38,577 bases of DNA, taken from assembly GCF_000469385.1 (NCBI RefSeq), contig NZ_KI271358.1, positions 1-38,577 of the forward strand, read 5' to 3'. Positions 1 through 38,577 of the stretch are shown piece after piece; position 1 is the stretch's first letter; the number at the start of each line of letters is the position of its first letter. The notes below the pieces were generated by a model. The model was given only the letters and a program-made list of their open reading frames with translations, searched no databases and had not been told where the DNA came from. This DNA is from Leptotrichia sp. oral taxon 879 str. F0557. GTDB taxonomy: Bacteria; Fusobacteriota; Fusobacteriia; Fusobacteriales; Leptotrichiaceae. Position numbers and translations under genes: made by a program.

Positions 1-1769
1 TTTTTTACATAGTCTAGTACATTTTTTCTGCTTATCTTTGTAGAAACAGAATTTTCATTTTGGTTGATTTTAGCGTTTAGCATTTCATCAGTATCAATGG
101 TTTCAAACTTTCCTTCAATTCTATTGTCTGATGTGATTATCTCTTGATTTGTTCCATTTGCGGTAATATATTTTCTTTCACCATTTTCTTCAGGCTTTAT
201 TTCAAGTTTTGAATTATTTAAGCTAACTCTTCCTGTTACATGAAGATTTGAGTTCAACTCTGCTACAACTCTTGAATTTTCAAGTGATTCATAATTTCCA
301 TTAACTTGTGTTGATCCTCTGTTTTCAAGAGTTCCGTCATTTGTTATATTGTTATTTATTCTGGCGTTATTTGTGGAAAGTATAGCACGTCTACGGACAT
401 TCAGTGACGATACATAAGTACCATTTACTCTTAATCTTCCTGCATTTACATTTGTATCACCAAGGAAAGTTGAGTTTCCCGATAATATAAGTTCTCCTGC
501 TCCATTTTTTTCCAGTCCAGCATTTCCTGAAATATCATTTGAGAAAGTATATACTCCACTTGGAATATTTACAATTACACTTGGTCCAAGTGCAAGCTGA
601 GTGTCAAATAAGGAAGGTCCTTTTAATGCCTTATCAATGTTTAAAAGTCCCCATCCATAAACAGAATCGACTCCTCTCTCTCCAATATCTGTAGCAGTTG
701 ACAATATAGTTTGTCTTATAAGATTTGCATCCATCCATGGATACTTTTCTTTGATTAGAGCGGCAGTTCCTGTTACGATTGGTGCCGCAAATGAAGATCC
801 TCCACCTACGAAGCTTCTTCCTCTTATTGTAAATGTGTGATCACTTATAGCTGTTACAGACCACATTTTTGCAACTCCTGCAGGAGATAATGGTGTAAGA
901 TTGCTCCAATCAGTATCTCCCATTCTTGATTCTTCCCTTGAAGTTAGTCCTACTACATTTATCCATCCTTTTTGTAAATCTGTTTCAAAATATGGGAGTC
1001 CCCCTTCAAGAGTAGGTTGGGTATCCGATGAATCATTTCCAGCGGCCCAAACAAATAATGCTCCATTATTGACTTCATTTCTATAGAATTGGAGCATCGC
1101 ACTTCCTATCTGATGTCCATAATAATGAGTTGAGGTTCTTGATGAGTTAAAATCTGTTACCATTGCATCAATTCCGAATGACTGGTTATAAATGGTAACC
1201 CCTCTATTTTTTAATTCCTGATACATTTCTAGTGTTGGCTCAGGTCTTGTTCCATCTGAAGAATGGTTTCCAGCATCAATTGCAAATACAGAGACTCCTT
1301 TTGCAATTCCTTCAGTTCTTCCTGCTGCTAATGCAGCTACAGTTATTCCATGATCATCATTTTCTGTAGATGAGGCAGTAAATCCCGGAACTGTAAATTT
1401 TGTCAATCTAGATCCAAACTTCTCAGTAAGATCTGATGCAAATGCTGAATTTTCGAATCCCACATCAATAATTCCTACTTTTACTCCTGTTCCTGTAATT
1501 GTTGTATTTGAATTATTATGTGGGTTACTACGATTATAACTAAGTTCTGTATTATTCCAAGCTATTGTCGGTGTTACAGTTGCAGTTGCAGTTGGTCTGT
1601 TTGTTCCAGAAGAAGGCGAATTAGTTGTGGTTCCAATACCACCGCCTCCACCGCCTCCACAGCTTATAACGAGAATAGCCATTCCCATAAGGATTGATCT
1701 TTTTTTAAAGTTATATTTTTTTAAAATTCCTTTTATTCCATTGTTAATCTGATTAAGATTTTTGGACAT
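1..1769 (-). CDS. Lipoprotein-type subtilisin-like serine protease with autotransporter repeats, 3' end cut by window
   Basis: Exported S8 subtilase; the C-terminal part lies beyond position 1. The start ATG (1767-1769) follows AAGGAG at good spacing. Residues 1-37 are a basic N-terminus, a hydrophobic stretch and a lipobox (VISC, Cys37), then a glycine run and a Ser/Thr-rich linker. The catalytic triad is visible: Asp102 in GIIDVG, His140 in NDDHG, Ser326 in GGSSFAAP. After the protease domain (about 95-375) comes a parallel-beta repeat region starting near 385, with a typical autotransporter-associated strand repeat (GAGELILSGN, then TNVNAGRLRVNG). The family normally ends in an outer-membrane beta-barrel, not visible here. 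A lipidated subtilase autotransporter recalls Neisseria NalP, and fusobacterial subtilase autotransporters (fusolisin-type) act as surface proteases. The substrate is unknown. The protease call is firm; the barrel is inferred. Confidence 0.9.
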   Translation of the reverse strand, partial: MSKNLNQINNGIKGILKKYNFKKRSILMGMAILVISCGGGGGGGIGTTTNSPSSGTNRPTATATVTPTIAWNNTELSYNRSNPHNNSNTTITGTGVKVGIIDVGFENSAFASDLTEKFGSRLTKFTVPGFTASSTENDDHGITVAALAAGRTEGIAKGVSVFAIDAGNHSSDGTRPEPTLEMYQELKNRGVTIYNQSFGIDAMVTDFNSSRTSTHYYGHQIGSAMLQFYRNEVNNGALFVWAAGNDSSDTQPTLEGGLPYFETDLQKGWINVVGLTSREESRMGDTDWSNLTPLSPAGVAKMWSVTAISDHTFTIRGRSFVGGGSSFAAPIVTGTAALIKEKYPWMDANLIRQTILSTATDIGERGVDSVYGWGLLNIDKALKGPSLFDTQLALGPSVIVNIPSGVYTFSNDISGNAGLEKNGAGELILSGNSTFLGDTNVNAGRLRVNGTYVSSLNVRRRAILSTNNARINNNITNDGTLENRGSTQVNGNYESLENSRVVAELNSNLHVTGRVSLNNSKLEIKPEENGERKYITANGTNQEIITSDNRIEGKFETIDTDEMLNAKINQNENSVSTKISRKNVLDYVK

Positions 1770-2028
1770 AGTGCTTTCTCCTTTTCAATATTTTTATTCT
1801 TGAATTTTGCATATGTTTAAGTTCACTATTATTAAAAAATTGACTTTTTGATGTAAAATTAAAAAAAATAAAATTTTTTTAATTATAAAACTCAATTTTA
1901 AAAGTATAAATTTAGCAAATATAAATACTGCAATTTAGATTTTCAAATTATCTTAATTTATAATTATAATAAATTTCCAATAATATTCTATCATATTTTT
2001 TAGAAAATCTCACTATAAACTAAAAATT

Positions 2029-2730
2029 TTATTTAAAAATTTCGCCAGCTTCCTTGTACCATAAAACTAAGTCCAGCTCATCCATTTTTATTTTTGAAAA
2101 ATTAGAATATTCTCGCATTTTTTCCTCAATTTCATAGTATTTTTTTTCAGTTATTGTTTTAGGAATTTCGCTAATTACATTAAGTGCTTTGAGATTTCTT
2201 AGAATATGTCTATCCAAAATGGCAATATTTTCTCCAAACCCAAGATTTCTGAGCACATGATTTGCCTCTTTTAATCCCATTCCTTTAATATTTTTCAAAA
2301 TCCATTTTCTTTTTTCAAAAGTATCGCCAATTTCTGATAATATTTTTTTTGGCTGCAATTTTCCATCTTTTGTCATTAATTCCCGTAATTCCACCAAGTA
2401 TCGTGATTTATTATTCTTAAATCTGACAATATTTAGAAATTCTACTATTTCTTCAGGCTTTCCGTTGTAAAGCAGTCCATTTTCCACCAAAGTTGTAATG
2501 GCTTGCCAAGCATTTTTTGCTTTTGACTGAGGTGTCAGAATACAAAATGCCATTTCCGCAAATACTTCTTTTTCTGTACCTTTCCAAGCCTTTTTATAGC
2601 CTTCTATAGCTTTTCCGATACCTTTTTTTATTTCTTTATAAATTTTAAGAATTTCTTCGTGTTTTTCCTTATCAATTCTTTTGCTAATTTCATTGTTTTC
2701 TATATTCTTTTTTTGTTTTTTTTCAGACAT
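2029..2730 (-). CDS. ogg: N-glycosylase/DNA lyase, Ogg2-type 8-oxoguanine repair enzyme
   Basis: Base-excision repair enzyme of the HhH-GPD superfamily, expected to remove 8-oxoguanine and nick the strand by beta-elimination. The 233-aa protein has a Lys-rich N-terminus (about 40 residues), a helical core, then the helix-hairpin-helix (KGMGLKEA, about 149-156) with the expected catalytic Lys154, and the catalytic Asp173 in AILDRHIL. Both key residues are present, and the length fits the compact Ogg2 class of archaea and anaerobic bacteria rather than the three-domain Ogg1. The start has GAGGA about 8 nt upstream. It lies 32 bp downstream of the esterase gene on the same strand, so the two are probably cotranscribed. 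Substrate preference is inferred from family. Confidence 0.85.
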   Translation of the reverse strand: MSEKKQKKNIENNEISKRIDKEKHEEILKIYKEIKKGIGKAIEGYKKAWKGTEKEVFAEMAFCILTPQSKAKNAWQAITTLVENGLLYNGKPEEIVEFLNIVRFKNNKSRYLVELRELMTKDGKLQPKKILSEIGDTFEKRKWILKNIKGMGLKEANHVLRNLGFGENIAILDRHILRNLKALNVISEIPKTITEKKYYEIEEKMREYSNFSKIKMDELDLVLWYKEAGEIFK

Positions 2731-2762
2731 AATTAAAATTCCTCGTTTTATTATTTTTTATT

Positions 2763-3638
2763 TTATTTCAGAAAAAAATTTCCGATTTCATCAATAGTTT
2801 CTTCTGATTCCTTGAGAGGTGCCAAAATCCAGTCGTGGCACAAATTTTCCCCAATTTTTATTTCTACACTTGTTCCGATTGCAACTTCCATCAAATCACT
2901 TAATTTTAAGCAATCAGGATATAAAATTTCATTTGTTCCGAAAATTAGAAAAATTTCTCCAAGATTGTCCATATTTCCATAAATTGGCGAAATCATAGGA
3001 TTTTTCACATCCAGTTCTCCTGCAAACTGTTTTCCTGTTATAATAAGCCCATTCAGTGGTAAGAGAGGATCTTTTTCTGCAAATTCCTCTATTTCCTCAT
3101 TTGTCATTGAAACATCTACCCAAGGTGACATTAACGCAGTTTTCTTTGGAAATGGCAAATCTTCCTTATTTTTCAATATTTGTAAAAATGCAAGTGCCAA
3201 GCCACCACCAGAAGAATCACCAAATAAGTAAAATTCATCATCTTTATATTTATTAGTTATATGTCTATAAGCCTCCATTAATACTCGATGAGCTTTGTCA
3301 ACAGTATTTTCTGGAGCAAGTGGATAGTCAATGAATGTAACTTTTAAATGAAATTTCTTAACTAATTTTTCAATAATATTTTTATGAGCTCTGACAGCAC
3401 GCATTACATAAGCACCACCGTGTAGAAAAACAACGTGTCTGTTATAGCTTTCTTCTGAAAAAACTGTCAAAACTTGGAATTCACCAATAAACTGCTCATC
3501 AGTAATAAGCGATTTGTCAAAATTCTTTTTATTCAAAAAATCCGTATCTCTCCTCGGATTTAAAAAATCCTTTTCCTTATATTTTTTCATGTTCACCAAT
3601 TTTGCGATTGGTACTGCAATATCTGATAATAAACTCAT
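2763..3638 (-). CDS. alpha/beta hydrolase, hormone-sensitive-lipase-type esterase
   Basis: Cytoplasmic carboxylesterase-like protein of 291 aa with the two hallmarks of the HSL (alpha/beta-hydrolase fold 3) family: the oxyanion-hole motif HGGAY at 73-77 and the nucleophile elbow GDSSGG at 140-145 (Ser142). A C-terminal CHDW near residue 268 offers the catalytic His; the acid is probably the Asp in YPD near 240. No signal peptide is seen. Family members hydrolyse short acyl esters, but the natural substrate cannot be read from sequence. Ribosome-binding sequence is weak (ATGAGAAA before the start). First gene of a probable pair with the downstream ogg gene. Confidence 0.8.
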   Translation of the reverse strand: MSLLSDIAVPIAKLVNMKKYKEKDFLNPRRDTDFLNKKNFDKSLITDEQFIGEFQVLTVFSEESYNRHVVFLHGGAYVMRAVRAHKNIIEKLVKKFHLKVTFIDYPLAPENTVDKAHRVLMEAYRHITNKYKDDEFYLFGDSSGGGLALAFLQILKNKEDLPFPKKTALMSPWVDVSMTNEEIEEFAEKDPLLPLNGLIITGKQFAGELDVKNPMISPIYGNMDNLGEIFLIFGTNEILYPDCLKLSDLMEVAIGTSVEIKIGENLCHDWILAPLKESEETIDEIGNFFLK

Positions 3639-3839
3639 TTTCTCATTTTATTTTTTAAGAAAAATAATCAAACTCCTTTCTTATTTTTTAGATTTATGTT
3701 ATTTTTATTTAGAACATATTTTAAAGTTAAAATTAATCTAAATAATTAAAAGTTAATATTTTAAAATTTATTCGAATAAGATTAATATAAGTTAGATTAT
3801 TTAAGCAGCAGATTTTTTTTAATTTAATACATTATATTT

Positions 3840-4421
3840 TTATTCAATAAATTTTATTTTATCTTCAATTTCTGCATAACGCTCTTTTCCAATAATCTTT
3901 TCTAAATCGACATTCGATCTTATGTTATTTTTTTCAATTTCATAAAGTAATTTTTTTATTTCCTTATTTGTAAATCCTATTTTTTTTAATTCTTTTTCAT
4001 TTAACGTGTTAATATTGTATTTTGTAATTTCACGTCCATAATTTTTGGTTGAATCCTGAATTTTTTCATTATCCACAAACAAAAATTTTTGTGCGATTTC
4101 AAAGCCAGACTTTCCAAATCCTGAAATATTTTTTACTTCATTAACATCTTTAATAATACCAACTTCATCTCTATATTTTACAAATTTTTCAGCCTTATTT
4201 TTATTAATTCCCAATTTTAGCAAATCCTTGTATTCAACATTATTAATGTCAAATTTTATATTACTTTTTGTCAAATCAGCATCTTTTTTAGCTTTTTCCT
4301 TTTTATAATTTTTTTCCTTACTAATTTCAATTTCAGGAATATTTTTGTCCTCAATTAAAAGTCTTAAAAAATTTCCCGCAATTAACAGTATTACAAAAAT
4401 AATGACATATTTTATTTTCAT
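3840..4421 (-). CDS. Membrane-anchored helix-hairpin-helix protein, ComEA-like
   Basis: 193-aa protein with one N-terminal membrane segment (about 5-22), a charged linker, and a helix-hairpin-helix domain at about 57-117 matching the ComEA pattern (FDINN..DLLKLGINKNKAEKFVKYRDEVG, then a NISGFGKSGFEIAQKF half). A second related Asn/Leu-rich segment follows (NINTLNEKELKKIGFTNKEIKKLL, about 134-157). ComEA binds incoming double-stranded DNA outside the inner membrane during transformation, and the topology here fits that. No comEC or other competence gene is in the window, so a competence role is inference from domain and topology. The start has AGGGGG about 9 nt upstream. Confidence 0.65.
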   Translation of the reverse strand: MKIKYVIIFVILLIAGNFLRLLIEDKNIPEIEISKEKNYKKEKAKKDADLTKSNIKFDINNVEYKDLLKLGINKNKAEKFVKYRDEVGIIKDVNEVKNISGFGKSGFEIAQKFLFVDNEKIQDSTKNYGREITKYNINTLNEKELKKIGFTNKEIKKLLYEIEKNNIRSNVDLEKIIGKERYAEIEDKIKFIE

Positions 4422-4684
4422 AAATAATCCCCCTTTTGATTACATTATACTTAAATATTTCCCCCAAATCTGCCACTTAAATAAAATAACTTATATTTTA
4501 TGACAAATTATACCATATTGATTTGTTATTTGATAGATAAAAAAATTAAAATTTGGATTTTATTATTTTGTAGTCATTAAAGAAAATTTTTATCTATTTA
4601 ATTAAGTTATTTTCTAAATTTTCTTTATATTTTTTTGGTTAATAATAATTTTTTTATAATTTTTATATTTTGCCTTTTTTTAAG
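4422..4684. other. Gene-free AT-rich stretch upstream of the ComEA-like gene
   Basis: No credible reading frame on either strand. It must contain the promoter of the minus-strand ComEA-like gene, but no unambiguous -35/-10 pair stands out. Nothing else was recognised. Confidence 0.5.
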
Positions 4685-4716
4685 TATAAAGGGGATCAAT
4701 CGCTATCCCCTTTATA
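4685..4716. other. Perfect 12-bp stem-loop at the edge of the structured repeat
   Basis: TATAAAGGGGAT (4685-4696) pairs perfectly with ATCCCCTTTATA (4705-4716) around an 8-nt loop CAATCGCT. No T-run follows on either strand, so it is not an obvious intrinsic terminator. It abuts the left end (TGGCTCG, 4721) of the repeat copy and has the same 8-nt loop size as the hairpin at the repeat's other end. Confidence 0.6.
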
Positions 4717-4720
4717 ATCC

Positions 4721-5078
4721 TGGCTCGTCTAAGCATTTTTTTGAAATAAAATTGAAACTCGCTTTTTAATAAAAGTTATTATTAATTCTTAAAATAATTA
4801 TAACTTAAATGTTTTGAAAAAGCTCAAACAGTCAATTTCATTCCAAAAAAATCACGACAATTTTTAGTATAATTACAAAAGATAATCTTATTAAAATAAA
4901 TTCCAAGCAAAATTTCGTTAGAAGAAAAATAGCTGTTTGAGCTTTTGGAACAAATTTTAAATTAGATAAGATTGTTTGAATTAAAATTATTTATATTCAA
5001 AAGCGAGTTCTATTTTTCTTATATAAGAAATTTTTGCGTAAAGCGGGTTTGTAAGGGCATGGCGTCTGATGCCCTTAC
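4721..5078 (+). repeat. Structured intergenic repeat, copy 1
   Basis: About 360 bp of non-coding DNA alignable by eye to the reverse complement of 11391-11655. Shared blocks include AACTCGCTTTT, GCAAAATTTCGTTA, CTGTTTGAGCTTTT, TATTCAAAAGC and TTTTGCGTAA-GCGGG, ending in a hairpin with loop GGCGTCTG (5051-5078). Copy 1 holds two inverted modules of 76-77 nt: 4756-4831 (AACTCGCTTTT...AAAAGCTCAAACAG) and 4933-5009 (CTGTTTGAGCTTTT...AAAAGCGAGTT), whose ends are perfect complements (11 and 14 bp). No transposase or reading frame is inside. It resembles a MITE or a structured-RNA repeat; which one is unknown. Confidence 0.75.
5051..5078 (+). other. Hairpin with GGCGTCTG loop, copy 1
   Basis: Perfect 10-bp stem GTAAGGGCAT (5051-5060) / ATGCCCTTAC (5069-5078) around the loop GGCGTCTG. 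The same loop tops a stem of different sequence at 11391-11418. No U-tract follows (GTCAAAAAAG), so it is not a normal terminator. It lies about 200 bp upstream of the DUF4153-like gene on the coding strand of that gene. Confidence 0.7.
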
Positions 5079-5277
5079 GTCAAAAAAGATTTAGAATTAT
5101 AAATAAAAAAAAATAATTAATTAAAATAATCTAGAAAATAAGTGATTAAGGAAATAACTTTATTGAGGGAGAAAAAAGAAAATAAAATAATTTTCTCATT
5201 TTTTTTAGCTAAGAATGTGATATTATAATATAAAAATAAATAGTAAAATCAAAAATTATGATAAGAGGTGTTTATCA

Positions 5278-7140
5278 ATGGGAAAAATTACAGAAAAATT
5301 TAAGAAGTTATTTGGATATTTTAAGGGAGGGGCTGATAGATTTAGAGTGACGGTTGTTTTTACGTTAATGGTTTTTGGATTAGTTGTTTTGACTACGGAA
5401 CTTGAGAATCTTAATTATGAAAAGCTTTCTGTTGTTTCTTCAAGCTTGATAGAGATAAATAAATGCTTTGTGCTTGGTATTTTTTTAACTGCGATGTTTG
5501 AAGTTATTAGGGAACAATATTTTGAAGAAAGAAAAAAATGGATAATTAGAACTATTTATACAGTTTTAACTGTTGTTATTGGATTTGGAACTTATGTTCT
5601 CTGTTTTATCGTTTATAATTTTGAAATTGGATTTTGGATGTTATTACCTGTTTCAATATTAATTTTTCTTTTAGTGCCTATTTTAAAAAATGAAAATAAG
5701 GAAAAATATTTGCAGTCTGTGTTTGTAAATTTTGTTGTATCATTAATTTTTGCAACTGTGCTTTATATCGGAATTTCATTAATTTTAGCGACTATTACTG
5801 CATTATTTGGGTTTGAGATGTTTTATGGCTTTGTTTTAAGATTTTATATGTATTCGTGGGTGTTTGTATTTGATGTTCTGGGAGTATCGCTTTTCTTATC
5901 GTTGTTGAAAAAGCCTGATGATAATTTGGAAAGTTATGATTTTCCGTATATTTTAAAAATGCTGATAAAATTTGTAATTACTCCGTTAATTATTATTTAT
6001 ACAGGGATTTTATATGTTTATCTTGCAACTGTAGTTATATCTATGAAATTACCAAAGGGGCTAATTTCTCATCTTGTCCTTTGGTACACAGCGTTTAGCC
6101 TTATTATTATCATTTTGATAACTCCGCTTGCTAAAAATGACAAATTCTTAGGTAATTTTAAAAAATATTTTCCATATTTTTCTATACCTTTAATTTTTGC
6201 TTCACTGTTTGCAATTTTTCAAAGAATTTACCAGTATGGAATTACAGAAAACCGATATTATGTGCTTCTTCTCATATTCTGGCTATTTTTCTGCATGATT
6301 TTATACATAAGAAAATCAAAAGTGACAGGAGTTTTTGTAAGTTTGATTATTTGTTTAATAATTGCTGTTTATACTCCATTTAGTGCAGAAAAAGTGAGTG
6401 TTTACAGTCAAAGTCAAAGACTGAAGAGAATGCTTGTAAAATATGGAGCTTTAAAAGATGGAAAAGTTTCCAAAATTACACAAAACTTGACTAATAAGCA
6501 AGGAAATGAGGTTTATACAGCGATTGACTATATATCTGCTAGACAAGGCTCATCGGTTAAAAATCTTGGATTAAAAAATTCTGCTGGAAAAATCTATCAA
6601 ACTTCTCATGATTTGGAAAAGGATTTGGGAATTAAAGATTCTTGGAGAGAGTATTATTCTTATGGTATTGAAGATGATGATGACAGAGAAAGTTATGATG
6701 AAAGAAAAGTAATTACATATAACTTAAAGACAAATGAGAATACTTCAGCTATTTTGGAAACAAATGGCTATGATAATGTCATTCATTACCGAAAAGACTG
6801 GGGAGAAGCATCTACTCAGACAAGTGAATCTGATAAATACAAAGTTGTCATTCTAAATAAAATAATAACAATAAGTGCTAAAAATGGTACAGAACTTGCG
6901 AAATTTAATTATGAAGACATAATAAAGCAAGTCTCAGCAAAATTAAAAACTCTAAAACTTCAAAATATAGGAAGTCAAGATGAAGAATACAAAGTTCCTC
7001 AAAAAGACTTTGAATACATCGGAACAGCAGGAAATATAAATTACAAAATTTCATTACAAAGTATTTATGAAGAAATAAAGGATGGCAAAATGACAGATAT
7101 GAATTATGAATTTGATTTTATGTTTTCTGAGAAGAAATAA
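5278..7140 (+). CDS. Polytopic membrane protein, DUF4153-like
   Basis: 620-aa inner-membrane protein of unknown function. Residues 22-365 hold about eleven hydrophobic segments (for example 24-41, 89-112, 147-175 and 345-365). Residues about 380-620 form a hydrophilic domain without recognised motifs, with an acidic stretch (EDDDDRESYDE, about 466-476). The architecture and the phrasing of the first 100 residues recall DUF4153 proteins; that assignment is from memory of the family and is moderate. The start follows AAGAGGTG at good spacing. A TATAAT-like hexamer lies near 5220-5228, without a convincing -35. The next gene begins about 105 bp downstream on the same strand. Confidence 0.6.
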   Translation: MGKITEKFKKLFGYFKGGADRFRVTVVFTLMVFGLVVLTTELENLNYEKLSVVSSSLIEINKCFVLGIFLTAMFEVIREQYFEERKKWIIRTIYTVLTVVIGFGTYVLCFIVYNFEIGFWMLLPVSILIFLLVPILKNENKEKYLQSVFVNFVVSLIFATVLYIGISLILATITALFGFEMFYGFVLRFYMYSWVFVFDVLGVSLFLSLLKKPDDNLESYDFPYILKMLIKFVITPLIIIYTGILYVYLATVVISMKLPKGLISHLVLWYTAFSLIIIILITPLAKNDKFLGNFKKYFPYFSIPLIFASLFAIFQRIYQYGITENRYYVLLLIFWLFFCMILYIRKSKVTGVFVSLIICLIIAVYTPFSAEKVSVYSQSQRLKRMLVKYGALKDGKVSKITQNLTNKQGNEVYTAIDYISARQGSSVKNLGLKNSAGKIYQTSHDLEKDLGIKDSWREYYSYGIEDDDDRESYDERKVITYNLKTNENTSAILETNGYDNVIHYRKDWGEASTQTSESDKYKVVILNKIITISAKNGTELAKFNYEDIIKQVSAKLKTLKLQNIGSQDEEYKVPQKDFEYIGTAGNINYKISLQSIYEEIKDGKMTDMNYEFDFMFSEKK

Positions 7141-7245
7141 TTACTAAAGAATAAAAGTAGAAAATCGGAATCCTACTGAAAATAAAGTCAAAGTTGATTT
7201 AAAAGTTAATAAGTTTGATTTTCGATTTTTGTGAAAGGAAAAAAA

Positions 7246-8043
7246 ATGACAATAAGAAAAAAATATATATTAATAAATTTTTCTGTTACGATATTTGTAT
7301 TACTAATTATATTCGTTTTGTGGTTACGAATGCAACACTCAATTTTTAATTATATATTGATTATTTCATTAATCTTGGTGTTTGAATTTCTGAAAATAGA
7401 TAAAAGAATGTATGTGTACTTTTATCAAAAATATATGAATATATTAAATGAAGAACTTGATCCTGAAAAATTTATAGAAATTACGCAAAATGAATACGAC
7501 AGAAATAAAAATAAGCGATATAGAAATTATATGAAACTGAATCTTTGTGCGGGATATTCTTCACTAGGAAAAGTAGAAGAAGCCTATCAAAATTTAAAGG
7601 ATATAGATTTATCCAAAAAATCATTATTCAGGGAACAGGATAAAATCCTGTATTACTATAACGAAGCGCTGTTATTGCATGGACTCGAAAGAAAAGAAGA
7701 GGCAATAGTGATTTACAAAGAAAAAGTTTTAAAAATGATGGAGAAATTTAAAACTAAAAAAGGAATTGATGAAACAAATGCTATGATTGAATTTTTAAAT
7801 GGAATTTTATTTTATGAAAATGATACCACAAAAATGATAGAAATTTTATCAGAAACATTAAAAAAGTTAAGTGTTAAACGTCAAGTTTTGGTAATTAAAC
7901 ATTTATTGGCAAATTATAAGTCAAAAGTAGGCAAAATGGAAGAAGCAAGAAAATTATACGAAGAAGTTATTGAAAACGGAAATAAGTTATACATTGTAGA
8001 AGAGACAAAAGAAAAGTTAAAAAATTTGATAGAAACAAACTGA
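7246..8043 (+). CDS. Membrane-anchored TPR-like repeat protein
   Basis: 265-aa protein with two N-terminal hydrophobic segments (about 8-26 and 33-47) followed by a helical, Glu/Lys-rich domain. It has repeated helix pairs of tetratricopeptide type (KLNLCAGYSSLGKVEEAYQNLKDID; YYNEALLLHGLERKEEAIVIYKEKV; LLANYKSKVGKMEEARKLYEEVI). TPR domains mediate protein contacts; no partner is evident. A GTG codon at 7231 is in frame, but ATG 7246 is preferred because AAAGGA (7234-7239) sits at normal spacing before it. The TGA stop overlaps the ATG of the following ydcF remnant (TGATG), suggesting translational coupling at least ancestrally. Confidence 0.65.
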   Translation: MTIRKKYILINFSVTIFVLLIIFVLWLRMQHSIFNYILIISLILVFEFLKIDKRMYVYFYQKYMNILNEELDPEKFIEITQNEYDRNKNKRYRNYMKLNLCAGYSSLGKVEEAYQNLKDIDLSKKSLFREQDKILYYYNEALLLHGLERKEEAIVIYKEKVLKMMEKFKTKKGIDETNAMIEFLNGILFYENDTTKMIEILSETLKKLSVKRQVLVIKHLLANYKSKVGKMEEARKLYEEVIENGNKLYIVEETKEKLKNLIETN

Positions 8044-8066
8044 TGAAAAGGCAGGGTAAAATTGTA

Positions 8067-8476
8067 ATGGATAAGAAAATTAGCAAATATGAGATTGCAA
8101 ATTGTATCAATGTATTAGGAAATTTTTGTGGAAAGAGAGATATTGATGAATTAACAGCTTTTGAACTGATAAAAAAATATGAGGTTGAAAAAGCGGATAT
8201 CATGGTACTTTTTGGCGGTTCTATTTTCGCAAATGCTATGAAAAATTATGCTTTGAAAATGATATATTTGGAATGTAGGATATTGACAGATATATAACTT
8301 TGCTAATGGGTGAAATTCCGAAGCTCACGGATGATGAAAATGGATATGGGCCTAAGGGAACAAGCTATATAGCTCACATTGATATTCTGGAAGATATTAA
8401 AAATGCTTTTTTGAGTTTAAAGCAAATTTATGGTGATAAAGTTAGAAAGGCTAATCCTTTGTATGCTTCTAAATAA
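8067..8476 (+). pseudogene. Decayed ydcF-like gene (DUF218/ElyC-SanA-YdcF family), internal deletion plus frame change
   Basis: Two pieces of one YdcF-type protein are present in different frames. The 5' piece (from ATG 8067, or 8043 in frame) encodes an N-terminal YdcF-like segment ending KADIMVLFGGSI..., the start of the DUF218 fold, and stops at 8297. The 3' piece (about 8284-8476) encodes DRYITLLMGEIPKLTDDENG, then a YGP(K)G motif and a short helical end, closely matching the E. coli YdcF C-terminus (ERYLSLLTGELPRL..DGYGPRG). About 130 residues of the family's middle are missing and the frame shifts at the junction near 8275-8285. A product of the 5' piece alone would lack most of the domain. 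It directly overlaps the upstream TPR-like gene. Confidence 0.75.
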
Positions 8477-8480
8477 AAAA

Positions 8481-8507
8481 ATCAGCCTTAATATAAAGAC
8501 TGATAAT
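8481..8507. terminator. Weak bidirectional terminator between convergent genes
   Basis: ATCAG-C-CTT (8481-8489) pairs with AAG-A-CTGAT (8496-8504) with one mismatch and a 6-nt loop. A-rich sequence lies on the left, so on the minus strand the stem is followed by a T-rich run. It lies between the converging ydcF remnant and the permease gene. Confidence 0.5.
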
Positions 8508-8513
8508 TAATTA

Positions 8514-9614
8514 TTATTTATTATTTAACTGTAAATATTTTTCTCCTTTTTCAGAAAGTTTATAAACTGTACCATCAACATAAATGTACTTTTCCTTTTT
8601 AGCTTTTCCAATAACTTTATTCAAGAAGACTTTATTCCAACGTAAGTGATTATCAATAGTATCAATTCCACATTCATCTTTTTCCTGTTTTGTGTTAGTA
8701 TGATTGGATAGATGAATTAGAAGTATTCTTACAGAAAAAGTCATTTTTTGGCTTTTTTTACGTCTTATTGTGAAAATTAGCCCTTTTTTAGGTGAGAAAA
8801 TCAAGGTTATTAGAAAAATGATACCTATCATTACTGCAATGCTTCCAGCGATTGAAATATCAAAGAATCGTGCAAAATGGAATCCTATAATACTTGCAAC
8901 TGCTCCTAGAAGAATACTTAACCCAATCATTACTTTTAGCTTGTCAGTCAATAAATATGCTGTAATTGGAGGTCCTATCATAAATGCAACTACTAGTATT
9001 GAACCTACTGCCTCAAATGAGGATACTGCTGTCATTGACACAAGCGACATCAGCATATAGTGAATTAATATCGGCTTCATTCCAAGCGTTATTGCAAGAG
9101 CCTTATCAAATACCGAAATTTTTAATTCCTTAAAAAAAATAATAACAAAAGATAAATTTATTAAAAATATTACAAAAGTCGTAACCAATCCTTTAGCAAC
9201 ACTAAAACCAAATATTTCTACCCTATTAAATGGAGCAAATGCCAGTTCTCCCAACAATACCGAATCAACATCCAAATGCACATTTCCAGCATATTTTGAA
9301 ATTAAAATTACAGCGATACTGAATAACAGCGGAAAAACTACCCCAATTGCTGAATCCTCCTTAACAAGTCTTGTCGAATTAAGAAGTTCCACAAGGTAAA
9401 CTGTTAAAACGCCAACTATTCCCGCACCAACAATTAACAAAGGGGAGTTCAAATCATGAACTGCAAAAAATGCAACTACAATTCCAAGTAAGATAGTGTG
9501 CGTAATCGCATCTGAAACCATCGCCATACTTTTTAAAACCAGAAATGTTCCCAAAATAGAGCAGGCACTTGCCACCATTATTGCGATAAGCTGTATTTCC
9601 AATGAAAAACCCAT
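8514..9614 (-). CDS. Metal (Mn/Zn/Fe) ABC transporter permease with C-terminal winged-helix extension
   Basis: Second permease of the metal importer, ABC-3 family (TroD/MntD/ZnuB type). Residues 1-285 form the usual polytopic domain (about eight membrane segments), starting MGFSLEIQLIAIMVASACSI, with the conserved SDAITHTILLG region near residues 34-44. The protein is 366 aa, longer than the usual 270-290. Residues about 287-366 are a hydrophilic extension ending VDGTVYKLSEKGEKYLQLNNK, which reads as a winged helix resembling the DtxR N-terminal domain; some TroD-type permeases are known to carry such a domain. Its start is 3 bp after the stop of the first permease. Last gene of the operon. 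Confidence 0.88.
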   Translation of the reverse strand: MGFSLEIQLIAIMVASACSILGTFLVLKSMAMVSDAITHTILLGIVVAFFAVHDLNSPLLIVGAGIVGVLTVYLVELLNSTRLVKEDSAIGVVFPLLFSIAVILISKYAGNVHLDVDSVLLGELAFAPFNRVEIFGFSVAKGLVTTFVIFLINLSFVIIFFKELKISVFDKALAITLGMKPILIHYMLMSLVSMTAVSSFEAVGSILVVAFMIGPPITAYLLTDKLKVMIGLSILLGAVASIIGFHFARFFDISIAGSIAVMIGIIFLITLIFSPKKGLIFTIRRKKSQKMTFSVRILLIHLSNHTNTKQEKDECGIDTIDNHLRWNKVFLNKVIGKAKKEKYIYVDGTVYKLSEKGEKYLQLNNK

Positions 9615-9617
9615 AAT

Positions 9618-10574
9618 TTATTTTCCCCTTTCCAAGTTATTTATTTTTAAATTATCTGATTCATTTTTTTTATTTTCAAGTTTTTCTCTAAATTCTTTTT
9701 TTCTTTTCTGATTTCTTATAATTTTAAATACAATCCCTCTTTTGTTTGAGAAAAGAATGCTAATAACTACGATTATACTTATAATTATAACGATAACAGG
9801 TCCAGTTGGCAAATTGCTTTCACTTATACTTATCAAAGTTCCAAGCAGACCTGATATTCCTCCAAAAAATGCTGCCAAAATTACCATAATTGAAAGTTTG
9901 TCTGTCCATTGCCGTGCTGCAACTGCTGGAGAAATAAGCATTGCACTTATTAATATTACTCCTGCTGCCTGAATACCTATTATTACAGTAGTTACAATCA
10001 ATATGGAAATTAATATTTCGATTTTCTTGCTTGGAAATCCCAATGTTTTAGCAAAATCAGAGTCAAACGAAACAATTTTAAATTCCTTCCAGAAAAGAAT
10101 AATTATAATTAGAAGAACAATCCCTGTAATGAGAATAATATTTACATCTCTTTTAATAAATGTTGACGCTTGTCCAAAAATAAATTTATTTAATCCTGAT
10201 TTATTTGCACCTGGCAATTTATTCAGATAAGAAAGTAAAACTAACCCTAACCCAAAAAATACCGATAAAATCAACGCCAAAGCACTATCAAATTTTATTT
10301 TTGTATAATTTTGAATCAGTTGAATCAAACCAATACATACAATTCCTGTTATCAAAGCACCCAGCAGTAAAACTTCTGTATTTTTCACGTTTGTAAATAA
10401 AAAAGCCAAGCAAACTCCAGGAAGTGAAGCATGAGAAACTGCATCTCCCAATAAACTTTGCTTTCTTAAAACTGCAAAACAGCCAAGTATTCCTGAAACC
10501 ATTCCAAGTAACGAACAGCCAAGTGCAACTGTCCTAAAAGTATGATCAGAAATAAGAAGATTTAATATATTCAT
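9618..10574 (-). CDS. Metal (Mn/Zn/Fe) ABC transporter permease
   Basis: First permease (TroC/MntC type) of the ABC-3 family, 318 aa, with about eight to nine membrane segments and the conserved LLGDAVSHASLPGVCLAF loop near 37-55, matching the same region of the second permease. A basic, Lys/Asn-rich tail (about 286-318) extends into the cytoplasm. It begins 1 bp after the ATPase stop and ends 3 bp before the next start, so expression is tightly coupled. Two different permease genes in one operon is the TroBCD arrangement, implying a heterodimeric pore. Metal specificity cannot be read from the permeases. Confidence 0.9.
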   Translation of the reverse strand: MNILNLLISDHTFRTVALGCSLLGMVSGILGCFAVLRKQSLLGDAVSHASLPGVCLAFLFTNVKNTEVLLLGALITGIVCIGLIQLIQNYTKIKFDSALALILSVFFGLGLVLLSYLNKLPGANKSGLNKFIFGQASTFIKRDVNIILITGIVLLIIIILFWKEFKIVSFDSDFAKTLGFPSKKIEILISILIVTTVIIGIQAAGVILISAMLISPAVAARQWTDKLSIMVILAAFFGGISGLLGTLISISESNLPTGPVIVIIISIIVVISILFSNKRGIVFKIIRNQKRKKEFREKLENKKNESDNLKINNLERGK

Positions 10575-10575
10575 T

Positions 10576-11352
10576 TTAATCCTCCTTTTCTATTTCAAGA
10601 TGATTTTTATTATCTTGAGTTAATTTTTTACTTTTATATGTTTTTTCAATATTTTCAGGAGTAAAAATTTCCTCTACAGGACCGGAAGCTATAACAGAAA
10701 CATTTATAAACGTCACATAGTCAAAATAATCCTTTACCGTTTGTAAATCATGATGAACAACGATTACAGTCTTTTTCTCATCTCGTAATTTTTTTAGAAT
10801 ATTTACAATAGATTTTTCAGTTTTGCTATCAACTCCTTGAAATGGTTCATCCATAAAGTATATTTCTGCATCCTGTACCAATGCCCGTGCTAGAAATACC
10901 CTTTGCTGCTGTCCACCAGACAACTGGCTTATCTGCCTGTCTGAAAACTCATCCATTTCGACTTTATGAATAGCTTCCTTCGTCTTTTCCTTATCAATTT
11001 TTCTAACTTTCTTTAACCATCCAACTTTCCCATAACGCCCCATTTCCACAACATCAAATACAGTAGTAGGAAAATCCCAGTCAACACTACCTCTTTGAGG
11101 CACATACGCTATTTTATCACGTACTTTGCTGTATTTTTCGTTATAAAACCTAACCTCTCCAGTAATAGGCTTTATCAAATCAAGCATAGCCTTAATCAAA
11201 GTAGATTTTCCCGCTCCATTCGGTCCAACAATAGCCATAAGAATGCCTTTTTTTATCCCCAGTTCAATATCCCATAAAACAGGTTTATCCTCGTAGGCTA
11301 TCGTCAAATCTTCAACTTTTATAATAACATCATCAGAAATATTTGTATTCAT
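10576..11352 (-). CDS. Metal (Mn/Zn/Fe) ABC transporter ATP-binding protein
   Basis: Nucleotide-binding subunit of the importer, 258 aa. Walker A GPNGAGKST at 43-51, signature LSGGQQQRVFLARAL near 143-157, Walker B AEIYFMDEP near 163-171 with the catalytic Glu, and the switch His in VVHHDL near 199-204. All catalytic motifs are intact. The start has AGGAG at good spacing. It is separated from the binding-protein gene upstream by about 309 bp filled by a structured repeat, whereas all other joints in this operon are overlapping or within 3 bp. Confidence 0.93.
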   Translation of the reverse strand: MNTNISDDVIIKVEDLTIAYEDKPVLWDIELGIKKGILMAIVGPNGAGKSTLIKAMLDLIKPITGEVRFYNEKYSKVRDKIAYVPQRGSVDWDFPTTVFDVVEMGRYGKVGWLKKVRKIDKEKTKEAIHKVEMDEFSDRQISQLSGGQQQRVFLARALVQDAEIYFMDEPFQGVDSKTEKSIVNILKKLRDEKKTVIVVHHDLQTVKDYFDYVTFINVSVIASGPVEEIFTPENIEKTYKSKKLTQDNKNHLEIEKED

Positions 11353-11390
11353 TTTTTCTCCTAAATTCTATTTATATTAATTTTTTTAAC

Positions 11391-11418
11391 GCAGAGGTAT
11401 CAGACGCCATACCACTGC
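11391..11418 (-). other. Hairpin with GGCGTCTG loop, copy 2
   Basis: On the plus strand GCAG-A-GGTAT (11391-11400) pairs with ATACC-A-CTGC (11409-11418) around CAGACGCC, which on the minus strand is the loop GGCGTCTG also seen at 5061-5068. One A-A mismatch. The stem sequence differs from copy 1 but pairing is kept. It lies about 40 bp before the ATPase start, on that gene's coding strand; no U-tract follows. Confidence 0.7.
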
Positions 11419-11655
11419 ACTCCCGCTTACGCAAAACTTTCTTATAAAGAAAAAAGAAAACTAGCTTTTGAATATAGGTTATTTTTATATCAAATAAATT
11501 AATTTTATTTAAAATATTTTTCAAAAGCTCAAACAGTTCTTTTTTCTTTAACGAAATTTTGCTTAATATTTATTTTTATTAAATTAATTATTGTAATTAA
11601 ATCAAAAATATCTTGATTTTTGAAAATAAAAATTATGGTCTGAGAAAAGCGAGTT
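11391..11655 (-). repeat. Structured intergenic repeat, copy 2, inside the metal-uptake operon
   Basis: Reverse-complement relative of 4721-5078. Shared blocks on the plus strand are the terminal hairpin, CCCGCTTACGCAAAA, AACTAGCTTTTGAATA (11459-11474), AAAAGCTCAAACAG (11523-11536), TAACGAAATTTTGC and AAAAGCGAGTT (11645-11655). It keeps one complete module (11459-11536) and only the outer end of the second, lacking about 70 nt present in copy 1. It fills nearly the whole 309-bp gap between the binding-protein and ATPase genes. No coding sequence is inside. Confidence 0.75.
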
Positions 11656-11661
11656 TAATTT

Positions 11662-12597
11662 TTATTTTAAAGCATTTACAATGGTATCGGCGTTTGCTTT
11701 AACTGTTTTAATATAAGTTTCAGAGTTGTGTGTTTTGTCTCCTAATGAGTCTGAATACAATTCTCCACCTATTTTAACTTCTTTTCCTTTAGATTTTACA
11801 GCTTCCTGCAGAGCTTCTATACTTTTTTTCGGAACAGAAGATTCTACAAATATTGCTTTTATATTTCTTTGAACAATGAAGTTGGCTAAGTCGCTTATGT
11901 TTTTTGTACCAGTTTCAGAATCTGTAGAAACCCCTTGTATTGCTTTTACTTCTAGTCCAAATTGCTCTCCAAAGTAGTTAAATGCATCGTGAGCTGTTAC
12001 AAGAACTCTGCTTTTTTCAGGAATTTCCTTGATTCTTGTTTTTACATAAGTTGTAAGCTCATTTAGTTCAGCTTTATATTTTTTTAAGTTTTCTTTGTAG
12101 TAATCGCTATTTTTAGGGTCAAATTTACTTAATTCAGCTTCTACAGCTTCGGCTTCCTTTTCCCATAGTTCAGTATTGAACCATACATGCGGGTCAGGAG
12201 TATTTTGGTCAACTAGATGAATTTTACTTTTATCTAGTTTATCCCCAACATTTAGTATATTTTTGTTTTGAGAAGTTAATTTTTCGAAAATTTCTGTCAT
12301 TTTACCTTCTAGATGTAATCCACCATACACTATAATATCTGCATTTCCAAGTTTTTCAATATCTCCTGCACTGGCACTATATAAATGTGGATCTACTCCT
12401 TCTCCCATGAGACCTGTAACTTCGACTTTATCTCCGCCGATTGTTCTTATAAGGTCAGTAAGCATTGTAGTAGTAGTAGTAACTTTTATTTTTTTTCCTG
12501 ATGAAGAACCATTTTTTCCACAGGATACAAGTAACATCATTACTATACATATTGCAATTAATAAATTTAATTTTTTAAGAATATTGTTTTTACTCAT
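11662..12597 (-). CDS. Metal ABC transporter substrate-binding lipoprotein, TroA/MntA/ZnuA type
   Basis: Captures Mn2+, Zn2+ or Fe2+ at the cell surface for the downstream ABC importer. 311 aa: lipoprotein signal with lipobox LVSC, then a cluster A-1 binding protein. Likely metal ligands are the His in VDPHLY, the His in PDPHVWFN, the His in VTAHDAFNYFG and the Asp in LYSDSLGD, the three-His one-Asp set of TroA. The long His-rich loop typical of ZnuA is absent, slightly favouring Mn over Zn. An earlier in-frame start (12639) is less likely: the ATG at 12595-12597 has GGAGG 8 nt upstream and yields a clean signal peptide. This start overlaps the last 8 nt of the regulator gene. Confidence 0.9.
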   Translation of the reverse strand: MSKNNILKKLNLLIAICIVMMLLVSCGKNGSSSGKKIKVTTTTTMLTDLIRTIGGDKVEVTGLMGEGVDPHLYSASAGDIEKLGNADIIVYGGLHLEGKMTEIFEKLTSQNKNILNVGDKLDKSKIHLVDQNTPDPHVWFNTELWEKEAEAVEAELSKFDPKNSDYYKENLKKYKAELNELTTYVKTRIKEIPEKSRVLVTAHDAFNYFGEQFGLEVKAIQGVSTDSETGTKNISDLANFIVQRNIKAIFVESSVPKKSIEALQEAVKSKGKEVKIGGELYSDSLGDKTHNSETYIKTVKANADTIVNALK

Positions 12598-13264
12598 AGT
12601 CAATCTCCTCCAAGTCTTTATTTTTTTTATAAACTTCAATCATTGTTGCTGCGTTAAAAGCTACTATTTTTTTATTATTTTCTTTACTCTTTAAATATAT
12701 TGGACCATCAAAGGGATCTTTTTTTTCCACAATATACTGTTCTTTTAAATTTATGTTTAAATCCCGCAGATAGTCGTATAATTCAATATTATCCTCTACA
12801 CTTAGTATAACAATTTCATCATTTTCCTCAGTCTCTGACAATTTTATGACATTTTCTTCATCAAAGTCTTTTAAATCATAAAAAATTGGACTTCCATGTG
12901 GGCATTCTTTTGGATAAAATAAAAACTTTTCAAGTTTTTGAAGAAGTTTGTTACTTGTAACGTGTTCTAAAATCTCAGCCTCTTTATGAACATCTTCCTT
13001 ATCATATCCCAGTTTTTCAAATAGAAAAACTTCCCAAACTCTATGTTTACGAATAATATCTAATGCAAAATTATTTCCTTTTTCAGTAAGCTTCACTTTC
13101 TTTTTTTCAATAGTTAAATAGCCTTCATTTACTAGCTTTTTTATCATTTCGCTAACTGATGCTGGAGATATATTTAAATATTCTGCAAGTTTTTTGTTGG
13201 AGTATTCTTTTTTCTTTTTTAAAGTGTATATCCCTTTTAAATAATCTTCAATACTTTTACTCAT
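12590..13264 (-). CDS. DtxR-family metal-dependent transcriptional regulator (MntR/TroR type)
   Basis: 224-aa repressor expected to bind DNA when loaded with Mn2+ or Fe2+ and shut off the uptake operon it heads. Residues 1-60 are the DtxR winged helix (MSKSIEDYLKGIYTLKKKKEYSNKKLAEYL, then NISPASVSEMIKKLVNEGYL). Metal-site residues lie in the dimerization domain (RKHRVWEVFLFEKLGY near 74-89; HKEAEILEH near 93-101; CPHGSPI near 119-125). The C-terminal part (about 145-224) looks like an SH3-like FeoA-type domain, so this is the long form. First gene of the operon; its 3' end overlaps the binding-protein start. Promoter and operator lie just upstream, consistent with autoregulation. Confidence 0.87.
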   Translation of the reverse strand: MSKSIEDYLKGIYTLKKKKEYSNKKLAEYLNISPASVSEMIKKLVNEGYLTIEKKKVKLTEKGNNFALDIIRKHRVWEVFLFEKLGYDKEDVHKEAEILEHVTSNKLLQKLEKFLFYPKECPHGSPIFYDLKDFDEENVIKLSETEENDEIVILSVEDNIELYDYLRDLNINLKEQYIVEKKDPFDGPIYLKSKENNKKIVAFNAATMIEVYKKNKDLEEIDYE

Positions 13265-13293
13265 CTCAACTCCTTTCTTTCTATCTTAGATAT

Positions 13294-13357
13294 ACCTAAT
13301 CATAAAATTAGGTAAACCTAACAATGTTATATTACCACCAAATATTTAAATTGTCAA
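13294..13357 (-). promoter_or_regulatory. Promoter and DtxR-type operator of the metal-uptake operon
   Basis: On the minus strand: -35 TTGACA (13352-13357), 17-bp spacer, -10 TAATAT (13329-13334). Immediately downstream of the -10, over the expected transcription start, is the perfect palindrome TTAGGTAAACCTAA (13308-13321), the core of DtxR/IdeR-type sites. A second overlapping inverted repeat, ACCTAAT (13294-13300) / ATTAGGT (13307-13313), extends it, so two repressor dimers could sit side by side. The gene immediately downstream is the DtxR-family regulator, so autorepression is the obvious reading. Confidence 0.85.
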
Positions 13358-13639
13358 TACCAATTAATAAAACTTTTAAAGAATTAGTAAGATTGATTTA
13401 AAAATTATAATTGTTATACTAAAAATACTTTTAAAATCTGGTAAATAAAAAAGTACACTTTGTAATACAGATTTAACTGATGTTAAAGTGCACTTAATGA
13501 AAGATAGAGAAGACATAGCTGACCAAGCAAATAGAATTACTCAGTTTCATATATAACTTCCTAAATCAATTTCAAATTTAATTTTTTCTCCATTTTTATT
13601 GTACAACATTTTTTTAGAATTATAGCGTGATTTTAGTTA
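13358..13639. other. Intergenic stretch with an inverted repeat and a coding-like scrap
   Basis: AAGTACACTTT (13451-13461) and AAAGTGCACTT (13485-13495) form an 11-bp stem with one mismatch. One plus-strand frame from 13449 gives about 33 sense codons with a protein-like composition (TDVKVHLMKDREDIADQANR) before a stop, without a credible start or ribosome-binding site. It may be a relic of a lost gene; I do not recognise it. Confidence 0.3.
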
Positions 13640-13684
13640 CATAAAAAAAATCCCCATCTAGATTTTTCATAAAAATGGGAATTT
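13640..13684 (-). terminator. Intrinsic terminator of bioY
   Basis: On the minus strand AAATTCCCAT (13675-13684) pairs with ATGGGGATTT (13648-13657) with one wobble, followed by a run of eight T. It lies 19 bp past the bioY stop codon. Confidence 0.85.
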
Positions 13685-13702
13685 ATAATATTTAAAATTT
13701 TA

Positions 13703-14275
13703 TTATTTATCATTTTTAGGAACGAATTTCCATAATGTTGGAACTAAAGAGGCAACTACCAACATTTTTAGAGTATCTCCTATTAAGAAAGGATAAACCC
13801 CTAATTTAAATACGTCTTTGTTAGGTACAAATAACGATAATTGCAATACTCCTAATGCATAAATAATTACATTGGCAATTATTAATGCTAAAATTGTTTT
13901 TGCATAAGATTTTGTAAATCCTTTATCAGCCAAATACCCTAGAAATATTGCAGCAACAATATATCCAAAAATATATCCGCCACTTGGTGAAAATAGTACG
14001 CCTGTCTTAAAGTTAGCAAAAACAGGGATTCCAGCTGTACCAGCCACTACATATGAAAGAATAGTTGCTGTTGCTAATTTTCTACCGTATAACAGTCCCA
14101 TTAATGTAACTGCAAATGATCCAAGAGTAATTGGTACAGGCTTTAATGGAATTAAGATTTGTGCCAGTATAGATAAAAATACAGTTCCACCAAATACTAA
14201 AAGAACATTTTTTAAAATTTCTTTTTCTTTTGTTTCAATTTTAATGATATTGTTAATTAAAGCATTTTGTTTCAT
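13703..14275 (-). CDS. bioY: Biotin transporter BioY
   Basis: Substrate-binding integral membrane subunit (S component) for biotin uptake, 190 aa, about six membrane segments. The family signature is present (PVPITLGSFAVTLMGLLYGRK, then AGTAGIPVFA and FSPSGGYIFGYIVAA). No bioM/bioN energy-coupling genes or biotin-synthesis genes are adjacent, so it probably shares a general ECF ATPase module encoded elsewhere, or works alone as some BioY proteins do. Start: an ATG at 14288-14290 overlaps the GGAGG motif, so the downstream ATG at 14273-14275, 7 nt after GGAGG, is the real start. Transcribed alone, divergently from nrdDG. Confidence 0.92.
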   Translation of the reverse strand: MKQNALINNIIKIETKEKEILKNVLLVFGGTVFLSILAQILIPLKPVPITLGSFAVTLMGLLYGRKLATATILSYVVAGTAGIPVFANFKTGVLFSPSGGYIFGYIVAAIFLGYLADKGFTKSYAKTILALIIANVIIYALGVLQLSLFVPNKDVFKLGVYPFLIGDTLKMLVVASLVPTLWKFVPKNDK

Positions 14276-14307
14276 AAGAAAAACCTCCATTTTTTATTTA
14301 TATATAG

Positions 14308-14337
14308 TATTATAACACTTGTAATATAAAAAGTCAA
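14308..14337 (-). promoter_or_regulatory. bioY promoter with overlapping imperfect dyad
   Basis: Minus strand -35 TTGACT (14332-14337), 17-bp spacer, -10 TATAAT (14309-14314). The -10 is embedded in an imperfect inverted repeat (TATTACAAGTGTTATAATA on the minus strand, 14308-14326), a possible repressor site. It does not match the classical BirA operator. Confidence 0.7.
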
Positions 14338-14526
14338 TGAAAGCTTTTTTTTATTTTTTGAAATAAATAAATTTTAAATTGAAGAGAGAATAAATAATCT
14401 ATGTAATATATGATTAAAGGAAAATAAATAAATTTTTTTTATCTAAAACGAGAGGGATGAAAAGGAAAAAATTTATAAAAAAAGCTAGTTTATGGAATTA
14501 TATATTTTTTTTATGAAACTTGAAAA

Positions 14527-14574
14527 ACACAAAATATTGTGTTATCATTGTATTACAAAAACTATATATAGTGT
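14527..14574 (+). promoter_or_regulatory. Tandem NrdR boxes upstream of nrdDG
   Basis: ACACAAAATATTGTGT (14527-14542) and AAACTATATATAGTGT (14559-14574) are both 16-bp near-palindromes of NrdR-box type (family consensus close to ACACTATATATAGTGT). They start 32 bp apart, about three helical turns, which is the known geometry for NrdR, the ATP/dATP-sensing repressor of ribonucleotide reductase genes. They lie 240-290 bp before nrdD; the promoter probably overlaps them, but I cannot fix the -35/-10 with confidence. Confidence 0.85.
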
Positions 14575-14807
14575 TTTATCTTTTAAATAAGAGTTATTAC
14601 AATTCATGGGGAAGGTTAATTGGAATTTAGAAAAATAAGAAAAAAATTTTAAAATTGAATCTAAAAAATTAAATTCAGAAAATTTAAGTTTTTAAATAAA
14701 TTTTGAAAAATATCACAATTAATATTGCAATTTATGTGAAAAAATCAAACCTTTTGTTCAATTCTAAAATATTTTACTTTAATTTTGTTAGAAAAAATTA
14801 GGGAGGA
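14575..14807 (+). other. Long AT-rich leader before nrdD
   Basis: About 230 bp between the NrdR boxes and the nrdD ribosome-binding site. No reading frame, clear hairpin or riboswitch motif is evident. Confidence 0.4.
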
Positions 14808-14813
14808 ATGGAA

Positions 14814-17006
14814 ATGCAAGCACAATTAACTGAAAATTTAAAAAATATAATAGCAGGAATAGTGAATGTCGAATCTAATGATACGAATAACGAAAACGCC
14901 AATATGTCAGCAATGACACCAGCTGGGCAAATGATGAAATTTGCAAGTGAAGTTTCTAAAATTTACGCTTTGGAAAATTTAGTTTCACCACGATTCAAGG
15001 ACGCTCATGAAAAAGGACTTATCCATATTCATGATTTAGACTTTTATTCCAGCAAGACCACAACTTGCCTGCAGTATGACCTTGAAGATATGTTTGAAAA
15101 AGGATTTTATACAAAACATGGATACATTCGTGAAGCACAGAGCATTTCTACTTATGCTACGCTTGCAACCATTATTTTTCAAACAAATCAGAATGAGCAG
15201 CATGGCGGACAGGCTATTCCAGCATTTGATTTTTATATGGCAAAAGGAGTATTAAAATCATTTAGAAAGCACTTAAAAAAAAGAATTTTAAGTTTTATAA
15301 AAATAAAAAATGAAATTGAAATTACAAAGGAGCAGAAAGAAAATACGTATAATTTTCTAAAAGCAAATGTTTCTTCAATAAACTGCTCTGAAAATGAAAT
15401 AAAATTAATGGAAAATTTTTTTGAAATAAAAAAAGATGATTTAATTAAACTTTTGACAGAATCCTATCAAGATACTGAAAACGAAACTTATCAAGCAATG
15501 GAAGGGTTTTTGCACAATCTGAACACAATGCACTCACGTGGCGGAAATCAAGTTGTTTTTTCTTCAATAAATTATGGAACAGATACTTCAGAAGAAGGTA
15601 GAATGGTCATACGTGAACTGCTAAAAGCCACATCAAGCGGACTTGGCAAAAATGAAACACCTATTTTCCCAATACAAATTTTTAAAGTGAAAGAAGGGCT
15701 TAATTATTCTGAAAATGACTACAATCTAGCTAGAAGCGATTTTGATGGAATTTTAGAAACTGTGAAAAAACAAAAAATTTCTTATGAAAATAATTCAGAA
15801 AATAAAAAAAATTTTTTTGAAACACCAAACTTTGATTTACTACTGCTATCCTGCGAAACTTCAAGCAGAAGACTATTTCCAAATTTTGTTTTTCTAGATT
15901 CAGAATTTAACAGACACGAAAAATGGAAAATGGATGATCCGAAAAAATATAAATACGAAATTGCTACAATGGGCTGCCGTACACGAGTATTTGAGAATAT
16001 TAATGGTGAAAAAGGCAGTCTTGGACGTGGAAATCTATCATTTACAAGCATTAATTTCCCTAGAATTGCAATATTGACAAGAAAAAAAGTAGAAAAAGAA
16101 ATTTTAGAAATGGAAAAAACTGGTAAATTTTTAAATGAAAAAGAAAAAAATAATAAAAAAATCGAACTTCTAACAGAAGAATTTCAGAAAAAAGTCCTAG
16201 AAACAACATATCTAGCTGGAGAACAGCTTTATGAGCGTTACAATTTCCAAAAAACTGCTCTTGCAAAGCAATTTCCATTTATGAGAAGCAATAATTTGTG
16301 GAAAGGGCTTGGAGTAAAGGATGGAAATGAAGAAGTAGGAGAAGTTATAAATTCAGGTTCACTTTCGATAGGATTTGTTGGTGGAGCAAATGCAATGTAC
16401 GCCTTATTTGATGTAGAGCACGGAACAAGCGAAGTTGCCTATAAAGTGCTTTATGACACAATTAAGAAAATGGGCGTAATTGCAGATGAATTTAGAGATA
16501 AATACCATTTAAACTATTCGATTCTAGCAACTCCGGCTGAAAGTCTAGCAGGAAGATTTTTGCGTATCGATAGAAATGAGTTTGGAATAATTAAAAATGT
16601 TACAGACAGAGATTATTACGTAAATTCATTCCATATTGACGTAAAAAAAGAAATCAGTCTTTTTGATAAAATTAGAAAGGAAGCGCCGTTTCATAAACTA
16701 ACAAAAGGAGGGCACATCACTTATGTGGAACTGGATGGAGAAGCACGTAAAAATATAGGTGTTATGTTAAAAATTGTAAAAGTTATGAAAGATACGGGAA
16801 TTGGCTACGGCTCGATAAACCACCCTGTTGACAGATGTAGAGATTGCGGAACAGAAGCCATAATTTATGATAAATGTCCAATTTGCGGAAGTCACAATAT
16901 TTCTAGAATTAGAAGAATAACAGGTTACTTGACAGGAGACTTGGACAGCTGGAACAGTGCAAAACAGGCTGAAGAACAGGATAGAGTAAAACACGGCGTA
17001 AAATAA
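14814..17006 (+). CDS. nrdD: Anaerobic (class III) ribonucleoside-triphosphate reductase
   Basis: Reduces NTPs to dNTPs using a glycyl radical; oxygen-sensitive. 730 aa. The C-terminus carries the zinc site C675-x2-C678 and C688-x2-C691, then the glycyl-radical loop RRITGYLTGDL with Gly704. The N-terminus goes almost straight into the catalytic core (SAMTPAGQMMKFASEVSKIY at about 30-50), so the N-terminal ATP-cone that gives dATP feedback in many class III enzymes appears absent. Residues 140-220 contain a Lys/Glu-rich insert. Start: an ATG at 14808 lies 1 nt after GGGAGG, too close; ATG 14814 has 7-nt spacing and is preferred. nrdG follows 23 bp downstream. Confidence 0.96.
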   Translation: MQAQLTENLKNIIAGIVNVESNDTNNENANMSAMTPAGQMMKFASEVSKIYALENLVSPRFKDAHEKGLIHIHDLDFYSSKTTTCLQYDLEDMFEKGFYTKHGYIREAQSISTYATLATIIFQTNQNEQHGGQAIPAFDFYMAKGVLKSFRKHLKKRILSFIKIKNEIEITKEQKENTYNFLKANVSSINCSENEIKLMENFFEIKKDDLIKLLTESYQDTENETYQAMEGFLHNLNTMHSRGGNQVVFSSINYGTDTSEEGRMVIRELLKATSSGLGKNETPIFPIQIFKVKEGLNYSENDYNLARSDFDGILETVKKQKISYENNSENKKNFFETPNFDLLLLSCETSSRRLFPNFVFLDSEFNRHEKWKMDDPKKYKYEIATMGCRTRVFENINGEKGSLGRGNLSFTSINFPRIAILTRKKVEKEILEMEKTGKFLNEKEKNNKKIELLTEEFQKKVLETTYLAGEQLYERYNFQKTALAKQFPFMRSNNLWKGLGVKDGNEEVGEVINSGSLSIGFVGGANAMYALFDVEHGTSEVAYKVLYDTIKKMGVIADEFRDKYHLNYSILATPAESLAGRFLRIDRNEFGIIKNVTDRDYYVNSFHIDVKKEISLFDKIRKEAPFHKLTKGGHITYVELDGEARKNIGVMLKIVKVMKDTGIGYGSINHPVDRCRDCGTEAIIYDKCPICGSHNISRIRRITGYLTGDLDSWNSAKQAEEQDRVKHGVK

Positions 17007-17029
17007 TGCAAAAAGTGAGGTAATTTAAA

Positions 17030-17563
17030 GTGAATGAAGAACAAGAAATAAAAGAAAAAAATTCAGAAAATCTAAAAAATGATTTTACATTAAGGCTTTT
17101 AATGACTTATAAGGAAACCATTGTTGATGGTATCGGTCTTCGTTATTCACTTTATTTTGCAGGTTGCTCACATGCCTGTCCTGGCTGCCACAACGAATAT
17201 TCATGGAACCCCAATCATGGAAATGTACTCACATATGAAAAATTAGAAGAAATTGCTAAGGAAATAAATGAGAATACCTTGCTTGATGGAATCACAATAA
17301 GTGGTGGCGATCCTCTTTTTAATCCCACAGATATGTTAAAGGTACTAAAATTTCTAAAGGTAAAGACAGGGAAAAATATATGGCTTTACACGGGCTATAC
17401 AATCGAACAGTTACGTGAGGATGAATTACGAAAAAAATGCCTTAAATATGTAGATGTACTAGTTGATGGACGATTTGTAAAAGAACTTTATGACCCAAAT
17501 ATAAAATTTAGGGGGAGTAGTAATCAGAGGATTATTAAAAAAGAAGATTTTTTTATAAAATGA
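17030..17563 (+). CDS. nrdG: Anaerobic ribonucleotide reductase activase
   Basis: Radical-SAM enzyme that installs the glycyl radical on NrdD (Gly704). 177 aa. The 4Fe-4S motif C46-x3-C50-x2-C53 is in GCSHACPGCHN, and the glycine-rich SAM motif follows (ITISGGDPL). The N-terminus has an extra hydrophilic stretch of about 20 residues before the family's usual beginning. The start is GTG at 17030 with GAGG about 10 nt upstream; no in-frame ATG is nearby. In operon with nrdD, so under the same NrdR boxes. Confidence 0.95.
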   Translation: MNEEQEIKEKNSENLKNDFTLRLLMTYKETIVDGIGLRYSLYFAGCSHACPGCHNEYSWNPNHGNVLTYEKLEEIAKEINENTLLDGITISGGDPLFNPTDMLKVLKFLKVKTGKNIWLYTGYTIEQLREDELRKKCLKYVDVLVDGRFVKELYDPNIKFRGSSNQRIIKKEDFFIK

Positions 17564-17615
17564 AAAATATTTATGGAATAAAAAAGCGACTATTAAAAAT
17601 TCCAATCCAAGACAC

Positions 17616-17644
17616 TTGAAAATTAAAGAAAAATATGATATTAT
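17616..17644 (+). promoter_or_regulatory. Promoter of the L31 gene
   Basis: -35 TTGAAA (17616-17621), 17-bp spacer, -10 TATTAT (17639-17644). Between it and the ribosome-binding site is a short repeated tract (TTATAGTTTATAGTTATAA, 17666-17684) whose ends are complementary; a regulatory role is possible but unproven. Confidence 0.6.
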
Positions 17645-17705
17645 TATATGAAATATTGAAAATAATTATAGTTTATAGTTATAAATAGAAAGGAGCATAA
17701 ATATC

Positions 17706-17945
17706 ATGAAGAAAGATTTACATCCATCATACGGATTCGTAGTGTTTGAAGATACAAGTAACGGAGAAAAATTCTTAGGAAAATCCACAAAAACTTCTAA
17801 AGAAACAACAACTTTCGAAGGACAAGAATATCCAGTAATAAAAGTTGCAACAAGTTCAACTTCTCACCCATTCTACACTGGAAAATCTAAATTTGTTGAT
17901 GAAACTGGAAGAGTTGATAAATTTAAGAAAAAATATAACTTATAA
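17706..17945 (+). CDS. rpmE2: 50S ribosomal protein L31 type B (zinc-free form)
   Basis: 79-aa ribosomal protein of the large subunit. It begins [20 protein letters not shown] and contains the [24 protein letters not shown] block typical of L31. It contains no cysteine, so it is the zinc-independent (C-) type B form that in several bacteria replaces zinc-binding L31 under zinc limitation. No clear Zur box was identified here. The start follows AAAGGAG at good spacing. Monocistronic, with its own promoter and terminator. Confidence 0.93.
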
Positions 17946-17960
17946 TTTAAAAATATTAGA

Positions 17961-17996
17961 AACAGGGAGCAATTCATTCTCTGTTTTTTATTTTTC
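17961..17996 (+). terminator. Intrinsic terminator of the L31 gene
   Basis: AACAGGGA (17961-17968) pairs with TCTCTGTT (17978-17985) with one wobble, followed by a T-rich tract. Confidence 0.85.
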
Positions 17997-18010
17997 CAAT
18001 TTTATTTTGA

Positions 18011-18046
18011 AGAAAAAAGGAGAAAAACTTTCGTAGCTATCTCCTT
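18011..18046 (-). terminator. Intrinsic terminator of the uppP-hemZ operon
   Basis: On the minus strand AAGGAGA (18040-18046) pairs with TCTCCTT (18017-18023), followed by TTTTTCTT. It lies just past the hemZ stop, back to back with the L31 terminator. Confidence 0.8.
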
Positions 18047-18053
18047 ATTAAAA

Positions 18054-19577
18054 TTATTTATTAAACAATGTCTTAATTTCAGATTTTTTCTGTTCCAGCC
18101 GATCTTCCAGCTCATTCATCCACACCAGCGGATCTTTAGGATTTACAAGCCTTTTTATATTATCTCGATTTTTTTCTTCATCAAACCAGATAAGTTTCGT
18201 AATAGCTCCAGCTCCAATTCCAATAATTGTCTTATTTTCCTCAATCATTTCTATATTATAAATCGACTCGCCTCCATTTAGTGAATATCCTAGATTTTCT
18301 CCCCATTGAAAGCTATTTTTCTGGCGATACATATAATATGGAAAAAGGCCCTTATTTTGAGTTACATTTTCAATTTTCTTATAAATTTTTTCATAATCCA
18401 GTATGTCTTCATGAGCATAATTTTCTTTGTTAAGACGGCTGGCATTTTTTATTGCCAAATTGTGAATTGTCAGATTTTCCATATCGTATTTGGAAATTTC
18501 GTCCATTGTGTACAAAATATCTTCTGTAGTTTCACGTGGCAAGCCTAAAATCAAGTCCATATTTATTTCTAATCCAAGATTTTTAGCAAGTTTATAGACA
18601 TTATCAAACTGTTCCCTGTCGTGATAACGATTTACAAGTTTTAAAGTTTTTTCATTAAAAGACTGTGGATTTATACTAATTTTATTTATTCCATAGCTTT
18701 TGATAATAGCCAGTTTTTCCTCATCCAGCGTATCAATTCTTCCAGCTTCAAATGTAAATTCCTTTAAATAATCTAAATTATAGTTTTCTTTTACTGTTTT
18801 TAGCAATTTGTCAATTTCTTCTGCTGTCAAGATTGAAGGTGTTCCTCCTCCGATATAAATTGTGTTGATTTTTAAATCAAGTTCCTGCGTTAATTGTCCG
18901 ATTTCACAGATTTCGTGGTAAATTGACTTTATATATTCGTCATATCGCTCTGCATATTTTCCACGTAGCAGATAGGCCGGGAATGAACAATATGAACATT
19001 TTGTAGGGCAAAAGGCTATTCCGATATAAATTCCAATTGTTTCTTTGTCCAGATATGGCTCTTGACGTTTTACAATGTCTAGCAGAAGTTTTCTTTTTTC
19101 ATTGCTTACAAGATATATTTTTTCCAATATTTCGTTAATTTCATTATAAGATAATCCCATCTTTAAAAAACGCCCTACAATCTTTGTAGGACGTACTCCT
19201 ATTAAAATACCCCATTTATATTCATTTTTTTTATCAAAAAGTCTCATCAAGGAACTTTTTGCCATAACTTCTGCCTGATCAAAATATTCTTCATTGACTT
19301 TCTTATGTGAAAATGTTACTTCTTTTAAAATTTTTCCATTTTTATTATCAATTAATATTGTATTTACAGTAATTATTTCTGTGTTATCACTTTCTGAATC
19401 TTTTAGTTTTCCACAATCATTGTCAAAGTTTTCCACATCTTGATTTTTTCTAAAATTAACACTAATTTCCACATCATTTTCACTATTTTCCGAAAGAATA
19501 TCATAATGCTCAGGTAAAAGCACATGTATAAATTCCTCAAGTTTATTCTGATTAATCTCAATATTCGCTCTTATCAT
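18054..19577 (-). CDS. hemZ: Oxygen-independent coproporphyrinogen III oxidase-like protein HemZ
   Basis: Radical-SAM protein of the HemN/HemZ family, 507 aa. The N-terminal 180 residues are a HemZ-specific region; the cluster motif C190-x3-C194-x2-C197 follows (IAFCPTKCSYCSFPAYLL), then IYIGGGTPS and the HemN-type LGLPRET segment. HemN enzymes decarboxylate coproporphyrinogen III anaerobically, but HemZ proteins are often of uncertain activity and no other haem gene is here, so the reaction should be read as family-based. The start ATG abuts the uppP stop with no gap, so it is probably translationally coupled to uppP. Confidence 0.85.
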   Translation of the reverse strand: MIRANIEINQNKLEEFIHVLLPEHYDILSENSENDVEISVNFRKNQDVENFDNDCGKLKDSESDNTEIITVNTILIDNKNGKILKEVTFSHKKVNEEYFDQAEVMAKSSLMRLFDKKNEYKWGILIGVRPTKIVGRFLKMGLSYNEINEILEKIYLVSNEKRKLLLDIVKRQEPYLDKETIGIYIGIAFCPTKCSYCSFPAYLLRGKYAERYDEYIKSIYHEICEIGQLTQELDLKINTIYIGGGTPSILTAEEIDKLLKTVKENYNLDYLKEFTFEAGRIDTLDEEKLAIIKSYGINKISINPQSFNEKTLKLVNRYHDREQFDNVYKLAKNLGLEINMDLILGLPRETTEDILYTMDEISKYDMENLTIHNLAIKNASRLNKENYAHEDILDYEKIYKKIENVTQNKGLFPYYMYRQKNSFQWGENLGYSLNGGESIYNIEMIEENKTIIGIGAGAITKLIWFDEEKNRDNIKRLVNPKDPLVWMNELEDRLEQKKSEIKTLFNK

Positions 19578-20402
19578 CTATTTTATAGCTCCCATAAAGT
19601 ATAATAACAGCACAACTATCCCAAGAACAATCCGATAATATCCAAATATCTTGAAATCGTGCTTTTTAATGTAATTCATAAATACTTTTATCACAGCATA
19701 CGCAAATACAAACGACAGCACAAAACCTAATGCAATTAAAAACCATTCATATCCGCTTAAAGCTGTACCAAGTTTCACTAGTTTTAAAAGTGTCGCCCCA
19801 AGCATTGTCGGAATCGCAAGAAAAAATGAAAATTCCGTTGCTAAAACTCTATTTAATCCAAGCAAAACTCCACCAATAATTGTAGCAGCCGATCTCGAAG
19901 TTCCAGGAATCATCGCAAGACATTGAAACAGCCCTACTCCAATTGCAGTTTTTACTGACATCTGAGTAATTGAAGCAATTCCGCCTTCCTTTTTCTTCCT
20001 AGATTCAAGCCAAATAAGTATAACTCCATAAATAACCAACATTACTGCCACAACTACCGAATTAAACAGTACTTTGTCAATAATATCATCAAAAAGAAGT
20101 CCCAGCACAACTGCAGGAAGCACTGCAATTACTATTTTTATCCACATTTGAATAATATCTGCTCTTTGACTCTTGCTAAGCCCTTTTGCAAATGGAAAAA
20201 TTCTTTTCCAATAATATACAACTACCGATAAAATCGCCCCTAACTGTATAATTATCTTGAATGCGTTGGCAAACTCCTCATTTTGTGAAAGTTGCAAAAA
20301 CTGATCCACAATAATCATATGCCCTGTACTGCTGACAGGTATAAATTCTGTAAGCCCTTCCACAAGGCTTAAAATAAATACTTTAATAATATCTGCAAAC
20401 AT
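19578..20402 (-). CDS. uppP: Undecaprenyl-diphosphatase UppP (BacA)
   Basis: Integral membrane enzyme that dephosphorylates undecaprenyl pyrophosphate to recycle the lipid carrier for peptidoglycan and other envelope polymers; raised dosage is known to give bacitracin resistance in other bacteria. 274 aa with about eight membrane segments. Signature motifs are EGLTEFIPVSSTGHMI at about 15-30 and the PGTSRSAATIIGG segment near 165-177. The start follows AAAGGAAA. First gene of a two-gene operon with hemZ. Confidence 0.95.
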   Translation of the reverse strand: MFADIIKVFILSLVEGLTEFIPVSSTGHMIIVDQFLQLSQNEEFANAFKIIIQLGAILSVVVYYWKRIFPFAKGLSKSQRADIIQMWIKIVIAVLPAVVLGLLFDDIIDKVLFNSVVVAVMLVIYGVILIWLESRKKKEGGIASITQMSVKTAIGVGLFQCLAMIPGTSRSAATIIGGVLLGLNRVLATEFSFFLAIPTMLGATLLKLVKLGTALSGYEWFLIALGFVLSFVFAYAVIKVFMNYIKKHDFKIFGYYRIVLGIVVLLLYFMGAIK

Positions 20403-20494
20403 AATATTTTCCTTTCTTTTTATTAAACCTATTTTTTAAATTATCATTTATTATATCACATATTTTTTACTTTATTAATAGTCATAAAATTTTC

Positions 20495-20523
20495 TTGTTT
20501 ATTTATTTTAAATATGATATTCT
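20495..20523 (+). promoter_or_regulatory. Likely sfsA promoter
   Basis: -35 TTGTTT (20495-20500), 17-bp spacer, -10 TATTCT (20518-20523), about 30 bp before the sfsA start. It is in the divergent gap shared with uppP. Confidence 0.5.
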
Positions 20524-20554
20524 AAAATCATAACTACTTAAAGAGGAAAGACAA

Positions 20555-21295
20555 ATGAAAAAAAATAAAATTCTTTATACAATAAATTACGATAAAATCG
20601 TAAATTTCAAAGAAAGGGTTACTCGATTTACAGTTAGATTTGAATTTAAAAGCAACTGTAAAAATGAAGATTATTCTGGAGAAGATTTTGCTCATTTGCA
20701 TGATACGGGCAGGCTGACGGAATTATTGATTGATGGGGCTGAACTGTTTATAAAAAAGGCTAATAATGAGAATCGAAAAACTAGATGGGATGTAATCGCA
20801 GTAAAGGTTCATGGAGAAATTATACTTATTAATACAGCTTTTCATCGCTACATTACAGAATCTATATTTAACAATGCACAAATTTCCCCATTTGGAAAGC
20901 CTTTGTATATAAAGCCTGAAATTAAGCATAATAATAGTAAACTCGATTTTTACCTGGAAACTGAAAAAGATAAAATTTATGTTGAGGTAAAAGGCTGTAC
21001 TTTGGTAAATGGAAAAACTGCTCAATTTCCTGGCTCTCCTTCCGCGCGTGCCTTAAAACATCTGAAGGAACTGATAGAACTTAAAAAAGAGGGATTTAGA
21101 ACAGCTGTTTTTATTTTAATTTTTAGAAAATCAGAAATTTTTGCACCTGAACATATTATTGACAGGGACTTTTCAGAAACTTTTTATGAAGCGATAAAAA
21201 ATGGAGTGAAAATTTATCCAATGCTTTTGGAATATAAAGAAGATGGAAAGGTGTATTTTGTGAAAAATATAGAGATAGCTGAAAAGATGTTTTAG
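20555..21295 (+). CDS. sfsA: SfsA family nuclease/sugar-fermentation-stimulation protein
   Basis: 246-aa SfsA homologue. Visible family blocks are VRFEF...DFAHLHDTGRL near 28-52, RKTRWDVIAV near 74-83, VEVKGCTLVNGKTAQFPGSP near 145-165 and KHLKELIELKKEG near 171-183. SfsA folds as an OB domain plus a PD-(D/E)xK nuclease-like domain and has been linked to maltose fermentation in E. coli and to nuclease activity. The Asp in SKLDF and the Glu-Val-Lys in VEVKG form the nuclease-like core. Monocistronic with its own promoter and terminator. Confidence 0.9.
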   Translation: MKKNKILYTINYDKIVNFKERVTRFTVRFEFKSNCKNEDYSGEDFAHLHDTGRLTELLIDGAELFIKKANNENRKTRWDVIAVKVHGEIILINTAFHRYITESIFNNAQISPFGKPLYIKPEIKHNNSKLDFYLETEKDKIYVEVKGCTLVNGKTAQFPGSPSARALKHLKELIELKKEGFRTAVFILIFRKSEIFAPEHIIDRDFSETFYEAIKNGVKIYPMLLEYKEDGKVYFVKNIEIAEKMF

Positions 21296-21450
21296 AGATA
21301 TTCTTGATACTGATAAATTAAATAGTAACAGGAGTTAAGAAAAGTTATTTTGGATTTAAGTATGCATGGAATGATATAAATTTAAATCCAAGATTTAAGG
21401 TAATTTTTTAGAAATAGAATTTTAAGTTTTGTAAATAAAGATATTTTTAG

Positions 21451-21488
21451 AAGGGAGAGAACAGAAAACGTTTTCTCCCTTTATTTTA
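21451..21488 (+). terminator. Probable sfsA terminator
   Basis: AAGGGAGA (21451-21458) pairs with TCTCCCTT (21474-21481), with an inner GAAAACGTTTTC-like extension and a T-rich 3' side. It lies about 155 bp past the sfsA stop. Confidence 0.65.
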
Positions 21489-22018
21489 TAGTAAAACCCA
21501 TTCAAAACAGAACTATCTTATCAAATAAAACAGAAGTAACTGCTTCCTCAAGCATATTAAAATTATGAGCTATGTTTTTTAATTTCTTCTTAAGCTTTAT
21601 CTATCCATACAATGTGTTGGAACTTATGTTGAATTGAAATAACATTTTTATTTTTCAGTTTTCATAATAAAAATTTAAAATTCTTTTTCTATAAAATCTT
21701 TTTTATATGCCGTAATATTATTATACCGTATTTTTAGGTCGTTTTTGTATGAGTTTTACTATATTTTCACATTGAAACACTTCTTAAAGACATTTTCTTC
21801 AAAAAAATCGATATTACTTTAGTTAAAAAAATCTAGTTTTACCTATAAAAATCATAATAAGTCAAGACATTTTATATTATACACAATTTTTGATTTAATT
21901 TTAAATTAATTTTCTATAATTGTTAGAAACTCAGTATTTATGGGATATTTTTGTTAATTCAGAAAATCAGAAATGTAATCTAAAAAAATAAACTCATAAT
22001 TGTTATTATAAAAACGCT
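21489..22018. other. Gene-free AT-rich stretch
   Basis: No credible reading frame. On the minus strand near 21505-21640 two short open stretches separated by a stop give protein-like sequence (QFNISSNTLYG, then IKLKKKLKNIAHNFNMLEEA), which could be the relic of a gene end, perhaps a transposase. I cannot identify it. Confidence 0.35.
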
Positions 22019-22037
22019 TGTAATAATCACTATTACA
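22019..22037 (+). promoter_or_regulatory. Perfect 7-5-7 dyad upstream of the unrecognised gene
   Basis: TGTAATA (22019-22025) and TATTACA (22031-22037) are exact inverted repeats separated by ATCAC. The 19-bp site is operator-sized and lies 33 bp before the start at 22071, probably overlapping the promoter. The binding protein is unknown; size would suit a Fur- or GntR-type dimer. Confidence 0.6.
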
Positions 22038-22070
22038 GGGCAAATAATAATTATGGGGTGAAAATGGGTA

Positions 22071-23504
22071 GTGAAAATTGATTTTAATGAAAGTGATTTA
22101 TTACGTGAAATATTGAATTTTAAAATTATTGACAGAAGATATATTGAAGAGAAATATAGCTTTAAAAACTTGGACTACACGCTTGATAACTTAAATAATT
22201 TTTTGCTAGAGAATGATAACAGCATAATACATAAGGATAAAAATCACTTCTTCTATTTTGGAAAATATAATGAAGACATATTTAAGATAGAAGATAGAGA
22301 AATAAATACAAAAATGACATTCAGAAGAGAACTTATAACACTAATTTTACTCTTTGGAAATGAAAAACTGAATATTTACAAGTTCAACAAAAACATAAGA
22401 AGAATTCAAGAAAACAACAGGAATATACAAAATGATCTAAGACAGGTACTGAAGATATTTGGGATAAATTATTCTGAATATGAAAAATCAAGAAGTATAG
22501 AAAGATTGTTTGAAGAAAGAGGATACGATTTTAAAAGGTTAAAGGAAAACTATTTAAAAGAAATACTTTCCAGAAGAATTGAAAAGAATCATTTAGGAAA
22601 AAGTACATATCAGGAAAATCTTTATTTTAAAATTATTGAAGAAATATTAGAAGTAAAAAATATAAGATATATAAAAAAGATAATTTTTTCATACATTGAA
22701 AAATTTACAGGTATAGTTTCAGTAAATGAAAAATATGTAATGCTCACTTATTTTCTTTTGAACATACAGAATAGAGAAATAAAAAGCAGATACAATGTAA
22801 AGAGAAGTATTGAAAATGAAGAATTTTTCATAATGATGGATAAAATTTTTAAAAAGGAGAAAATAAAAGAAAATTCCAAATTTGTAACAATGTTTTATAA
22901 AAAACTGCACAAAAATAGAAAAAATGTGGATGACCTAATAAATACAATAAATGCTCAACTATTGCTTGAAAAGAATACAAAACCTACAGGATTAGAAAAA
23001 CTGAAGTTGGAAAAATTTAAACAGGAAGGCAGAGTAAAAGTTTACGATATTGCTGAAACATCTGTAAATTTTGAAGATGAAAATCTTTTCGGAAAACAGA
23101 TTGTAAAAAGATATGTTCATGTGGATAAAGTTCCAAAAATTCCAACATTGATACTATTTGACTTGGAAGAGAATGAAATTATGAAGGTATTTGGAAAAAT
23201 TAGAAAAATATTTAATTTTGTGAAAATAGTGAAAGTGGAGCATCTAAAGAATTTTAAAAAGTTTCTTCCAAAAGGAAGCAGACGCTATGAACAAATTTTA
23301 CTGATTTCTAGTTCAAAATTTATAAATGTAATAAAAAATTTTTCAGATACTCCAATATATCATTTTGAAGTGGAAAAAGAAAGAGGAGCCTTGAAGAGCA
23401 GAGCAAATTTTTTAGTACAGATGATATACATGAGGACAGCAATGATAAAGTATCTGGAATTTAAGCAGGAACGTAAAATTTTTTCTAAAAAAATAAGAAA
23501 ATAA
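22071..23504 (+). CDS. Unrecognised 477-aa protein, possibly a PRD/Mga-like regulator
   Basis: No confident family. The protein is very rich in Lys, Glu, Ile and Asn, with no signal peptide or membrane segment. Residues 1-65 could be a helix-turn-helix (DLLREILNFKIIDRRYIEEKY, then LDYTLDNLNNFLLENDN). Residues 90-310 are almost all helical, and residues about 360-430 have alternating strands and helices (IPTLILFDLEENEIMKVFGK, then ILLISSSKFINVI), reminiscent of the EIIB-like domain at the end of Mga/BglG-type regulators. No phosphorylatable PRD histidines were recognised. The start is GTG with a weak upstream GGGG; a nearby ATG at 22064 runs into a stop at once. Lying just upstream of pflB and behind a strong dyad, it may regulate itself or pflB. 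Confidence 0.45.
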   Translation: MKIDFNESDLLREILNFKIIDRRYIEEKYSFKNLDYTLDNLNNFLLENDNSIIHKDKNHFFYFGKYNEDIFKIEDREINTKMTFRRELITLILLFGNEKLNIYKFNKNIRRIQENNRNIQNDLRQVLKIFGINYSEYEKSRSIERLFEERGYDFKRLKENYLKEILSRRIEKNHLGKSTYQENLYFKIIEEILEVKNIRYIKKIIFSYIEKFTGIVSVNEKYVMLTYFLLNIQNREIKSRYNVKRSIENEEFFIMMDKIFKKEKIKENSKFVTMFYKKLHKNRKNVDDLINTINAQLLLEKNTKPTGLEKLKLEKFKQEGRVKVYDIAETSVNFEDENLFGKQIVKRYVHVDKVPKIPTLILFDLEENEIMKVFGKIRKIFNFVKIVKVEHLKNFKKFLPKGSRRYEQILLISSSKFINVIKNFSDTPIYHFEVEKERGALKSRANFLVQMIYMRTAMIKYLEFKQERKIFSKKIRK

Positions 23505-23545
23505 GCATAAATTATAAATAATATTAGAAAATTATAATTTTCAAG

Positions 23546-23569
23546 ATTGCTTTTAAAGCAATTTTTTTT
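23546..23569 (+). terminator. Intrinsic terminator of the 22071 gene
   Basis: ATTGCTT (23546-23552) pairs with AAGCAAT (23556-23562) around a 3-nt loop, followed by a run of eight T. It separates this gene from pflB. Confidence 0.88.
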
Positions 23570-23605
23570 AATAGAAATTTTCATAAAAAAATTTTTAAAA
23601 AATAT

Positions 23606-23634
23606 TTGCTTTTAAAAATTTTTTGGGGTATAAT
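23606..23634 (+). promoter_or_regulatory. pflB promoter
   Basis: -35 TTGCTT (23606-23611), 17-bp spacer ending GGGG, -10 TATAAT (23629-23634). A leader of about 75 nt precedes the start. Confidence 0.75.
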
Positions 23635-23716
23635 TACCGTAGAGTGAAGATAATATTATAATAATTACAAAATTATGGTAAATATAATATAAATTGAAAG
23701 GATGTGTTTTTAAATA

Positions 23717-25948
23717 ATGGACGCATGGAGAGGATTTAAAGAAGGAAATTGGAAAGACAACATCGATGTTACAGAATTTATCAGATTAAATTATACTGAG
23801 TATTTAGGAGATGACAGCTTTTTAGAAGGGCCAACAGAAGCTACTACTGAACTGTGGAAAAGCCTTTCAGAAAAATTCAAGGTAGAAAGAGAAAAAGGTA
23901 TTTATGACGCTGAAACTAAAATACCTTCACAAATTGACGCTTATGGAGCAGGGTATATTAATAAAGATTTGGAAAAGATAGTAGGATTACAAACTGATGC
24001 ACCTTTAAAAAGAGCGATTTTTCCAAATGGTGGATTGAGAATGGTAAAAAACAGTTTGGAAGCATTTGGATATGAACTAGATCCCAAAACTGAAGAAATT
24101 TTTACTAAATATAGAAAAACTCATAATGATGGAGTTTTCTCAGCATATACTGATCAAATCAGAAAAGCAAGAAAAACAGGAATTATAACTGGACTTCCAG
24201 ATGCTTACGGACGTGGAAGAATTATTGGAGATTATAGAAGAGTTGTACTTTACGGAGTAGACAGATTAATTGCTGACAGACAAAATCAATTGAAAAATAT
24301 GGATCCGGCTGAAATGACAGAAGATGTAATAAGACTTAGAGAAGAAGTTTTTGAACAAATTAAAGCATTGCATGCTTTAAAGAGAATGGCTGAATCTTAT
24401 GGCTTTGACATTTCTGGACCAGCTACTAACGGTAAAGAAGCAGTACAATGGCTATATTTTGCATACTTAGCCGCTACAAAAGATCAAAATGGAGCTGCAA
24501 TGAGTATTGGAAGAACTTCTACATTCTTAGATATTTTCTTGGAAAGAGATTTGCAAGAAGGTACTTTGACTGAAAAAGAAGCTCAGGAAATAATGGATCA
24601 CTTTGTTATGAAATTAAGAATAATCAGATTCTTAAGAACACCAGAATATGATGCATTATTCTCAGGAGATCCAGTTTGGGTAACTGAATCAATCGGTGGT
24701 ATTGGAGAAGATGGAAGATCATTAGTTACTAAAAACTCATTCAGAATTTTACATACATTGTACAACATGGGAACTTCGCCTGAACCAAACCTGACAGTTC
24801 TATGGAGCGAACAATTACCTGAAACTTGGAAAAAATTCTGTGCAAAAGTATCAATTGATACATCATCAGTACAATATGAAAATGATGATATTATGAGACC
24901 ACAATTTGGTAATGACTACGGAATTGCCTGCTGTGTATCTCCAATGACTATCGGACACCAAATGCAATTCTTTGGAGCAAGAGTAAACTTGCCAAAAGCA
25001 TTATTATATGCAATTAATGGTGGAAAAGATGAAAAATTAAAAATACAAGTAACTCCAGAAGGGCAATTTGAGCCAATTAAGAGCGAATATCTTGAATTTG
25101 ATGAAGTATGGGAAAAACTGGATAAAGTATTAGACTGGTTAGCTTCAACTTATGTTAAATCATTAAACATTATTCACTATATGCATGATAAATATTCTTA
25201 TGAAGCATTAGAAATGGCATTGCATGATGTTCATATTAGAAGAACAGAAGCATTTGGAATTGCAGGATTATCAATTATTGCAGATTCATTGGCAGCTATT
25301 AAATACGGTAAAGTAAAAGTTGTAAGAGATGAAGAAGGGGATGCAGTTGACTATATCAATGAAAAAGACTATGTTCCATTTGGAAATAATGACGATGCTA
25401 CAGATCAGTTTGCAGTAGACATTACAAGAAGATTTATGAACAAATTAAGAACTCATAAAATGTATAGAGATGCCACTCCTACACAATCTGTATTGACAAT
25501 TACTTCAAATGTTGTATATGGCAAGAAAACAGGAAATACTCCTGATGGAAGAAGAGCTGGAGCACCATTTGGGCCAGGAGCAAATCCTATGCATGGAAGA
25601 GATACAAGAGGAGCTGTTGCTTCACTTGCCTCAGTAGCTAAAATTCCGTTTGAAGATGCAAACGATGGAATTTCTTACACATTTGCAATTACACCAGAAA
25701 CATTAGGTAAAAATTCAAATGAAAAACAAACTAATTTAGTTGGATTAATGGATGGATACTTCAATCAAACAGGACATCACTTGAATGTAAACGTATTCGG
25801 AAGAGAATTGTTAGAAGATGCAATGGAACATCCTGAAAATTATCCTCAATTAACAATCAGAGTTTCTGGATATGCAGTAAACTTTGTTAAATTGACTAAA
25901 GAACAACAATTAGATGTAATTAACAGAACAATATCAAATAAAATGTAA
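23717..25948 (+). CDS. pflB: Formate C-acetyltransferase (pyruvate formate-lyase)
   Basis: Glycyl-radical enzyme converting pyruvate and CoA to acetyl-CoA and formate in anaerobic fermentation. 743 aa, normal length. Catalytic cysteines C405-C406 in GIACCVSPM, and the glycyl-radical loop RVSGYAVNF with Gly718 near the C-terminus. The start [12 protein letters not shown] matches the family, and AAAGGATG lies upstream. It uses common codons and few rare ones compared with its neighbours, as expected for an abundant protein. It has its own promoter and two strong hairpins downstream; the activase gene follows about 590 bp later. Confidence 0.97.
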
Positions 25949-25969
25949 TTTAAAATTGATAAAAAGTCT

Positions 25970-25990
25970 GAAAATTAACCGATAATTTTC
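25970..25990 (+). other. Stem-loop just after pflB
   Basis: GAAAATTA (25970-25977) and TAATTTTC (25983-25990) form a perfect 8-bp stem around ACCGA, 22 bp after the pflB stop. No T-run follows; it might protect the mRNA 3' end. Confidence 0.5.
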
Positions 25991-26003
25991 AACTAATATG
26001 AGA

Positions 26004-26053
26004 AATGTCGCATAGTTTCATAAAATATGAGTTATGCGGCATTCTTTTCTATT
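26004..26053 (+). terminator. pflB terminator
   Basis: AATGTCGCATA (26004-26014) pairs with TATGCGGCATT (26033-26043) with one U-G pair, followed by CTTTTCTATT. It is a strong stem in an AT-rich background. Confidence 0.75.
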
Positions 26054-26193
26054 ATGTGATAATTTAAACTAAACTCTGTTTAATACCAAAACCCATTTAA
26101 ATAACGAATTTATTATACATTTTTCTAATAAAGGATATAAATTTAGTATTTTCAAATAATTTAAGATATAATTTTCGTTTTTTAAATAGAATC

Positions 26194-26292
26194 TGGCTCG
26201 AACTAATCCGTCGGAGCATTTTTCTGTGCTGGCAAAACTGTTTGAGCATAGCGAGTTTTTTGTCAGTGCAGAAAAATGTCGTAGACTAGCCA
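26194..26292. repeat. Long hairpin repeat related to the structured intergenic repeat, copy 3
   Basis: A 21-bp stem, 26217-26237 against 26258-26278, has no true mismatch if the plus strand is transcribed: 18 Watson-Crick pairs and three G-U pairs. The 20-nt loop is CTGTTTGAGCATAGCGAGTT, which joins directly the two end motifs (CTGTTTGAGC and GCGAGTT) of the 76-78-nt modules in copies 1 and 2. Outer flanks TGGCT (26194-26198) and AGCCA (26288-26292) also pair. TGGCTCG also begins copy 1 at 4721, again followed shortly by AGCATTTTT. Not coding. Confidence 0.75.
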
Positions 26293-26535
26293 TAGGTTAT
26301 TGCGAGCAATCTTGCCAAATATTTTGATTATTAGGATAAGCCTTTTACTGCAAGATAAGGTTTTGCGGCAATGAGCAATCCTGCAAACATAAGAAAAAAG
26401 TTGAATAGTTATGAATTAGCTATTGGAGAACCCTGTTATAAAAATTTATTCTCATTTTTAAACGAGGTTTAGTATAAAATAAAGTTTAAGTTATCGAATA
26501 ATTTATTGAATAAAAAAGAAAGAGAGAAAACTAAT
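26293..26535. other. Gap before pflA with short repeats
   Basis: Contains ATTGCGAGCAAT (a small palindrome), a pair ATCTTGC / GCAAGAT near 26310 and 26352, and a second GAGCAAT-C-TGC near 26372, so more folded repeat sequence. No gene seen. A pflA promoter must lie here or further upstream, but none is clear. Confidence 0.4.
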
Positions 26536-27270
26536 ATGAAAGTAAAAGGGTACATACATTCATTCGAATCATTTGGGACTAAGGATGGGCCTGGAATTAG
26601 ATTTGTGCTGTTCTTGCAAGGATGCCCTCTTAGATGTCTGTACTGTCATAATGTGGATACTTGGGAAATTAAGGACAATAAGATGATTATGACGGCTCAG
26701 GAAGTTATGAATGAAATTTTAAAAGTAAAGGGATTTATAAAAACTGGTGGGGTTACTGTATCTGGCGGTGAGCCTTTGATGCAGCCTGAATTTTTGATGG
26801 AGCTGTTTAAGCTTTGTCGTGAAAATGGGATTCAAACGGCACTTGATACATCCGGGTATATTTTCTCTGATAAGGCAAAACAGGTGCTTGAGCTTGTTGA
26901 TATGGTTCTGCTTGATATTAAGCACATAAATCCTGAAAAATATAAAATATTGACTTCAGTGGAGCTTGATAATACATTAAAATTTGCAAAATATTTGAAT
27001 GAGATTAATAAGCCGACTTGGTTAAGATATGTGTTAGTTCCTGGATATTCTGATGATGAAAATGATTTGCATGAGTGGGCAAAGTTTACTTCCCAGTTAA
27101 AAAATGTGGAAAGAGTGGATGTTTTGCCATTTCACCAAATGGGGCAGTATAAGTGGGAAAAAGTTGGGAAAGAATATAAATTAAAGGATACGCCAACACC
27201 AACGAGAGAATTAGTTGAAAAAGCTGAAGAAATTTTTAGATCTTATGGGTTGAAATTATTGGATAAATAA
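26536..27270 (+). CDS. pflA: Pyruvate formate-lyase activating enzyme
   Basis: Radical-SAM enzyme that generates the glycyl radical on PflB. 244 aa. The cluster motif C30-x3-C34-x2-C37 is in LQGCPLRCLYCHNVDTW; the SAM-binding GGVTVSGGEPLMQPEF follows at about 69-84. It begins MKVKGYIHSFESFGTKDGPGIRF as in the family. An in-frame TTG at 26506 would add ten residues, but ATG 26536 aligns with the family and has a purine-rich GAGAGA upstream. It is separated from pflB by about 590 bp containing a terminator and a hairpin repeat, so it is probably transcribed separately. Confidence 0.95.
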   Translation: MKVKGYIHSFESFGTKDGPGIRFVLFLQGCPLRCLYCHNVDTWEIKDNKMIMTAQEVMNEILKVKGFIKTGGVTVSGGEPLMQPEFLMELFKLCRENGIQTALDTSGYIFSDKAKQVLELVDMVLLDIKHINPEKYKILTSVELDNTLKFAKYLNEINKPTWLRYVLVPGYSDDENDLHEWAKFTSQLKNVERVDVLPFHQMGQYKWEKVGKEYKLKDTPTPTRELVEKAEEIFRSYGLKLLDK

Positions 27271-27413
27271 AATAAAGAGAATTAGTTCTAGTTTTTGGTT
27301 AAAATTTAGAAATGACTCCCTTTTGATTTATTTCAATTATATTTTCATGCGACTCTTTTATTAGGCAACTTACATTAAATTTTATTTAAAAAAGGAGTTT
27401 GAGCATATTTCAA

Positions 27414-28205
27414 TTAGCTAATTAAACTTTGTGAATAAATTATCTCTTTTATCTGTCCTAAGTTATTTGCCTTGCCAATTCCTATACTAATTGCTTTAGT
27501 TTTGAAGGGGGTAAAATTGTAATTTAAGATAAATGAATTTATTTTGGATGAATTTTCCTGAGTGAGCAAGGTTATATGCGGATCAAAGTTCATAAATACA
27601 TCTGGAGAGCCATATAAATTGAACAATTTTTCTTTTTCAGGAAAGTACCTTACCCACTCAGGAGTTTCTATGTCTTTCTTACGGTACTTAGTTAGGTTGA
27701 CTGTAATTTCATCTGCAAGCTGCTGAATATTTTGATTATTTTTGGCATAAACTGCAAGCGTTTTTCTTTCTGTTTTTTCTAACTTGTAAAATTCCATATC
27801 AAAAGATTTTGTCTGGTTTGCAATTTTTTCGACAGTTTCCTTGATTTTATATAGAGAATTTTTTTCATATTTTGTAAGATATAATGTCACATGTATAACA
27901 TATCCTTGTGTATAAAGGTTTTCAATTTGATTTTCCTCTAATTTCTTTGAAATATTTTTAATATTTTTAGTTGCACTATTATCCATAATTATGAAAACGT
28001 TATAATTTTCATTTGTACTGGAATCGGAACTAAAAAAATTAAATAAAATCGCTCCTCCAATAATAATGAAGAATATTTCTGCATCACTAAAACTTTGATC
28101 TGAAGCAGAAACGTTAGAATTGTCATTAGAAGTACTGTAATCTGCATTGGAAAAAATATTAAAACAAAATAGTATAAAAGCTAAAAAAAATATTTTTTTT
28201 ATCAT
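27414..28205 (-). CDS. Exported 2H-phosphoesterase-like protein, paralogue 2
   Basis: 263-aa protein with a signal peptide (MIKKIFFLAFILFCFNIFSNA), a Ser/Asn-rich linker and an extra hydrophobic segment (about 43-58) absent from its paralogue at 28643, so it may be membrane-tethered. The two H-x-T motifs of the 2H phosphoesterase superfamily are at His105-Thr107 (VIHVTLYLT) and His210-Thr212 (DPHITLLT), 105 residues apart as in the paralogue. The superfamily includes 2'-5' RNA ligases/cyclic phosphodiesterases; the exact substrate here is unknown, and an extracytoplasmic location is unusual. It has its own promoter, nearly identical in layout to that of the paralogue. Confidence 0.6.
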   Translation of the reverse strand: MIKKIFFLAFILFCFNIFSNADYSTSNDNSNVSASDQSFSDAEIFFIIIGGAILFNFFSSDSSTNENYNVFIIMDNSATKNIKNISKKLEENQIENLYTQGYVIHVTLYLTKYEKNSLYKIKETVEKIANQTKSFDMEFYKLEKTERKTLAVYAKNNQNIQQLADEITVNLTKYRKKDIETPEWVRYFPEKEKLFNLYGSPDVFMNFDPHITLLTQENSSKINSFILNYNFTPFKTKAISIGIGKANNLGQIKEIIYSQSLIS

Positions 28206-28253
28206 AATAAAGCCTCCTAGAATTTCTATTTTAGATTACTTTTATTTATTATC

Positions 28254-28281
28254 ATTATACCTTAAAAAAATCTAAAAACAA
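28254..28281 (-). promoter_or_regulatory. Promoter of 2H-like paralogue 2
   Basis: Minus strand -35 TTGTTT (28276-28281), 16-bp spacer ending AAGG, -10 TATAAT (28254-28259). The same elements, spacing and the downstream AAAAGTAATCTAAAAT block recur before the paralogue. Confidence 0.75.
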
Positions 28282-28317
28282 TGTTTAATAAATATTTTAG
28301 TTAGCTTTGATTATTTT

Positions 28318-28626
28318 TTATATAATCTGTTCAATTCTATAATTTAATTCGTCAAAATCAATAATTTTAGCTTGTCTGTGTATCTCTCTGCCTTCATAAA
28401 ATAGAATAACTACTGGGACTGAAAATAGACTTAATTGCCCAACAGCTTCAGGAATTTCAGATGCTTTGATATAATAAGCGGGGAAATTTTGTTCATTAAC
28501 AATTTTCTCAACTTTTGGCATATCAACCTGACAAACGCTGCAATTATTCATTGAAACGTATAATAAAAAATATTCTTCTTCTTTTATTTTATTAAGTATT
28601 TGTTCATAATTTTCAAGTTTTTTCAT
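28318..28626 (-). CDS. Small thioredoxin-like protein
   Basis: 102-aa thioredoxin-fold protein without a signal peptide. Active-site-like C29-S-V-C32 (in MNNCSVCQVDMPK), and the cis-proline region FSVPVVILF near 71-79. The CSVC dipeptide differs from the classical CGPC, so its redox potential and partners may differ. It starts 16 nt after the stop of the 2H-like gene 28643 with AAAAAAGGAA upstream, so the two are probably one transcript. A bacillithiol/glutaredoxin-like role or delivery of electrons to an exported partner are both conceivable. Confidence 0.8.
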   Translation of the reverse strand: MKKLENYEQILNKIKEEEYFLLYVSMNNCSVCQVDMPKVEKIVNEQNFPAYYIKASEIPEAVGQLSLFSVPVVILFYEGREIHRQAKIIDFDELNYRIEQII

Positions 28627-28642
28627 AGAATTTTTTCCTTTT

Positions 28643-29296
28643 TTATTTTTTAAATTTTACCGAATAAATTATATTTTTTGCTTGCCCCAAATCGTCAACT
28701 TGAGCGATTCCTATACCAATGACTTTAGATTTGAAAGGTTTAAAATCATATTTTGAAGTAAATGCATCTATTTTTGCTGAATCTTCTGGAGTAAGTAAAG
28801 TTATGTGTGGATCAAAGCTTGTAAATACATTTGGAGAGCCGTACAAATTGAAGGATTTTACTTTTTCAGGAATAGATTTTGCCCAGTCAGGAACTTGTGC
28901 GTCCTTTGCACGATATTTGTTTAAGCTGACTGTTATTTCATCTGCAAGCTGTTGTATAGCTTCATTGTTTTGAGCATCAAGCATAAACCAGTTTCCGCCA
29001 GTTTTTCTTAATCTGTAAAATTCTATATCAAAAGGCTTTGTCTGATTTGCAATTTTGTTGACAGTATCCTTTATTGTTTTTAGTGCTTCAGGCTTGTATT
29101 CTGTAAGATAAAGTGTCAGATGGACTGCATATCCTTTGGAATAAAGGCTTTCGATTCCTTCATTTTTAAGTCCTTTTGAAATGTTTTCCACATTTTTAGT
29201 TGCATTGTTATCCATAATTACAAAAACATTATAGTTTACATTAGAAAAAACATTGATACAAAACATTAAAAAAATTGAAAAAAATAATTTTTTCAT
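28643..29296 (-). CDS. Exported 2H-phosphoesterase-like protein, paralogue 1
   Basis: 217-aa protein with a signal peptide (MKKLFFSIFLMFCINVFSN) followed directly by the domain. H-x-T motifs at His59-Thr61 (AVHLTLYLT) and His164-Thr166 (DPHITLLT) mark the 2H phosphoesterase fold. It is clearly homologous over its length to the protein at 27414 (shared YNVFxIMDNxATKN, KIANQTK, QQLADEITV, FNLYGSP). No lipobox is seen. Likely periplasmic. The family cleaves 2',3'-cyclic or 2'-5' phosphodiester bonds, but the substrate here is unknown. It heads a probable operon with the thioredoxin-like gene. Confidence 0.65.
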   Translation of the reverse strand: MKKLFFSIFLMFCINVFSNVNYNVFVIMDNNATKNVENISKGLKNEGIESLYSKGYAVHLTLYLTEYKPEALKTIKDTVNKIANQTKPFDIEFYRLRKTGGNWFMLDAQNNEAIQQLADEITVSLNKYRAKDAQVPDWAKSIPEKVKSFNLYGSPNVFTSFDPHITLLTPEDSAKIDAFTSKYDFKPFKSKVIGIGIAQVDDLGQAKNIIYSVKFKK

Positions 29297-29339
29297 AATA
29301 AAACCTCCTAAATTTTTTATTTTAGATTACTTTTACTAC

Positions 29340-29367
29340 ATTATACCTTAAAATATTTTAAAAACAA
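29340..29367 (-). promoter_or_regulatory. Promoter of 2H-like paralogue 1
   Basis: Minus strand -35 TTGTTT (29362-29367), 16-bp spacer, -10 TATAAT (29340-29345), duplicated together with the gene. Confidence 0.75.
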
Positions 29368-29417
29368 GATTTAAACAATATTTTAGTCTAAATTTGACTG
29401 ATTTCAATACGTTTATT

Positions 29418-30125
29418 TCATTTTTTTATAAGTTTGTCTAAAAATTCATAAAGAAGATTATTCATTTCATCGTAGTTATTGCTATGTATAGTTTGAGGAG
29501 ATTGAACAAAAGGTAAAGTTTGGCTATCCTGCTCGAGAGTTTTATCTGAATCTATTAATAATTCAGTTAGAGCTTTTGTAAATTCGAGATGACATTGAAA
29601 GCCATAATGTTTTTCACTATATTTTATAATCTGTCGTGGACACCCTTTACTTGCTGCCAAGACTTTTGCAGTATCTGTTAATCCTGGCATATCACTATGC
29701 CAATGCCCTACAATAGCCTGTTTTCCAAAATGTTTTATGTTATCATCTTCCAGTCCATCTTTTGTCAGTTCAATTGGAAAATTCCCTATTTCACGGAAAG
29801 GGCTTTTTTCTGCTTTTCCACCAAATGCTTCTCCTAGCAATTGAGCGCCAAGACATATTCCAACTACGAATTTATCTGCCTTTACAGCCTTTCTAATTAA
29901 TTCAATTTCAGCTTTTGCATCAAAATAGGGAAACTCGCTGTTATCTCCAATAGGACTCTGCGGTCCGCCCATCACTATCAAAAAATCAAATGAATCTGCA
30001 TTTTCAGGCAACTTTTCATATTGATATACTTTTGTTGTGGAAATATCGTGTCCAGAAAGTGCTGCCCAAGCAAGATAAGCTCCTGGCGCTTCAAATACTT
30101 CGTGTAATATAAAGTGTATTTTCAT
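29418..30125 (-). CDS. Class I glutamine amidotransferase-like protein
   Basis: 235-aa cytoplasmic protein with the full triad: Cys91 in GICLGAQLL, and His179 plus Glu181 in FQCHLEF, with GGPQSPIGD near 53-61 as oxyanion region. It resembles the stand-alone GMP-synthase-like amidotransferase family (YfeJ-type), some members of which act on gamma-glutamyl compounds. No synthase partner is adjacent, so the amide acceptor is unknown. The start follows AAAGGAG. It lies downstream of the LacI regulator gene on the same strand with about 56 bp between, so it may read through from the sucrose operon. Confidence 0.8.
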   Translation of the reverse strand: MKIHFILHEVFEAPGAYLAWAALSGHDISTTKVYQYEKLPENADSFDFLIVMGGPQSPIGDNSEFPYFDAKAEIELIRKAVKADKFVVGICLGAQLLGEAFGGKAEKSPFREIGNFPIELTKDGLEDDNIKHFGKQAIVGHWHSDMPGLTDTAKVLAASKGCPRQIIKYSEKHYGFQCHLEFTKALTELLIDSDKTLEQDSQTLPFVQSPQTIHSNNYDEMNNLLYEFLDKLIKK

Positions 30126-30181
30126 TGGTGTTCTCCTTTAGTTTTTGGATTTATAGTAAAATTTAAAATTAAACGTAGAAA

Positions 30182-31165
30182 TTATAATGTAGGTTTAGTT
30201 GTTTTTCCAGATAAAAATGTTACAGGAATTTTTATGTTTATTTTATTTTCTTTATTTTCTATTGTGTCAACTAATATTTTAACAGATTGTACAGCGATTT
30301 CTTCAATGTTCTGTCTAATTGTAGATAGATAATTTTTTTCTCTTTTTGAAGATTTTGCTCCATCAAAGCCTATTATTTGGACATCTTCAGGCACAGAAAT
30401 ATTTAAATCTTCCAGTTTTTCTAAAATGTAGAAAGCATGTGCATCCGTTGAAGAAAAAATACCGTCAATTTTTTTGGTTATAATAAATTTTTTTATAAAA
30501 TTATCTACTTCCATTTCAAATTCTTTTCTTGTTCCAGTATTGTAGCATATTTGATTGAAAATATTATGTTCACTGCAATAGTCCTTGAAACCGTTTAATC
30601 TTGAAATAGTGTCATTTGAATATTTTGAGCCATGACCAATGTAGGCTAAATTTTTACTACCATGTTTTATTAACATTTCTGTAGCTAATCTTCCACCTGA
30701 ATAATTATCACTGCTTACAAAATTGGTTTTATTTGAAAAAAATCTATCTATACTTACAAATGGAAGACTTTCGGATATATATTCATCTATATTGCTATAT
30801 GTCACGGCTATTATTCCGTCTACTTTGTTCTGTCTTGACATTGTTATGAACTGGATTTCCTTTTCTATATTATTTTCTGAATTATATAAAATCAGTTTTA
30901 TTTCATGTTTACGTAATTCTTTTTCAATGTGGAAAGTCAATTCACTAAAAAAAGGATTCCAAATGCTGGGAATTATAAGGACAACAGTATTGGTCCTGTT
31001 AATTTTTAGTCCTTTAGCATATATGTTTGGTTCATAATTTAATTCCTTTACTGCTTTTTCAATTGCAAGTTTAGTTTTTTCCTTTAAAGCGATACCGTTA
31101 AAATATTTAGATACGCTTCCAACGGAAACTTCTGCTAATTTTGCAACATCTTTCATAGTTGGCAT
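30182..31165 (-). CDS. scrR: LacI-family regulator of the sucrose operon
   Basis: 327-aa repressor: N-terminal LacI helix-turn-helix (TMKDVAKLAEVSVGSVSKYFNG, residues 3-24, with the hinge helix reaching about 60), then a periplasmic-binding-protein-like sensor domain (IWNPFFSELTFHIEKEL; VDGIIAVTYSN; GFDGAKSS). It begins 18 nt after the GH32 gene stop with GGGGG before the ATG, so it is the last gene of scrA-scrB-scrR. The operator in front of scrA is its likely target. The effector is probably a fructose- or sucrose-derived sugar phosphate, by analogy to ScrR. Confidence 0.88.
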   Translation of the reverse strand: MPTMKDVAKLAEVSVGSVSKYFNGIALKEKTKLAIEKAVKELNYEPNIYAKGLKINRTNTVVLIIPSIWNPFFSELTFHIEKELRKHEIKLILYNSENNIEKEIQFITMSRQNKVDGIIAVTYSNIDEYISESLPFVSIDRFFSNKTNFVSSDNYSGGRLATEMLIKHGSKNLAYIGHGSKYSNDTISRLNGFKDYCSEHNIFNQICYNTGTRKEFEMEVDNFIKKFIITKKIDGIFSSTDAHAFYILEKLEDLNISVPEDVQIIGFDGAKSSKREKNYLSTIRQNIEEIAVQSVKILVDTIENKENKINIKIPVTFLSGKTTKPTL

Positions 31166-31183
31166 ATTTTCCCCCTTAAATTA

Positions 31184-32653
31184 TTAAATTTCCCATAATT
31201 TACCGTCTATATCAGCTTCTCCATCTGTAAAAAAGAAAATTTCATTATTTTCAATGTTATTATATAATCTTGAACTAAAAACTTCAAGTCCATCGTTTAC
31301 GAAAATTTCAGCTGAGGACTCGTCTAAAAATAAATGTAATTTCAGATTTTTTTCTTTAAATTTACATTTTCTGATATCTCCTCCTTCAAAATTTTCTGTT
31401 AATTCACCGGAATGGGTTCTATCAAATACAAGTTCATTATTTTTCAAATCGTAGAAGAAGACAGTTTCTTCGTTATTTCCAACTCTAAATTTTATTCCAA
31501 CTTTCTCAGCTTTTATATTTTCAAAATTTACATCCAGTTCATAAGTTCTTTTCTCATTTTTTAAATTGACAGGATTGTTATTCAGTTTAAAAGAGAATTC
31601 ATCTTCTGATTTTCTAAGTTTAACAAGTTCAGGTAAAGGTTTCTGATATAAAATATTATTTTTCAGTTCAAGTACTCTAGAAATTGTCAGACAATGAGCC
31701 CAGTCATATTTATCAGTTACACTGTCAGTTCCCGGAAGGCCAAACCAGCCAATTAATATTCTTCTGCCTTTATTATCTTCCATCGTTTGAGGCGCATAAA
31801 ATTCAAATCCTCTGTCAAATTCTTTAAATTCCTGATGTTTAAATTCGCCTTTTTCAAAATCAATTTTTTCTCCAATTAAATATCCTGACTGAAAAATATT
31901 ATTATATTTTTCTCCTTCAGCTTCCATTCCTTGTGGAGAAAACATTAAAACAGCTTTATCCTCAAATTCAAAATAATCAGGACATTCCCACATAAATCCA
32001 CTATTTTCACTGAAATCAGTCTTTAAATTTCCACGAAACTCCCACTCCTTCAAATCATTTGAACTGTAATAAACTATAGCTCCCTTATTGTCATCTGTTT
32101 CAGCTCCTACTAAGCAATAATATTTTCCATTTTTTATAAAAACTTTTGGATCCCTGAAGTTGTCTGTATATCCATCTGGAACTTTATTTATAAATGGTTT
32201 ATCATTTTTTGTGATTTTTCCTTCCTTATCCATTACTGCAATACATTGATACGGATTTCTAATCCAGTTTTCATCTCTTGTATTTCCTGTGTAGAATAAA
32301 AACAGTTTATCTTTCAATGGAAGCCCTGTACCAGAAAAAACACCATGGCTATCATAAATAGTATCTGGTTTCATTGCAATTCCTTCATCTGTAAATGTCA
32401 CTAAATCTGTTGACGAAAGATGATACCAGTATTTGACACCATGTACTGGACCTAATGGAAACCATTGATAAAATATATGATATTTTCCATTGAAATAACT
32501 AAATCCATTTGGATCATTTAATAATCCAGTATTGGGCTGGATATGAAATTTTTGTCTGTATGGTGAATTTTTTACTTTTTCTTTTAATTTATCATATTTT
32601 TCTTTTGGAAAATTTTCTAACCGTTGGTATCTTTTTTCTCTAGGCCACTCCAT
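31184..32653 (-). CDS. scrB: Sucrose-6-phosphate hydrolase (GH32)
   Basis: Cytoplasmic beta-fructosidase that splits sucrose-6-phosphate into glucose-6-phosphate and fructose. 489 aa. Five-bladed propeller motifs: NDPNG at 46-50 with nucleophile Asp47, FRDPKVF near 167-173, and the acid/base Glu in WECPDYFE near 224-231. A C-terminal beta-sandwich begins near 355. The start lies in the 3' end of scrA, overlapping by 14 nt, with AAAGGAGG inside scrA. Other beta-fructosides are possible substrates, but the PTS partner favours the phosphorylated sugar. Confidence 0.92.
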   Translation of the reverse strand: MEWPREKRYQRLENFPKEKYDKLKEKVKNSPYRQKFHIQPNTGLLNDPNGFSYFNGKYHIFYQWFPLGPVHGVKYWYHLSSTDLVTFTDEGIAMKPDTIYDSHGVFSGTGLPLKDKLFLFYTGNTRDENWIRNPYQCIAVMDKEGKITKNDKPFINKVPDGYTDNFRDPKVFIKNGKYYCLVGAETDDNKGAIVYYSSNDLKEWEFRGNLKTDFSENSGFMWECPDYFEFEDKAVLMFSPQGMEAEGEKYNNIFQSGYLIGEKIDFEKGEFKHQEFKEFDRGFEFYAPQTMEDNKGRRILIGWFGLPGTDSVTDKYDWAHCLTISRVLELKNNILYQKPLPELVKLRKSEDEFSFKLNNNPVNLKNEKRTYELDVNFENIKAEKVGIKFRVGNNEETVFFYDLKNNELVFDRTHSGELTENFEGGDIRKCKFKEKNLKLHLFLDESSAEIFVNDGLEVFSSRLYNNIENNEIFFFTDGEADIDGKLWEI

Positions 32654-34094
32654 TGTTTTTTCCTCCTTTTCTATTAAAAATTTTTACGAATAAATAGGTT
32701 ACAATAAATGTTACAACAAATGAAATTGTAATTGATACTAAAAATTGTATCATTGACTGAGGACGCATAACGATTACTCCGGGAATTCCGGCAGGACCTT
32801 GAGAAACTGAAAGAACTTTCATCCATACTGCATATCCTGAGCCTACAGCTGAACCGATTAATGCTGCTAAAAATGGAAATTTAAGATTTAAATTTACCCC
32901 AAATACAGCAGGCTCTGTAATACCGAGAAGTGCAGATATTCCAGCAGCTGAAGCAACACTTTGGATTTTTTTATCTTTTTTCATAAAGAAGAAACAAGCT
33001 AAAGCGGCGGCACCTTGAGCAACATTGGAAGCTGATACAACTGCAAACGTAGGTGAACCTCCAAGTTTTGAAATATTAGCCAGTATCTGCATTTCAGCAG
33101 CAGCCATACTGTGATGCATTCCTGTTATTACAAGCAATGGATAGACTACTCCGTAAATTGCACCACCAAGAGGACCTAAGTCAAAAAACAGCCATAATAC
33201 TCCATTAGTCATTCCATCCCCGATTACTCTCATAATTGGTCCGATTACAGTAAAAGTTATAAATGCAGTCAATAAAACTGAAACTAAAGGAGTTATTATC
33301 ATATCAAGTATTGCTGGAACGCGTTTTCTTGTAAAAGTTTCAATTTTCGCTAAAATGAATGAAGAGGCTATTATCGGTAAAACTGTTCCCTGATATCCAA
33401 CCTGTGCAATGTTTAATCCAAAGATATTCCAGTATGGAATTGCATGTTTTGCAAGAGCTTCCCCATAACCATAACCATTTAATAAATCAGGATGGATCAT
33501 TATAGCTCCTATTACAGCACCTAATACAGGTGTACCACCGAAGTTTTTAGCTGCATGGAATCCTATTAACACTGGCAGGAAAACAAAAGCTGCATTTGAA
33601 AACAAATTAATCATATTTGCTAAATCTGTAAATTGAGGAAATACTTCGATCAATGTTTTTCCAGCAACGAAAAGTCCTTTTGATGTCAGTACGTTATTGA
33701 TTCCCATTAATAACCCTGAAGCGACTAGAGCCGGCAAAATTGGAACAAATACATCGGCAAGGGATTTTAGAATACGTTGAAGCACATTACCTTTTTTAGC
33801 GGCAATATCTTTTAACTCTTCTTTTCCAACAGCGGATAATTCAGCAGCTTGACTAAAAAATTTAAATACTTCATTTACTATTCCTGTTCCAAGTATTATC
33901 TGAAATTGCCCTGCATTATTAAATGATCCTTTTACCAGTTCAATATTATCAAGTTTATCCTTATTTATTTTTGAATCATCTTTCAATACAAGTCTAAGTC
34001 TTGTCGCACAATGTGCACCGCTTACAACATTTTCTTTTCCGCCAACTGCTTCTAATATTTCTTTTGCAGTTTTTTCATAATTTTTATCTGCCAT
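32640..34094 (-). CDS. scrA: Sucrose-type PTS transporter subunit EIIBC
   Basis: Takes up and phosphorylates the sugar. 484 aa: EIIB domain at 1-90 with phosphorylated Cys29 in the GAHCATRLRLVL motif, then an EIIC domain with about ten membrane segments (GITEPAVFGVNL near 395 is the conserved substrate loop). There is no EIIA domain, so it must be served by an EIIA encoded elsewhere. The length and the adjacent GH32 gene fit sucrose specificity; trehalose- or beta-glucoside-type EIIBC share the fold, so specificity rests on context. First gene of the operon. Confidence 0.9.
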   Translation of the reverse strand: MADKNYEKTAKEILEAVGGKENVVSGAHCATRLRLVLKDDSKINKDKLDNIELVKGSFNNAGQFQIILGTGIVNEVFKFFSQAAELSAVGKEELKDIAAKKGNVLQRILKSLADVFVPILPALVASGLLMGINNVLTSKGLFVAGKTLIEVFPQFTDLANMINLFSNAAFVFLPVLIGFHAAKNFGGTPVLGAVIGAIMIHPDLLNGYGYGEALAKHAIPYWNIFGLNIAQVGYQGTVLPIIASSFILAKIETFTRKRVPAILDMIITPLVSVLLTAFITFTVIGPIMRVIGDGMTNGVLWLFFDLGPLGGAIYGVVYPLLVITGMHHSMAAAEMQILANISKLGGSPTFAVVSASNVAQGAAALACFFFMKKDKKIQSVASAAGISALLGITEPAVFGVNLNLKFPFLAALIGSAVGSGYAVWMKVLSVSQGPAGIPGVIVMRPQSMIQFLVSITISFVVTFIVTYLFVKIFNRKGGKNNGVA

Positions 34095-34135
34095 AACAAA
34101 TCCTCCTAAAAATTTATTTAAACATTTATTTTAAC

Positions 34136-34188
34136 AAAAATGAAACGTTTCATTTTTTATAGTATAGCATATTTTTTAAAAAAGTCAA
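34136..34188 (-). promoter_or_regulatory. Promoter and LacI-type operator of the sucrose operon
   Basis: Minus strand -35 TTGACT (34183-34188), 16-bp spacer, -10 TATACT (34161-34166). A perfect 22-bp palindrome with core ATGAAACGTTTCAT spans 34136-34157, directly downstream of the -10 over the expected start site. The central CG and AAACGTTT are typical of LacI/GalR-family operators. It is the natural target of the LacI-family gene at the end of this operon. Confidence 0.9.
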
Positions 34189-34264
34189 TGCATTTTTACA
34201 AAAATCAGATTATTATATGGTATAATATATATAACGTAAGAAAAGTTTTTAGGAGAGAAAATTG

Positions 34265-35752
34265 TTGAAAATAGGAATTATAGCTGAATATAATCCATTT
34301 CACAATGGACATTTGTATCAAATCAGGAAAATTAAGGAGATATTTGGTGAAGATGTCTTGATTGTGGTAGTGATAAGCGGAGATTTTGTTCAGCGGGGAG
34401 AAATTTCGCTTTTGGATAAGTGGGAGAAAACACATGTTAGCTTAGGATGCGGAGTTGACTTAGTTGTGGAGTTGCCACTTTATTATTCAATTCAGAATGC
34501 GGAAATTTTTTCAAGGATGGCAACAAAAATTCTGGATTATTTGGGAATAGATATTCAGGTTTTTGGAGCGGAAGAGGCAAATATTGAAGTTTTGCAAAAG
34601 GTGCTTGAACTGCAGAAAAGGCAGGATTATAAGGACAAGCTTATGGAATATATTAAAAAAGGCAACAGTTACAGCACTTCTCAAAGACTGGCATTAAAGG
34701 AATATAATTTAGATGGAATTGTGAAGTCAAATAATATTTTGGCTCTGGAATATATGCGTGAGATAGAAAATAGCAATCTTAAAATAAAACCGTATATTAT
34801 AAAAAGAGAAATTTCAGAATATAATGAAGAGAAAGTTTCTGAGGATAGGGAAGAGTTTGCTAGTGCTTCGTTTTTGAGAAATGAGCTGGAAAAGATTTTG
34901 GATAAATTTTCTGAAGAAAAATTTGATTTTGAAAAAATAAAAAATTCTATTATTGAAAAAAAATGTAGTTTTTTAAAAGATAGAGGAGTAGAAAATTCAA
35001 AAGAAATTGTTAAAAAAAATTATAATTTTGAGAAAAAGCAAAATATTAGGGAAAAAATAGATTTAGAAAGTTTGAAAAATGTAAAAACAGAAGAAAGAAT
35101 CTTTTGGAAACTAGAAGAGATTCAGAAATTTTTACCAGAAAAATCATTTGACATTATTTTTAAAAATTTGGAATGGAAGATAAATAACAGATTTAGTGGA
35201 GATAAAATAAAGGAAGAAATCTTTAAAATTATGAAATATAAGATTTTGACAGAAAAAAAAGAAAAAATAATGGAAATATATGATATAACTGAAGAAATTT
35301 ATGCTAGAATATACGGAACAATGTTGAATTCGCAAAAATATATAGAATTTTTGAAAAATACAAAATCTAGAAATTTATCGAATAAACGTGTAGAACGGAT
35401 TATTTTGAATATTTTACTAAATATAAAAGCTGATATGATGGATTTTGAAATAAATTATGTAAGGATTTTAGGCTTTAATAAAAAGGGTCAGGAGTATTTG
35501 AAAGAAATTCGTGAAAATAATAAAATTAAAAACTTTAATGCGGAAAATGAGTTTCAGAAAAAAAATATCTTTGTAAATTGGAAGGATATTGAAAAATCTG
35601 GAAATTTTGCTAAAAAGGATGAAAATTCAGAAAACTTGGAAAATCAAGAAAACTTTTTGGAAAAAATAAAAGTTGAAAAGAATGGATTTCTGATAAAGGA
35701 ATTAATTTTAGGCAAAAAAGAGAAGTTAAATACGATTGTTTGTTTAGATTGA
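34265..35752 (+). CDS. tmcAL: tRNA(Met) cytidine acetate ligase TmcAL
   Basis: Nucleotidyltransferase-like enzyme that acetylates the wobble cytidine (ac4C34) of elongator tRNA-Met using acetate and ATP. 495 aa from this start. The family opening GIIAEYNPFHNGH (residues 4-16), containing the nucleotidyltransferase HxGH-type site, is followed by VISGDFVQRGE and VDLVVELPLYYSIQNAE. The middle and C-terminus are much more Lys/Asn-rich and diverged than in Bacillus YlbM, and longer by about 80 residues. No ATG is available near the start: two TTG codons occur at 34262 and 34265; the second gives MKIGII as in the family and sits 9 nt after GGAG. Confidence 0.9.
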   Translation: MKIGIIAEYNPFHNGHLYQIRKIKEIFGEDVLIVVVISGDFVQRGEISLLDKWEKTHVSLGCGVDLVVELPLYYSIQNAEIFSRMATKILDYLGIDIQVFGAEEANIEVLQKVLELQKRQDYKDKLMEYIKKGNSYSTSQRLALKEYNLDGIVKSNNILALEYMREIENSNLKIKPYIIKREISEYNEEKVSEDREEFASASFLRNELEKILDKFSEEKFDFEKIKNSIIEKKCSFLKDRGVENSKEIVKKNYNFEKKQNIREKIDLESLKNVKTEERIFWKLEEIQKFLPEKSFDIIFKNLEWKINNRFSGDKIKEEIFKIMKYKILTEKKEKIMEIYDITEEIYARIYGTMLNSQKYIEFLKNTKSRNLSNKRVERIILNILLNIKADMMDFEINYVRILGFNKKGQEYLKEIRENNKIKNFNAENEFQKKNIFVNWKDIEKSGNFAKKDENSENLENQENFLEKIKVEKNGFLIKELILGKKEKLNTIVCLD

Positions 35753-35917
35753 ATTGTTTTAACAAATAAAATATAAAAAATTATAAAAGTGAATAATGAT
35801 AATCTTTATACAGAGAAAAGTTAATACATTTGCTCAGAAATAAGATAAAAATGAAAAAATATTATATTAGTGAATTTTGTAAATAAAAAATAAAAAGAAT
35901 AGGAGAGGATTATAGGA

Positions 35918-36871
35918 ATGGGATTGTTAATAACAATTAATGTGCTGTTTATGATATTTTTCTTTGTGATAGCATATATGTCAATACGGTATTTCATTAA
36001 TCAGATTGAGAAATATCCGAGAGTTACATTTGAAGAGGTGTATAACAGTAAAAAATTAAGACAGAAGTATAATATTGAGGATAATAAGGCAAATCCTTAT
36101 GATTATGGGTATAATTTTAAGGAAATTGAGTATAAGTCAGGGAAAATACAGCTTTATGGATGGCTTATTGAGAATAAGGAAGCTACAAAAACGATGATTA
36201 TTTCGCATGGTCGTGGTGTAAATAGGCTCGCTTCGTTACAATATTTGGAAATGTTTAAAAATATTGGACTTGACAAGGAGTATAATTTTTTTATTCCAGA
36301 TTTGAGAAACTCTGGAAAGTCTGATGTGGCTAAAACTAAGATGGGGTACTGCTTTGGACAGGATATTTTTCATACAATGGAAATGCTGAATGAAAGATTT
36401 GGAAAGAACAATTTTACACTTTACGGGTTTTCACAAGGAGGAATGGGTTCTGCGATTGCTTCTAAAATGTACGTGAAGGCACTTAGAAAAAAAGGGATTG
36501 TGATTGATAAGCTGATTTTGGACAGTTCGATTTCGAATATAAGAAAGAGAATTAAGGAAGATGCAAAAAAACGTCGTGTTCCAAAATTTATTGTAAGTGT
36601 TATTGTAAGAATTTTTAATTTAAGAGTTGGAAGCCATCTTGATAAGCTTAGATTATCGTATTTGCTAAAAAGAATACCTACTTTGATAATTCAGTCTAAA
36701 AATGATAAGGCTACAACTTATGGAATGCTTATGGAAGAGTATAACGAACTTGCACAGAATGAAAATATCAGGCTAAAAGTTTTTGAAAAAGGTTCACACA
36801 CAAGAATTTATGCTGATACTGAATGTAAAGATGAATATGCTGAGGCAGTAAAAGAGTTTTTAACAAATTAA
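35918..36871 (+). CDS. Membrane-anchored alpha/beta hydrolase
   Basis: 317-aa protein with one N-terminal membrane segment (about 3-25) and an alpha/beta hydrolase domain. Nucleophile elbow GFSQGG at 170-175 (Ser172); SHGRGVNR near 96-103 is the oxyanion region. The Asp in QSKNDKATTY (near 260) and the His in KGSHTRIY (near 292) complete the triad. It resembles the YqkD/BEM46-type hydrolases of the S9-like group. Substrate unknown. Good AGGAGAGG ribosome-binding site. It precedes the transporter gene on the same strand by about 100 bp. Confidence 0.8.
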   Translation: MGLLITINVLFMIFFFVIAYMSIRYFINQIEKYPRVTFEEVYNSKKLRQKYNIEDNKANPYDYGYNFKEIEYKSGKIQLYGWLIENKEATKTMIISHGRGVNRLASLQYLEMFKNIGLDKEYNFFIPDLRNSGKSDVAKTKMGYCFGQDIFHTMEMLNERFGKNNFTLYGFSQGGMGSAIASKMYVKALRKKGIVIDKLILDSSISNIRKRIKEDAKKRRVPKFIVSVIVRIFNLRVGSHLDKLRLSYLLKRIPTLIIQSKNDKATTYGMLMEEYNELAQNENIRLKVFEKGSHTRIYADTECKDEYAEAVKEFLTN

Positions 36872-36968
36872 AGCGATAAAAACTGAATAAATTTAAAGTT
36901 TGAAGATACAAGTTATAACTTTTAGATTTGTTTTAAGCAATATAAAAAACAGAAAGGTAGAAAATTTA

Positions 36969-38297
36969 ATGAGTTCAAGATTAACAAAAAAAAGTTACAT
37001 AATTTACGGGCTTGGGGTTTCATATTTTATGATTGACCAGATTTATAATCAATGGTTGTCATATTATTATTTGCCACCTGAAACGGAAAAAAATTTAGTT
37101 CCGCTGTTAAAGCCGCAGTATTTAGTTCTAGCATTTATTTTTGCGAGGATTATTGATGCAATATCAGATCCTGTTGTAGGATTTTTAACTGATAATTCAA
37201 AATCACGGTTTGGAAAAAGATCAATATTTATGCTAGTTGGAGGATTACCGCTTGGGATTCTTACGGTTATGTATTTTTATCCAATTAAAAGTTCGCAGAT
37301 AGCAACGCTTATTTATTTATCAGTTGTTGGAGGACTGTATTTTACGGCATATACTTTAGTCGCAGCACCGTATAACGCTCTAATTCCAGATTTGGCTTCA
37401 AATAAGGAAGAAAGGCTTAATCTTTCTACAATGCAGTCGACTTTTAGACTTATATTTACTGGGGTTGCGATGGTTCTGCCAGGTATTTTGATTTCAAAAT
37501 TGGGAATGGTAAATGGAGTACTGAATACAGAGGTTGGAATACGTAAAACAGTAATTTTGATTACAATATTGTCAGTTTTGGGGATTTATGCGTGTATATT
37601 TTTTCTAAAGGAGAAACAGCTCACACAAAACCGTCCTAAGACTGAATCACTAGGGTTTATGAAATCAATTTCGCATTTGAAGGATAAGGAAATTATTTTG
37701 TACTTTTTAGGATATTTCTTTTTCTTTTGCGGATTTAACATACTTCGTGGAGATTTGACATATTATTTGAGCGCTGTAATGCAAAAGGATATTAAATATT
37801 TGACTGTAATATCAGTTGTGCTGTTTGGAATGGCGGGGCTGTTTTTTCCGATTACAAACAAGTTTGGGAAAAAATATTCGTACAAGAAAATATTGATTGT
37901 GGATATGCTGCTTTTGATAATCGGTACTTTTGGTCTATTGTTTATTAATAAAAATAATTCAATTTTTGCATATTTACTTTTTGTGATTTGTGGAACAGGA
38001 TTAAGTGGTGCAGCGTTTATTTTCCCACAGGCAATGCTTAGTGAAATTTCTGCAAAACTGTCAGAAACCAAAAAAATAAGTTTGGAAGGCTTTATGTTTG
38101 GAATACAGGGAATGTTTCTAAAATTGGCATTTCTAGTGCAGCAAGTTGTTCAGTCAACTTTACTTGTTGTGGGGAATCAGAATGTTCAGAATGGCGTGAA
38201 AGGTGCAACTGAAGTTGGAGTTAAAGTGACACTTGTCGTGGCGTTAGTTCTGTTTGGCGTTTCACTGTTTTTCTATAATTTGAAAAAAGAGGATTAA
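36969..38297 (+). CDS. MFS transporter, glycoside-pentoside-hexuronide (GPH/MelB-like) type
   Basis: Twelve-segment sugar/cation symporter-like protein, 442 aa from the preferred start. The loop motif DPVVGFLTDNSKSRFGKRSIFM near 68-90 is the family's typical conserved D(x)PxxG...D...RxGKRR, and TAYTLVAAPYNALIPDLASN follows. An in-frame TTG 69 bp upstream would add a 23-residue hydrophilic start, but ATG 36969 with AAAGGTAG upstream aligns with the family start. Substrate not readable; context (transketolase next) hints at a pentose or glycoside. Confidence 0.85.
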   Translation: MSSRLTKKSYIIYGLGVSYFMIDQIYNQWLSYYYLPPETEKNLVPLLKPQYLVLAFIFARIIDAISDPVVGFLTDNSKSRFGKRSIFMLVGGLPLGILTVMYFYPIKSSQIATLIYLSVVGGLYFTAYTLVAAPYNALIPDLASNKEERLNLSTMQSTFRLIFTGVAMVLPGILISKLGMVNGVLNTEVGIRKTVILITILSVLGIYACIFFLKEKQLTQNRPKTESLGFMKSISHLKDKEIILYFLGYFFFFCGFNILRGDLTYYLSAVMQKDIKYLTVISVVLFGMAGLFFPITNKFGKKYSYKKILIVDMLLLIIGTFGLLFINKNNSIFAYLLFVICGTGLSGAAFIFPQAMLSEISAKLSETKKISLEGFMFGIQGMFLKLAFLVQQVVQSTLLVVGNQNVQNGVKGATEVGVKVTLVVALVLFGVSLFFYNLKKED

Positions 38298-38342
38298 TTT
38301 TAGTTAATTATTGATATTTATAAATAAAAAATGGAGGTTTTT

Positions 38343-38577
38343 ATGAAAATTGAAGATTTGCAAAAAGAGGCAAAAACATTGAGAAAAGATATTATTGAAA
38401 TGATTTACAGGGCAAAATCAGGACATCCGGGAGGATCACTTTCGATTGCTGATATTCTGGCTGTACTTTACTGGAAAGAAATGAATATTGATCCAAAAAA
38501 TCCAAAAATGGAAAACAGAGATAGATTAGTTCTTAGTAAAGGTCATGCTGCTCCTGCACTGTATGCGGCTTTGATAG
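38343..38577 (+). CDS. Transketolase N-terminal subunit, 3' end cut by window
   Basis: Start of a thiamine-pyrophosphate-dependent transketolase of the non-oxidative pentose phosphate pathway. The 78 visible residues include [20 protein letters not shown] (TPP site His-Pro-Gly-Gly) and [19 protein letters not shown]. The opening without the usual longer N-terminus is typical of the split (two-subunit) transketolase; the C-terminal subunit should follow beyond the window. The start has TGGAGG about 7 nt upstream. The gene starts 45 bp after the transporter stop. Confidence 0.92.

What the first reader, a model, noticed from the sequence alone, without database searches (positions are those of the whole stretch)
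4756..5009. Two inverted 76-77-nt modules framed by CTGTTTGAGC and GCGAGTT, recurring elsewhere in the window
Copy 1 holds module 4933-5009 and its inverted partner 4756-4831. A third intact module is 11459-11536, and a compact form with nothing between the end motifs is the loop at 26238-26257. Within each module the closing stem pairs but its sequence varies: GCTTTTG/CAAAAGC (right module and copy 2) versus GCTTTTT/AAAAAGC (left module), a compensatory change. Three to four copies in 38 kb, always intergenic, without a transposase, point to an active or recently active non-coding repeat: a MITE, or a structured RNA with a host function.
Basis: partly seen in the sequence, partly recalled or inferred. 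Interest (0 to 1): 0.62.

Follow-up and report, generated by a model that had tools for sequence, protein, structure and literature searches.

The report
Small jumping elements carrying conserved hairpins
The repeats are small non-coding jumping elements that carry a folded hairpin module, and the core of that same hairpin turns up unchanged, on completely different stems, in bacteria from at least eight phyla, which no database or paper I could search describes.

Summary
CTGTTTGAGC occurs 36 times in the window's 2.4-Mb genome against 0 for the reversed control, about 31 of them in elements rather than genes by inspection. The window holds three elements: two head-to-head pairs of hairpin modules (about 4633-5141 and 11391-11682) and a single module in a ~400-nt element (26069-26472). 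They are MITEs. A sister genome has 40 or more copies of a ~470-nt relative, 92-100% identical, with imperfect terminal inverted repeats (TIRs); 23 of 28 copies have exact 9-11-bp target duplications. Orthologous loci show the 26-kb copy present, inverted or absent. The surprise is the cargo. Its apex, CTGTTTGAGC-RNA-GCGAGTT, is exact in at least 116 stretches of one public collection from >=8 phyla (chance ~0.2), on stems whose sequence varies freely but pairs (covariation 0.727 versus 0.170 shuffled), often followed by a second hairpin whose loop pairs with upstream bases (pseudoknot-like). In Cellulophaga it rides in a different MITE with IS5-like TIRs and 3-bp duplications, so it is not one transposon's end. 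No Rfam family matches, no neighbouring gene is enriched, and REP/RAYT mobilisation is disfavoured. MITE: well supported. Function of the module: inferred only (structure used as single-stranded DNA, or as RNA).

The parts
4633..5141 (.). Copy 1: composite element, two hairpin modules head to head (C module on -, A module on +); outer limits approximate
   Evidence: Repeated in all 13 genomes of the genus over about query 1134-1642 = window 4633-5141; ends degenerate, no TIR/TSD readable in this old copy
4684..4717 (-). Second hairpin (P2) of the C module, loop GCGATTG
   Evidence: Fold z -6.4
4727..4859 (-). C module long hairpin (P1): GTCGTGATTTTTT...CTGTTTGAGC(4822-4831)...GCGAGTT(4757-4763)...GCTTAGAC
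   Evidence: fold z -3.8 with internal loop CUGUUUGA/GAGUU
4860..4906 (.). Centre between the two head-to-head modules
   Evidence: Sequence; same layout in G075 copies
4907..5038 (+). A module long hairpin (P1): GCAAAATTTCG...CTGTTTGAGC(4933-4942)-~60-nt AT-rich inner hairpin-GCGAGTT(5003-5009)...TTTTTGCG
   Evidence: fold z -4.2
5051..5078 (+). Second hairpin (P2) of the A module, loop GGCGTCTG
   Evidence: Fold z -3.2; conserved among A copies
11391..11418 (-). Copy 2: P2 hairpin of its A module
11430..11562 (-). Copy 2: A module P1; CTGTTTGAGC at 11527-11536, 3' motif mutated to GCTAGTT (11459-11465)
   Evidence: (I1, I2)
11609..11682 (+).
26069..26472 (.). Copy 3: ~400-nt MITE (B element) with TIR CTAAACYCYGTTTAAA..., TA-like 2-bp target
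26210..26286 (+). Copy 3: B module P1, apex CTGTTTGAGC-ATA-GCGAGTT at 26238-26257
   Evidence: fold z -5.6

Best explanation
The repeats are non-autonomous DNA transposons (MITEs) of a Fusobacteriota genome, moved in trans by DDE-type transposases acting on their TIRs. Shown: TIRs, target-site duplications, copy number, near-identical copies, empty and inverted orthologous sites. Inferred: the transposase in this genus. Their interior is one fold-back module or two modules head to head. Each module is a long imperfect hairpin with an invariant internal loop (CTGTTTGA/GAGTT), a GC clamp and a GNA/GNNA-type cap, followed by a second small hairpin that in many lineages is pseudoknotted to the upstream strand. 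Shown: conservation and covariation, in >=8 phyla and in MITEs with different TIRs. The module is therefore a shared cargo rather than the transposase-binding end. Most likely mechanism (inferred, ~45%): it acts as folded single-stranded DNA, extruded or exposed during replication, whose compact GNA-capped hairpin is bound by a widely conserved host factor or brings the TIRs together, raising transposition or masking the insertion. Next most likely (~35%): it acts as folded RNA in read-through transcripts.
For: MITE: 36 motif copies in the genome versus 0 in the control; ~40-50 matches per genome for each of two elements across most of the genus; >=40 copies of a ~470-nt composite in G075, 92-100% identical over ~378 nt; TIR GACAGAGTAAAATA.TTAGGGG / CCCCTAAAATTTTTAAACCATC; 23 of 28 analysed copies with exact 9-11-bp duplications; at the 26-kb locus the element is present in G000/G070, inverted in G069/G071/G072/G078 and absent in the other seven. 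Module: exact core in >=116 stretches of genome contigs from >=8 phyla by record title (~0.23 expected by chance); 78 distinct hairpins: 84.7% of cells paired versus 54.9% shuffled, covariation 0.727 versus 0.170, 366 double changes versus 124; pseudoknot complementarity of >=5 nt in 29 of 75 loci versus mean 12.4, maximum 22, with loops swapped. Different carrier: Cellulophaga MITEs of 168-200 nt, TIR GAAGCTGTTTAAACTT, 3-bp duplications, and a longer element with the same TIR encoding DDE transposase fragments. DNA-level reading: 4-nt caps are GNNA in 13 of 14 but GNRA in only 2, which fits the rule for stable DNA mini-hairpins, 'GNA or GNNA loop and at least two G-C pairs' (PMC4686876); no strand bias to genes; wobble pairs only ~4% of apical pairs.
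Against: No autonomous partner with the same TIRs was found in the window's genus; the window's A/C copies are too decayed to read TIRs or duplications. The U-rich pseudoknot and the excess of G-U over A-C pairs (33 versus 14, p=0.008) would also fit RNA. The Cellulophaga transposase assignment rests on weak Pfam scores (E about 9e-4, below cut-off) and frames with in-frame stops. No binding partner is known. The 4-nt cap tally was read by hand from tool listings.
Confidence: 0.78

Rival explanations
1. The module works as RNA: when a MITE lies in or downstream of a transcription unit, the read-through transcript folds into the capped hairpin plus U-rich pseudoknot, which binds a conserved factor (ribonuclease, RNA polymerase, ribosome) and protects or insulates the neighbouring mRNA.
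For: Covarying stem and pseudoknot; G-U over A-C excess; copies 2 and 3 lie between genes of apparent znu and pfl operons; U-rich linker next to a U-A-rich stem could form a major-groove triplex (sequence).
Against: No orientation preference relative to flanking genes (27 versus 28); caps are GNNA rather than GNRA; no Rfam family; no expression data available.
Confidence: 0.35
2. REP/REPIN-like palindromes mobilised as single strands by a Y1 (IS200/RAYT) tyrosine transposase.
For: Head-to-head palindrome pairs, extragenic placement avoiding divergent promoters; Y1 genes present in 34 of 45 motif-bearing genomes.
Against: Genomes rich in the element (G071, G072, G078) have no PF01797 match at all; only 1 of 60 Y1 loci has the motif within 1.5 kb; exact 9-11-bp and 3-bp target duplications and TIRs indicate DDE transposition; no GTAG foot.
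Confidence: 0.07
3. Ordinary intrinsic transcription terminators that happen to share sequence.
For: Bias to 3' ends of genes (convergent 18, divergent 6, p=0.02); some modules are followed by a T-rich stretch.
Against: No strand bias; the second hairpins in the window genus are followed by A-runs on the module strand; an invariant 17-nt internal loop and cap are not needed for termination; TIRs and target duplications.
Confidence: 0.05

Closest known systems
[quoted passage not shown]
   Same: Short, non-coding, TIRs, target duplications, tens of copies, intergenic
   Different: Carry a fold-back module whose core is conserved across phyla and across MITE families with different TIRs and duplication lengths
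REP/BIME/REPIN palindromes, GTAG and CGTC superfamilies (PMC3733652)
   Same: Extragenic palindromes, head-to-head dimers, avoid divergent promoters
   Different: Published families are 20-40 bp, defined by an unpaired GTAG or CGTC foot, most with short loops; here the apex/internal loop is invariant, stems are free, TIR+TSD present, no linked RAYT. B and C modules do begin (C)GTCG, A modules and most other phyla do not
GNA/GNNA DNA mini-hairpins, d(GCGAAGC) (PMC4686876)
   Same: Apex GC-RNA-GC and GC-GNNA-GC fits the loop rule
   Different: Known mainly as a physical-chemical motif; here it caps a repeated genomic element with an extra invariant 8x5 internal loop
IS5-family insertion sequences
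   Same: Cellulophaga module carriers share TIRs with an IS5-like element and have 3-bp duplications
   Different: Only one carrier group; the Leptotrichia-like carriers have other TIRs and 9-11-bp or 2-bp targets

Membership tests
MITE | Terminal inverted repeats | tested here: met
   G075 element; B element; not readable in window A/C copies
MITE | Target-site duplication | tested here: met
   9-11 bp in 23 of 28 G075 copies; TA-like 2 bp for B, approximate; not readable for A/C in the window
MITE | Shares TIRs with an autonomous transposon in the same genome | tested here: inconclusive
   Not found in the window's genus; found in Cellulophaga with weak transposase scores
MITE | Presence/absence polymorphism at orthologous sites | tested here: met
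REP/RAYT system | RAYT (PF01797) gene in the genome and flanked by the repeats | tested here: not met
   Absent from G071, G072, G078; motif near 1 of 60 Y1 loci
REP (GTAG or CGTC superfamily) | Unpaired GTAG or CGTC at one foot of a 20-40 bp palindrome | tested here: not met
   (C)GTCG start only in B and C modules; not in A nor in most other phyla
Known structured RNA (Rfam 15) | Match to a covariance model at gathering score | tested here: not met
   No match in the window or at the modules of 20 loci; only chance-level below threshold
Conserved fold-back structure | Covariation above shuffled and slid controls | tested here: met

The most novel reading that the evidence does not exclude
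A single, previously undescribed nucleic-acid structure (hairpin with invariant 8x5 internal loop, GNA-type cap and a pseudoknotted second hairpin) is spread through many bacterial phyla as cargo of unrelated MITEs because a universally conserved host factor recognises it, as single-stranded DNA or as RNA.
Probability: 0.35. Interest if true: 0.85.

Novelty: new variant of a known kind. Interest (0 to 1): 0.66.

Why it matters
Bacterial MITEs and palindromic repeats are usually lineage-specific and judged by their ends. A module whose core is identical from Fusobacteriota to Bacteroidota, Bacillota, Pseudomonadota and Desulfobacterota, while every stem is free to change as long as it pairs, means selection has acted on its structure over very long times, across different transposases. 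It gives a concrete, searchable signature for asking why so many non-coding mobile elements carry hairpins, and whether a host protein recognises them.

Tried and rejected
Rfam at gathering and permissive thresholds: nothing relevant. Protein family enriched beside the motif in 116 loci from many phyla: the largest clusters covered at most 15 loci, and no single family stood out. Y1/RAYT linkage: tested twice, not supported. Autonomous partner by TIR in G075: the extra TIR sites checked were the same ~460-nt MITE or had no readable right end; a 1.97-kb TIR pair in G071 encloses an ordinary glycoside-hydrolase-like gene and is read as two neighbouring elements. Text search for the motif sequence in papers: only unrelated sequences. 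Literature on Leptotrichia/Fusobacteria MITEs: no description found. The skipping-rope RNA and attC ideas were recalled from memory and dropped: no Rfam match for the former; attC conserves its feet, not its apex.

Full report
OBSERVATION. The window is contig C78 of a 2.416-Mb genome; CTGTTTGAGC occurs there 36 times against 0 for the reversed control. By inspection five of the 36 lie in genes (L002, L005, L011, L012, L029). The rest fall into three families, A, B and C, that share only the core. Corrections: the 11459-11536 module has GCTAGTT instead of GCGAGTT, and next to it lies a degenerate C module (11609-11682), so copies 1 and 2 are both head-to-head A+C pairs; copy 3 is a single B module.

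ELEMENTS. Searching the genus with the flanking DNA shows that copy 1 (about 4633-5141) and copy 3 (26069-26472) are each repeated tens of times per genome in most of the 13 species. At the orthologous site of copy 3 the element is in the same orientation in G070, inverted in G069, G071, G072 and G078, and absent in the other seven. The site is the same, so inversion in place or a second insertion at the same target occurred; I cannot tell which.

TRANSPOSITION. The closed genome G075 carries at least 40 copies of a composite (B module reversed, ~30-nt centre, C module) that are 92-100% identical; two are identical over 380 nt. Aligning 36 copies with flanks gives a ~470-nt element beginning GACAGAGTAAAATA.TTAGGGG and ending CCCCTAAAATTTTTAAACCATC, imperfect TIRs. 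Of 28 copies with both ends recognised, 23 have an exact direct repeat immediately outside (20 of 10 bp, 2 of 9, 1 of 11). This is the signature of a DDE-type transposase and makes the element a MITE. The B element has other TIRs (TACTAAACYCYGTTTAAA) and a TA-like 2-bp target. No autonomous partner was found in this genus.

THE MODULE ACROSS PHYLA. In Fusobacteriota the core with an open 2-14-nt cap is in 27 of 98 genomes, up to 52 copies, controls near zero. Named isolates include Elizabethkingia, Cellulophaga, Flavobacterium, Capnocytophaga, Bacteroides, Variovorax, Clostridium and Propionigenium, so this is not only mis-binned MAG contigs. It is rare in viral contigs (3 hits) and patchy in the family of Elizabethkingia (16 of 297 genomes, 1-3 copies; some of those hits have irregular spacers).

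STRUCTURE. The core sits at the tip of long imperfect palindromes with unrelated stems. On 78 hairpins with dissimilar arms, 84.7% of cells pair against 54.9% in shuffles, the covariation score is 0.727 against 0.170, and sliding the register by one to three columns destroys it. All four Watson-Crick pairs are common at most positions of the stem. The invariant part is an internal loop, CTGTTTGA opposite GAGTT, closed by GC/GC and a cap of the form RNA (the alignment was collected with the core fixed, so the core's own conservation rests on the chance estimate and on the open-cap search). Where the cap has 4 nt it is GNNA in 13 of 14 cases but GNRA in only 2 (tally by hand). Downstream, many lineages have a second hairpin whose 6-nt loop is complementary to bases before a T-rich linker (CTTGAT/ATCAAG, CTTGAA/TTCAAG, CTTGAC/GTCAAG, TGCCC/GGGCA, TCGCC/GGCGA). 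At least 5 nt of complementarity occurs in 29 of 75 loci, against a mean of 12.4 and a maximum of 22 when loops are swapped between loci. In the window genus this pairing is reduced to a few bases at most, so the pseudoknot is not established for the window copies. The window modules fold better than shuffles as RNA (z -3.8 to -5.6) and as DNA (z -3.3 to -4.5).

DIFFERENT CARRIERS. In Cellulophaga sp. BC115SP the module lies in 168-200-nt MITEs with TIR GAAGCTGTTTAAACTT and 3-bp duplications; a longer element with the same TIR carries frames resembling DDE transposases of the IS5 group (Pfam E about 9e-4, below cut-off). Head-to-head pairs of about the same spacing also occur in Bacteroides and Pasteurellaceae loci (L074, L151, L097, L144). 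The module is therefore not the transposase recognition end of one family but something several families carry.

WHAT IT IS NOT. Not a known Rfam family. Not a classical REP/RAYT system: three element-rich genomes have no Y1 transposase at all, only 1 of 60 Y1 loci in the searched genomes has the motif within 1.5 kb, and the defining GTAG or CGTC foot (PMC3733652) is missing apart from a (C)GTCG start of the B and C modules. Not linked to any protein family. Not strand-tied to genes: 27 same/same, 28 opposite/opposite, with fewer in divergent (6) than convergent (18) gaps.

MECHANISM. Shown: non-autonomous transposition with TIRs and target duplications; long-term selection on fold plus invariant core. 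Inferred: the active form is a folded single strand. For DNA: caps obey the rule for stable DNA mini-hairpins (GNA or GNNA with at least two G-C pairs; PMC4686876), no gene-strand bias, wobble pairs only ~4% of apical pairs. For RNA: G-U exceeds A-C (33 versus 14, p=0.008), the pseudoknot with its U-rich linker resembles RNA tertiary structures (own knowledge), and copies 2 and 3 lie between genes of apparent znu and pfl operons, so they are probably transcribed. I put about 45% on the DNA reading, 35% on RNA, and the rest on neither. In G075 the second hairpin of the C module is almost free of substitutions (0.0023 per site against about 0.03 elsewhere; Poisson p about 1e-10), which hints that this part is under continuing selection or was spread recently by gene conversion.

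VERDICT. As an element it is a MITE, an ordinary kind. Its cargo, a structure conserved across phyla and shared between unrelated MITEs, is not described in anything I could search, and is the part worth pursuing. Absence from my searches is not proof of novelty: most subscription literature and ISfinder were not available.

Noticed in passing
11391-11682 and 26069-26472: Copies 2 and 3 sit between genes of apparent operons: znuA (11662-12639 -) and an ABC ATPase (10576-11352 -); pyruvate formate-lyase (23717-25948 +) and its radical-SAM activase (26506-27270 +).
   Followed up: partly
26069-26472 and orthologous loci L206-L210: The same insertion is found in opposite orientations in different species of the genus, suggesting in-place inversion or repeat insertion at one site.
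   Followed up: partly
L250, L258, L260, L263, L264: Some B modules in G075 have the 5' half of the internal loop replaced (CTGCCCCGCCGTAAGCGAG instead of CTGTCTGAGCGTAAGCGAG), a shared variant in several copies.
   Followed up: no
L297, L307: Cellulophaga modules carry extra small inserted hairpins (GCGGCCGCCGCTGCGG; GAGGTGGTACGCCACTC) at two places of the fold.
   Followed up: no
L250-L289, G075 consensus element positions 333-364: The second hairpin of the C module is nearly free of substitutions among copies that differ by about 3% elsewhere.
   Followed up: partly
27414-28205 and 28643-29296: Tandem paralogues of the 2'-5' RNA ligase/DUF1045 type with similar upstream regions (repeat finder D1-D4).
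   Followed up: no
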